Origin: a virus
IMG/VR virus record: IMGVR_UViG_3300046714_000146
Coordinates: 1 to 41,569 of that record
DNA length: 41,569 nucleotides
Reading direction: 5' to 3' (one strand)
Made by a program: the position numbers and the translations under genes. Positions 1-41,569 of this stretch are shown piece after piece. Position 1 is the first letter of the stretch. Each line of letters starts with the position of its first letter. A model generated the notes under the pieces. That model did not search any database. It was not told the DNA's origin and saw nothing but the letters and a program-made list of their open reading frames with translations.

Positions 1-245
1 ATTATAATTCGGATCTTGCCCTCGCGCGGGGTGTGGCCCTTATTGAGACTGGTCTCATTAGCGTGCGGTAATCGCCCGTGTTGTGCGGTAATCGCACACG
101 CCCATTACGTTGGCTACCGTAACGGCGGGACGATAGTTGGAGCTGCAACGATTGGACCTGCAACTGTTTCTGTATAGACCTTTGCGTCTCAAAGCGTTAT
201 GCGGAAACTTGACAACCGGCTGCATATTTGATTGGAGAAGCAGGT
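1..245. promoter_or_regulatory. Left-end regulatory region with operator-like palindromes
   Basis: No gene is convincing here. A palindrome at 41-60 (TATTGAGAC-TG-GTCTCATTA) matches the family found at 41421-41493 at the other end. GTGCGGTAATCGC occurs twice (63-75 and 83-95); the second copy extends to a near-perfect dyad with CGCAC, and a relative (GTGCGATTATCGC) lies at 41377-41389. Two direct copies of TTGGA(G/C)CTGCAAC sit at 137-149 and 152-164. CTACCGTAACGG near 113-124 resembles the tail of the right-end iterons. Together this looks like the continuation of the right-end control region across a circular junction. A TTGACA at 209-214 has no good -10 partner. Confidence 0.6.
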
Positions 246-422
246 ATGGCAAAGCGTCCCACACAGAAACCGGCTGAGACACTCGAGGAACGGATCGCGC
301 AGGTTGAACGGAAGATTGAGTACATCCTGGCGCGGCTCGGGACACACAACGCGGTCCACTTGACCCCCTTGGTTGAGGGCCACGCCTTTCCCGACCCCGA
401 CACGCCCCCCGAGGAAGGCTGA
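246..422 (+). CDS. Small coiled-coil protein, unknown function
   Basis: A 58-residue protein starting MAKRPTQKPAE. The start at 246 is preferred over an upstream ATG at 228 because GGAGAAGCAGGT lies directly before it. Residues 12-32 (LEERIAQVERKIEYILARLG) form an amphipathic helix likely to be a short coiled coil; the tail is Pro/Asp-rich. It is the first gene after the left-end control region, downstream of the outward promoter at 41532-41560 if the map is circular, so it may be expressed early or constitutively. I do not recognise a family. Confidence 0.6.
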   Translation: MAKRPTQKPAETLEERIAQVERKIEYILARLGTHNAVHLTPLVEGHAFPDPDTPPEEG

Positions 423-448
423 CCTACCATGAGCGCGGAGGGTGCCCC

Positions 449-643
449 GTGGGACTGATTCAACTCGTCGTACTGCTGCTCGTCGTCGGCGTGCTGTTGT
501 GGCTGGTGGAGACGGCCCCGTTTGTCTCTGTGTCGATCAAGCCGATCATCCGGTGGGTGATCATCGCAGCCGTGGTGTTGTGGCTGCTCTCGGTGTTCTT
601 TGGGATTGGCGACATCCAAATCCCCAGCCTCGGGCGACGATGA
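449..643 (+). CDS. Small membrane protein with two transmembrane helices
   Basis: A 64-residue protein with a GTG start and GGAGGGTG just upstream. Residues 3-20 (LIQLVVLLLVVGVLLWLV) and about 33-52 (the IIRWVIIAAVVLWLLSVFFG stretch) are strongly hydrophobic, separated by a short loop, giving a helical hairpin in the inner membrane. The layout resembles the small Thivi_2564-like proteins often seen in phages and proteobacteria. A superinfection-exclusion, membrane-perturbing or holin-like role is possible, but its place far from the peptidase gene gives no support. A ten-codon frame beginning at ATG 429 overlaps the start and may couple translation. Confidence 0.75.
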   Translation: MGLIQLVVLLLVVGVLLWLVETAPFVSVSIKPIIRWVIIAAVVLWLLSVFFGIGDIQIPSLGRR

Positions 644-655
644 CACACTGAGACC

Positions 656-731
656 GTCACGCGCGGTTCCTTCGCGTTCGCGTCGTTCCCATCCGGCGTG
701 GCGCTGCTGGGGAGCGGGGGCCGCGCGTGAC
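656..731. repeat. 11-bp perfect inverted repeat with 54-nt loop
   Basis: GTCACGCGCGG at 656-666 is the exact reverse complement of CCGCGCGTGAC at 721-731. It lies just after the small membrane protein gene, so it may stabilise or end that transcript, although no T-run follows. Confidence 0.6.
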
Positions 732-844
732 ACCTTCACGTCACCATTTCCTGTGGACGCAGAAAATGGTCAGATCCCGCACGCTCACGACACGTCACAT
801 CACGTCACATCATCTTCCCAACACGGGGAACATGATCGACACGC

Positions 845-873
845 TTGACAGCGGTGTGACGAGAGGCGCAGTA
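845..873 (+). promoter_or_regulatory. Possible promoter for a short transcript
   Basis: TTGACA at 845-850 is a perfect -35 hexamer. At 18 bases spacing the -10 would be CAGTAT (3 of 6 matches, keeping the second A and final T). A start near 880 would give an RNA of about 85 bases ending at the terminator at 931-965. The -10 is weak, so this is tentative. Confidence 0.35.
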
Positions 874-882
874 TTTCGCTCG

Positions 883-965
883 TGACTTTGCTCTCTCGTT
901 TGGTGCCCCGAGGGGCAACCTAGAAAGAGCAAAGCCCCGAAGGCCGCAAACCTTCGAGGCTTTTA
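883..965 (+). ncRNA. Candidate small RNA or attenuator hairpin
   Basis: CTTTGCTCT (about 884-892) can pair with AGAGCAAAG (925-933), enclosing a second stem made from GGTGCCCC and GGGGCAACC around a short loop. The outer arm overlaps the 5' arm of the terminator, so the two hairpins compete for bases 931-933. No reading frame accompanies it. It could be a short regulatory RNA or an attenuated leader; I recognise no known family. Confidence 0.35.
931..965 (+). terminator. Rho-independent terminator
   Basis: AAAGCCCCGAAGG (931-943) pairs with CCTTCGAGGCTTT (951-963) with one mismatch around the loop CCGCAAA, followed by T and A. The stem is long and the 3' arm ends in TTTT. It separates the left genes and any short RNA from the late leader. 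Confidence 0.8.
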
Positions 966-1237
966 GATTGACCGGGATGTGGCCGGTAAATCGGCAGTTG
1001 ACCGCCAGTTTACCTTCCTGATTCTTCTAAATCAATCACAGTTTGCAAGGCGGGGCATCCCGAGGATTGCCGTGTTCCGCTGATGCACGACCGAGCACTG
1101 AACATCAGGCGCGTCTCTCATCCGGGGTAGGTGGAGGGGCTACTGCTCTTAGGAAGCAGCAGCAATAAGGGTGAGGGGGCGTGTTCTCCGGGCTGACCGG
1201 GTTGGGAACCGGCGATCTCTACGAACGCGGCTCCATA

Positions 1238-1314
1238 CGGCTAGACCGATTCTTTTTTTTTTGAATCGGGCTAGGTCTAGATGCTCCAAGAACTTGCGGG
1301 GATCATCTAGCCGG
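1238..1314 (+). promoter_or_regulatory. Leader with mutually exclusive hairpins upstream of the late genes
   Basis: CTAGACCGATTC (1241-1252) can pair with GAATCGG...GGTCTAG (1263-1280), with an internal bulge and a loop of ten Ts. The 3' arm of that hairpin can instead pair with CATCTAGCC (1304-1312) through CTAGATG (1277-1283). CGGCTAGA (1238-1245) can also pair with TCTAGCCG (1306-1313). Such competing stems are typical of attenuators or switches. The next gene starts 64 bases downstream. Confidence 0.4.
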
Positions 1315-1377
1315 TGGTGGGCGGGAACTAGGGGGAGGGCCTGTAGCCGAAGGTCTGGAACTTATCGGAGGAAACCA

Positions 1378-1659
1378 ATGAAAGGAAAAGTTGGCACTCC
1401 ATGTCAGTTGCTCGTGCTTCCAAACCCCCTGCCCGGTCCCCAATGGGGTCAGAACCTTAGACGCGCTTCTTACAATGGCGACCCAACGGCGGCGTCAATG
1501 CTCGCGGCTCACGTCCTGAAATGGCATCTCAGGAAGATGCCAGCGACGAAGATTGCTAAACGTATCGGTGTTCCGCTTGTGACGGTTCTCAAAATCATTA
1601 GTCAAAATCACCACGTATCAGACCTCACGCCAAGATTGGTGAAGCGTGAAGCTGATTGA
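1378..1659 (+). CDS. Small putative HTH DNA-binding protein
   Basis: A 93-residue protein starting MKGKVGTPCQ, with an excellent site GGAGGAAACCA before ATG 1378; the in-frame extension upstream to 1171 has no supporting site and is leader. Residues about 44-75 (from VLKWHLRKMPATKIAKRIGV on to the next helix) fit helix-turn-helix, with the pattern of a resolvase or sigma-type recognition unit (ATKIAKRIGVPLVTVLKII). It opens the late block and overlaps the next gene by 14 bases. It could be a late regulator or a small-terminase-like DNA-recognition protein; the family was not identified. Confidence 0.65.
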   Translation: MKGKVGTPCQLLVLPNPLPGPQWGQNLRRASYNGDPTAASMLAAHVLKWHLRKMPATKIAKRIGVPLVTVLKIISQNHHVSDLTPRLVKREAD

Positions 1660-1930
1660 CGCCCTTAAACGTGCCGGGATTCCCTCGGGCTACCTCCAAA
1701 GCTATTTCATTGGGGCAACCCTCGTCGGCTCGATTCTGTTCATCCCTGACAAGGTGACGGCTGAGTCCGTGGCGAAGAACTTTGGGCAGCAGCTCTCGAC
1801 GGTCATCCCAAAACTGCGAATTCGCGTCGGCGAAGCCCCCAAGCCGGACCCCGGCCCGTCCTACCTGAACGCGGCGGGCAAACGGGCATGGCGGCTGGCC
1901 CAAGCGACCCAACCGAAGCTGCCCGGCTGA
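1646..1930 (+). CDS. Unknown small phage protein
   Basis: A 94-residue protein (MKLIDALKRAG...) with a GTG start inside the end of the preceding gene, so translation is probably coupled. The middle (GATLVGSILFIP) is hydrophobic and the C-terminal part is basic and proline-containing. No family was recognised. It ends in a TGATG junction with the next gene. Confidence 0.6.
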   Translation: MKLIDALKRAGIPSGYLQSYFIGATLVGSILFIPDKVTAESVAKNFGQQLSTVIPKLRIRVGEAPKPDPGPSYLNAAGKRAWRLAQATQPKLPG

Positions 1931-2352
1931 TGACCACAACCCCGTCGACTCACCCCGTCTACTACCACTACACCGCCGCCCATCTGGCGAAACGCATCGG
2001 CAAATACAATGCGACTCTGATTCCGCAGTCGCAACCCTTACTCGACGGCGTGAAACTGATTTGGTTCACGGATATGGACGGGGACTATCCCGACGAGGAC
2101 GCCCTTGGCTTGACGTCCATCCTGCTCCCGTATAGCCGCACGGCGGTCCGGTATCTCTCTCACGCGGAGCCGCCCGACATCGTGCCGTGGCTCACCTGGC
2201 GGGCGACCAAGACCCTCTCGCCTGTCTGGGCGGGCGTTGAATCTGTCGGACGTCCTGCCCGGTGGTTCGTCTGTGACCACGCCTTGGTCGTGCATCGCGA
2301 CCCGTTCTATCGGATTGATGAACGCATTCGGGTGGCGGCGATCAAGGGGTAG
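1930..2352 (+). CDS. Conserved YHYT-type protein, possible ADP-ribosyltransferase-like fold
   Basis: A 140-residue protein. ATG 1930 overlaps the previous stop (TGATG), so it is preferred over the in-frame ATG at 1888. It shows the layout of a widespread uncharacterised phage/bacterial family: YYHYTAAHLAKRI near the N terminus, then LIWFTDMDG, DALGLTS, a conserved Arg and RYLS, PW and finally RPARWFV. An N-terminal H-x-T followed by a helix and an (I/V)WFTD strand recalls ADP-ribosyltransferase-like folds, but I cannot assign catalytic residues. Its role in the phage is unknown. Confidence 0.65.
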   Translation: MTTTPSTHPVYYHYTAAHLAKRIGKYNATLIPQSQPLLDGVKLIWFTDMDGDYPDEDALGLTSILLPYSRTAVRYLSHAEPPDIVPWLTWRATKTLSPVWAGVESVGRPARWFVCDHALVVHRDPFYRIDERIRVAAIKG

Positions 2353-2369
2353 AATCGGGAAACCGAATC

Positions 2370-2780
2370 ATGAACCGAGACCAATTGCCTCCGCTTCCAG
2401 ACGATGTTCCGGCATTCCGGAGTCACCAAGCGACCAAAGCGGAGTGGATCAACGCCCTCAATCACGCCTATCGCCTGTTTGAGCAGCAGCCGACCGTGAA
2501 CTACGACGAGATTGCCAAGAAATACGCGGACATGTTGCAAATTGAGCTACGTAAACCGGGCACAGACGCCCTCCCGCCGCAGTCCTACTACAACGCCATG
2601 CAGCAGCGGCACGCGAACACGGCTCGGTTGCGGCCCCACGTCGACATCGTCCTCCCCCACGGGGCCCTCATGCCCAGCAACATCCGGTCAGACGTGTTCG
2701 GCGTCAACCCGAAAGTGCCGTGGGAGGTCAACGCGATCGATGTGTTGTTCCTCAAGGGCTGCGGCATCTCCCCCAAGTAG
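2370..2780 (+). CDS. Unknown protein directly upstream of terminase; possible small terminase
   Basis: A 136-residue protein (MNRDQLPPLP...) rich in helices. The region YDEIAKKYADMLQIELR followed by LPPQSYYNAMQQRH could be a DNA-binding helical unit. The position immediately before the terminase ATPase gene is where a small terminase subunit usually lies, but no small-terminase signature is evident, so that is inference from location. The ribosome site is weak (AATCGGGAAACC). Confidence 0.5.
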   Translation: MNRDQLPPLPDDVPAFRSHQATKAEWINALNHAYRLFEQQPTVNYDEIAKKYADMLQIELRKPGTDALPPQSYYNAMQQRHANTARLRPHVDIVLPHGALMPSNIRSDVFGVNPKVPWEVNAIDVLFLKGCGISPK

Positions 2781-2785
2781 TCCAG

Positions 2786-3817
2786 GTGGCGAAAAAGCGC
2801 GCCGGCGAGCCGGTATTCCTCGAGTCCAGCCCCCCGGCGCTCGAGTCCCTGCTGCCGGACTGGCCCGGGCTGATGACGCTCGCGATGGCGACGGCCTCGC
2901 AGCGGCGGCATCGGGTCGCCAGGTGTCGATGGTGTCAGCAGCAGTTCGTTAAAGTCTTGGAATCCGAGACCTTTCGAGGCCATTGGCTGTGCGAGACCGA
3001 AACCTGCGCGCTCCGGCAAATCCGCCGGGCAATTTTGGACGCCAAATCCGACCCGGCGCGTCCGTTTTTGTATGTCCCGCTCCCCTTGCAGGTCGATATG
3101 CAGGAATCGACCGTCAAACGGCTCCTGGTTGCTGGGGCCGCTGGGGCGTGCAAGTCCTACGGGGCGCGGTGGTCGTTGTACGCCCTCTGTCGCGAGGTGC
3201 CCGGCGCACAGTGCCTACTGCTGCGCTGCACCTACCCGGAATTACAGAAAAACCACCTGAAATTCATGGCGGCGGAAGCCCTGGCGCTCGGCGACGCGAA
3301 ATTCGTCGGCGGGAACATGCCCGAGATGCGGTTTGAGAACGGATCGCTGATTTCGATGGGGTATTGCGACAACCCAGGCGACGTCTCCAGGCATATGGGG
3401 CCGGAATGGGACAAAATCGCGCTCGAGGAAGGGAACAACATGGTCCCCGAGGCGATTACGGACATTCCCACGCGGGATCGGGGGTCCATCACCGCCCAGC
3501 GGGGCCTTGGGCATGAGCAGGACGGATCGACGCTTATCCTCGGCAACCCCGGCGGCCGCGGGATGCTCACCCTGATCGACCACTACATCACCCGGCAACC
3601 CGACCCGCTCGACTTTCCCGATTACAACGCCTCGCAATACGGCTTTATCCACGCCACGCTCGAGGACAACCCGTATTTGAAGGAAGATTATGCCGAGACG
3701 ACGCTCTCGGGCCTCTCGGCCGCGCGGTATCAGCAGCTCCGTTTTGGCGATTGGACCGTATTTACGGGGTCGTTCTTCGGGGAACTCAGCGATCGTCATT
3801 TTGCGACCGTGGCCTAG
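2786..3817 (+). CDS. terL: Terminase large subunit, ATPase half (split gene)
   Basis: This is the packaging motor ATPase, 343 residues from GTG 2786. An N-terminal zinc-finger-like cluster (C47, C50, C69, C74) precedes the motor. Walker A is GAAGACKS at 117-124, with Cys where the family has Gly before the Lys. WDKIALEEG at 208-216 is the Walker B/catalytic Glu region, and LGNPGGRG near 252-259 is the coupling motif. GDWTVFTGSFFGEL is the usual linker into the nuclease domain. The protein then stops, about 130-200 residues short of a complete large terminase; the nuclease domain is encoded separately at 4325-4957. The start is set by the stop of the preceding gene at 2780; an upstream in-frame ATG (2720) lies inside that gene. 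Confidence 0.88.
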   Translation: MAKKRAGEPVFLESSPPALESLLPDWPGLMTLAMATASQRRHRVARCRWCQQQFVKVLESETFRGHWLCETETCALRQIRRAILDAKSDPARPFLYVPLPLQVDMQESTVKRLLVAGAAGACKSYGARWSLYALCREVPGAQCLLLRCTYPELQKNHLKFMAAEALALGDAKFVGGNMPEMRFENGSLISMGYCDNPGDVSRHMGPEWDKIALEEGNNMVPEAITDIPTRDRGSITAQRGLGHEQDGSTLILGNPGGRGMLTLIDHYITRQPDPLDFPDYNASQYGFIHATLEDNPYLKEDYAETTLSGLSAARYQQLRFGDWTVFTGSFFGELSDRHFATVA

Positions 3818-3827
3818 ACATCGGCCG

Positions 3828-3968
3828 GTGGAGATCTACTGTCCCGTGAACGGGCGGGCGATGGATGCGTCCCATTTGATTGGGCCCGAACCCTTTCAAA
3901 TCACCGTCACGCCGACGTACGTCGAATTATTTCAGCGCATCGCGCCCAAGCGAGGTAGTCATGGCTGA
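3828..3968 (+). CDS. Tiny protein between the two terminase halves
   Basis: A 46-residue frame (MEIYCPVNGRAMDAS...) from GTG 3828, ending inside the start of the next gene (8-base overlap). One Cys near the N terminus and a strand-rich middle (FQITVTPTYVELF) are visible. The ribosome site is poor, so expression would depend on readthrough from the ATPase gene 11 bases upstream. It does not look like a remnant of terminase. It is real only if conserved in relatives. Confidence 0.4.
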   Translation: MEIYCPVNGRAMDASHLIGPEPFQITVTPTYVELFQRIAPKRGSHG

Positions 3969-4338
3969 CGAACGCACACCGCTCACCCTCGACGACGAAT
4001 TGGCGTACCGGACGTGGCTCGCCCAGAACAAGATTACCGACGCGGACCAGCCTGGGAGTTTCTACGACTACCGGGGCTTTTTCAAGGAATTCGGGTCGAA
4101 ACCGATGCAGTTCGGCCAGGATCACTTCACGGACACCTACAAGCAGCACGGGCACCCGACCTTCTCGGCTGAATCCCAGTATTCGCGGGGCCCGCAAGAT
4201 GGCGGGCGCTGGCTGGGCGAGGACACGCTGGTGGCCGCGCCGATGGCGTCCCACGCCGCCGCGCCGCTCAGCCCGAGCCAAGCGCATCAGCGCGCGATGG
4301 TGCATCTCCTCCGCGGACTCCCCGATGCGGGTCGATGA
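3961..4338 (+). CDS. Conserved phage head-module protein with HPTFSxES motif
   Basis: A 125-residue protein with GAGG seven bases before ATG 3961. The segments YDYRGFFKEFG, DHFTDTYKQHGHPTFSAES and GGRWLGEDTLV match a small, widely conserved phage protein found near terminase and portal genes in many podo- and siphophages, whose function is not established. Here it lies between the two parts of the large terminase, an unusual place. It overlaps the nuclease gene by 14 bases, so the two are probably translated together. Confidence 0.75.
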   Translation: MADERTPLTLDDELAYRTWLAQNKITDADQPGSFYDYRGFFKEFGSKPMQFGQDHFTDTYKQHGHPTFSAESQYSRGPQDGGRWLGEDTLVAAPMASHAAAPLSPSQAHQRAMVHLLRGLPDAGR

Positions 4339-4957
4339 CCTCGGCGCGTGTTTTTGGGGCTTCAATACGCCTGGGTGTTTCGTGTTTGCCCGGGTGCTGC
4401 CGAGCGGCCGGGTCATCATTCGCGCCGACCTCAAATTCGTGCGCTTGCCCGTCGCCGCGGTCGCCACCCAGGTGTTAGCCAGGGCGACGGCGCTCGGGAT
4501 TGACAGTTTTCGCGCGATCTATGGGAACCCCGAGATGTTTCCGTCGACCACCAAGACGGCATCGTCGACCTTGGAACCCGAAGCCCCGTCCTCGATGTTC
4601 GGGCGGGCGGGGTTGCCGATGATCCCGAGCGGCTCGAACCGCATCCACGGCTGGGCGCGGGTCCACGAATTTCTGCGGGACGCGCCGGACGGGGTGCCGT
4701 GGCTGCAAATCAACAAAGCCGAGTGCCCGTCGCTGGTTCGCACGCTGCCGACGCTCATCCAGAAAGAGAACGATCCGGACGATTGCGAGGGCGAGACGTT
4801 TGCGGCCGAAGCGTTGCGCGTGTTGTTGTCCTCGCGGCCCGCGCCCTCAGTGCGCGTGGTCCTGAAAGCGCCGTACCCGCCGTACACCGTGGGATGGTTG
4901 CGCGAACTGGACGACGCGGACGCGCGCAAAGGGAAATCTGGCGTCCTCGGGAGATAA
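4325..4957 (+). CDS. Terminase large subunit, nuclease half with altered active site
   Basis: A 210-residue protein that aligns end to end with the RNase H-like nuclease domain of large terminases: FWGFNTPG where the family has DWG-N-P, SGRVIIRADLKF, a YGNPEMF block where ADPSMW is usual, GLPMIPSGSNRIHGW, CPSLVRTLPTLIQ, and EGETFAAEALRVLLSSRP where DDHAADALRY is usual. Thus the first catalytic Asp is Phe (residue 10), the second is Asn (69), and the Asp-His pair is Thr-Phe with Glu nearby (157-162). By family knowledge this should be inactive as a metal-dependent nuclease, or should use shifted acids. It starts at ATG 4325 inside the previous gene. Its separation from the ATPase half is discussed in the findings. 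Confidence 0.82.
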   Translation: MRVDDLGACFWGFNTPGCFVFARVLPSGRVIIRADLKFVRLPVAAVATQVLARATALGIDSFRAIYGNPEMFPSTTKTASSTLEPEAPSSMFGRAGLPMIPSGSNRIHGWARVHEFLRDAPDGVPWLQINKAECPSLVRTLPTLIQKENDPDDCEGETFAAEALRVLLSSRPAPSVRVVLKAPYPPYTVGWLRELDDADARKGKSGVLGR

Positions 4958-4981
4958 ACGCGCTAGAATCGTCGCGCTTAC

Positions 4982-7141
4982 ATGGCTGACCCGACGCTGC
5001 CGATCGACGATCCCGCGTCTCCTGTCAAAAAAGGCTCACCTGGGCCCGCCGTCGATCCGATGACGGAGGACGAGGTCCACAAGTGGGAATCGCGGATTGA
5101 CGCCGCGCTCGCGGTGCAAGAGCCGTACTTGAAGTGGTGGGACGTCGCCATCAAGAACTACTCGCCGAGCGTCAAAGAAAATCCGGACGCCTACTCGCTG
5201 GAGGTCCGGACCAATCGCCTGTTCTCCATTGTCGAGCGCAAAAAGGCTGACCTGTTCTACAAGCAGCCCGACTTGACCGTCGCGCCGTCGCCCCTCCTAG
5301 AGACGATTCCGAACAGCGGGCCGATGGTGGCCGCGCACGCCGCGCTCTTGAACCACAAACTCGGGCTGTACGGCGTCAAGGCGACCACGCTCGGGCGCGA
5401 CGCCATCTTCGCGTATCTGCTGTTTGGCGCGGGCTGGACGAAAATCTACTACCGGACCTACACGGTCGACGTCGAGCGGCCCAAGCTGGACCCGATGGGG
5501 CAACCGGCGCTGGACCCGATGGGCGCACCGCAGATGGAGACGGTCCCGGTCCCCATCTACACCGAATGCTGCTGGGAAGCGTTCTCGAATCGGCAAGCCT
5601 TGATCCCGTCCGAATTCCGTTCCACCGACTTCGACAAAGCGCCCTGGCTGGGCCAGCGGTTCACGATGTCGTTGACCGAAGCGCGCGGCATTTGGAAAGA
5701 CCACATCCCCGACGACTTCACCGGCTCCGGGGCGGGCGGGTCCGGCTCCAGCGACAAGGCGCAATGGTTCAACCACGGCGCGATTCCCGAAGCGACCCGG
5801 GAAAGCACCAAAGACGTCGTGACGGGCATCGAAATCTACTATCGGACGTGTCTCGAGAACCCGAAAATCGTCCATCCATTGCACCTGACCAAAGTGGTGT
5901 TCATCGACGGCTTGGACGACCCGGTCGAGCATCGCCCGTCGCCCGATCAGACCTTCGACGCGCAAGGGCGGCTCACCCCCGACTCGCTCATCGGCTACCC
6001 GTATCACCCGCTGACCATCCGGACGCTGACCGACTCGGCCTATCTCATGTCGGACGTCATGGTGGCGCTCCCGCAGACGCAGGAACTCGACAAATATCGC
6101 GTCCAGGGCGTGAAGCAACGCGACATCAACAACACGGTCGGCTACTACAGCACCGGGAAGCTGCCGCCCGCCGAACTGGACAAGGCGATCCGCGCGCCGC
6201 AGGGCGGGCTCGTGGGGTTGCCGGATGAAGCGTTCAACGACCCGCGCGGGCCGATCAAGTGGCAGGAACACGCGCCCATTCCGCCCGACAACTACTCGAT
6301 GTCGAGCCAGATCGACTTCGACCTGTCCCACACGTTCGCGATTGATGCGACGGCGGTCGGCGTGGCGAACCAGGGCACACAAACCGCGACGGAATCCAAC
6401 CTGCGGCAAGCGAACGTCAACGTCCGGCAAGGGGCCGACCAAGGCTTCGTGGCGGATTGGTTCGTGACGGGCGCGGCGAAAATTGCCACGTTGATGCAGC
6501 GGTACTACACGGTCGAGGATGCGGCGGCGGTCATCGGGCCGCAAGCCGCGCAGCAATGGGACCAGTGGCGGCATCAGGTGCCCGTGCCGATGGCGTTCAA
6601 GATGACGCCCGACTCGAGTCTCAAGAACGATTCCCCGCTCGATCGGATGCAGTTCCAGCAGTTGTACTCGTACGTGGCGCAAGACCCGCACTGGAACCGG
6701 GCCTACCTGAATGAACGGCTGGCCGAGAAATACCATCTCGACCCATCCAAAGTGATCGTCCCCGACCAGCAGCTCCCGCAACCGAAGCCGGAGCCGCCCA
6801 AGGCCACGCTGGCGTTCAAAGGCGAGGACTTGTCGCCGCTGTCCCCGCAGTCGCCGATCGTCTTGGACATCCTGATGAAACTCGGGATGAAGATCGACCC
6901 CGAGGCGCTCCTCACCGCGCATCAGATCGGCGAGGAAGCCGCGACGGCGGCGGTCATGGCGACCGCGCAACAGACCAGCGGCCAGGGGACGCCGCCCGAC
7001 ACCACGCACGGCGGCAAACTCGCCCCGGCCGAGACGCTCGACAAGCATCTGGCCGAGCGCACGGGCGGGATGCAAGGGTCCGGCGAGGCCAGCCCTGAGA
7101 TGGCGGGCGGAATGGCGACCGGGCCGAGCGGGGTCATGTAA
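4982..7141 (+). CDS. Portal protein
   Basis: A 719-residue portal that forms the dodecameric ring at the packaging vertex. The N-terminal part (DEVHKWESRIDAALAVQEPY, then NRLFSIVERKKADLFYKQPD) and the segment with FNDPRGPIKWQEHAPIPPD and an alanine/glutamine-rich helix (ATESNLRQANVNVRQGADQG) are typical of podovirus-type portals of 650-750 residues. The C-terminal 100 residues are Gly/Thr/Pro-rich and probably disordered. A short internal repeat, LDPMGQPALDPMGAPQ, lies near residue 165. It follows the split terminase after 24 bases, and the next gene begins one base after its stop. Confidence 0.9.
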   Translation: MADPTLPIDDPASPVKKGSPGPAVDPMTEDEVHKWESRIDAALAVQEPYLKWWDVAIKNYSPSVKENPDAYSLEVRTNRLFSIVERKKADLFYKQPDLTVAPSPLLETIPNSGPMVAAHAALLNHKLGLYGVKATTLGRDAIFAYLLFGAGWTKIYYRTYTVDVERPKLDPMGQPALDPMGAPQMETVPVPIYTECCWEAFSNRQALIPSEFRSTDFDKAPWLGQRFTMSLTEARGIWKDHIPDDFTGSGAGGSGSSDKAQWFNHGAIPEATRESTKDVVTGIEIYYRTCLENPKIVHPLHLTKVVFIDGLDDPVEHRPSPDQTFDAQGRLTPDSLIGYPYHPLTIRTLTDSAYLMSDVMVALPQTQELDKYRVQGVKQRDINNTVGYYSTGKLPPAELDKAIRAPQGGLVGLPDEAFNDPRGPIKWQEHAPIPPDNYSMSSQIDFDLSHTFAIDATAVGVANQGTQTATESNLRQANVNVRQGADQGFVADWFVTGAAKIATLMQRYYTVEDAAAVIGPQAAQQWDQWRHQVPVPMAFKMTPDSSLKNDSPLDRMQFQQLYSYVAQDPHWNRAYLNERLAEKYHLDPSKVIVPDQQLPQPKPEPPKATLAFKGEDLSPLSPQSPIVLDILMKLGMKIDPEALLTAHQIGEEAATAAVMATAQQTSGQGTPPDTTHGGKLAPAETLDKHLAERTGGMQGSGEASPEMAGGMATGPSGVM

Positions 7142-7516
7142 ATGCCGCTGTTCGACCGGATGTGCCGAACGTGCGGCTGGGCCCGGGCCGATCTGCTCGA
7201 AAAGCACGACATCGGCACGGTGCTCTGCCCGCAGGGCCACGCGACCGAACGGGTCTGGGTCGGGCGGCATACGACGATGATTCCCGACGATTTCCCCGGC
7301 GGGCGCGTCTATGAAAATTTGGGCCACACGCCGCGCCGGATTTACTCGCGGTCGGAGCTGAAACGGGTCATGGCCCAGGAAGGCGTCATGCCGTTTGTGC
7401 GGCATCAGCCGCTCCCGGGCACCGACAAGTCGCCGCACACGACGCCGTGGTCCTCGATGAGCCAAGAGACGCTCGATAACGCGAAAGCCCTCCTCGAACG
7501 CCTCGACGAGAAGTAG
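7142..7516 (+). CDS. FmdB-like zinc-ribbon protein
   Basis: A 124-residue protein starting MPLFDRMCRTCGWARADLL, directly abutting the portal stop. A CxxC knuckle (C8, C11) and a single Cys in VLCPQGH with a following His give an FmdB-like N-terminal zinc ribbon, as found in small phage head-module proteins. The C-terminal half has the pattern GGRVYENLGHTPRRIYSRSELKRVMAQEG, which is common in phage proteins located next to portals and is of unknown function. It is the first of three consecutive cysteine-rich genes between portal and scaffold. Confidence 0.75.
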   Translation: MPLFDRMCRTCGWARADLLEKHDIGTVLCPQGHATERVWVGRHTTMIPDDFPGGRVYENLGHTPRRIYSRSELKRVMAQEGVMPFVRHQPLPGTDKSPHTTPWSSMSQETLDNAKALLERLDEK

Positions 7517-7524
7517 GAGCCTCG

Positions 7525-8055
7525 ATGCTGGTATTACCCGGTGGTGGCCGTGTGGCAATCCGCGCGCCCAAAGACGTCCCCGTCTCGTGGATGCAAGTCC
7601 TGATCGACAGTGAGGTGACGTTCGCCCAGTACGGCATCGGGTTGCAGTTCCGCTGCGTGAACTGTCTCAAGGCGGGCGACCGCGACGGGTCGTATTGCGT
7701 CGGCAGCTCGAATGCGGAGGGGACGTCCTTCTCGGTCGACTGCGCGTGTACGGCGCGCACCGCGATCGGCACGTTCGCGATGCCGATGCCGCCGGAGCTG
7801 CCCGCCGAGCGCGAACACCTCGACCCGAAGCGCGTCGAGCATCTGCCGTATGCGTTCATCGAACAGATGGACGCGCTCGAGCGCGTGATCAAACTGCTCG
7901 GCTTGCAATTCCTGATGCGGTGTCTGCGCTGCCAGATCGCGGGCGACAACGACGGCATTCGCGGGCTGCGCGACAGCACGCCGACGTTGACGGTCGTCGA
8001 ATGCGACTGCACCCGGCGCGAATATCGCGGCCCGTCGCTCGGGGTGACGCACTGA
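7525..8055 (+). CDS. Cysteine-rich protein with tandem duplicated zinc module
   Basis: A 176-residue protein with GGAG directly before ATG 7525. It contains two copies of a module: GLQFRCVNCLKAGDRDG...SVDCACTAR (residues about 38-77) and LGLQFLMRCLRCQIAGDNDG...VVECDCTRR (about 124-165). Each has a CxxC and a later CxC, fitting one zinc site per repeat. A helical linker (EHLPYAFIEQMDALERVIKL) separates them. Position suggests a head or neck component or an assembly factor; no named family was recognised. Confidence 0.7.
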   Translation: MLVLPGGGRVAIRAPKDVPVSWMQVLIDSEVTFAQYGIGLQFRCVNCLKAGDRDGSYCVGSSNAEGTSFSVDCACTARTAIGTFAMPMPPELPAEREHLDPKRVEHLPYAFIEQMDALERVIKLLGLQFLMRCLRCQIAGDNDGIRGLRDSTPTLTVVECDCTRREYRGPSLGVTH

Positions 8056-8064
8056 GGGCCCGTC

Positions 8065-8181
8065 ATGCGCCAATGCCGGTGCGACGAACCGACCGTATTC
8101 ACCAAACCCTCCGGGCAGCGCATCTGTCTCGCCTGTGGCGGCACGCTGCCCACGAAACCGAAAACTCCCCCCCGGCCTTGA
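8065..8181 (+). CDS. Mini zinc-ribbon protein
   Basis: A 38-residue protein (MRQCRCDEPTVFTKPSGQRI, then CLACGG and a Lys/Pro tail), starting ten bases after the previous stop with GAGGGCCC upstream. CxC and CxxCG knuckles at residues 4/6 and 21/24 form one zinc ribbon, a minimal version of the module duplicated in the gene before it. Its short, neat fit between two genes favours a real gene. Confidence 0.6.
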   Translation: MRQCRCDEPTVFTKPSGQRICLACGGTLPTKPKTPPRP

Positions 8182-8204
8182 CAGGCGGAAGGTAAGCGTT
8201 CACT

Positions 8205-9203
8205 ATGCCCGACGAAACACCGACCGGCGACACACAGCCTCTCGAGTTTGATTCCCCCTCACTGTGGACGGAGTCACCCTCTGATGCTCAGGCCGATTCG
8301 CCAACGGCCCCGACGACCTCGGCAGACGCCCAACCCGTCACCCCGCCAGAGAGTGCGACAACCTCTCACGAGCGGACGCCGACCGAGATCGAGTCCAAGC
8401 CCCGCACAGAACCGGGGCCGATCCCGTTTGAACGCCACAAAGCCATTCTCGAGGACCAACGGCGAGAGGCTGAGACACGGTGGCAGCGAGTCGCGTGGGC
8501 CAATGAATTGGTCGAGCGGGGCGCGACGAAAGACCAGGTGCAACGGGCCCTTGGGATTTCGACCGCCCTCGACACCAATCCGACCGCGCTCATTGAGCAG
8601 TTGCTCCGTGAAGCGGTCAATCATCCGGGCCTGAGCCAGCAAGTTCGGGCGATTGCCGGTCGAGTCTTTGGGAACGGCGCGCCGCCAGCGGCGGCGCCAG
8701 AGGACGCCGAACCCCCAGCCGACCTGTATCAGCAGAATGAGGACGGCAGTCGAACGCTCGTCTATTCTGACAAGCAGCTTCAGAAGTGGCAGCGGTGGAA
8801 TACCGCCAAGATCCGATCGGAGTTCGAGCAGGAGTTAGCGCCGTTCAAAGAGGAACGCGCGTCACGGCTGGAGAGCCAGCGCCAGCGCGATGAGATTTCC
8901 TCGTATGAAGTGCCGCTGCAACGGCAATTGGACGCGCTCAACAAGAACCCCCGGTTCGTCGAGAACTTCGACAAGGTCAAGGCGTACATCCAATCCAAGA
9001 ACAACCTCGTGGACTTCAACGAGGCGTGGATTCAAGTGCTGCACAACGAAGTGCTCCCGACCCTCGATCAAACGAGTCGCGCCCAGGAACGTGCGGACCT
9101 CCGAACTCAGGCCGCAGCCAACTCGGTGAGTCCGAGAACTGCCGCCGCTTCTCGGCCCGGTCGGTACCAGTCCTTCGACGAGATTCCGAAGGACCAATGG
9201 TGA
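8205..9203 (+). CDS. Capsid scaffolding protein
   Basis: A 332-residue protein placed between portal and major capsid genes. GGAAGG lies about 11 bases before ATG 8205. The first 65 residues are acidic and Ser/Thr/Pro-rich (disordered). They are followed by long helices (FERHKAILEDQRREAETRWQ; the QKWQRWNTAKIRSEFEQELAP region), then a second helical part and a Ser/Arg-rich end (RPGRYQSFDEIPKDQW). Composition and order match phage scaffolds, which guide procapsid assembly and then leave or are removed. No protease signature is visible. Confidence 0.8.
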   Translation: MPDETPTGDTQPLEFDSPSLWTESPSDAQADSPTAPTTSADAQPVTPPESATTSHERTPTEIESKPRTEPGPIPFERHKAILEDQRREAETRWQRVAWANELVERGATKDQVQRALGISTALDTNPTALIEQLLREAVNHPGLSQQVRAIAGRVFGNGAPPAAAPEDAEPPADLYQQNEDGSRTLVYSDKQLQKWQRWNTAKIRSEFEQELAPFKEERASRLESQRQRDEISSYEVPLQRQLDALNKNPRFVENFDKVKAYIQSKNNLVDFNEAWIQVLHNEVLPTLDQTSRAQERADLRTQAAANSVSPRTAAASRPGRYQSFDEIPKDQW

Positions 9204-9227
9204 CGATGGGCTGTTAGGTAGGTCGCC

Positions 9228-10190
9228 GTGGCAAGTCCGAATGATGGGCAGCGCATTGCATCCAATTGGCAAGCCGTTGTCAGCACCGTCCCCGAAGATC
9301 AGGTCCACGGGGATTATTGGCTCTTTAACCGCATGTCGACCGGCAAAGGCTTCAAGGGCCTCTCCGGCGGCGACTCGATCACCGGCCCCATCGAATACGC
9401 CCTGAACAGCACCGTCCAGTCGTATTCCGATACCGATACCTTCGCCACCGGCCGCGTGGACGTATTCGATCGCTACGAATACGACTGGAAGGAATACGTC
9501 GGCACCATCGTCATGTCCGAGTTGGAGAAAGACCGCAACTCGGGCGAGGGCGAACTGTTCGCGCTGGCGCCGGCGAAGATGGAAAACCTCCGCATGTCGT
9601 TGCGGGGCACCATCAACGCTGATGCGTATGGCGACGGCACCGGCAACAACGGCAAGGCGGTCGACGGGTTGCAGAAACTCGTCGCGGTCAACCCGCTCGT
9701 CGGCACCGTGGGCGGCGTCAATCGGGCGAACTTCTCGTTCTTCCGCAACCAGACGATGAGCGGGGCGGGCACCGCGTTCTCGGTCCTGCGCGCCGCGATG
9801 CGCTCGATCTACAACCTGTGCAGCAACGGCATCGGCGATCAGCACCCCACCTTCGGCGTCACCGACCGGACGACGTTCGAGGGCTATGAAGGGCTGCTGA
9901 CCGCCAACGAACGGTTCACCGACAAGGTCTCGGGGGACGGCGGCTTCAAGAACGAAGTCGTGAAGTTCAAAGGCATGATGCTCAGTTACGACAACGCCTG
10001 TCTCGCGGCGGCGATGTACATGCTGAACGAACGGTTCTACAAGTGGATCTACAAGACCGGCTCGTGGATGAAGGCGCGCCCCGCGATCAACCCGGCGAAT
10101 CAAACCGTGGACATCGTCGCGATCCGCACGATGTTCAACACGATTGCGACCGCCCCACGTCGGCTCGGCGTGATCTACAGCATCGCGTAA
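9228..10190 (+). CDS. Major capsid protein
   Basis: A 320-residue protein, GTG start at 9228 with TTAGGTAGGT in front. The N-terminal helix, the segment YALNSTVQSYSDTDTFATG followed by VFDRYEYDWKEYVGTIVMSE, and the C-terminal part (GVTDRTTFEGYEGLL, VVKFKGMMLSYDN, the MYMLNERFYKWIY region and a final TAPRRLGVIYSIA) match HK97-fold capsid proteins common in podo- and siphophages. There is no long N-terminal delta domain, consistent with the separate scaffold gene upstream. This should be the most abundant virion protein. Confidence 0.88.
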   Translation: MASPNDGQRIASNWQAVVSTVPEDQVHGDYWLFNRMSTGKGFKGLSGGDSITGPIEYALNSTVQSYSDTDTFATGRVDVFDRYEYDWKEYVGTIVMSELEKDRNSGEGELFALAPAKMENLRMSLRGTINADAYGDGTGNNGKAVDGLQKLVAVNPLVGTVGGVNRANFSFFRNQTMSGAGTAFSVLRAAMRSIYNLCSNGIGDQHPTFGVTDRTTFEGYEGLLTANERFTDKVSGDGGFKNEVVKFKGMMLSYDNACLAAAMYMLNERFYKWIYKTGSWMKARPAINPANQTVDIVAIRTMFNTIATAPRRLGVIYSIA

Positions 10191-10206
10191 GAGGAGAACC
10201 TAGACC

Positions 10207-10983
10207 ATGTCCAGCACACTCACTGGCGATCCGACTGCCTTCGGGCAGGAATTGCTCTCGTCTCAGCCCAATGCGGTCCACACCCCTGGTGAAAAGGCGA
10301 CCGATGGCCTCGGCCGGAAATTCCGGTATGTCCGCGCGGGCGGCGTGGCGTTGGTGCCCGGCAACATGATCCAGGGCCCCGCGCCGATCGCGCTCCATCA
10401 GAACTTGGTGGTCCCCGCGCAGACCGGGGTGGTGGATGCGTTCGGCAACGCGGGCGGCGCGGCGGGGTCCAAACAGATCAAGGTCACGCTCGGCGCGGCC
10501 TTGAGCGTCGCGAACCAATACGCGGGCGGCTGGTTGCTCGTGGATACCGCCGGGACCGGCTCGAAGATCGGGTACATGTATCCGATTTCCGGGCATCCGG
10601 CGGCAGGCTCCGCGCAGCCGCTCACGCTGACGCTCGCGCTCCCGATTCAGGAAACCATCGTCGCGGGACAGAACACCGTCTCGTTGGTGCAGAGTCCCTA
10701 CGTGGGGGTCATCCAAACCCCGATCACGACCTTGACCGGCCCGGCGGTCGGCGCGGCCGTGTTCCCGATTGCCGCGGCGGAATACGGCTGGGTCCAGAGC
10801 GGCGGTCCGGCGGGCGTCCTCGTCGCGGGCACGCCCGGCGCGGGCTTGGCTGTCGTGGTCCCCGGCACGGCAGCGGGCGCGGTGGTCATCGACGGCGCGG
10901 CGGCGGCGACGCCGCCGATCGGCTACATGATGGCGGTGGGCGTGGACGGAAAGGCGTGCCCCGTCTACCTGACAATCGACTAG
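10207..10983 (+). CDS. Capsid-associated structural protein, probably decoration-like
   Basis: A 258-residue protein with AGAGGAG upstream of ATG 10207. It is rich in Gly, Ala, Val and Thr, with many short strands (QIKVTLGAALSVANQYAGGW; GVIQTPITTLTGPAVGAAVF) and few charges, as in beta-rich head-decoration proteins. It lies straight after the major capsid gene and before a strong hairpin terminator, so it is probably expressed at capsid-like levels. No exact family was recognised. Confidence 0.65.
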   Translation: MSSTLTGDPTAFGQELLSSQPNAVHTPGEKATDGLGRKFRYVRAGGVALVPGNMIQGPAPIALHQNLVVPAQTGVVDAFGNAGGAAGSKQIKVTLGAALSVANQYAGGWLLVDTAGTGSKIGYMYPISGHPAAGSAQPLTLTLALPIQETIVAGQNTVSLVQSPYVGVIQTPITTLTGPAVGAAVFPIAAAEYGWVQSGGPAGVLVAGTPGAGLAVVVPGTAAGAVVIDGAAAATPPIGYMMAVGVDGKACPVYLTID

Positions 10984-11007
10984 ACTCTCAGCGTCTCGTG
11001 TTCCCTT

Positions 11008-11050
11008 GCGCGGTCGGCCCGCTTTGCCACGGGTCGGCCGCGCCTCTTTC
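11008..11050 (+). terminator. Terminator after the capsid genes
   Basis: GCGCGGTCGGCCCG (11008-11021) pairs over 14 positions with CGGGTCGGCCGCGC (11030-11043), with two G-U pairs around an 8-base loop, followed by CTCTTTCCCT. The stem is very stable; the T-run is interrupted, so it may be a partial terminator that sets capsid expression above downstream tail genes. Confidence 0.65.
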
Positions 11051-11062
11051 CCTCGAGGATCT

Positions 11063-11668
11063 ATGCCCAAACCCAGCACATCGGAGCCCGCCACCCCCCT
11101 CTCGTCGGAACAGATGATCGAAATCGCGTCCCTCGGCGCGCCGCTCGGGGAAGTGCGCGAATTCATCGGGGACGGGTACACGTTCGAGCAAATTCGCGGC
11201 ATCTACGAGGCGCAGCGCAACGCGCGCGTCGATGAACGCCGCAACGACGCGCAGATTGCCGCCGACGCCACCGCGAAGGCGCATCACGCGCTCCAGAAGC
11301 ACGAGGAGGAGCATCCCGCGAAAAGCGCCTACTCCTACCCGGAAGGCGACGTCGCGCGGCCCCGCCCCGACTTCGAGTGCCCGACGTTTTGGGTCGCCGA
11401 AGAACTCGGCAAGGATCTGACGAGCGCCGAAGAAATCGAACTGCTCAATCAGGTCAAGGCGGGCCGCTACGTCGCGACGCGCGCCGACAATCAACCGATG
11501 CGCGTCACCGTGACCGTCGAACTGGACGACATCACCGGCAAGCCCGGCAAGAAAACCATCTGGTTCGACACGCGCGGGCACAACCGCTTCAACCTGCCGC
11601 CCCGGACCCAGATTTGCCGCGAGCTGATCGCGCAATACGATCCGGCGTCGGCGCTCATTACCGCGTAA
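11063..11668 (+). CDS. Unknown head-module protein
   Basis: A 201-residue protein (MPKPSTSEPA...), ATG 11063 with GAGGAT upstream. The N-terminal third has a helical unit (SSEQMIEIASLGAPLGEVREF, then YTFEQIRGIYEAQR); the middle is Lys/Glu-rich, and the C-terminal half has a beta pattern (RVTVTVELDDITGKPGKKTI, followed by DTRGHNRFNLP). Location between decoration and connector genes suggests a virion or assembly role. The upstream in-frame extension to 11006 runs through the terminator and is unlikely. Confidence 0.6.
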   Translation: MPKPSTSEPATPLSSEQMIEIASLGAPLGEVREFIGDGYTFEQIRGIYEAQRNARVDERRNDAQIAADATAKAHHALQKHEEEHPAKSAYSYPEGDVARPRPDFECPTFWVAEELGKDLTSAEEIELLNQVKAGRYVATRADNQPMRVTVTVELDDITGKPGKKTIWFDTRGHNRFNLPPRTQICRELIAQYDPASALITA

Positions 11669-11678
11669 GGGAGCGACC

Positions 11679-11906
11679 ATGCCCACGCCGAGTTACGTCG
11701 CGCCGGGCGCGCAAGGCCCCGGCGGGCCCGGGCCGCTGCCGCCCGCGCCCAAGCCGCTGCCGCCCCCGCAGCCCGGCCAGATGCCGCCGGGGCAGATGCC
11801 GCCCGGCCAGATGCCGCCGCCCGGCCAGATGCCGCCCCAGGTACCGGGGGGGCCGATGTCGCCGCAGCAACTCGCCATGCTGCGCGTCTTGATGAGGGGC
11901 CAGTGA
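11679..11906 (+). CDS. Proline-rich PGQMPP-repeat protein
   Basis: A 75-residue protein with AAGGGAGCGACC before its ATG. Nearly half the residues are Pro or Gly, with consecutive PGQMPP(P) repeats (residues about 32-56), then a short helix (SPQQLAMLRVLMRGQ). It overlaps the connector gene by GTGA, so it is coupled to it. Such proteins are intrinsically disordered; it could be a linker or assembly aid. The underlying DNA is a set of 12- to 15-bp repeats (11774-11838) and could expand or contract. Confidence 0.6.
   Translation: MPTPSYVAPGAQGPGGPGPLPPAPKPLPPPQPGQMPPGQMPPGQMPPPGQMPPQVPGGPMSPQQLAMLRVLMRGQ
11774..11838 (+). repeat. Short tandem repeats encoding PGQMPP
   Basis: Successive copies of CCCGGCCAGATGCCGCC and close variants encode the proline/glutamine/methionine repeats of the small gene at 11679. 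Copy number is about four to five. Confidence 0.7.
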
Positions 11907-12883
11907 ACGTCGGCGAGATCCTCACGGAGCTGTATCGGGATCTCGAATATGAGGACGTGCCCCCGGCGTCGATCACGACGCGGCTCAAGGGCTACGTGCA
12001 ACGCGCGTACGTCCAGATTTTGCGCGAACCCGATCTGAGCCAGCTCCGCGACACGCTCGCGCCCCTCGTGTTCACCAGTGTCCTGAACCAGTCGATCTAT
12101 GGGCTCCCGTCGCAAATCTCGCGCGTGGTCGCCATCACCGACCGCGTCAACAACCGGCTGCTCACGCCGATTTCGCTGGTCGAGCTGCGGCTGAACGATC
12201 CGGGGTTGACCGCGACCGGGACGCCGTGGGCCTGGGTGCCGATCGGCTACGGCCCCGCGCAGACCGTCCCAGCCTCGACGGGGATCTGGGTCGCGTCGAC
12301 CTCGGCGGCTGACGCCGCGACCGTGACAGCCCAGGTCAATGGCGTGCGCGCGAACGGCTTGCCGACCGGCGACCTGGTGGCCGCGCTGAACGGGGTCACG
12401 CGCGTCCCGGTCGGGACCGTGACGGACCTCGTCGACGTGCAAGGCATCTCCGTCACGTCAGCCGCGCCCACCGCGGGCACCATCACGTTCAGCGACGCGG
12501 CCGTCGCCGGGAATGTGATCGCCCAGATTGCGCCCGGCCGCACCGCCCCACGCTATTTCCGCGTGCAGTTGTATCCGATTCCGGATGCGGGCCAGCCCTA
12601 CTCCGTGGACGGGCAGATGCACGTCCCCGATCTGGACGACGCGGAGGACGTGCCGCTCTTGCCGCCCGACTTCCACAGTCTCCTCGTGACCGGCGCGCTC
12701 ATCCACGAGTACAAGCGCAAGGACGATCAGGCGCGCATCGTGACGCTCTTGCCGGATTGGCAGGTCGGGATCGCGCGGCTCAAGCACGCCATCAGCGCGA
12801 CGGCCACCGACATCCCCGTGAAAGGCCAACCGGTCGCCCAACGGTTCTCGCGCTTCGGCGCGTGGACCCCGTCCGACTGGTAA
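11903..12883 (+). CDS. Head-tail connector protein with inserted Ig-like domain
   Basis: A 326-residue protein, GTG start overlapping the previous stop. The N-terminal helical part (MNVGEILTELYRDLEYEDVP, with YVQRAYVQILREPDLSQLRD following) and the C-terminal part (PRYFRVQLYPIPDAGQPYSV; LLPPDFHSLLVTGALIHEYK) follow the phage adaptor family that docks under the portal. Between them, residues about 125-205 form a Val/Thr/Ala-rich beta module (TVTAQVNGVRANGLPTGDLV; TISV-type strands) resembling a bacterial Ig-like insertion. It is followed by the tail hub gene after 7 bases. Confidence 0.7.
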   Translation: MNVGEILTELYRDLEYEDVPPASITTRLKGYVQRAYVQILREPDLSQLRDTLAPLVFTSVLNQSIYGLPSQISRVVAITDRVNNRLLTPISLVELRLNDPGLTATGTPWAWVPIGYGPAQTVPASTGIWVASTSAADAATVTAQVNGVRANGLPTGDLVAALNGVTRVPVGTVTDLVDVQGISVTSAAPTAGTITFSDAAVAGNVIAQIAPGRTAPRYFRVQLYPIPDAGQPYSVDGQMHVPDLDDAEDVPLLPPDFHSLLVTGALIHEYKRKDDQARIVTLLPDWQVGIARLKHAISATATDIPVKGQPVAQRFSRFGAWTPSDW

Positions 12884-12890
12884 CGACCGC

Positions 12891-14924
12891 ATGGCGGGCC
12901 GGGCGTTTCAGAACGGGGAACTCGTCTGGACGGACAATCGCGGCCGGAATGGCTTCGATCTCCCCTCCGATATTCGGCAAGGCCAATCGTGCGCGTGCCA
13001 GAATATTCGCCTCGAGCGCAATCAACTTGGCCGGAAGCGCCACGGCGCCGCCTCGCAAGCGCTGACCGATTGGTTGCCGACACAAGGCATCACGGCCCTC
13101 GGGCGCTTTGTCCCCGCCCAGGACGAAACCAAAGCCGAACTCTTTATGGTCGCCCGCACCGGCAACGACCAGATGGGGCACGTCGTCGGCGGCGTCTACA
13201 AGAGCCTGTTCCTCGTCGACAGCATCGCGTCCCGCCCGCAGGACACGCATTACGCCGCGCTCAACGGCAAAATGTACATCGCGTACGACAGCATCAGCGG
13301 GTCGACGTTTCAGCATGTGAATCGGTTGCACGTCTACGACCCGCGCACGGTGGCGGAAATCGGTCAGGACACGGTGCGCCCGGTGGGGATTGCGCGGCCG
13401 GTCGCGGGGCCCGTGGTCACGAACACGGGGGCGGGCACGTATGCGCCCGTCCTGCGGTATTACGCCTATGCGTGGCGCGCGAACTACGCGGACGGCACCC
13501 TCCAACGCCAAAGCAATCTCAGCGCGGCCACGGCGTTCACGCCCTCGGGCACGGGCCTCGCCGCGCGGGTGGCGCGCGGCACGCCGCCCGCGTTTGAGAA
13601 CACGACCCATTGGGTCGTCTACGGCTCGGCCGACAACACGGCGTACTTTGAACTCGCCGTGTTGGCGCTGGCGTCGACGGTCTGGGATGACACGACCCCG
13701 CCCACGCTCTACGGGACACATCCCGCTGCGCCCGCGCCGGGGACGTTCAGCCCGTGGCCGAGCGTCAAGTTTCTGCTCTCCACGGGCGTGCGGCTGATCG
13801 GGTTCGGCGTGTGGGAACCGGGCGCGCAGTCGGAAGTGCCCGCGGTCTCGGGCCGCGTGTATTTCTCCCCCGTCCTCGATACGAGCGACTTCGACGACGA
13901 CGAGCGCGTGAGCAACGACGTCGTCGGCTTGTCGGCGACGGGCCAAGGCTGGATCGACGTCGGGCGCAATTACGGGGCGGAAGATCGCGCGATCTCGGGG
14001 CCCTATGACGGGAACATCCTCGTGTTCCAGTCCCGCGGCTTTTACATGCTCCTCGAGACGGGCGATGTCCAGGCTCCGTACGAGCGCGTGGTCATGAGTC
14101 CGTATATCGGCGCGGTCAATCAGTGGTCGACGTTCATGGGCGAGGACGAGCAAGGCCGCGCGTGCGCCTACTGGCTCGATCCGAATCGCGGCCCCTACCG
14201 CTATGGCGCGCACGGGCTCCAGTGGCTCGGCTACGACGTGCAGGACATCTGGAAAACGGTGAACCTGAACGCGACCCTGAAAGTCGCGCACGGCTGTTAC
14301 GACCCCGAGCGGCGGGTCTGCAAGTGGTGGCTCGCCACCGGCACGAACAACGAGCCGGGGCCCACCGATCCGATCTTGGTGTTCTCGGTCCGCGACGGCG
14401 AGACGACGGACAACGACGGCGTGCGGGAAGGCTGGACGATCGACTACGGCGCGATTGCCAACGCGATGTGTTCGTGCGTCTTTTCCACGGTCTTTGGGAC
14501 GGTCATGAGCCGGTCGCTGAGTGCCTACGTGGGCATGACGAATGCCCTCGTTCGCACGGACGATCCCACCATGACCAGCGACCTCGGCCAGCCGTTTCAA
14601 GCGTTCGTGCGCTCGCGGGCCTGGGAAGTGCAGCCCGAGACGGCCAACAAGCGCGTCGGCCACTGTTACCTCAAAGCCATGTCCGCGGCGGGCGTCGTGA
14701 TCCAACAGTCGTTGCTCAAAAACTACGGCGACAGCGCGGCCCGCGTCTCGACGTTGTCGATTGCCCCGCAGAGCGGCGAGACGCGCGTCGTGCGGCGGTT
14801 CCAAGACGCCGCGCTCGTCGATGCGTACACGTTTCAAACCACCATCGGGGATGTCGCCGCCGTCGCGAACGCCTGGACCCTGGACGAATGGCTCTGCACG
14901 CTTGAAGCCGCCGAGCAACGGTAA
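12891..14924 (+). CDS. Large tail protein, probable tail hub or stabilisation protein
   Basis: A 677-residue protein (MAGRAFQNGELVWTDNRG...). The opening with GFDLPSDIRQGQSCACQNIR, repeated beta blades such as HYAALNGKMYIAYDS and VNRLHVYDP, and TTHWVVYGSADNTAYFELAV followed later by GRVYFSPVLD fit the large beta-propeller-like tail proteins of podoviruses that cap the connector (P22 gp10-like role). This is by layout, not by a diagnostic motif. The stop overlaps the start of the fibre gene (ATGG/TAATGG at 14922-14926). Confidence 0.65.
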   Translation: MAGRAFQNGELVWTDNRGRNGFDLPSDIRQGQSCACQNIRLERNQLGRKRHGAASQALTDWLPTQGITALGRFVPAQDETKAELFMVARTGNDQMGHVVGGVYKSLFLVDSIASRPQDTHYAALNGKMYIAYDSISGSTFQHVNRLHVYDPRTVAEIGQDTVRPVGIARPVAGPVVTNTGAGTYAPVLRYYAYAWRANYADGTLQRQSNLSAATAFTPSGTGLAARVARGTPPAFENTTHWVVYGSADNTAYFELAVLALASTVWDDTTPPTLYGTHPAAPAPGTFSPWPSVKFLLSTGVRLIGFGVWEPGAQSEVPAVSGRVYFSPVLDTSDFDDDERVSNDVVGLSATGQGWIDVGRNYGAEDRAISGPYDGNILVFQSRGFYMLLETGDVQAPYERVVMSPYIGAVNQWSTFMGEDEQGRACAYWLDPNRGPYRYGAHGLQWLGYDVQDIWKTVNLNATLKVAHGCYDPERRVCKWWLATGTNNEPGPTDPILVFSVRDGETTDNDGVREGWTIDYGAIANAMCSCVFSTVFGTVMSRSLSAYVGMTNALVRTDDPTMTSDLGQPFQAFVRSRAWEVQPETANKRVGHCYLKAMSAAGVVIQQSLLKNYGDSAARVSTLSIAPQSGETRVVRRFQDAALVDAYTFQTTIGDVAAVANAWTLDEWLCTLEAAEQR

Positions 14925-16897
14925 TGGCGTGGTGGAATCTCGCGTTTCGGTCGCAACTGCCCGAAATCGTCCGACGCGAACTCGAACACGCGCGCACGAT
15001 CCTGCGCGGCTTCCTCTCCAAAGAACATAACGCGGACGGCACGCACGCCGACATCACCGCGACGTCGATCACCATCATCGGCGGCGACAACAATTTCAAC
15101 GTCGCGGGCGACGTGGAGATTGGCGGCAACCTCCTCGTCGATGGCCGCACCACGATCACGCAATCGTTCTCGGTCAAAGCCGAAGGCATCACCGGCCTGA
15201 CGCTCAACGGGAACACGATGTTGCGAAACGACATCGGTCCCACCGACCACACCTGGGAGCCGTTCGTCGTCGGCCTCATCGTGTCGGCGGTCAACACGCC
15301 GGTCCTCGTCGGCCTCATGCGGCCGTCGTGGTCGGCCACGGAAGGCGTCTGGTTCTACCTCTACAACCACAGCGGCGTGCCCTACACGATCGCGCACGCC
15401 TCGGGCGCGAGTCTCCAGCCCGAAGGCCGCATTTTCTGCCCGGGCGGCGTGGACGCCACGATTGCGGTCAATCAAGGCGTGCTGTTGTTTTGGAGTGCGG
15501 CGTCGGCGGTGATCGGCTGGTCCCTGATCGGCGTGGACCCCGGCGGCACCGGGGGCGGCGGCACGCTGCCCACGCTGCCGCCGAACACGCTCCTCGGGCG
15601 CGGCAGCGGCGCGGGCTCCGGCCCGCCCGTCCAGATCAACCTGGGCGCGGGCCTGTCGATGTCGGGCACGACCATCTCCTCGACCGGCGGCGGCTCCGGC
15701 GGCGGGATGAATCTCGACTACCTCGGGAACTTCGCGAGCGGCCCGGTCTACAACGACGGCGACATCGTCATCGGCGCGGACGGCATCGCGTATATGTGCG
15801 TGGTCGACGGGACGACGACGCCGCCCGAGCCGTGGCCGGGCATCGGCATCATCAGTTCGCAAGGCCCGCCGGGCCCGCCCGGCCAAGACGCCGCGGTCGA
15901 TGCGACGTATTGGACCGTGTCGCCGCACGCGCAATTGGTCAACGAACGGGCGATGAATCTGCTGGCGACGGGCTACGTCCGCAGCACGGGCGGCGAGCCC
16001 AGCACGGTGGCGACGATCCCGTTCTCGGATACGACGGGACAAGTGCCGGATGCGCGACTGTCGCCGAACGTCGCGCTCAAGAACATCGACAATACGTTTG
16101 TCGCGCAGACGTTCGCGTCCTACAGCTACATCAGCGGCGCGAACAGCGCCCTCTACTTCAACGACACGTCATCAGCCGCCGATGCCCACTTGTGGCGGTT
16201 CCTGAACTACTCGAACGGCAACCTCGTACTTGAAGCGCTGAACGACGCGCAAAGCGTCGTCCAGGCGCAGTTCACGTTCGGCCGAAACAATTACCTCTAC
16301 GGCAACTTCGCCGGGGACGGCGCGAACCTCACCAACCTGAACGCCTCGAACCTGACGACCGGGCTGGTGGCGACGCCCCGGCTCGGGAGCGGCACCGCGA
16401 ATTCGGGCACGTTCCTGCGCGGCGACTCGACCTGGGCGGTGCCGCCGGGCGGGATTCCCTCGGGGCTGATCGCGATGTTCTCGACCGCGTGCCCGGTGGG
16501 CTGGACGCGCGTCGCCGCGCTCGATAACCGCTTCCCGATGGGCAGCACGGGCTACGGGTCCGCGGGCGGATCGACGAGTCACTATCACGACCTCCCCACG
16601 CTCACGACCGACAACAGCGGGAACCACACGCACCCGTTCTCGGGGAGCGGCACGGTGCCGAGCGGGACGACCGGGAGCGCCAATAGTGCGGGCGTCCACA
16701 TCACGTATCAGAGCGGGGCGAATTCGCTCGACACGACGCTGACCTCACATGGACATCCCTACGACGCCAGCACGGTGAACATCAGCGGCACGACGGGCGG
16801 CGGCGGCGCGCACACGCACGCGGTCACTGGCGCGCGGACGAACAGTGAGAACGTCACGCCGCCGTATTTGACCGTCGTATTCTGTCAAAAGGATTGA
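14924..16897 (+). CDS. Tail fibre or collar protein with tail-collar C terminus
   Basis: A 657-residue protein. The N-terminal part (MAWWNLAFRSQLPEIVRREL) is probably the virion anchor; a shaft of short beta repeats follows (NNFNVAGDVEIGGNLLVDG). Next come Gly-rich linkers (about 205-265), a short GPPGPPGQ collagen-like stretch (near 318), and more shaft (GANLTNLNASNLTTGLV). From about residue 515, IPSGLIAMFSTACPVGWTRV, DNRFPMGS, His-rich HYHDLP/NHTHPF/HTHAV loops and final PPYLTVVFCQKD match the phage tail collar domain; the His pairs usually bind metal ions. It is a likely receptor-binding or fibre component. Confidence 0.82.
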   Translation: MAWWNLAFRSQLPEIVRRELEHARTILRGFLSKEHNADGTHADITATSITIIGGDNNFNVAGDVEIGGNLLVDGRTTITQSFSVKAEGITGLTLNGNTMLRNDIGPTDHTWEPFVVGLIVSAVNTPVLVGLMRPSWSATEGVWFYLYNHSGVPYTIAHASGASLQPEGRIFCPGGVDATIAVNQGVLLFWSAASAVIGWSLIGVDPGGTGGGGTLPTLPPNTLLGRGSGAGSGPPVQINLGAGLSMSGTTISSTGGGSGGGMNLDYLGNFASGPVYNDGDIVIGADGIAYMCVVDGTTTPPEPWPGIGIISSQGPPGPPGQDAAVDATYWTVSPHAQLVNERAMNLLATGYVRSTGGEPSTVATIPFSDTTGQVPDARLSPNVALKNIDNTFVAQTFASYSYISGANSALYFNDTSSAADAHLWRFLNYSNGNLVLEALNDAQSVVQAQFTFGRNNYLYGNFAGDGANLTNLNASNLTTGLVATPRLGSGTANSGTFLRGDSTWAVPPGGIPSGLIAMFSTACPVGWTRVAALDNRFPMGSTGYGSAGGSTSHYHDLPTLTTDNSGNHTHPFSGSGTVPSGTTGSANSAGVHITYQSGANSLDTTLTSHGHPYDASTVNISGTTGGGGAHTHAVTGARTNSENVTPPYLTVVFCQKD

Positions 16898-16899
16898 CG

Positions 16900-17262
16900 A
16901 TGATTCTGGATTTCGCGGACGACCTCGGGAAACGCCACTTCGAGTTTTGTTTCGTGGGGTTCGTCCTCGGCGGCAGTTTGCAGGACAAGAAAGGGATGCA
17001 ACTGCTTCGCGCGGAAGTCGGCATCTTCGAGAAACTCGAAAGCGTCAGCGAGCCGAAACCCTGCGGCAAGAAACTCGTCAACGGCGAACCGGAACGCCAA
17101 CTCAAGGCCGAGGGCGGTCGGCAGATGCAACTCTCCGTGCAGGAATACGACATCCTCGTGAGCTATCTCGCGCAAGTGCCGTGGCAATCGGGGACGCCTG
17201 TGCGGCACGCCGTCGAGACGATCGACTGGCTCGACGCGGCGCAGCGCGCGAGCCGCGGGTGA
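16900..17262 (+). CDS. Unknown small tail-module protein
   Basis: A 120-residue protein ([20 protein letters not shown]...). ATG 16900 with AAGGA seven bases upstream is preferred over the TTG at 16894. The N-terminal half is mixed alpha/beta and the C-terminal half helical ([20 protein letters not shown], then [15 protein letters not shown]). It sits between two fibre genes, where fibre assembly factors are common, but nothing in the sequence shows that role. Confidence 0.6.
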
Positions 17263-17266
17263 ACAC

Positions 17267-18709
17267 ATGGCTGACGACGAACTGACCGATCCGCCCGTTC
17301 CGACGCCCGCCGTATTCGTGCCGCCCGATCCGGCCACGACGGAGTGGGTGCCGATCTGGAATCCGGTCGGCGCGGGGCCCACGGGCGCGACGGGACCGCA
17401 GGGGCCGCAGGGGATTCAAGGCATCCAGGGGCCGATCGGCAACACCGGCCCGCAGGGGCCCACGGGCGCGACCGGTGCCACCGGGTCGACCGGCGCGACC
17501 GGCCCCGCGGGCACGCCGGGCGAGAATTGGTTCTCCGGCACGGGTGCGCCCGCGGGCACGCTCGCGGGCAGCGTCGTCGGCGACTGGTATCTCGACTCGA
17601 CGACCGGCGACGTCTACGAAAAGACCGGCGCGTCGGCGTGGACGCTCCGCGCGAACATCAAAGGGCCGCAGGGCATCCAAGGCATCCAGGGGATTCAAGG
17701 GCCGACCGGTGCGACGGGGGCACCGGGGGCCACGGCCCCGCATCATGCCAACCACGAGCCCGGCGGCTCGGACGCGCTCGTCAACGCGGCGTGGACGAAC
17801 AAACCCAACGTGTTTGCCACCGAACAAATCGTCACCAACGATCCCGCGTCCGCGGTGCCGTTTCTCCGGTCGTGGGCGAATTTCATTCTCAAGGACAACA
17901 CCCAGGCCGTCGATAAGCGCGTGTGGCGCATCACGAACGCGGCGCAAGATATTTACATTCAATCACTCAGCGATGATTACGCCACCTTGTCGGAGGGCAA
18001 TCTCCGCGTCAAGCGCACCGGGTCGATCTTCGCCTCGGAAGATGTGAACGCCGCGAGAGACTTGACGGTCGCGGGAAATGCCCAGGTGAACCTGCTGCAA
18101 ATTGGCGGTAAGACCAATGCGTTTCCGGCGTGGAGACGTGGGGCTAGTGGGGCCCTCCTCGAAGCGGTGGCGGCTGACCAGTCCGCGTGGGGGGCGGTCA
18201 AAGGCTATAACTTTACGTCGGTTGCCCCCGGAAACAATCTCGCGGATTTAACCTGCGGCGCGACGAACTTTCAAAACGGCGTGACCGTGACCGGCGGGCC
18301 GGTCGAAGGCGCGGCCGGTTCATACATTCGCTCCCAGCAGGGCCTCTACGATTGGGGGCGTGGCGTCCCGATCGGATGGTGGACCGATTTCACGCCCGTG
18401 CTCACCAATGCCACACTGTCATCCGGTACCACCTGTAAGTGGATGGTGGTCGGTAAAACTTTATTTATTTTGATCTATCTGAACGTCGCCGTGGCTGGAA
18501 CACCGTGGTCCTTCCCGCTGCCCGGGGGGTTCGTGCCGTCGAATTATTCCGGCACGCCAATTCTGTATCACAACGCGGTCGGCTATTCGTGCATGGCGCA
18601 AACGACGCCGGGGGGACCGGCGCTCTATTTTTATGCCACGCCCGTTGGAGCCGCCTTTGATCCGAACACCTATACGTTCATCGGCACCGCCATCATTCCC
18701 ATTCAGTGA
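17267..18709 (+). CDS. Collagen-like tail fibre protein
   Basis: A 480-residue protein. After a Pro-rich N terminus, Gly-x-y triplets run at about residues 37-84 ([20 protein letters not shown] and onward) and again at about 129-154, flanking a small beta module ([20 protein letters not shown]). The C-terminal 300 residues are beta-rich, with a distal part ([20 protein letters not shown], then [18 protein letters not shown]) like receptor-binding fibre tips. Triple-helical shafts of this kind are known in phage fibres. From about 18050 onward the DNA is less GC-biased than in the N-terminal part, hinting that the tip module was exchanged. Confidence 0.8.
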
Positions 18710-18715
18710 GATCAC

Positions 18716-19060
18716 ATGGCGCAATACACCATCGTCACGACGCGCGAACAAGAAGCGGCACTGACCTACGCCTTCGATCACTACGCGACGGAGGGACAGA
18801 CGAAAGAGCAGTTCCTCCAAGCCCGCGTGAGTAGCCAAGTCCTGAATCCAATGGTGGTCGATCGGCACAACGCCACGTCGGTGGCGCTCGACAAGTCGAT
18901 TGCCACGATTCCCGCCGCGAACGAAGCGAAGGCGAGCACGGAGATTCAGGCCGTCATCGTCTCGAACGGCGGCACGCTCGTCCCGGTCGGCCCGCCGCCG
19001 AATCCGATCGCGGTCACGCCGGCAATTCCGCCCCCGCCGCCGCCCGTAACGGCCGCGTAG
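18716..19060 (+). CDS. Small fibre-associated protein, unknown
   Basis: A 114-residue protein (MAQYTIVTTREQEAALTYAF...) directly after the collagen-like fibre gene. The first 45 residues (TTREQEAAL...EQFLQARVSSQVLNP) match the start of small phage proteins often found behind tail fibre genes; the tail ends in a Pro run (PPPNPIAVTP, PPPPPPVTAA). It could be a fibre chaperone or a tip component. Confidence 0.6.
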   Translation: MAQYTIVTTREQEAALTYAFDHYATEGQTKEQFLQARVSSQVLNPMVVDRHNATSVALDKSIATIPAANEAKASTEIQAVIVSNGGTLVPVGPPPNPIAVTPAIPPPPPPVTAA

Positions 19061-19084
19061 GGCTTACAATCTGGCACCTTCACT

Positions 19085-20431
19085 ATGGCGACATCACTCC
19101 CGCGTCAACTGAATCCTGATACCGGCGAGTGGGAAGTCGTCGGCAATCAAATCAACCTCTCGGATCAGGGCGGCTACCAACCGGGGGCCCCGACCGAATT
19201 TGGCGCGGGGTCGACGACCCAACCGGCGAGCGGGAACGCGCCCCTGCCGCCGCCGATCACGACGGCCCCCGCCCCGCCGAACACGGGCACCTACAACCCG
19301 AACCAAGACTTCATCACCGGCAATCTCCATCCCCAGGAGACGATGCCGACCGAGAACACGACGGCACAGCCGAGCGTGGTCAAGGTCGACCCGACGACCG
19401 ACACCACGAAGCCGACCGCGCTCCCGGCCGACCTGTCCTACAACATGACGCGGGACGATCAGGAGCGGTGGGTCAAGCAATACCTCTCCGCGCACGGGGG
19501 CGACCCGAACAAGTCGCCGTACTGGATGGGCAAACTGGCCTTGGGCTGGGACATCCCGTATTTCATGACGAAGCTGGCGAACGACGAGTCGATTCCCGGC
19601 GCACAGTGGGCCATCGACGCGGCGAAGGCCCCGACGACCACCCTCGCGCCGATCGCGCCCCCCAACCTGACGGCCGCGGGCCCCACCATCAACATCAGCG
19701 CAGGGCCCGCAGATTCCAACCTCGACCCGGCGGGGAACTGGAACAACGGCGAGACCGACCCGTATGCCGAACTCGGCGGCGGCGTGCGGCTGGCCTCGGG
19801 CCTGTGGGTACCGAAAGGGTCCGCACTGGCGAACGGGCCGCTGTGGAACGGCGGCAAGACGAACACCACGACGACGACCACCACCGGCAACACGAACACG
19901 ACGTATCAACAGGCGATTCAGAACCTCCTGAACACGCCGACCAAGGTCGATCCGACCGAGTTGATGAACTCCTCGGAGAATCAGGCGTTCGGCCTCGCCG
20001 CGCAGCGCGCCGAAGAACGCCAGCGGGCGCAGATTGCCGAGCGCAACGCCGCCAACGGCCTCGACGCCTCGGGCGGGCAAGAGAATGCGTTCGCGGGGCT
20101 CCGGCAGTCGCGCGGCGAGCAGGAAACGCAGTTTGTGGGGCAACTGGCGATCACGCGCATGCAGCAGCAGCGGGAGGACATCGTCAAAGGCATCGAATTC
20201 GCGATGGCCGATCAGCAATTCGACAAAGCCCAGGCGCTCAAGGAGAAACTCGCGCAGCTCGATGCGTCCCTCCGCACGAAGCAGATGGAACTCCAAGCCG
20301 CCGCCGAAAGCGCGAAACTCACCGAGAGCGGGCGGCAATACAACCTCGGCCTCGGGTTCAGTTACACCGAGCTGCAAGCGCGCCAACAGCAAGCCGCGAT
20401 GGACGCGATTCTGAGAGGAGTGTCTGCCTAA
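19085..20431 (+). CDS. Probable internal virion protein with long coiled coil
   Basis: A 448-residue protein. The first 290 residues are Thr/Pro/Asn-rich and low-complexity, with a TTTTTTTGNTNTT run near 260. From about 295 a long helix (NQAFGLAAQRAEERQRAQIA through QAALKEKLAQLDASLRTKQM-like segments) ends in GLGFSYTELQARQQQAAMDA. This architecture is typical of proteins stored in the podovirus head or ejected with DNA, and the next two genes share it. The adjacent gene starts two bases after its stop. Confidence 0.6.
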   Translation: MATSLPRQLNPDTGEWEVVGNQINLSDQGGYQPGAPTEFGAGSTTQPASGNAPLPPPITTAPAPPNTGTYNPNQDFITGNLHPQETMPTENTTAQPSVVKVDPTTDTTKPTALPADLSYNMTRDDQERWVKQYLSAHGGDPNKSPYWMGKLALGWDIPYFMTKLANDESIPGAQWAIDAAKAPTTTLAPIAPPNLTAAGPTINISAGPADSNLDPAGNWNNGETDPYAELGGGVRLASGLWVPKGSALANGPLWNGGKTNTTTTTTTGNTNTTYQQAIQNLLNTPTKVDPTELMNSSENQAFGLAAQRAEERQRAQIAERNAANGLDASGGQENAFAGLRQSRGEQETQFVGQLAITRMQQQREDIVKGIEFAMADQQFDKAQALKEKLAQLDASLRTKQMELQAAAESAKLTESGRQYNLGLGFSYTELQARQQQAAMDAILRGVSA

Positions 20432-20432
20432 C

Positions 20433-21548
20433 ATGGGCTACTGGGTCGACGATCCGAACGGGCAAAATCCGCCCCGCTACGTCGAGGGCTTCGACCCGGC
20501 GCAGGGGCAATCCGCCGAAGGGCCGGGCGTGCATACGTCCAAAAAGAAACTGCTCTGGCAGCAGGGCCGGAACTTCCTCGTCCCGCTGAGTGTGGGCCTC
20601 GCTGATGCCGCACTCGGGGGCTATGGCGCGGCGAACCTGCTCGCGAATCCAGGGAGCACCTTGCTCCCCGGCTCGCTGGCGACGTCGACCGCGGTGCCCA
20701 CCAGTTCGTTGGTGGCTCCGGGGCTGACCTCGGCGGTCACGACCGCGGGCCATCTCGCGGGCGCGGGCACCGCCGCCCATGCGGGACTCGGCGGGACGAC
20801 GGCGGGCACCACGGCGGGCACCACGGCCGGGGGCGGCTTGTTGAAGCGCATCATCGGGGCTGGGCCCGGGCTCCTCGACGCGGTCGGGCAAGGGGTCGCC
20901 CAGAATGCCCAAGCCCAAGCGAACAACCGGAGCGTCGACAACAGCGCCCTGAGTGATTTCAACCGGGAAAAGGTGGCGGCGACCAATGCCGCAAACGAGG
21001 GCGTCCGCACCGACGTCCTGCAACGGGAATTTCAGAACAAGGACTATCAGCGCAACCTCAACAACTCGGTCTACGCCGACCTGCTCGCCAACATGCAGAA
21101 TTTCACCGTGACGCCCCCGGAGGGCATCACGATGGGGCAACTGTCCGGTGGGCTGAACGTGGACGCGCTCCCGCACCGGCAGGAAATTGGGAACACCGCG
21201 CGGCAGCAAGCCATGTACAACCTGACGCATCCCCAACAATTGCCGTCGATTCCCGGCCCCACGGACCTCACGCCGCCCGATCTCACGCCGAGTGGCGGGT
21301 TGCTCGGCGAGAACGGCGCGGGGAAAGTCGCGACGGGACTCACGCTCGGCGGGCGGCTCCTGAGCCTGTTCGGCAATCGGACCACGCCCGCCAGCACCAG
21401 CGGCACCAGCGTCCCCACCAACGTCTCCGTGGACAGCGTCACGCCGGATCAGATTTATGCCCCGCCCTCGAACTACGCCGGCATCAACACGGAGAATCCA
21501 GGCGGGTTCATGCGGCAGAACGTCACGTTCGGTCTACCCCGGAGATAA
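20433..21548 (+). CDS. Probable internal virion protein
   Basis: A 371-residue protein with GAGGAG upstream of ATG 20433. Residues about 55-130 are Gly/Ala-rich and hydrophobic (PLSVGLADAALGGYGAANLL; repeated TTAGTTAGTTAGGG), which could insert into or cross a membrane. A helical part then runs to residue 215 (AQANNRSVDNSALSDFNREK and onward). The C-terminal part is Pro/Thr-rich. Position and composition suggest an ejected or internal head protein; no enzyme motif is seen. Confidence 0.55.
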   Translation: MGYWVDDPNGQNPPRYVEGFDPAQGQSAEGPGVHTSKKKLLWQQGRNFLVPLSVGLADAALGGYGAANLLANPGSTLLPGSLATSTAVPTSSLVAPGLTSAVTTAGHLAGAGTAAHAGLGGTTAGTTAGTTAGGGLLKRIIGAGPGLLDAVGQGVAQNAQAQANNRSVDNSALSDFNREKVAATNAANEGVRTDVLQREFQNKDYQRNLNNSVYADLLANMQNFTVTPPEGITMGQLSGGLNVDALPHRQEIGNTARQQAMYNLTHPQQLPSIPGPTDLTPPDLTPSGGLLGENGAGKVATGLTLGGRLLSLFGNRTTPASTSGTSVPTNVSVDSVTPDQIYAPPSNYAGINTENPGGFMRQNVTFGLPRR

Positions 21549-21551
21549 GCC

Positions 21552-22646
21552 ATGCCGCAAGGTGTGTACGTCAGTCCGTGGGCGTCAGCGGCCCAGCGCA
21601 TCGCCGAGGTCTTTGCCAAACAGGACGAGATCGCGCGTGGGCAAGCCGTCGAGGCCGAGAAGGCGCGGCAGTTCGAGATTGACCGCGCCTTGCGGCAACG
21701 CCAACTGGACAGCGAACAGGCGTACCGGCTGCGCCAAGCCGCCGTCGATGAGGGCAACCTCCAACAGCGGATCGCCGAAGGCAACAAGCCCGGCCCGATC
21801 GGGACGCTCTACCAGGTGGCCGACCCGAACGACCCGAACAAGTACACCTATCAACCGGCGGGGGCGGCGATCGGGCAACAGCCGTGGCACGAGCCAAAGC
21901 CGCTGGGGGCGCTCTATCAAGTCGACAACGGCATGGGGGGCGCGACCTTCCTGCCAGGCGATCAAGCGGTCAACAAGACCGCCTACCGCCCGCCCGTCAC
22001 GCCGCCGACGCCGCCACGGGATCGGTTCGTGGCGAGCAGCATGATTGACCCTCAGACCGGGCAGGAAGTCCCGACGCGGACGAACCTGGATACCGGCAAG
22101 GTGGAGCGCCTCGATACCGGCGGGTTGGTGCCGAAAACGACCCAGAAACCGGCGACCGGAGCACAAAACACCACGTTTGGCTTCTACAAGCGCGCTCGAG
22201 CGGCGTCCGATGACCTCGGCAGACTGGATGACGCGGTGGCGCAGATGGGGCTCTTAGATCAGGCGCAGTTGGAATACGCCCCGAACTTCGCCCAAACGCA
22301 AGTCGGGCAGAGTTATCGCCAAGCGCAGCGGGCGTTCACGGAAGCCCGGCTCCGGAAAGAATCGGGCGCGACCGTGACCCCGCAGGAATTGGCCTTGGAC
22401 GCCCAGACCTATTTCGTGCAGCCCGGCGACAGCCCGGAGACGATTGCCCAGAAGAAAGCCGGGCGGCAAGTCGTCCTCGATAGTCTCGCGGTCCAATCGG
22501 GGAAAGCCTACGAGGACTTTTACGGCGAACCCTATCCCACGCCCGCCCGTGCCGCCGCCGCGAAAAAAGCGACCGAGAGCGGCGCGCCCGCCGCGGCTCC
22601 GGCCGGGGGCCGACGCTACGTGGTACGCCCGAGAGGGGCCCAGTAA
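21552..22646 (+). CDS. Internal virion-type protein with RKESGA motif
   Basis: A 364-residue protein; GGAG lies nine bases before ATG 21552. A coiled coil at residues 14-75 (VFAKQDEIARGQAVEAEKAR on to EQAYRLRQAAVDEGNLQQRI) leads to a Pro/Thr-rich middle. The C-terminal third contains RLRKESGATVTPQELALDAQ and YFVQPGDSPETIAQKKAGRQ, a signature I know from ejected or internal virion proteins of many podophages and prophages. It ends in a basic tail and is followed immediately by the peptidase-bearing protein. Confidence 0.65.
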   Translation: MPQGVYVSPWASAAQRIAEVFAKQDEIARGQAVEAEKARQFEIDRALRQRQLDSEQAYRLRQAAVDEGNLQQRIAEGNKPGPIGTLYQVADPNDPNKYTYQPAGAAIGQQPWHEPKPLGALYQVDNGMGGATFLPGDQAVNKTAYRPPVTPPTPPRDRFVASSMIDPQTGQEVPTRTNLDTGKVERLDTGGLVPKTTQKPATGAQNTTFGFYKRARAASDDLGRLDDAVAQMGLLDQAQLEYAPNFAQTQVGQSYRQAQRAFTEARLRKESGATVTPQELALDAQTYFVQPGDSPETIAQKKAGRQVVLDSLAVQSGKAYEDFYGEPYPTPARAAAAKKATESGAPAAAPAGGRRYVVRPRGAQ

Positions 22647-24569
22647 ATGCCGCAAGCACCGCAGGAGTGGGAAGCCACCGACCCCAAGACGGGCCGCACC
22701 ATCGTCATCGTCAGTCCGACCCCGCCCACGGACGACGAGATCGATGCGAAATTTGCCGAAATGGGCGCGCCTGGGGGCGCGCCTGGTGGGGGCGGGCTCC
22801 CCGCCGGGGCGTTTATGCCCCCGGTGTCCTCGCATACCCCCGCCGCGCCCCCGCGCCCGCCGACCTTCCCCGAACGGGCGCTGCGGTCGGTCGCGGACAT
22901 CAATCTGGGGGCGGCAAAAGGAGTCGGGGCGACCGCGCTCCGCGCCGTGCGCGCGATTGGCGCGGGCGACCCGGTCTCGGCGACCCGGCAATTGCTCTTT
23001 GGCGGCGATCAGACCCCCTCGATGCTTCGACCGACGAACGCCGCGCAGGGCTATGGCGCGTTCATGGGCGACACGGCGACCGGGGCCCTCGCGATGGGGG
23101 CGACGGCTGCGCCCTTGCGGGCGCTCAGTTTCGTGCCGCGTGTCTTGGGCAACGCGGCCATGAGCGGTGGCATTGCCGCGTTCCAAGGGAACGACCCGGT
23201 GGTCGGGGCCGCGGTGGGCGGGGGGACGCACCTGATTGGCGAGGGGTTGGGGGCCACCGCACGAGCGGCAGCGGGTCGCATCCTCCGCACCAACCCCACG
23301 GTCGCCGAGAACGCCCTCCGCTACAAGGCCATGCCGGGCCTCATGCGGACCGGCGACGAGCGGGTCGTGTCGCGCCTCGGCGCGGCCAATCAAGACGTGA
23401 CGGATTACCTCGCGGGCGCGCCCGGCAACACCCCGCGCGGCTTCACCGCCGGCCCCGCGATGGGCGACGTCACGATGAACGCCGAGAACAACCTCTCGCC
23501 TGAACCGGGCCGGATCGCGCGCGATGAGGCGACGTCGATTGTCCGCAATCTCCTCAAGCGGCAACCGGCGCGCGACCTGTACGCGAAAACGATCAATTCG
23601 CAAAACACGCCCGGCGAGTCCATCGGGGCGTTCATGAATCGCGCCGCGGCCTATGACGCGCGCAATGCGGTCGCGGCGGCGGTGCCAGGGGCGCGGCCAG
23701 GCATTCAGAAAGTGAACGATCTCGCCCAAGTCTACGAAGCCTATCGGGGCGGGCTGCAAAACATGATCGACCCCACGAAGGTGCCGACGATTCAAGCGCG
23801 CATCGGCCTCGGGGTCGCCAACCGCTTGGCCGGACCGATCAGCCAAGGCATGTACCGCTCCGGGAACGTCTTGCAGAATCCCGCGATGCGCGCGGCGATG
23901 ACCTCGATTCTGTCGCGCGACCCGATGCTCGGGATGCCGTCCCGCACCGGGGCCCCGCCCGTCGCGCCGGGTCCGGGCCCGCAGGGAGCCGCCCCGACCC
24001 TCTCGCCGGAAGAATTGGCGATTCTCGACATGCAGCGGACGCGCGGCACGACGCCGACGCCCGCCGCCGCGCCCGCCGCCGCGCCCGCCGACGTCGCCAC
24101 GCCGTCCGCGCGGCCCGCGAACCTCTCGATCACGCAGCCGGACCCGGAGCGATTTACGGACAAGGTGCGGCGCGTGCAGCAGCGCATGGCGGAGCTGGGG
24201 CATCCCGTGACCATCGTCAGTAAGGGCGGCGGGCGGAACTCGACCGACCAAGCCGCGCTGTACGCGCAAGGGCGCACCGCGCCCGGACCGATCGTGACGA
24301 ACGTCGACGGGACGACGACCAAGTCCACGCATCAACTCGGGACGGGCTCGGATTTGGTGTTCGTGGTCAACGGCCAACCGTCGTGGGCCGAGAACCTGCC
24401 GTGGGATCTGCTCGGCAAGACCGCGAAAGCGGAAGGGTTGGCCTGGGGCGGCGACTGGAAAGATCCGGTCGATCGGCCCCACGTCCAACTCTATCCGGCG
24501 CGCCCGCTCGTGGGCCTGAGTCCGGCACTCGCCGAGCGCGGCGTGCCCCCCGGCGGCTACGGCCCCTGA
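22647..24569 (+). CDS. Internal virion protein with C-terminal M15-type peptidase
   Basis: A 640-residue protein. The N terminus (MPQAPQEWEATDPKTGRTIV) and Pro/Gly-rich stretches lead into a helical and Gly/Ala-rich middle. From about residue 495 a cell-wall peptidase domain appears: FTDKVRRVQQRMAELGHPV, DQAALYAQGR, STHQLGTGSD (His562 and Asp569 as zinc ligands), GLAWGGDW and DRPHVQL (His612). This is the L-Ala-D-Glu/D-Ala-D-Ala peptidase family. Carried on a virion protein it probably cuts peptidoglycan during DNA entry, and it may also serve lysis because no separate endolysin is visible. Confidence 0.75.
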   Translation: MPQAPQEWEATDPKTGRTIVIVSPTPPTDDEIDAKFAEMGAPGGAPGGGGLPAGAFMPPVSSHTPAAPPRPPTFPERALRSVADINLGAAKGVGATALRAVRAIGAGDPVSATRQLLFGGDQTPSMLRPTNAAQGYGAFMGDTATGALAMGATAAPLRALSFVPRVLGNAAMSGGIAAFQGNDPVVGAAVGGGTHLIGEGLGATARAAAGRILRTNPTVAENALRYKAMPGLMRTGDERVVSRLGAANQDVTDYLAGAPGNTPRGFTAGPAMGDVTMNAENNLSPEPGRIARDEATSIVRNLLKRQPARDLYAKTINSQNTPGESIGAFMNRAAAYDARNAVAAAVPGARPGIQKVNDLAQVYEAYRGGLQNMIDPTKVPTIQARIGLGVANRLAGPISQGMYRSGNVLQNPAMRAAMTSILSRDPMLGMPSRTGAPPVAPGPGPQGAAPTLSPEELAILDMQRTRGTTPTPAAAPAAAPADVATPSARPANLSITQPDPERFTDKVRRVQQRMAELGHPVTIVSKGGGRNSTDQAALYAQGRTAPGPIVTNVDGTTTKSTHQLGTGSDLVFVVNGQPSWAENLPWDLLGKTAKAEGLAWGGDWKDPVDRPHVQLYPARPLVGLSPALAERGVPPGGYGP

Positions 24570-24895
24570 TGTGGCCGGTCGTCCTCGCTCAAACGACGCA
24601 TAGCGTCCTGCCGGAAGCCTCGGGCTGGGTCGGTGCGGGCTTGCTCGGCTCCGTGTTGGGCTGGTTGCTGATGAAGCATCTGCCCGAGAAGGACGCGCAG
24701 ATTGAACGGATGATCGAGCGGCATCGGCTCGAACTCGCCCAGGCGCTCACGCAGCAGCGCGCCGACTCGCTCGCCGCGCTCGAACGCATCCTCGTCCAAC
24801 ACGACGCGCACGCCAAGTTGTTGGTGCAGGAATTCGAGACGCTCAAGCAGGTCGTCTTGAGCCGTCGCGCGACCCGCGCCGATCGGCCGTCGTAA
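24569..24895 (+). CDS. Small membrane protein with coiled coil, candidate lysis factor
   Basis: A 108-residue protein with ATG 24569 overlapping the peptidase gene stop (TGATG). One transmembrane segment (about 18-36, SGWVGAGLLGSVLGWLLMKH) is followed by a long charged helix (DAQIERMIERHRLELAQALT and onward). A single-anchor-plus-helix plan resembles i-spanins and some holin-associated proteins, and it is the last gene of the late block, a usual lysis site. No lipoprotein partner was found in an alternative frame. Confidence 0.6.
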   Translation: MWPVVLAQTTHSVLPEASGWVGAGLLGSVLGWLLMKHLPEKDAQIERMIERHRLELAQALTQQRADSLAALERILVQHDAHAKLLVQEFETLKQVVLSRRATRADRPS

Positions 24896-24900
24896 GGCCG
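24884..24900. terminator. Weak hairpin at the convergent gene junction
   Basis: CGGCC (24884-24888) and GGCCG (24896-24900) can form a 5-bp stem with a 7-base loop between the converging late and minus-strand operons, whose ends are only 5 bases apart. No T-run follows on either strand, so termination here is uncertain. Confidence 0.3.
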
Positions 24901-25971
24901 TTACCGGATCGTGCCGCCGTTGACGAAACCCGCCAAGGTGCCTTTGTAGCCCGCGTAGTTTTCGTATTCCTGATAGTAGGCGACGTCGAGCAGTTTGTTG
25001 CAATGCGTGACGCCCGCGTCCTCGCCCGGCCCCTGATGGGCGTGTTCGAGGGCATACAGTTCGCACGCGATCACGTCGAACGACCGGCCCAGGTTCCAGC
25101 GGTAGCCGTTCTTTTGGAGCCGCACGAGCATGGCCCCGCAGTCCTCAATCATCGCGTTGGGGTCGTGGAAGTGGTCATCGTTGAGCAGGAAGCCGATCAA
25201 GTTCTCGATGTTCTGCGCCCCCGGCCAGTCATACTCCATGACCTTTTCGTAGGTGTCGTTCTCCATCAAGAACGTGTCGCCCGTGTTCCAGCCGTTCTTC
25301 CACCACTCGGCCTCGGGCGTGTCGCCCGCGGAGTGACCGGGGCTGAACTGAATGTATTGGAGCGCCCACGGCATCATGCGATTGAACCGCTGAATCCGCT
25401 GGGCAATCTGTTCGCGACTCGCCCCCTGGTTCATCTCCATCCCCGGCCACACGATGCGGACGAGCAGCGGGTCGTCGAGCAGGTCGAGGAACTGTTGGAG
25501 GGCCTCGTCGGTGTCGACGTCGTGATACCCGATCACGATGCAGCAGGGGATCAGCCCGTCCCACCACAGTTCTTTGAGGGCCCCGTTCAAAATCTCCCGG
25601 TTGTCGCTCGGACAGGGCGGATACGTCCCCGAGTAGCCATACATGCCGGGGGTGTCGGTGCAGTTGAACGGAAAGTGCGTGTAGCCCCGCGCCTTGTAGG
25701 CCGACCGAATCGCCGCTTTCTGCGAGGCGGTGTAGTTCAAATAGTGCTGGGTGAACAGGCACCCGCGCTCGACGCCCGGCAGTCCGCATTTGATGCCGTT
25801 GCGGGTATCAGGACACTCGTCGAGCACCAGTTCCGGCAGGTAGATGCCGAAGAAATCCCCCCGCCACGCGCGCAGTTGCGCGTCGGTGACGGTTTTCCAC
25901 GGCTCGGGACCGACCGGCCCGCCGCCCCCGACCGGGGCCGACATTGCCGCCGCGAGATAGCCCTGCCCCAT
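24901..25971 (-). CDS. Unknown 356-residue protein, possible TIM-barrel hydrolase
   Basis: Last gene of the minus-strand operon. The layout of alternating strands and helices (FFGIYLPELVLDECPDTRNG; YTHFPFNCTDTPGMYGYSGT; WDGLIPCCIVIGYHDVDTDE; LVRIVWPGMEMNQGASREQI; ALQYIQFSPGH) resembles a TIM-barrel glycoside-hydrolase-like fold, with acidic residues at strand ends (E in ELVLDE, D in HDVD, E in GMEMN). Several Cys are present. No signal peptide is obvious. It may be a virion-associated glycan-binding or -cleaving protein, but I recognise no exact family. Its start overlaps the neighbouring stop (TAATG). Confidence 0.55.
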   Translation of the reverse strand: MGQGYLAAAMSAPVGGGGPVGPEPWKTVTDAQLRAWRGDFFGIYLPELVLDECPDTRNGIKCGLPGVERGCLFTQHYLNYTASQKAAIRSAYKARGYTHFPFNCTDTPGMYGYSGTYPPCPSDNREILNGALKELWWDGLIPCCIVIGYHDVDTDEALQQFLDLLDDPLLVRIVWPGMEMNQGASREQIAQRIQRFNRMMPWALQYIQFSPGHSAGDTPEAEWWKNGWNTGDTFLMENDTYEKVMEYDWPGAQNIENLIGFLLNDDHFHDPNAMIEDCGAMLVRLQKNGYRWNLGRSFDVIACELYALEHAHQGPGEDAGVTHCNKLLDVAYYQEYENYAGYKGTLAGFVNGGTIR

Positions 25972-27110
25972 TACGCCCCCAAGAACCAGTAATCGCCGGT
26001 CTTGCGCTTGGCGATGAGAATGTTGCCGTAGCCCGGCACGAACAACTCGCCCGATCCCGGCGTGCCCGTCTTGGTGTCGTCCACTGTCCCAAAGTCGTCC
26101 ACGCCACGGAAGCAGCCATCCGGAAACGAGACGGCGACGGCACCGGGAATCCTGTGGGCGTCCTGATGGGGCACCAGCGTCATGGGTTTGCAGCCGGTGT
26201 CAGGAAGTCCGCGCAGAATCGGCTCGTTGGAAATCGACGTCAATGGCATCACAACCTCACTTGGGGGATCAGGGGGTTCAGGCGGTACGACGACCGGCGG
26301 CGGCTCAATAACCGGTGGTGGCTCAATAACCGGTGGCGGCTCAATCGGCGGCGGCTCAATAACCGGTGGCGGCTCGATCGGCGGCGGCTCGACGGGCCAC
26401 GGCGGCACCGTCACAAAGACCACACGGGCATGGTCGCGCTCAATCCCGACGACGGCAAACGGCAGTCCGGACGACTCGCACCAGCACGCCGATTCTTCGT
26501 AGGTCTGCCCGCGTTGCAGGATGGACGTCTCGCCGTCATGCCAGCCCGCCGCGTGGTCGGGACCGGCGATCATGCCGAACGTGAACGGGCCCGCGTCACG
26601 CGGGAGCGTCAGGCCGCGCCGCCGAAGATACCCGCCAGTGATCGGGTCGATTGCCCAGATCGGCAGGTCGTCCGTCAGGCCCAGCACGCCCTGCGAATCC
26701 CCCTCGGGAAACGGGTTCGTGCCCACGAGGTCAGGGAGGGCGTTCGGCGGCGTGAACGTGCGAATCACGTACTGGTAGGCCGTCGTGCAGATCACCGCGC
26801 GGGCCGCGTCGGGCGTCAGATAGATGCCCCGCACCGCCGCGACAGGAAGGGTCAGATCGATGAGGACGTCGCTCGTGACGAGGAACGCCCAATCCTTCTG
26901 CCGGACTTCCATCTGCCCGCCGACGACGAGCGTCCCATCGGGGCGGCACCCAATCGAGACGGAGCGCAGCGGGCCGACCGGGTGCCGCCACGCCTCAACG
27001 GTATTGATTTCGGCGACGACCGTGTCGCCTTCCATGCGGGCCGAACACCAGCCGCCGCGCGCATACGGCGCGACCGCGGGGGCCCGTCCCGATCGGGGAT
27101 ATTCAGTCAC
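25971..27110 (-). CDS. Unknown protein with (PPVIEP)n linker
   Basis: A 379-residue protein, GTG start overlapping the gene upstream (GTGA). Residues about 1-235 form a beta-rich domain with propeller-like strands (RSVSIGCRPDGTLVVGGQME; WAFLVTSDVLIDLTLPVAAV, AIDPITGGYL). A Pro/Glu linker (about 238-285, repeated PPPVIEP) leads to a small C-terminal domain ending GNILIAKRKTGDYWFLGA. The two-domain plan with a rigid linker suggests a structural or adhesive protein, although it is placed outside the late block. Confidence 0.55.
   Translation of the reverse strand: MTEYPRSGRAPAVAPYARGGWCSARMEGDTVVAEINTVEAWRHPVGPLRSVSIGCRPDGTLVVGGQMEVRQKDWAFLVTSDVLIDLTLPVAAVRGIYLTPDAARAVICTTAYQYVIRTFTPPNALPDLVGTNPFPEGDSQGVLGLTDDLPIWAIDPITGGYLRRRGLTLPRDAGPFTFGMIAGPDHAAGWHDGETSILQRGQTYEESACWCESSGLPFAVVGIERDHARVVFVTVPPWPVEPPPIEPPPVIEPPPIEPPPVIEPPPVIEPPPVVVPPEPPDPPSEVVMPLTSISNEPILRGLPDTGCKPMTLVPHQDAHRIPGAVAVSFPDGCFRGVDDFGTVDDTKTGTPGSGELFVPGYGNILIAKRKTGDYWFLGA
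26297..26396 (-). repeat. 15-bp-type tandem repeats encoding the PPVIEP linker
   Basis: On the plus strand the words GGCTCAATAACCGGTGG and GGCTCAATCGGCGGC alternate six or so times. They encode the Pro/Val/Ile/Glu linker and are nearly identical at the DNA level, so they are recently amplified or prone to slip. Confidence 0.7.
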
Positions 27111-27583
27111 GCGACGGGGAATGTATCACGCGGGGGCACTGGTTCTCGCTCGAGGACGATCAATCCGGTTTGCGTGCGTCCGCACCGTCGCCATCCGGCC
27201 TTGAGGAAGCAAAATCCAGGGTTCGTTGACCTGATCCCCGCCGGGTTGACGTAGGTGTAATGCCGCAGATCAGGCCAGAGGCAATCAGCAATCGAATCCG
27301 CCTCTGCCACGAGGTCCGAGCTGCGAGACGGGCTTTCGTTTCGGAAGGCCGCACAATTGACGCCCGCTTGCGGCGCTTGCGTGCGCGGGTCGTGGCAGTC
27401 GTCGCGGAACCGCCGCCACACGAAGAACGCATCGGCGGCGGCGGTTCGGAGGACCACTTTTTCGCCGGGGCCGACAAACTTGAGCCGGTGGCGTCCGTCC
27501 CGGTACTGCCGGGCGGAATAGTGACGTTCGTACAGCGCGAGACACTCAACGTCGCCGTCCTTGGTGAGCCACCACAACGGCAC
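27107..27583 (-). CDS. Conserved phage protein, GNAT/Mom-like candidate
   Basis: A 158-residue protein from GTG 27583. The segments CLALYERHYSARQYRDGR, GPGEKVVLRTAAADAFFVWR, VNCAAFRNES, SSDLVAEADSIADCLWPDLR, HYTYVNPAGIRSTNPGFCFL and KAGWRRCGRTQTGLIVLE match a small protein conserved in many phages. The last two blocks resemble the end of the GNAT acyltransferase fold, including the Mom-type DNA modification proteins, so an acyl-transfer role is possible. That link is inferred from fold-like pattern only. It overlaps the following gene by GTGA. Confidence 0.6.
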   Translation of the reverse strand: MPLWWLTKDGDVECLALYERHYSARQYRDGRHRLKFVGPGEKVVLRTAAADAFFVWRRFRDDCHDPRTQAPQAGVNCAAFRNESPSRSSDLVAEADSIADCLWPDLRHYTYVNPAGIRSTNPGFCFLKAGWRRCGRTQTGLIVLEREPVPPRDTFPVA

Positions 27584-27592
27584 GGGGACGAC

Positions 27593-28381
27593 TTACCGGC
27601 CGCGTCGTTTCTTGGCCCGCGCGGTGAGGGCCAGCAGCCCCGTGCCGAGCAACATCAGCGAGGCGGGCTCCGGCACGACGTCCGTGTCCGCACACTCCCC
27701 CGGCAGCGTGCAGGTCTGCGTCGGGGTGCCCGTGGGATTCACGCCGAGGGCGAAAATCTTGTCGGACCCATCATTGCCATTCGCCAGCCGGAACGTGAAC
27801 GTCAGACTCGTCGCCGCCGTGGGCAGGAAGAACGAGTGGTACTGAGGCGAATTCGGCACCGGGAATAATCCGCACATCTGCGACACGCCGAGTCCCGTCG
27901 TCACCCCATCACACCCCGCCGACAGGATGTAGTCGGCGTAGCCCACGCCATTCGCGGTACTTGGCGTGGCCGTCGTCGGCGAGAAGTCATACGCGGTCAA
28001 AATATTGTTCGCCGCGTCCCTCGTCGTAATGGTCATCGTCTCCAAGAACTGCGTGCTACTGGTGTCGTTGACATCGAAGCCGAGGACAAAGTTTCGGCCC
28101 ACCACGGCGACCCACTCGGCCAAACTCTGACCGGAGTAGGTGAACGTCAGCGGAATCGCCGGGAACGCTTGGTTGGTGTCCTCGGTGTTGCGGTCCCAAA
28201 AGATCGGGTCTTTGTTACAGCCACTCAGCCCCGGCCCGTAGAAGATGCACGGACTGTTCGCCGTGTTCCCATACGTCTTATCGGGGGCCGTATAAATCGA
28301 AATCGCCGTCGCCTCGGCTACGCTGGCGAGGCCCATCAGTCCCGCGCCCACCAGCGCGGCCATCCCGAGCAGTCGTCTCAT
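27593..28381 (-). CDS. Secreted PEP-CTERM protein
   Basis: A 262-residue protein with AGGAGACAGGAG upstream of its ATG. Residues 1-24 form a signal peptide (MRRLLGMAALVGAGLMGLAS, then VAEATA as a probable cleavage site). The body is beta-rich, with several Cys and many Asn/Thr. The C terminus VPEPASLMLLGTGLLALTAR followed by basic residues is a classic PEP-CTERM tail: VPEP motif, one hydrophobic helix, Arg/Lys cluster. Hosts with such proteins have an exosortase that processes the tail and links the protein to exopolysaccharide or the envelope. It has presumably been acquired from a host and may act on the infected cell surface. Confidence 0.85.
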   Translation of the reverse strand: MRRLLGMAALVGAGLMGLASVAEATAISIYTAPDKTYGNTANSPCIFYGPGLSGCNKDPIFWDRNTEDTNQAFPAIPLTFTYSGQSLAEWVAVVGRNFVLGFDVNDTSSTQFLETMTITTRDAANNILTAYDFSPTTATPSTANGVGYADYILSAGCDGVTTGLGVSQMCGLFPVPNSPQYHSFFLPTAATSLTFTFRLANGNDGSDKIFALGVNPTGTPTQTCTLPGECADTDVVPEPASLMLLGTGLLALTARAKKRRGR

Positions 28382-28405
28382 GTTCGTCTCCTGTCTCCTG
28401 TTGCA

Positions 28406-28765
28406 CTATTGGTAAAACTCGGGCGGAACACAGAGGCGCGTGAGCGCCATCCGTTCCGACACCCACTTCGCCGCCATGCCCGCTTGGATGTGCTTGGGGA
28501 GCACCCGCAGCACGGTCCACCCGAGCGTGAAGGCCAGAGCATACTTCTCAATGTCCCGCGTGAACCCGGCGACACTCACATGCCGCCCGCCGAGCCGGTG
28601 TTCCCCGCGCACGGTCGGGTAGACGATGCCCTCAATCTCGACGGCAATTAGGCGGTCCGGCCATGCCCAATCGAACTTGAACCGGCGCGGGGCCGCGAAC
28701 CGGAATTCCGCGACCGGCTGGGGAATGTTCCATGCCTGACAATGCAGCGGGAACGCGACTCTCAT
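28406..28765 (-). CDS. Small PD-(D/E)XK-like endonuclease candidate
   Basis: A 119-residue protein; GGGGGGAG precedes ATG 28765. EFRFAAPRRFKFDWAWPDRL followed by IAVEIEG gives the D-x(n)-E-x-E pattern of a compact PD-(D/E)XK nuclease, then GRHVSVAGFTRDIEKYALAF and GWTVLRVLPKHIQAGM complete the usual helix/strand order. This small family is frequent in phages, often beside recombination or modification genes, where it is thought to act as a resolvase or nicking enzyme. It overlaps the upstream gene by ATGA. Confidence 0.65.
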   Translation of the reverse strand: MRVAFPLHCQAWNIPQPVAEFRFAAPRRFKFDWAWPDRLIAVEIEGIVYPTVRGEHRLGGRHVSVAGFTRDIEKYALAFTLGWTVLRVLPKHIQAGMAAKWVSERMALTRLCVPPEFYQ

Positions 28766-29067
28766 GGCTCCCCCCGATCCAGTGCGGCCCCGCAAATACA
28801 GTGCTGACGAACAGACTCAGCCTTCGCCCGCAGGTCGTCGCGCTCTCCCTCAAGATCGAGGCATTTTGTCGCGGTGATAACGCAATCCTCAGCGTTTCGC
28901 TCTATCTGGTCGAATAGCGGCTGGAGCGTGTCGATGAGCACGGCACGCGCCTTGTCGAATGTGCCTTGTCGCCACGATCCATAACGATAACGGTCGTTGG
29001 AAAACTCGAATAGTTCTCCAAGCACCGCATCCGTCAGCAGGGCGCTGGCCTGTTCCCGTACGGTCAT
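28762..29067 (-). CDS. Unknown small helical protein
   Basis: A 101-residue protein (MTVREQASALLTDAVLGELF...), ATG overlapping the stop of its upstream neighbour. Mostly alpha-helical with a coiled-coil-like stretch (CLDLEGERDDLRAKAESVRQ) and a C-terminal CxC (HCICGAALDRGEP). No family was recognised. Confidence 0.6.
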   Translation of the reverse strand: MTVREQASALLTDAVLGELFEFSNDRYRYGSWRQGTFDKARAVLIDTLQPLFDQIERNAEDCVITATKCLDLEGERDDLRAKAESVRQHCICGAALDRGEP

Positions 29068-29447
29068 CGCGGCTCCTGACTGCCCGCTTCGCGGACGCGC
29101 CAGGTCTCCACCAGGCGACCGGTAAACTCGCAAATCCGCTTATGGTGCGGTTCCGCAAGGCCGAGCCGTTTCAGGTCGGAGAGGCCCCGCCGCATTCGCA
29201 GGAGCGCGACTTGGAAGGCCGGAGACGGAAACAGGTGTTCCCCCTTGTCCGTCCACGCCGTCAGTTCAGCACTTGTTGGGCTGTGGTTGAACCGGTTCCA
29301 GTAGGCGGCGAGATGCCGGAGGGCGTCAGCCTTGCGGCCCTCGAAGGTCTCGCGGCCAATGGCATAGGCCAATTTGGACGTGTCGCGGACCCGCTTGTGG
29401 GGCCGCTTCTCCGGCGGGGCGGTGAAATCGAGTTCTGGCTGTGTCAT
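29064..29447 (-). CDS. Putative winged-helix DNA-binding protein
   Basis: A 127-residue protein (MTQPELDFTAPPEKRPHKRV...). Residues 40-110 fit a winged helix: ALRHLAAYWNRFNHSPTSAE, then LRMRRGLSDLKRLGLAEPHH, then a beta wing (CEFTGRLVETWRV). Similar small proteins occur in phage replication/recombination regions. ATGA overlaps join it to both neighbours. It may be a regulator of the operon or an accessory to modification. Confidence 0.55.
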   Translation of the reverse strand: MTQPELDFTAPPEKRPHKRVRDTSKLAYAIGRETFEGRKADALRHLAAYWNRFNHSPTSAELTAWTDKGEHLFPSPAFQVALLRMRRGLSDLKRLGLAEPHHKRICEFTGRLVETWRVREAGSQEPR

Positions 29448-29611
29448 GGTTTCCTCGCCCGGTCGCGCAGGTCGCGCTCGACCTCTTGGCGCATTTTCCG
29501 GAAGTCCGAGGCCCGGCTCCGCATCCGGCGCGGGAGCCGAATGCGCGGGCGTTGCGGCGGCTCATTCTCCACGAGCCCCACCAAGGCGAGCAGCCAGCGA
29601 CCTAATCTCAT
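29444..29611 (-). CDS. Small basic protein
   Basis: A 55-residue frame linked by ATGA overlaps to the genes on both sides, which strongly supports it. It begins MRLGRWLLALVGLVENEPPQ (a short hydrophobic N-terminal helix) and continues very Arg-rich (RRMRSRASDFRKMRQEVERD). It could be a membrane-attached or nucleic-acid-binding peptide; no family was recognised. Confidence 0.6.
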   Translation of the reverse strand: MRLGRWLLALVGLVENEPPQRPRIRLPRRMRSRASDFRKMRQEVERDLRDRARKP

Positions 29612-30864
29612 AACGTCTCCATGTACGCGCGAATCACTTCCGCCGCGACCTGCGGGACAATCGCGTTACCTGCGCCGCGCAACGTGCCCACGCGGTTGGG
29701 TACCCCATCAGCCAAAGGGAAAAGGCCGGGTTGAGTTGGCCGGACTTTCCCGTCCCGGCAGGGGAGCCAGTCTGGATGAGTCCAACCTGTCTCGGGAGCT
29801 GGTCCAGACGGCTGCGCGCCGACCCGTCCGGGTTCACCCCCTCGGTCGCCATGCCCGGCGTATCCTTCCAGTCCCGCGCGGACGGGCTCACCCACATCCG
29901 GGCCGCGTCCAGCAGGGTCGTGCCGGAATGACCCGTCAGCATGTACCCGTGCCGCGCCGACGATCGGGCGTCCTCCGTCACCGGACTCGGCCAGCCTACG
30001 GTCTGCACCATCACTTGCAGGGACGTGATCGCCGTGCGCTCGGCCCCGGTCCCATCGCGTTCCCCCATCCGGCGTTTCATGGCGAGATGAGCCTCCGGGG
30101 TCTTGTTGTCGTCCTGCGAGACCGGCGTCGGCCACGACGACAACCTCGCCGCTTCCTCCAGCCGAAACGTCGTGTAGTCCGTCCGTTTGGCGCGCAGCTC
30201 GGCCGTCGCCGCCCCGCCCTGCGCCGTGTCCGGGGTCGGCCAATGCGTCAAAAAGACCTGCTCGTTGAGGTCGTTGTTGCGGCGTCGGTCGGTCCAGCGT
30301 GAAATCGCCTTCTCCGGGTCCGTATAGTCCCCGCCCTTCGACGCGCCGGAATGTGGCGTCTGCCACGAACCAGAGGCGTTGTCGGAGATGGGGCGCGCCA
30401 ACACTTGCAGCCGGGAGACATGCCGCCCCGCAGGCGTAACCTTCTCTTTCCAAATCATCGAAAACAGCGTCGAGCCAGCCGTGGGCAATCGCGCTCTCAA
30501 CCTGCTCGCCAAAGATCGTGAGAGGGCGACACTGTCGGATGAGGCGCGCCCAATACGGCCAGAGATGTCGATGGTCGGTCCCACCTTCGCGCTGCCCGGC
30601 TCCCGAGAAGGGCTGGCAGGGGCACGAACCTGTCCAAACAGATCGGTGGTCGGGCCAGTCGGCGAGTCGGAGGGCGTAGGCCCAGCCCCCGATGCCGGCA
30701 AAGAAATGGGCGTGTCGATAGGGTCGGACATCGTCGGCCGTGACCTCCGTAATGGAGCGTTCGTCCACGTCGCCCGCCGGGATCTGCCCGTCCGCAATCA
30801 GGGCGCGCAGCCATGCGGCGGCGAACGGGTCGTGTTCGTTGTAGTAGACCGTTACATGTTCCAC
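29608..30864 (-). CDS. C5-cytosine DNA methyltransferase
   Basis: A 418-residue enzyme that transfers a methyl group from S-adenosylmethionine to cytosine C5. Motif I is HFFAGIGGWAYAL (about 52-64), motif IV GSCPCQPFSGAGQ with catalytic Cys83, motif VI FGEQVES (EQV in place of ENV), motif VIII RQRLWFVA (161-168), and motif X RGAGNAIVPQVAAEV near the end, with WLPCRDGKVRP just before. The Gly/Asp/Arg-rich stretch at about 170-370 is the target recognition region. The start at GTG 30864 lies inside the end of the upstream gene; longer in-frame starts run through that gene. It is overlapped in the +1 frame by a second long coding frame. Confidence 0.85.
   Translation of the reverse strand: MEHVTVYYNEHDPFAAAWLRALIADGQIPAGDVDERSITEVTADDVRPYRHAHFFAGIGGWAYALRLADWPDHRSVWTGSCPCQPFSGAGQREGGTDHRHLWPYWARLIRQCRPLTIFGEQVESAIAHGWLDAVFDDLEREGYACGAACLPAASVGAPHLRQRLWFVADATFRRVEGRGLYGPGEGDFTLDRPTPQQRPQRAGLFDALADPGHGAGRGGDGRAARQTDGLHDVSAGGSGEVVVVADAGLAGRQQDPGGSSRHETPDGGTRWDRGRAHGDHVPASDGADRRLAESGDGGRPIVGAARVHADGSFRHDPAGRGPDVGEPVRAGLEGYAGHGDRGGEPGRVGAQPSGPAPETGWTHPDWLPCRDGKVRPTQPGLFPLADGVPNRVGTLRGAGNAIVPQVAAEVIRAYMETL
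29634..30731 (-). CDS. Second long reading frame nested in the methyltransferase gene
   Basis: A 365-residue frame (start chosen MSDPIDTPISLPASGAGPTP at 30731) read on the same strand, shifted +1 to the methyltransferase. It carries the hallmarks of a protein family I know from many phages next to C5 methyltransferases: PTPSDSPTGPTTDLFGQV, SDSVALSRSLASRLRARL, GSTLFSMIWKEKVTPAGRHV, repeated WPTP/WQTP, and the end SGQLNPAFSLWLMGYPTAW. Those features would not arise by chance, so both frames probably make protein. It is possibly a methyltransferase partner or specificity factor; function is not established. Confidence 0.65.
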   Translation of the reverse strand: MSDPIDTPISLPASGAGPTPSDSPTGPTTDLFGQVRAPASPSREPGSAKVGPTIDISGRIGRASSDSVALSRSLASRLRARLPTAGSTLFSMIWKEKVTPAGRHVSRLQVLARPISDNASGSWQTPHSGASKGGDYTDPEKAISRWTDRRRNNDLNEQVFLTHWPTPDTAQGGAATAELRAKRTDYTTFRLEEAARLSSWPTPVSQDDNKTPEAHLAMKRRMGERDGTGAERTAITSLQVMVQTVGWPSPVTEDARSSARHGYMLTGHSGTTLLDAARMWVSPSARDWKDTPGMATEGVNPDGSARSRLDQLPRQVGLIQTGSPAGTGKSGQLNPAFSLWLMGYPTAWARCAAQVTRLSRRSRRK

Positions 30865-31202
30865 GGCATCGTCCAGATGAGGTTCGGCGTCTTGCACTTG
30901 CGCCGGGTGACGCCGTGGGACACCCCGCGCCGCCAGATGACCTTGGCCTTCGAGTCGTCCGTGCGCCGCACAATCCGCCCGGTCGCCCCGCAGGATTGAC
31001 ACTTCCAGGGGCAAATCAGCCCCAAGACCGGCGGGCGCCCGAGCGCCTCGCGCGCCCATGTGACCCACTCGTCAGCCGTCATTTGGTAGTAATTGTTCGG
31101 CCCCACGGCCGCGAGCTGCTCGCCGATGATCAGCGCGGCGGTGCGCCAATCCAGCACCTTGCCGCCCAGTTCGCCGGTCTCCTGTGCCAGTCGGCTGGTC
31201 AT
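30852..31202 (-). CDS. Zinc-ribbon protein upstream of the methyltransferase
   Basis: A 116-residue protein (MTSRLAQETGELGGKVLDWR...) linked by ATGA to the nuclease gene upstream and overlapping the methyltransferase start by 13 bases. The N-terminal half is helical; the C-terminal half has CPWKCQSCGATGRIVRR with a later Cys in RRKC, suggesting a zinc ribbon that could bind DNA. No named family. Confidence 0.6.
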   Translation of the reverse strand: MTSRLAQETGELGGKVLDWRTAALIIGEQLAAVGPNNYYQMTADEWVTWAREALGRPPVLGLICPWKCQSCGATGRIVRRTDDSKAKVIWRRGVSHGVTRRKCKTPNLIWTMPWNM

Positions 31203-32329
31203 GACCCCTCCTCAACGAGCGTGGCGGTCTCGTCCATCAGCCGGACGGTCTTGCCCTCGAACACCGTCTCGGTGCGGGAGATGGCGAGGGCGCGAATCTC
31301 ACGCGCGATGCTCACGTACTTTTTCTTCGACTTCAGCAGGGGCGCGACTTGGGACTGGCTCACGGTGAGCGTGATCGGGTCCGCAATGCCCGAGGCCGAG
31401 AGGGTGTCCAAGACGTCCGCGGCCGGGTAGCGGGACTTCGTCACCGGCCGGTGCGCCCACTCGATACCCCCGGTCTCGACCGGCCCGTGGACGGCACAGT
31501 AGCCCTTGAGGGCCCCGATGAGCACGCCCGACGCCCGACGCATGGCCGCGACCTGTTCGATGGCCTTGGCGACGTCCTCGGCCGTGTCCAGCCGTTCTGA
31601 GAGCCGGTGCGGCGAGACGAGCGGACAGACCGCCATGCAGGTCGTACAGTGCGCCCCTCCGGTGGCCGGAGCCGTCATGGTCGTTTCGGCCTCAGTCATC
31701 GCGACGTCCCCCTCACGAATGGACTCGTCGAAGGCGTCCATCTCGGCCCACGTCAGCCGAATGGGCTCGGACGAGACGCCGTAGCGGACATGCTCGTAGA
31801 CCATCTCGTAGGTCTCGAAGTTCGGGAACAGATGCCGGGCCGCTGACAGGTAGAAATGGGTCTGATAGCTGTCGGCGAGCGCGGTGTCGTTCGGGATGTT
31901 CCACCACGTTTTGAAATCCACGATCCGCAGCGTCCTGGTGTCCGGCACGCGGACGAGGTCGTACCGGACGATGGCGCTATACCGTTCAAGGTAGAGGTTG
32001 GTCTCGTTGTCGTAGTAGTCGACGGGCAGCTCGAACGCGGGCACCCAGCGGGCCCACAGGCTCTCGACGTCCTGCCGCTCGGCCCACGGCACCGGCACGG
32101 CGGCAAAGGCTTCCGAGAGGGCCATCTCGGCGAGCGCCGGGCTGCTGAGTTGGTCGGTTTTCCGCAAGGCGGTCAGGTAGAGGTCGACGGCCAAGTGGAA
32201 GCAGGAGCCGCGACGGCTGGCGTCGTTCTCGCTGGACACGTCGAACAGATACTCGGCGGCGTAACTGTAGGCGCAGTTCTGAAACCGCTCCCGCGCCGAT
32301 CGGCGGCGGCGTTCGACGAGCGGTTTCAT
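31199..32329 (-). CDS. PD-(D/E)XK exonuclease with Fe-S-type cysteine cluster (Cas4/AddB-like)
   Basis: A 376-residue protein; GGGAG precedes ATG 32329. Cys19 (RFQNCAYSY), His45 (GSCFHLAVD), Asp124 (VRYDLVRV), VDFKT at 137-141 and Gln156...Tyr160 (YQTHFYL) make the RecB-type nuclease motif set; CTTCMAVCP (Cys228, 231, 235) with Cys19 matches the four-cysteine Fe-S cluster of Cas4, AddB and phage relatives. It probably resects DNA ends for recombination together with the ERF-like protein encoded four genes upstream in the operon. Confidence 0.8.
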   Translation of the reverse strand: MKPLVERRRRSARERFQNCAYSYAAEYLFDVSSENDASRRGSCFHLAVDLYLTALRKTDQLSSPALAEMALSEAFAAVPVPWAERQDVESLWARWVPAFELPVDYYDNETNLYLERYSAIVRYDLVRVPDTRTLRIVDFKTWWNIPNDTALADSYQTHFYLSAARHLFPNFETYEMVYEHVRYGVSSEPIRLTWAEMDAFDESIREGDVAMTEAETTMTAPATGGAHCTTCMAVCPLVSPHRLSERLDTAEDVAKAIEQVAAMRRASGVLIGALKGYCAVHGPVETGGIEWAHRPVTKSRYPAADVLDTLSASGIADPITLTVSQSQVAPLLKSKKKYVSIAREIRALAISRTETVFEGKTVRLMDETATLVEEGS

Positions 32330-32664
32330 TGCACGCTCCCGCTCACGGTCGGCCACGTCAGATTGGTCGTCGAGGTCTTGCGGGTGACGGCGTCGCGATG
32401 CTTCGTCAGGGCGAGCCGCAATTCCGCGCACGTCTCCCCGGCGGGACCGTCCAGCCCGCGCGACAGGAAATTGTCCAGAATGGCGAGCTGCTTGAGGACG
32501 AACGCGAGCGTCTCGGCGCGCTGGCGCTCCAAGCCCTCCACGGTCGCCGTCAGGATGTCGCGCTCGCGGGCGACGTCCTTCCGGTCCTCGATGATCTTGT
32601 CGATGGTCTTGGCGAGTCGGTCGATCTGTCCTTCAATCTGCTCAATCGTCACGGTCACGCTCAT
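32326..32664 (-). CDS. Coiled-coil protein, unknown
   Basis: A 112-residue protein (MSVTVTIEQIEGQIDRLAKT...). Residues 6-75 form a continuous coiled coil (KIIEDRKDVARERDILTATV), then a short tail. ATGA overlaps join it to the nuclease gene downstream and the methyltransferase upstream, so it may be a small accessory of either. Confidence 0.6.
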   Translation of the reverse strand: MSVTVTIEQIEGQIDRLAKTIDKIIEDRKDVARERDILTATVEGLERQRAETLAFVLKQLAILDNFLSRGLDGPAGETCAELRLALTKHRDAVTRKTSTTNLTWPTVSGSVQ

Positions 32665-33779
32665 GGTTGCTCCTCCGCTCCAGTGAATAACTCGCCTTGC
32701 GCGCTCACGGGCGGGGCCTCGGTCGCCAGCAGGGGCGACACCCCCGCCAGCCGCACCCGGCCGGTCGCGTGATACGTCGGGTTCAGTTCAATCCCGATGA
32801 AACTGCGGCCTTCCTCGAGCGCCACGACGCCCGTCGTCGCCACGCCCGCAAACGGGTCCAGGACCACGCCGTCAAAGGGACAGCCCGCCCAGATGCACTT
32901 GCGGGCCAGCGCCTTCGGCATCACCGCGAAATGCTCCAGCGGCGACGGTTCCTTGGGGAGTGTCCACACGGTCCGCGCGTTGGACCCGGCGTACTGCTCC
33001 ATGCTTGCCAAGACCCGCCGCTTGGTGTCGCTCGGGTCTTGGACGCCCGCGCCCGCGTAGTCTTTCGTGGCCTGTCCGGTGTAGGTTTCGCGCTTCGGCA
33101 TCGGGTAGGCCCCCCGGTGCGCCCCGGCTTGCCCGACCTGTCCCGCCCGCGCCGCGTCCTCGTTCGGTTTCGCCATCCCGCCCCCGGCGGTCTCGTCCCA
33201 CAGCCGCACGTAGGGTTCGCGAATGGCGTCTTGGTCGTACCAGTACTTCGCCGACTTCGTCAGCAGGAACACGTACTCGTGGCTCTTGGTCGGCCGGTCG
33301 GTCACGCTCTCCGGCATCGGGTTCGGCTTCGCCCAAATCACGTCCGACCGCAGGTACCAGCCGTCGTCTTGGAGCGCGAAGGCGACCCGCCACGGCATGC
33401 CGCACAGGTCTTTTTGTTTGAGCCCCTCTTGCGAGGTCGCACTCCGGCGTGAGCCGCCGCGCGATCGGGTCAGCTCCGGGTTCCACGCCGCCGAGAACGC
33501 CTCGGCAGCGGACGTGCGGACGGGGCTATCGCCAAAGTAGGTATCGCCCATGTTCAGCCACAGCACCCCGTCCGGCCGCAGCACGCGCTTGACCTCGGCA
33601 AACACGGCCACAAGGGACGTCACGAACTCGGTTGGGGAGGCTTCGAGTCCGATCTGTCCCTCGTGTCCGTAGTCGCGCAGCCCCCAATAGGGCGGCGACG
33701 TCACGACGCAATGCACCGACGACTCCGGCATCTGCGCCAGCACGTCGAGCGCGGAGCCACAGTGCAGCGTCCAGTTCAT
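32661..33779 (-). CDS. DNA amino-methyltransferase (N4-cytosine or N6-adenine)
   Basis: A 372-residue enzyme of the beta class: the catalytic motif TSPPYWGLRDYG (27-38) comes first, and the S-adenosylmethionine-binding motif DPFAGVATTG near residue 320 lies at the C-terminal side, followed by GRSFIGIELNPTY. Between them are VLWLNMGDTYF, WRVAFALQDDGWYLRSDVIW and AKPNPMPESVTDRPTKSHEY, all typical of this phage methylase family. TSPPY is more common in N4-cytosine enzymes, but N6-adenine cannot be excluded. No partner restriction enzyme is seen, so it probably protects phage DNA or marks control sites. Confidence 0.85.
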   Translation of the reverse strand: MNWTLHCGSALDVLAQMPESSVHCVVTSPPYWGLRDYGHEGQIGLEASPTEFVTSLVAVFAEVKRVLRPDGVLWLNMGDTYFGDSPVRTSAAEAFSAAWNPELTRSRGGSRRSATSQEGLKQKDLCGMPWRVAFALQDDGWYLRSDVIWAKPNPMPESVTDRPTKSHEYVFLLTKSAKYWYDQDAIREPYVRLWDETAGGGMAKPNEDAARAGQVGQAGAHRGAYPMPKRETYTGQATKDYAGAGVQDPSDTKRRVLASMEQYAGSNARTVWTLPKEPSPLEHFAVMPKALARKCIWAGCPFDGVVLDPFAGVATTGVVALEEGRSFIGIELNPTYHATGRVRLAGVSPLLATEAPPVSAQGELFTGAEEQP

Positions 33780-34150
33780 TCCTCGACAGCCTCGTAGGTG
33801 GCCGCGAAGATGTCCGGCTTGCAGGGATAGTGTTCGCCCTTGACCCCGGTAATGATCCAATCGCCGGGGCAGACAATGTGCCCGCCTTCGAGCGTCTCGA
33901 TCCAGCCGTGGTCGTGCATGGGCTTGCCGCAATAGGCGCACGACCCCGGTCCGTTGGTCGTGCCCGGCGGGTAGCGGAACTGGCGCACGACTTCGCCCTC
34001 CGCTTTCCCTCGGAAGAATTCGCCCGGCTTCAGTTCCGGGGCGCGGCCCTTGATCGAGTAGAGCCGGGCATTGGCGTAGTCGTCGGGATGGTCGCCGTTC
34101 GCGACCCACTGAGTCGCTTCAATCACGACGGGCTTTTTGCGGTACTTCAT
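33776..34150 (-). CDS. Conserved MKYRKKPVVIEA-type phage protein with zinc knuckle
   Basis: A 124-residue protein starting MKYRKKPVVIEATQW; this opening and the closing GDWIITGVKGEHYPCKPDIF...TYEAVEE are hallmarks of a very common phage protein of unknown function. Here a CAYCGKPMHDH knuckle and a later CPGD cysteine are inserted, which may bind zinc. The start is fixed by the family N terminus and the ATGA overlap with the ERF-like gene. Confidence 0.7.
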   Translation of the reverse strand: MKYRKKPVVIEATQWVANGDHPDDYANARLYSIKGRAPELKPGEFFRGKAEGEVVRQFRYPPGTTNGPGSCAYCGKPMHDHGWIETLEGGHIVCPGDWIITGVKGEHYPCKPDIFAATYEAVEE

Positions 34151-34581
34151 GGGATGCTCCTCCGCTTCTGTTGTCGATTCCGTTCCACAATCTCGTCCGG
34201 GCTGAGCTGCGAGGCGTCGTCGTACCGCGTGCCCGGTGACGCCCCCGAGACCGGCGGCAGTTCCGTCAGGCCGAGCGCCAGCATGTAGGCGTGCCGCGCC
34301 CCGTACGCCACTTCCCCCGACGCGCTCCGCGCACAGGTGGCGAGGAGCGTCATCCACTCGCCCGATCGGTGCAGGATGGTCGTCTCGATGACGTCGTAGC
34401 CGCCCGACTGCACGACGATCAGGCCGCAGTCGGCCAGCAGCCCCCGCGTGTCCTCGCGCAGTTGGTGCAGGTCCGCGTAGGCCGTCCGTTCGCCTTCCGC
34501 GTTGGTGGCAATCGGCTCGACCTCCCGGTGGAACCGCAGGAGCGCCACCGTGAGCTGTCGGAGACTCTCGGAGTGCGTCAT
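34147..34581 (-). CDS. ERF-like single-strand annealing protein
   Basis: A 144-residue protein (MTHSESLRQLTVALLRFHRE...). The order is that of ERF recombinases: an N-terminal helix, TAYADLHQLREDTRGLLADC, GLIVVQSGG, TTILHRSGEWMTLLATCA, then YGARHAYMLALGLTE in place of the usual YARRYAL...GI, and GTRYDD. It is shorter than the usual 180-220 residues and may be a minimal core. With the PD-(D/E)XK nuclease it would form a two-part annealing recombination system, useful for circularisation and repair. Confidence 0.6.
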   Translation of the reverse strand: MTHSESLRQLTVALLRFHREVEPIATNAEGERTAYADLHQLREDTRGLLADCGLIVVQSGGYDVIETTILHRSGEWMTLLATCARSASGEVAYGARHAYMLALGLTELPPVSGASPGTRYDDASQLSPDEIVERNRQQKRRSIP

Positions 34582-34593
34582 GGTCGGCGGCTC

Positions 34594-34866
34594 CTATTCC
34601 GCATACGGCACCTCGTCAAATTCCCAGAAGATCACCCGCGCGATCTTCTCGTCGAGTTTCGCGCCGCGATGCAGCACGTCCTCGAACTCCTCCCGATGGC
34701 GACGGCCCGGCACGGCGTCGATGTACGCCGCCCACCGGCCCTCAATCCGGGTTTGGGCGGCGGCGATGACGCGGTTCGAGAGCGCCCGGTACCGGACGAT
34801 GGGTTTCCAATCGGTCGCGGCCTTGCTGCCCCGCGCTGGGAAATGGTCTTTCAACAGATCGGTCAT
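34594..34866 (-). CDS. Unknown small protein
   Basis: A 90-residue protein (MTDLLKDHFPARGSKAATDW...), TGATG junction with the gene upstream. Mostly helical, with conserved-looking RYRALSNRVIAAAQTRIEGR and a C-terminal acidic end (WEFDEVPYAE). No family was recognised. Confidence 0.55.
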   Translation of the reverse strand: MTDLLKDHFPARGSKAATDWKPIVRYRALSNRVIAAAQTRIEGRWAAYIDAVPGRRHREEFEDVLHRGAKLDEKIARVIFWEFDEVPYAE

Positions 34867-35495
34867 CACGCCCGCTCTTTCTCGCGCGGGGTCCACGTCG
34901 TCCCCCCGTCGCGGGTTTCCTCGTCCAGCCCGCACCCGTTGCAGCGCCACGCCTCGTAGTTCTTCCCAAAGCCGTAATGCTCCATCAGGCGTCGGCAGAA
35001 GCCGCAGATCCGGTCGTCAGCCGTCTGCAAATGGCCTTGGCGGTTCAACACGTATGGGTCGTGCCCGTGCGTGGCGAAGTGTTCCCACATTTCCTCGCGG
35101 ACAATGTCGCTCATCCACTCGGCTTCGACGCCGCTCGAGTCCCCGCCGTACCAGACCTCGCAGCCGGGCAACCGATGCTCGAACCACCGGCAGATCGCGT
35201 CAATCGTCGGCCAGTCGCCGCGCTCGTACCCGGGGCCGTAGTAGCGCCCCCACAGATGGACCTCGATGAACTGTTCGCCCTGCTCCGGCGTCAGCGTCGG
35301 CCCATCTTGGTGGTAGACGTCCACCAATTCCAGGGCGTGACGGCCCTCGGGACAGTGCGGGGTCTCGGCGGGCCGCATCACCCACAGGCGGCTCGTCCCG
35401 AGCGCCGCCACCAAATCCCCGGACAGCGCCCGGACGTCGTCCGTCGTCAGGCGGTCCCCGTGGTGTTTCACAAACATGCACGCATCAATACCCAT
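34866..35495 (-). CDS. Phage protein with C-terminal zinc ribbon
   Basis: A 209-residue protein, GGAG before ATG 35495. The N-terminal part (MGIDACMFVKHHGDRLTTDD) and the middle (FIEVHLWGRYYGPGYERGDW, EVWYGGDSSGVEAEWMSD) look like an uncharacterised family found in phages and bacteria. The C-terminal CGFCRRLMEHYG...WRCNGCG is a four-cysteine zinc ribbon. Function is unknown. Confidence 0.65.
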   Translation of the reverse strand: MGIDACMFVKHHGDRLTTDDVRALSGDLVAALGTSRLWVMRPAETPHCPEGRHALELVDVYHQDGPTLTPEQGEQFIEVHLWGRYYGPGYERGDWPTIDAICRWFEHRLPGCEVWYGGDSSGVEAEWMSDIVREEMWEHFATHGHDPYVLNRQGHLQTADDRICGFCRRLMEHYGFGKNYEAWRCNGCGLDEETRDGGTTWTPREKERA

Positions 35496-35511
35496 TGGTC
35501 ATCTCCTCCGC

Positions 35512-35826
35512 TTATGCCGTCACTAACGCTTCATACCGATGGATCGCCTCGTTCGCGATCTGGCTCGGCTTCGCCCGTGGGTTCTCTTTGAACCACTCGT
35601 CCACCTCTTGCGCCGCCGCGTCAGCCGCCACAATCATCACGGCTGGGTTGACGCTGCCGATCGCCCGCTCGGCCAGCCGCAGGAACCGCGTCCGTTGCGC
35701 CTCGTCAATCGTCGGAAGCTGGGCATAGCCCTCGCCCCGCTGTTCCGAGAAGTGGTCGAGCAGCAATTGGGCAATGGTCGCCAGCCGGTCGTAGTGCGCG
35801 GCTTCGTGTTTCCCGTAGTCCTTCAT
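35512..35826 (-). CDS. Unknown small helical protein
   Basis: A 104-residue, mainly helical protein (MKDYGKHEAAHYDRLATIAQ...). ATGA overlap with the gene upstream; an RBS-containing gap of 16 bases to the gene downstream. The IDEAQRTRFLRLAERAIGSV helix recurs in related form in the 71-residue protein at 36820 (LALAEDAIGQL), suggesting distant paralogy. Confidence 0.55.
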   Translation of the reverse strand: MKDYGKHEAAHYDRLATIAQLLLDHFSEQRGEGYAQLPTIDEAQRTRFLRLAERAIGSVNPAVMIVAADAAAQEVDEWFKENPRAKPSQIANEAIHRYEALVTA

Positions 35827-36032
35827 GACTCCTCCATGTCCTCCGGGGCGCTGTGCAGTTCGTTCGCGATGACGGCCCTGAACGCCTCGTTCAGTTGCTC
35901 GCGTTCGAGCCGCGTCACTTCCGGATTGGGATGCACCCGCGCGAGGTGTTCCTCCGGCGTCTCATCGAACGGCGTGGGCGTCTGGTGTTCCAACAGCGAT
36001 TTCAGCGCGCACTGGACGCAGATGAGGCTCAT
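35823..36032 (-). CDS. Small CxxC protein
   Basis: A 69-residue protein (MSLICVQCALKSLLEHQTPT...) with one CxxC knuckle at the N terminus and a His in the middle (EEHLARVHP), perhaps one zinc site of CCHH type. The rest is helical and acidic. ATGA overlaps on both sides. Confidence 0.55.
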   Translation of the reverse strand: MSLICVQCALKSLLEHQTPTPFDETPEEHLARVHPNPEVTRLEREQLNEAFRAVIANELHSAPEDMEES

Positions 36033-36343
36033 TTCGCCGCCTTTCGGAAGTAGGCTCCCACGTCCTCGTGCAAGTCGCCGCCGATGTCCAGCCGATCGGG
36101 GAAATAGTTCTCGCCCCGCGACTTCGCGAACTCCGTATCGTCAGGATGCGGCGCGGTCATGACGAGGAAGGCCGGGAGTGTCGCGGCACTCCCATCCAAC
36201 ATGGTCAGGATGGAGAACGCGACCCCCTCCAATTTGTCCCGCAGCTCCGGGGCCCGTTCCTCCCGTTCCCAGTAGTCGACGATGCTGGCAACGTGCGTCA
36301 GCACCGCCGCTTTCACCTCCGCGGGGGTCATCGCGCGGCTCAT
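36029..36343 (-). CDS. Unknown phage protein
   Basis: A 104-residue protein (MSRAMTPAEVKAAVLTHVAS...). The pattern DYWEREERAPELRDKLEGVA followed by FSILTMLDG and PAFLVMTAPHPDD, then a GENYFP and DIGG-LHE ending, resembles a small conserved phage family of unknown function. ATGA overlaps on both sides. Confidence 0.6.
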   Translation of the reverse strand: MSRAMTPAEVKAAVLTHVASIVDYWEREERAPELRDKLEGVAFSILTMLDGSAATLPAFLVMTAPHPDDTEFAKSRGENYFPDRLDIGGDLHEDVGAYFRKAAK

Positions 36344-36561
36344 TGGGTCTCCTCCTCATCCATACAGGCCAGCGCCCACGCGAAGATGGTCGCCGCCTTT
36401 ACGGTGGCTTCCTCGCGCGTGGCGGCTTGGGCGAGTTTCACGCCGTTGAACAGCACGATGCAGACGCCATGCTCGGGGTCGTCGTAGACCGCGAGGTTGG
36501 CGTCCGGCCGCTTCTCGGCATCGCCATAGTGGTGTTGATGGGCCAAGGTCGGACTACGCAC
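36340..36561 (-). CDS. Unknown small protein
   Basis: A 73-residue protein from GTG 36561 (MRSPTLAHQHHYGDAEKRPD...), inside the end of the upstream gene with GCGAGG before it; the longer frame to 36624 overlaps that gene heavily and is less likely. A beta strand (HGVCIVLFNGVKLAQ) is followed by a helix (EEATVKAATIFAWALACMDE). Confidence 0.5.
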   Translation of the reverse strand: MRSPTLAHQHHYGDAEKRPDANLAVYDDPEHGVCIVLFNGVKLAQAATREEATVKAATIFAWALACMDEEETQ

Positions 36562-36820
36562 GGGGGCCTCGCTTTCGTGCCCGTGGGGCGTCGGGCAGGT
36601 CCGCGTTCGCCAGCACCGCCGCATCGAGCGGCAGCAAGTCTTTCAGCCGCTCCCGGTTGTCGTCGTTGTCGAAAATGTAAATCTTGGACCCGCCGAACAT
36701 CCCGATCGCGCGCATCATCAGCCCGTTGAACTTGTTCTTGAACGGGGACGAAATGGTCTCGATGCGCTCCAGATTGATGTACGCCGGACCCTTGTCGGTT
36801 TGCACCGCCGTCAATGCCAT
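36554..36820 (-). CDS. Unknown small protein
   Basis: An 88-residue protein (MALTAVQTDKGPAYINLERI...) with strands (AYINLERIETISSPF; GGSKIYIFDND) giving a small beta-sheet fold, then a basic tail (RARKRGPRA). Its ATG shares one base with the stop of the upstream gene. No family was recognised. Confidence 0.55.
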   Translation of the reverse strand: MALTAVQTDKGPAYINLERIETISSPFKNKFNGLMMRAIGMFGGSKIYIFDNDDNRERLKDLLPLDAAVLANADLPDAPRARKRGPRA

Positions 36821-37035
36821 TAGCCTCTCCTCGCTACGCGCAGATTGGTGAGCTGCCCGATCGCGTCCTCGGCCAGCGCGAGGTACGGCGATTGATCGGA
36901 CCGCGACAAATCCTCGAACGAGCGCGGGTCCAGTCCTTGAATCAGGACGCGGTCATACAGGTACAGCGCCTTCGCAATGGCGGTCTGCACCGCGTTACGG
37001 TCTCTGGTCATCTCGGGAGTCGTACTCGGTCTCAT
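36820..37035 (-). CDS. Unknown small helical protein
   Basis: A 71-residue protein (MRPSTTPEMTRDRNAVQTAI...), helical, with ALYLYDRVLIQGL and PYLALAEDAIGQL segments. ATGA overlap with the zinc-ribbon gene upstream. No family was recognised. Confidence 0.5.
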   Translation of the reverse strand: MRPSTTPEMTRDRNAVQTAIAKALYLYDRVLIQGLDPRSFEDLSRSDQSPYLALAEDAIGQLTNLRVARRG

Positions 37036-37277
37036 GTGGCCCTCTGCTTCCTCTTGCTACCCTTGGGTTTCGTCGCCTTCAAATACCCCCAGCGGACGCG
37101 CGCGGCTCGCCGCGCGGCGCGCTGGCGTTCCTCTGGGGTCATGTTCGCGGACCGTGCCAGCCCCCCGGCGGGGTTCCCCTTGCGGGGCAGTCCGTACTTA
37201 ATGCCGCACACGCACCGCGTTGGGAGTGGCGCGAGTGCCGTCCCGCAGTTGATGCAGACGCGCTTGGGTTCTTTCAT
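37032..37277 (-). CDS. Small zinc-ribbon protein
   Basis: An 81-residue protein (MKEPKRVCINCGTALAPLPT). CxxC at residues 8/11 and CVCG at about 22-25 form a zinc ribbon; a basic helix follows (MTPEERQRAARRAARVRWGY), likely to touch nucleic acid. It overlaps its upstream neighbour by 80 bases in another frame, the longest small-gene overlap in the proximal operon. Confidence 0.55.
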   Translation of the reverse strand: MKEPKRVCINCGTALAPLPTRCVCGIKYGLPRKGNPAGGLARSANMTPEERQRAARRAARVRWGYLKATKPKGSKRKQRAT

Positions 37278-37488
37278 CGGTCGGTGCCTCTTTCTGGTCG
37301 TAATGCTCGACCTCGATGCCGTAGAAGTTCGCGACAATCACGGCCACCACCCACGACCGGCTGACCCCGTGCTGATACGCCGTCTTGGTCAGGGCGGTCT
37401 TGAGGCTGTCCAGCACGCACGAACTCAGCCCCTCCCGCCCGCCCTTCACGCGGGGTTGATGCCGCTGCCGCCGCCGGTTAGTGGGCAC
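37198..37488 (-). CDS. Putative ribbon-helix-helix or helical DNA-binding protein
   Basis: A 96-residue protein from GTG 37488, with AGGAGG eight bases upstream. A basic N terminus (PTNRRRQRHQPRVKGGREGL) leads to two helices (SSCVLDSLKTALTKTAYQHG and VSRSWVVAVIVANFYGIEVE), a plan like small Arc/MetJ-type or HTH regulators. Its position near the operon promoter suits an autoregulator, but that is inference. Confidence 0.5.
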   Translation of the reverse strand: MPTNRRRQRHQPRVKGGREGLSSCVLDSLKTALTKTAYQHGVSRSWVVAVIVANFYGIEVEHYDQKEAPTDERTQARLHQLRDGTRATPNAVRVRH

Positions 37489-37741
37489 GTCGCGCCTCCT
37501 CGTTCCGGATGCGCGTCGCCGCCGCTTTCCTCGCCATCTTGGCGAGAATCTGCCGGTTTTCCGGGCGCTTCGTCCAATGCAGGGCCTTGGGCTTGGCGGG
37601 CGGCTGCTTGCCGTCGTTGAGAATCGCCAGCGCGGTTGCCCGCGTGCCGATGCCGCGCTTGGTGGGTGCCGCCTCGACAAGCAATTCCAAGGCGTCGGCG
37701 GCTGCGCGTAATTGTCGAATGAACGTGCTGATGGTTGCCAT
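37478..37741 (-). CDS. Unknown small basic helical protein
   Basis: An 87-residue protein (MATISTFIRQLRAAADALEL...), GGAGGAG upstream of ATG 37741. The C-terminal half is strongly basic (RPENRQILAKMARKAAATRI), and the segment ALHWTKRPENRQ recalls short phage DNA-binding or antitoxin-like motifs. No firm family. Confidence 0.55.
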   Translation of the reverse strand: MATISTFIRQLRAAADALELLVEAAPTKRGIGTRATALAILNDGKQPPAKPKALHWTKRPENRQILAKMARKAAATRIRNEEARRAH

Positions 37742-37787
37742 CTCGTGAAACTCCTCCGCTCCGCTGGTGGCCGCTGGTCGCCCCCGG

Positions 37788-38021
37788 TTATCGGGTATGG
37801 GCGACCTCGTTCTGGCTGAACACGTACTCGACGGCGTAGGCCAGATACCGCGCGTCGTTCTCTTGCCCAAGCGCCGCGTTGATGCGGGCCAGATTGGGCG
37901 TCACGATCGCGGTGTCGACTGCCGCCGCGAACCGGCCGGTTCCCTTCAACCGCCGGAACAGTTCCCACGCCTTCCGAATCTCCTCCGGCGTCAGGAAATC
38001 ATCTAAGGTGATCTGCTTCAT
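37788..38021 (-). CDS. First gene of the leftward operon, unknown
   Basis: A 77-residue protein (MKQITLDDFLTPEEIRKAWE...), GAGGAG directly before ATG 38021. Mostly helical (IRKAWELFRRLKGTGRFAAA; DARYLAYAVEYVFSQNEVAH). As first gene of the operon it may be the earliest protein made from that promoter. The longer in-frame extension to 38117 would cross the promoter and leader and is rejected. Confidence 0.6.
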   Translation of the reverse strand: MKQITLDDFLTPEEIRKAWELFRRLKGTGRFAAAVDTAIVTPNLARINAALGQENDARYLAYAVEYVFSQNEVAHTR

Positions 38022-38027
38022 GGCTCC

Positions 38028-38073
38028 TCGGGGTTGGGCGATTTCAAAATCCCGATTTGGGCGATCCCCAACC
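38028..38073 (-). promoter_or_regulatory. Leader hairpin with repeated TTGGGCGAT motif
   Basis: TTGGGCGAT occurs at 38034-38042 and 38057-38065. GGTTGGGCGAT and ATCCCCAACC form an inverted repeat flanking an AT-richer centre. It lies between the leftward promoter and the first gene, so it could be an operator or a translational control stem. Confidence 0.45.
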
Positions 38074-38082
38074 TCGATCCGT

Positions 38083-38113
38083 ATGCTAACACAAATGCCA
38101 ACGATGCTGTCAA
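38083..38113 (-). promoter_or_regulatory. Leftward promoter for the minus-strand operon
   Basis: Read on the minus strand, TTGACA (38113-38108) is followed after 19 bases by TAGCAT (38088-38083), four of six matches to the -10 consensus. Transcription would start near 38076, about 55 bases before the first start codon. Spacing is slightly long. It is the best candidate for driving the operon to 24901. Confidence 0.5.
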
Positions 38114-38300
38114 GCATTTGACCGGCGGTGCCGCCGATGGCTGGCGGGGCTCATTCGTGAGAGGCTCGGCGAGGCCCGCGAATGGGGTTTTGGCCCGCTC
38201 AGCCGCGCCCCGAGATGATCAGCCGGACCCGCCTAGTCCGCGATCCCGCCGCCGCGCGCGGGTACTTATGCCTATCGCATTTGGCCCAGCGGTTTCGGAC

Positions 38301-38482
38301 GTCAAAAAATTGACGGAGCCGGCGTCAAATTTTTGACGGAGCCCGTCAAATTTTTGACATGTCGGATTTTTGACATGTCGGATTTTTGACATGTCGGATT
38401 TTTGACATGTCGGATTTTTGACACCGCCAGGATTTTGACGGTTGGCACCAAAAATCCAGGCCGCTGCTGTCAGAATTTTGAC
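38301..38482. repeat. AT-rich TTTTTGAC repeat array
   Basis: Three inverted units come first: GTCAA-AAAA-TTGAC (38301-38314) and GTCAAATTTTTGAC twice (38324-38337, 38345-38358). Then follow four perfect tandem 16-mers ATGTCGGATTTTTGAC (38359-38374, 38375-38390, 38391-38406, 38407-38422) and degenerate copies ending in TTTTGAC at 38439 and 38482. Each tandem junction makes the palindrome GACATGTC. It lies beside the DnaA-box-like cluster and is the most AT-rich part of the window. It is probably the unwinding element plus binding sites for an initiator or regulator. Confidence 0.8.
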
Positions 38483-38504
38483 GTAGCTCATTTTGGCCTC
38501 GAGG

Positions 38505-38602
38505 TTTTCCACAGCTTTTCCACAGCGAGCCCACAGCTTTTCCACAGCTTTTCCACACAGTTTTCCACAGGCTAAGTGAGGCAAATTGATCGGTTTTCCA
38601 CA
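38505..38602 (+). other. Putative replication origin: helically phased DnaA-box-like cluster
   Basis: TTTTCCACA occurs exactly at 38505, 38516, 38538, 38549, 38561 and 38594, all in one orientation, with a degenerate GAGCCCACA at 38527. Steps are 11, 11, 11, 11, 12 and 33 bases, close to one helical turn each, so all sites face the same side of the DNA. The DnaA consensus is TTATCCACA, one base different. With the adjacent AT-rich repeats this has the layout of a bacterial-type origin. Confidence 0.7.
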
Positions 38603-38610
38603 GGCTGTTA

Positions 38611-38690
38611 GACGGCCGAGGACGGCCGAGGCGAGGCGCGGATCGGTTTCCGCGCTCATCCCCTTGATCGAGGCGTGATCGCCTCGCCTA
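38611..38690. repeat. Small repeats right of the origin-like cluster
   Basis: GACGGCCGAG is repeated twice in tandem (38611-38630), followed by GCGAGG words. GAGGCG-TGAT-CGCCTC (about 38667-38682) is a perfect 6-bp hairpin. These may help set the boundary of the origin or control region. Confidence 0.5.
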
Positions 38691-38755
38691 CGCGAAATCA
38701 CCTGTACGGCAGACACGGTCCAAATCTCCGGATCGAGTATGTCAAATCTCTGACG

Positions 38756-38785
38756 TTGACGCTAGCATTATCGCTCGCATCTAAT
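38756..38785 (+). promoter_or_regulatory. Rightward promoter for the AAA+/VWA operon
   Basis: TTGACG at 38756-38761, 18 bases, then TCTAAT at 38780-38785 (five of six matches). The start would be near 38792, giving a 67-base leader. Confidence 0.65.
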
Positions 38786-38795
38786 CTAATCGTTC

Positions 38796-38832
38796 TCGCT
38801 TGCAAGCGAGGCGACGGCCGGACGGTCCGGCC
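38796..38832 (+). promoter_or_regulatory. Two perfect dyads in the leader of the AAA+ operon
   Basis: TCGCTTGCAAGCGA (38796-38809) is a perfect 14-bp palindrome at about +5 of the predicted transcript. GGCCGGAC-G-GTCCGGCC (38816-38832) is a second perfect dyad. Either could be a repressor operator or an RNA hairpin placed before the AAGGA ribosome site. Confidence 0.5.
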
Positions 38833-38858
38833 GGTATACATAGAAGGATAGGTACCGC

Positions 38859-39575
38859 ATGTCACGTTCTGTCGCTACTCCGATCGTTCCGGCCGTTCTC
38901 GTTAACACGATCACGACTCGTCAGCGGATCGATATGGCGATTCGTTCCGGTCTGCACGTTCTCCTGTACGGTCCTCCCGGTTTCGGTAAATCGTTTGTTG
39001 CACGTCAGAGCATTGTGGAACGTCTCGGCGTAGAACCGGCGGCGATCGTACTTCCGGAGGACTGCGCCGTGGCGGAATTGCGAGGCCACTACATCCCGCG
39101 CGGATCGGAATGGATCTGGAAAGATGGGCCGGTTACACGCGCTCTGCGCGACGGTTCCCCGGTGATCCTCGATGAGATTTCTCACGCCTCGGCCGAGGCC
39201 GTCACGTTTCTCCATCAGTGTCTCGATCGTACGCCTCGGATCGAATTGCCGACATGCGAGGCCGTGACAAAACTGCCGTTTGTGGCGATCGCGACGACCA
39301 ATGATGATCCGGGCCGACTCCGTCCGGCATTGTTGGACCGGTTCGGCGTGGTGATCCATGTCGATAAGCCGTCCGATGAGGCGTACGACGCGCTCATGTT
39401 CGGGGACATTGCCCGGAAGGAAGGCGCGACGTCACTACGCTCATGGGCGAACCTTGAAACCGCCGTCCGGAACGGCCTCGAATTGTCCGAGGCCGCCGAA
39501 TTGATTTTTCCGGGCCGAGGACAGGATTTTTGCGACGCGCTATCCGTCGCCTCGATCGCAAAGGCGGCGAAGTAA
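38859..39575 (+). CDS. MoxR/CobS-type AAA+ ATPase
   Basis: A 238-residue single-domain AAA+ protein; AAGGA lies about ten bases before ATG 38859. Walker A GPPGFGKS (38-45), Walker B VILDE (102-106), sensor-1 ATTND (145-149), and RLRPALLDRF (153-162) with the arginine finger are all present. This group acts as a hexameric chaperone or remodelling ATPase with a VWA partner, as in MoxR-VWA pairs and CobS-CobT. The next gene is exactly such a partner, one base away. The substrate is unknown. Confidence 0.85.
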   Translation: MSRSVATPIVPAVLVNTITTRQRIDMAIRSGLHVLLYGPPGFGKSFVARQSIVERLGVEPAAIVLPEDCAVAELRGHYIPRGSEWIWKDGPVTRALRDGSPVILDEISHASAEAVTFLHQCLDRTPRIELPTCEAVTKLPFVAIATTNDDPGRLRPALLDRFGVVIHVDKPSDEAYDALMFGDIARKEGATSLRSWANLETAVRNGLELSEAAELIFPGRGQDFCDALSVASIAKAAK

Positions 39576-39576
39576 C

Positions 39577-40797
39577 GTGTCCGCGCTCACGTCCTCACCG
39601 TTTGTAAACATTGTCGCGCCTCACGGTGATCCGTATGCCGTGCAGTCCTCCGGAGGACTGCACGGTTGGACGGACATTGTCGGCCGTCGTATGGCCGTAC
39701 CGGATCGGACCGGTGATCCCGCGATTGATCATCTAGTCCTCATGATCCGGAGACATGAGATTTTGCACGCGCGGTACTCCAAAAAATTCACCCGGATACA
39801 TCCCCAATACGATCAATGTCTCCAATGGGCCGAGGATTGGAGGATCACGCAGATCGGACTCCGGGCCGGTATTCTCGCGACGACGTGTAATCGCTACAGC
39901 GAATGTGCGATCTGCCATGCCACACGCGCGGGGATTATCACCGGCCTTACACACGTCCTCACCGCGCTGAAATGTCCCGATCCGAAGGAAGGCGCGGAGA
40001 TTGTGATCTCGCTACTTCAGATCGAGTACGAACCGCGCTACGGATCGACCGAGGCCGATCTTATGGCGCGACGTCTCGTGCTGAAAACACGCCGGAAGTA
40101 CCTTGATCCATTGTCCGGCCGTACGCTGAAAACCGTCGCGGATCGACTCATGGCGCTATTGTTTGCCGGTGGCGAGAAGCTACCTCGGCCCGCCATGCCG
40201 TCGCGCCGTGGCGGTGAGGACGGACGGCCGGACTGGGGACACCTAGACGTGTCGTACGCTCACCTGTCACGTACTGCGGCGAGGCCGTCTGTACGGGCGT
40301 ACCGGCCGTCTGAGGACGGTGCGATCCCTACGGCCATGTACCGCGCCACGTTAGACAATCGCGTGTTTAGGCGGAAGGTACGGCAGTCCGGCGCAAGCGT
40401 ACTGATTGACGGTTCCGGATCAATGTCATGGGAGGACGGCCAGATCGAGGACGTCCTCGAAGTATGTCCGGCCTCGGTAGTCGGTCTGTATGAGGCCGAC
40501 TCGTACCGGGGAACCTTACACGTCCTCGCCGAGCGCGGACAACACACGGCCGAGCTGCCACACATGCGGGGATCGAATTGCGTAGACGGTCCGGCATTGG
40601 AATGGTTAGCACGTCAGCCGGAACCGCGCTATTGGGTATCAGACGGTGGCGTAACTGAGCGCGGCGATCGGTTTTCCGTCCGCGCCTCACGTGAGGCTGA
40701 CGCGCTCTGTCTCGCACACAAAATCACGCGCGTCAGAAACGGATCGGATCTGATTGATCGTCTACAGAAAAGCGGAGGACACAATGTATCGCTGTGA
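39577..40797 (+). CDS. VWA protein with N-terminal HExxH peptidase-like site (CobT-like)
   Basis: A 406-residue protein, GTG start directly after the ATPase stop. Residues 56-68 (MIRRHEILHARYS) hold an HExxH zinc motif (His60, Glu61, His64), and WAEDWRITQIG (85-95) supplies the Glu-Asp-x-Arg element that follows HExxH in CobT-like and gluzincin-like phage proteins. From about 270, SGASVLIDGSGSM is a VWA domain start with an intact metal-site DxSxS (278-282). It is probably the effector or adaptor driven by the AAA+ protein, able to bind or cut a target protein. Confidence 0.8.
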   Translation: MSALTSSPFVNIVAPHGDPYAVQSSGGLHGWTDIVGRRMAVPDRTGDPAIDHLVLMIRRHEILHARYSKKFTRIHPQYDQCLQWAEDWRITQIGLRAGILATTCNRYSECAICHATRAGIITGLTHVLTALKCPDPKEGAEIVISLLQIEYEPRYGSTEADLMARRLVLKTRRKYLDPLSGRTLKTVADRLMALLFAGGEKLPRPAMPSRRGGEDGRPDWGHLDVSYAHLSRTAARPSVRAYRPSEDGAIPTAMYRATLDNRVFRRKVRQSGASVLIDGSGSMSWEDGQIEDVLEVCPASVVGLYEADSYRGTLHVLAERGQHTAELPHMRGSNCVDGPALEWLARQPEPRYWVSDGGVTERGDRFSVRASREADALCLAHKITRVRNGSDLIDRLQKSGGHNVSL

Positions 40798-41086
40798 TTT
40801 TTGCGGGGAAGGCGAGGCCGTACACGTATACGCCTCGGTGATCGGGGATGAGCATACGTATATGCTCTGCGAGGACTGCCACAAGTACATCCTGTCGCCT
40901 CATCCGGTCTGCGAATTGTGCGAGGACCGGAGTAAGGCGGCCGAGGCGTACACGTCGCGCGACGTGGCGACGGATGAGGTAATGGATACGTGGCGACTCT
41001 GCGAGGACTGTCTAGAGTATCTGCGTGAGTCGTACTGCGCCGATCCGGTCCGGACACGCTACGCCGAGCGATTGATCGACGACTAG
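40784..41086 (+). CDS. Cysteine-rich multi-zinc-knuckle protein
   Basis: A 100-residue protein with GGAGG upstream of ATG 40784, overlapping the VWA gene by 14 bases. Four CxxC knuckles occur: CDFCGEGEA, CEDCHKY, CELCEDRS, and CEDCLEYLRESYC, fitting two treble-clef or RING-like zinc sites. It is acidic. Third gene of the operon and translationally coupled, so it likely works with the ATPase/VWA pair, for example as target adaptor or inhibitor. Confidence 0.7.
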   Translation: MYRCDFCGEGEAVHVYASVIGDEHTYMLCEDCHKYILSPHPVCELCEDRSKAAEAYTSRDVATDEVMDTWRLCEDCLEYLRESYCADPVRTRYAERLIDD

Positions 41087-41111
41087 CGCGGCCAGTCTGC
41101 GCCACGGTCCG

Positions 41112-41145
41112 AAACCGGACGGCCTCACCGCCGTCCGGTTTTTTT
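41112..41145 (+). terminator. Rho-independent terminator of the AAA+ operon
   Basis: AAACCGGACGGC (41112-41123) and GCCGTCCGGTTT (41130-41141) form a perfect 12-bp stem with loop CTCACC, followed by further Ts to 41145. Ends the three-gene operon 26 bases after its last stop. Confidence 0.9.
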
Positions 41146-41201
41146 ATGTACGGCCTCGCCTCGCCTCACGGCCTCGCCTCACGTCCTCGCACAAAAAAAC
41201 C

Positions 41202-41230
41202 TTGACAAGACTCGAGACCTGGACCGTAGA
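41202..41230 (+). promoter_or_regulatory. Possible promoter upstream of the iterons
   Basis: TTGACA at 41202-41207 follows an A-rich stretch (an UP-element-like run at 41192-41199). At 18 bases spacing the -10 would be GTAGAA, a weak match. If active, it would transcribe through the iterons. Confidence 0.3.
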
Positions 41231-41256
41231 AAAACCGCCGGCGACGGGCCTGGAAT

Positions 41257-41414
41257 TACGTCGATCACCGTAACGCGGACTACGTCGATCACCGTAGTCT
41301 GAGCTACGTCAATCACCGTACCGGCCGCTGCGTCGATCACCGTAACGCGGACTACGTCGATCACCGTAACGCGCGTGTGCGATTATCGCCTGGCGCGCTA
41401 CGTCGATCACCGTA
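41257..41414. repeat. Six 16-bp iterons centred on GATC, 24-bp period
   Basis: TACGTCGATCACCGTA occurs at 41257-41272, 41281-41296, 41305-41320 (one change, CAATC), 41329-41344 (first base pair TG), 41353-41368 and 41399-41414. The first five are exactly 24 bases apart, the last 46. Each full unit is a dyad TACGnnGATCnnCGTA. They are direct repeats of a palindromic site, typical of plasmid/phage iteron origins or of co-operative repressor arrays. The third copy lacks GATC. Confidence 0.85.
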
Positions 41415-41420
41415 ACGCAC

Positions 41421-41493
41421 TAATGAGACGTGTCTCACGAAGGGCCCTTAATGAGACGAGTCGCATTAGCTTAATGAGACCAGTCGCATTAAG
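41421..41493. promoter_or_regulatory. Three operator-like palindromes
   Basis: TGAGAC-GT-GTCTCA (41424-41437), TAATGAGAC-GA-GTCGCATTA (41451-41470 region) and CTTAATGAGAC-CA-GTCGCATTAAG (41470-41493) are members of one family; a fourth lies at 41-60 across the window ends. The constant half-site TAATGAGAC with a 2-base centre suggests a dimeric repressor. They lie upstream of the promoter at 41532. Confidence 0.7.
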
Positions 41494-41531
41494 CATCTTA
41501 CATCTTTCCTCGAGGCGGGCGCGCGATCCGC

Positions 41532-41560
41532 TTGACGAGTCCGTTCCCCCTAATTATAGT
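41532..41560 (+). promoter_or_regulatory. Strong outward sigma-70 promoter
   Basis: TTGACG (41532-41537), a 17-base spacer and TATAGT (41555-41560) give five of six matches in each hexamer at ideal spacing. It would transcribe off the right end and, on a circular map, into the genes at 246 and 449. Operator-like palindromes flank it on both sides. Confidence 0.75.
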
Positions 41561-41569
41561 ATCGCTAGC

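Follow-up and report, generated by a model that had tools for sequence, protein, structure and literature searches.

The large terminase (TerL) is normally one polypeptide. Annotators of actinophage genomes use separate names for genes encoding its ATPase domain and genes encoding its nuclease domain. When T4 gp17 was split at the linker between the two, both enzymatic activities were kept and translocation was abolished (PMC3012670), which makes a natural split of interest. The same result lends experimental support to a premise of an earlier sequence-only reading of the DNA described here, namely that motor and nuclease have to be joined.

The coding sequence of TerL is interrupted in several described phages, and group I introns are known to occur in terL. 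Splicing was shown for ICP1 (PMC10448857) and inferred for phD2B (PMC4246154), and the Jug phages present a further case (PMC12363816). In other words, an intron-split terL is rejoined, or thought to be rejoined, at the RNA level. The two TerL domains of Parabacteroides phage phiPDS1 are two coding sequences left without an explanation, and a codon-table or assembly issue was suggested as possible (PMC10773633); this is a single isolate and is likened to the present locus by description only. Outside packaging, a phage ribonucleotide reductase gene is split in two by a homing endonuclease and still functional, as cited within PMC10448857. In phi29, the ATPase chain of gp16 carries a vestigial nuclease whose fold lacks catalytic residues (PMC7672431).

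The locus described here has features of each of these systems. Both of its TerL halves are homologous to, and similar in fold to, the two-domain enzymes T4 gp17, D6E, SPP1 gp2, P22 gp2, and Sf6 gp2, and they keep the Walker A lysine and serine, the catalytic glutamate, and the RNase H-like fold. However, they are encoded by two genes, and the nuclease lacks the three catalytic aspartates. The loss of catalytic residues from a nuclease fold is shared with phi29 gp16, but here the fold is encoded by a gene of its own. The phi29 system also has a protein-primed, unit-length genome and a pRNA; here, family searches gave no replication gene of the phi29 kind, the genes scanned gave no polymerase match, the record has no terminal repeats, and the Rfam search covered the surroundings of the junction. 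Unlike in the intron-split terL genes, no intron was found in the locus, and in some relatives the halves abut. As with the split ribonucleotide reductase, an essential gene is present as two coding sequences, each half-protein having its own start and stop, and an HNH gene lies at the split in two relatives (L168 and L160). On the other hand, the split gene is a packaging motor whose function in pieces we infer, and neither the locus nor most of its relatives have an endonuclease gene at the split. A literature search for a split terminase yielded only the intron cases and the phiPDS1 remark; subscription journals were thinly covered, so that wider precedent is possible. In the literature searched, no precedent was found for a conserved clade in which TerL takes two genes, its halves reassort, and the nuclease subunit is dead.

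Organization of the locus

The window (the whole stretch of virus DNA that was analysed, 41,569 nucleotides, positions 1-41,569 of IMG/VR record IMGVR_UViG_3300046714_000146) has a GC content of 64.7%. The sequence-only reading described a TerL divided into an ATPase gene and a nuclease gene with two further genes between them, and the open frames do lie where it had placed them. The ATPase frame is followed by a 46-residue frame, a gene named after its HPTFSxES motif, the nuclease frame, and then the portal gene (Table 1). Judged from GC by codon position, the coding frame shifts from the ATPase to the HPTFSxES gene and again to the nuclease, and the coding signal is strong on all three of these main genes.

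Table 1. Features of the split terminase locus (positions in the window)
Feature	Position	Strand	Remarks
Gene directly 5' of ATPase half	2370..2780	+	Possible small terminase by position only
TerL ATPase half	2786..3817	+	343 aa; GTG start; ends in hinge after GSFFGEL...H
Walker A, AGAAGACKS	3131..3157	+	Gly before Lys replaced by Cys; K and S retained
Walker B region, KIALEEG	3413..3433	+	Catalytic Glu E215, 39/39
46-residue open frame	3828..3968	+	Between TerL halves; doubtful gene
HPTFSxES gene	3961..4338	+	125 aa; between TerL halves
TerL nuclease half	4325..4957	+	210 aa; own ATG overlaps end of HPTFSxES gene; RNase H-like fold
First catalytic Asp replaced by Phe (F10)	4352..4354	+	D in 34/42 relatives
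Second catalytic Asp replaced by Asn (N68)	4526..4528	+	D in 36/42 relatives
Third catalytic Asp replaced by Glu (E162)	4808..4810	+	D in 34/42 relatives
Portal protein	4982..7141	+	Directly 3' of nuclease half; phrog_156, E 2e-5

Only one of the two intervening frames stood up as a gene. The HPTFSxES gene has strong codon periodicity, its motif occurs in at least 120 IMG/VR stretches in a DNA pattern scan, and homologues 50-65% identical lie after TerL in L018 and after the portal gene in L141 (labels of the form L### denote IMG/VR contigs). It is a real and widespread gene. It also moves within the packaging module, being found after TerL at 4221-4856 of L018, after the portal gene at 2472-2888 of L141, and between the halves in the window. 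By contrast, the 46-residue frame has a weak codon signal (GC3 of 0.68) and no relative was found for it, which makes it doubtful as a gene. Sequenced phages offered no match to the portal or the HPTFSxES protein, and the gene that immediately precedes the ATPase half had no family match.

Searching the 41.6-kb window record turned up no further ATPase or nuclease domain, and each of the 12 records searched gave one ATPase match and one nuclease match. Thus, no sign of another complete large terminase, which would have spoken against a split enzyme, was seen in the window record. The record, metagenomic and linear and of unknown completeness, has no terminal repeats. Elsewhere in the window, a gene for an AAA_5 MoxR-like ATPase is followed directly by a phrog_33218 gene of unknown function (38859-40797), and a 640-residue protein carries an endolysin-type domain at its C-terminus (22647-24569).

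The two halves of the terminase

The profile search that the earlier reading had proposed placed the ATPase half in PHROG 979, annotated 'terminase large subunit' (E 1e-16). Its AlphaFold model (pLDDT 88.7) is matched best in the PDB by the TerL ATPase domains of D6E and P74-26 (E about 1e-9); after D6E come the ATPase domains of P74-26, Sf6, and T4. In an alignment of 39 ATPase sequences, G120, K123, and S124 of Walker A are invariant, and the window has all of them together with the catalytic glutamate expected of an ASCE ATPase; the other invariant residues are also retained. Position 122, immediately before the Walker A lysine, is unusual: it is Cys in the window and Ala or Ser in the sister lineages (21 G, 14 S, 2 A, 1 C, and 1 M over the alignment). 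N-terminal to the P-loop there is a four-cysteine motif resembling a zinc ribbon (C47, C50, C69, and C74); the first three cysteines are common to 25 of the 39 relatives and C74 to 20.

The nuclease half had no match in Pfam, PHROG, or NCBIfam. It matches the nuclease domains of annotated phage TerLs in tblastn (best E 1e-5) and has a profile match to 5oe8. Its AlphaFold model (pLDDT 91.4) is closest in the PDB to D6E TerL, followed by the nuclease domains of SPP1 and P22. The C-terminal RNase H-like domain of a TerL is therefore present as a predicted fold. The MRVxDL sequence at its N-terminus is common to L168, L172, L151, L173, and L152.

Together, the two frames account for a whole TerL. 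When aligned to a profile built from nine full-length TerLs, the ATPase frame covers positions 29-281 and the nuclease frame continues at 289-464. These stretches adjoin, so almost no sequence is missing at the break, and the ATPase half ends at the linker as had been proposed. The two domains nevertheless lie on separate frames with a gene between them and not on one polypeptide.

Conservation of the split among related viruses

Is the split a property of these viruses or of one contig? Relatives were opened up by the HPTFSxES DNA pattern and then by an alignment of capsid proteins, and an ATPase alignment added more. No relative emerged when IMG/VR was scanned singly with P0001, P0002, or the portal protein, and the sequences of the nuclease alignment were too diverse for it to serve as a query. 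Scanning bacterial and archaeal genomes for the capsid protein gave nothing; the genome relatives reached with the ATPase alignment were distant, and none was seen to be split. The relatives are metagenomic, linear contigs of unknown completeness.

Both TerL domains were found on one frame in 108 loci and on two frames in 14, which make up ten distinct lineages: the window, L136 (same as L137, L161, and L162), L159, L160, L151, L172, L168, L173, L152 (same as L174), and L191. In every case the break lies in the hinge, beyond the conserved FF and HV residues at the end of the ATPase domain. What lies at the break varies. The halves abut with overlapping stop and start codons in L151 and L172 (ATGA) and in L173 (GTGA), and they are separated by 30 nt in L152. 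An HNH_3 gene fills the gap in L168 (3069-3587; E 2e-13), and a gene of a different HNH family (2370-3332; E 3e-11) lies with others in that of L160. In L136, L159, and the window, differing small genes are found. L173 also has about 540 extra bases relative to L152 between the nuclease half and the portal gene (about 5830-6370).

These comparisons bear on whether the gap of the window might be an assembly chimera or a sequencing error in a normal TerL. The window is a single contig. However, the same split occurs in nine other lineages, including the sisters L136 (identical on two contigs), L159, and L160, whose gap contents differ, as well as five lineages of another clade and L191 (known to be split from one contig). 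In addition, the nuclease half is 58% identical to that of L135, which likewise runs straight into a portal gene (59% identical to that of the window), and all three main genes of the window carry the strong codon signal. An artefact is thus extremely improbable, and comparison of independent contigs confirms the split as a conserved feature and not an accident of assembly. The suggestion that nature has dissected the motor at its linker is supported accordingly by ten lineages.

Could the halves be exons, from which an unrecognized self-splicing intron or intein is removed to give one TerL chain? The record of group I introns in terL and the HNH genes at the split of L168 and L160 are in keeping with such a history. 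On the other hand, no Rfam intron was found at the window junction with lax thresholds (the search of the window covered the surroundings of the junction) or in eight relatives at the gathering threshold. The overlapping stop and start codons of L151, L172, and L173 leave no room for an intron, and most of the window gap is a conserved protein gene flanked by halves with their own starts and stops. Splicing is therefore considered very unlikely. The window record has no Pfam HNH gene; a loose HNH-like pattern in a frame at 12822-14921 was set aside as a substitute since it lacks Pfam support. For the abutting lineages, programmed frameshifting at the ATGA and GTGA overlaps might produce a fused chain and make the split only partial. 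No slippery site was obvious by eye, and frameshifting is inapplicable to the window, L136, L159, L160, and L168, which have genes between the halves; the odds of this explanation are minimal. A two-gene TerL is the reading followed below.

Loss of the nuclease active site

The earlier reading had recognized a separate nuclease-domain gene. This holds for the fold and for the TerL matches but not for the catalytic residues. In 42 aligned nuclease domains, the three catalytic columns read F/N/E in the window, K/D/H in L136, H/N/L in L159, and H/D/R in L160. The last two sites of L135 are D/H, its first site being off the contig. The other split lineages in the alignment (L151, L172, L152, and L191) keep D/D/D. 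All three metal-binding aspartates were indispensable for nuclease activity of G20c TerL (PMC5389553). With F/N/E in place of the acid triad, the nuclease half of the window clade is, as judged from these residues, catalytically dead: a vestigial nuclease fold and not a working cutter.

The loss of the active site is not tied to the split. Unsplit L142, L144, and L146 read -/H/H, which indicates that the nuclease was lost more than once and independently of the split. Unsplit TerLs without the nuclease catalytic acids were observed in L018 (2571-4217), L142, L144, L145, and L146.

The dead half could be a little-used remnant in decay. Between the window and L135, dN is 0.33 and dS 1.38 for the nuclease half, compared to 0.35 and 1.27 for the portal gene. 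The resulting dN/dS of about 0.24 for the nuclease half, which is rough because dS is high, speaks against free decay. These substitution rates show the nuclease half evolving under constraint similar to that on the portal gene.

Separate histories of the two halves

In the ATPase tree, the window forms a clade with L136, L159, and L160 (support 100/100). A second split clade comprises L151, L172, L168, L152, and L173 (100/99) with the unsplit L169 as its sister, and L191 sits among unsplit forms. Three changes of state are needed, in the bootstraps as well, which translates into two or three fissions. Three changes are likewise required by the nuclease tree, although its well-supported branches do not make them necessary. 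The split thus probably arose two or three times on these trees, unless fusions intervened.

Evidence of exchange comes from the second clade, in which active sites are intact, and not from the clade of the window. For L151 and L172, identity is 92% until 29 nt ahead of the junction and drops to 69% over the tested stretch that follows. For L173 and L152, it increases from 62% to 95% at a point 30 nt ahead of their junction. Neither change point was equalled in 300 permutations (0/300 each). Furthermore, the ATPase tree joins L151 with L172 and the nuclease tree joins L151 with L168, each with support of 100/98. The identities and trees show that the halves in two pairs of split relatives have separate histories. 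Exchange at the junction is the pattern that would be expected of interchangeable subunits acting in trans. However, the junction is also where recombination is least harmful in any case. Reassortment lends indirect support to the idea that the two halves may assemble into a working enzyme.

A probable two-subunit packaging motor

The window probably encodes a packaging motor of two subunits, the second of which is catalytically dead. In this proposal, TerL of the window phage would be made as two polypeptides, the ATPase half would drive translocation of DNA, and the RNase H-like half without its acids would probably bind the ATPase, DNA, and/or the portal non-covalently. The second half would take over the non-cutting work of the C-terminal domain, such as docking, DNA gripping, and regulation. 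The gene may have undergone fission in the exposed hinge on two or three occasions, with insertion of mobile or cargo genes (HNH in L168 and L160, small genes elsewhere) as a consequence or a cause of fission, and the nuclease may have decayed in the ancestor of the window clade.

How would the halves work together? The loss of translocation on splitting the T4 linker means that assembly in trans cannot be assumed; we infer that the halves meet in one motor and that this motor packages DNA. A dead second subunit for DNA gripping or portal docking would make sense given what is known of T4 and phi29. It has been suggested that DNA is moved by the C-terminal domain of T4 TerL, and T4 nuclease mutants still package linear DNA (PMC3012670); the vestigial nuclease of phi29 gp16 still binds DNA (PMC7672431). 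Genome ends would then come from another enzyme, or no cut by TerL would be needed. There is about an even chance that the wider picture holds, in which the engine and the DNA-gripping domain are exchangeable subunits and one lineage has a non-cutting second subunit that serves only translocation or docking, its genome ends being made otherwise.

Alternatively, the nuclease half may stand outside packaging, as a remnant or recruited elsewhere, leaving the ATPase alone as a minimal motor like that of phi29. The missing catalytic acids of the window clade fit this, as does a weak match of the ATPase profile to the packaging ATPases of asccphi28 and phi29, which appears beside closer TerLs. The retention of a full fold, of the place before the portal gene, and of portal-like constraint argues against the ATPase working alone, and so does the persistence of DNA binding in the vestigial nuclease of gp16. 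This explanation is regarded as unlikely, and the two-subunit motor with a dead second subunit is preferred.

Significance

Packaging models assume a covalent coupling of ATPase and nuclease, in line with the behavior of T4 gp17 cut at its linker (PMC3012670). Phages with a two-chain TerL would show how the parts are coupled without a linker, and reconstitution could start from their separate parts. Split lineages with either a live or a dead nuclease, together with unsplit lineages whose nuclease is dead, make up a natural series on the non-cutting roles of the C-terminal domain of TerL. Such halves may be missed or misread in gene calling and in phage taxonomy based on TerL, the nuclease half of the window, which has no family match, being an example. 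Need the motor and the cutter be joined? The clade of the window offers a natural test of this question.
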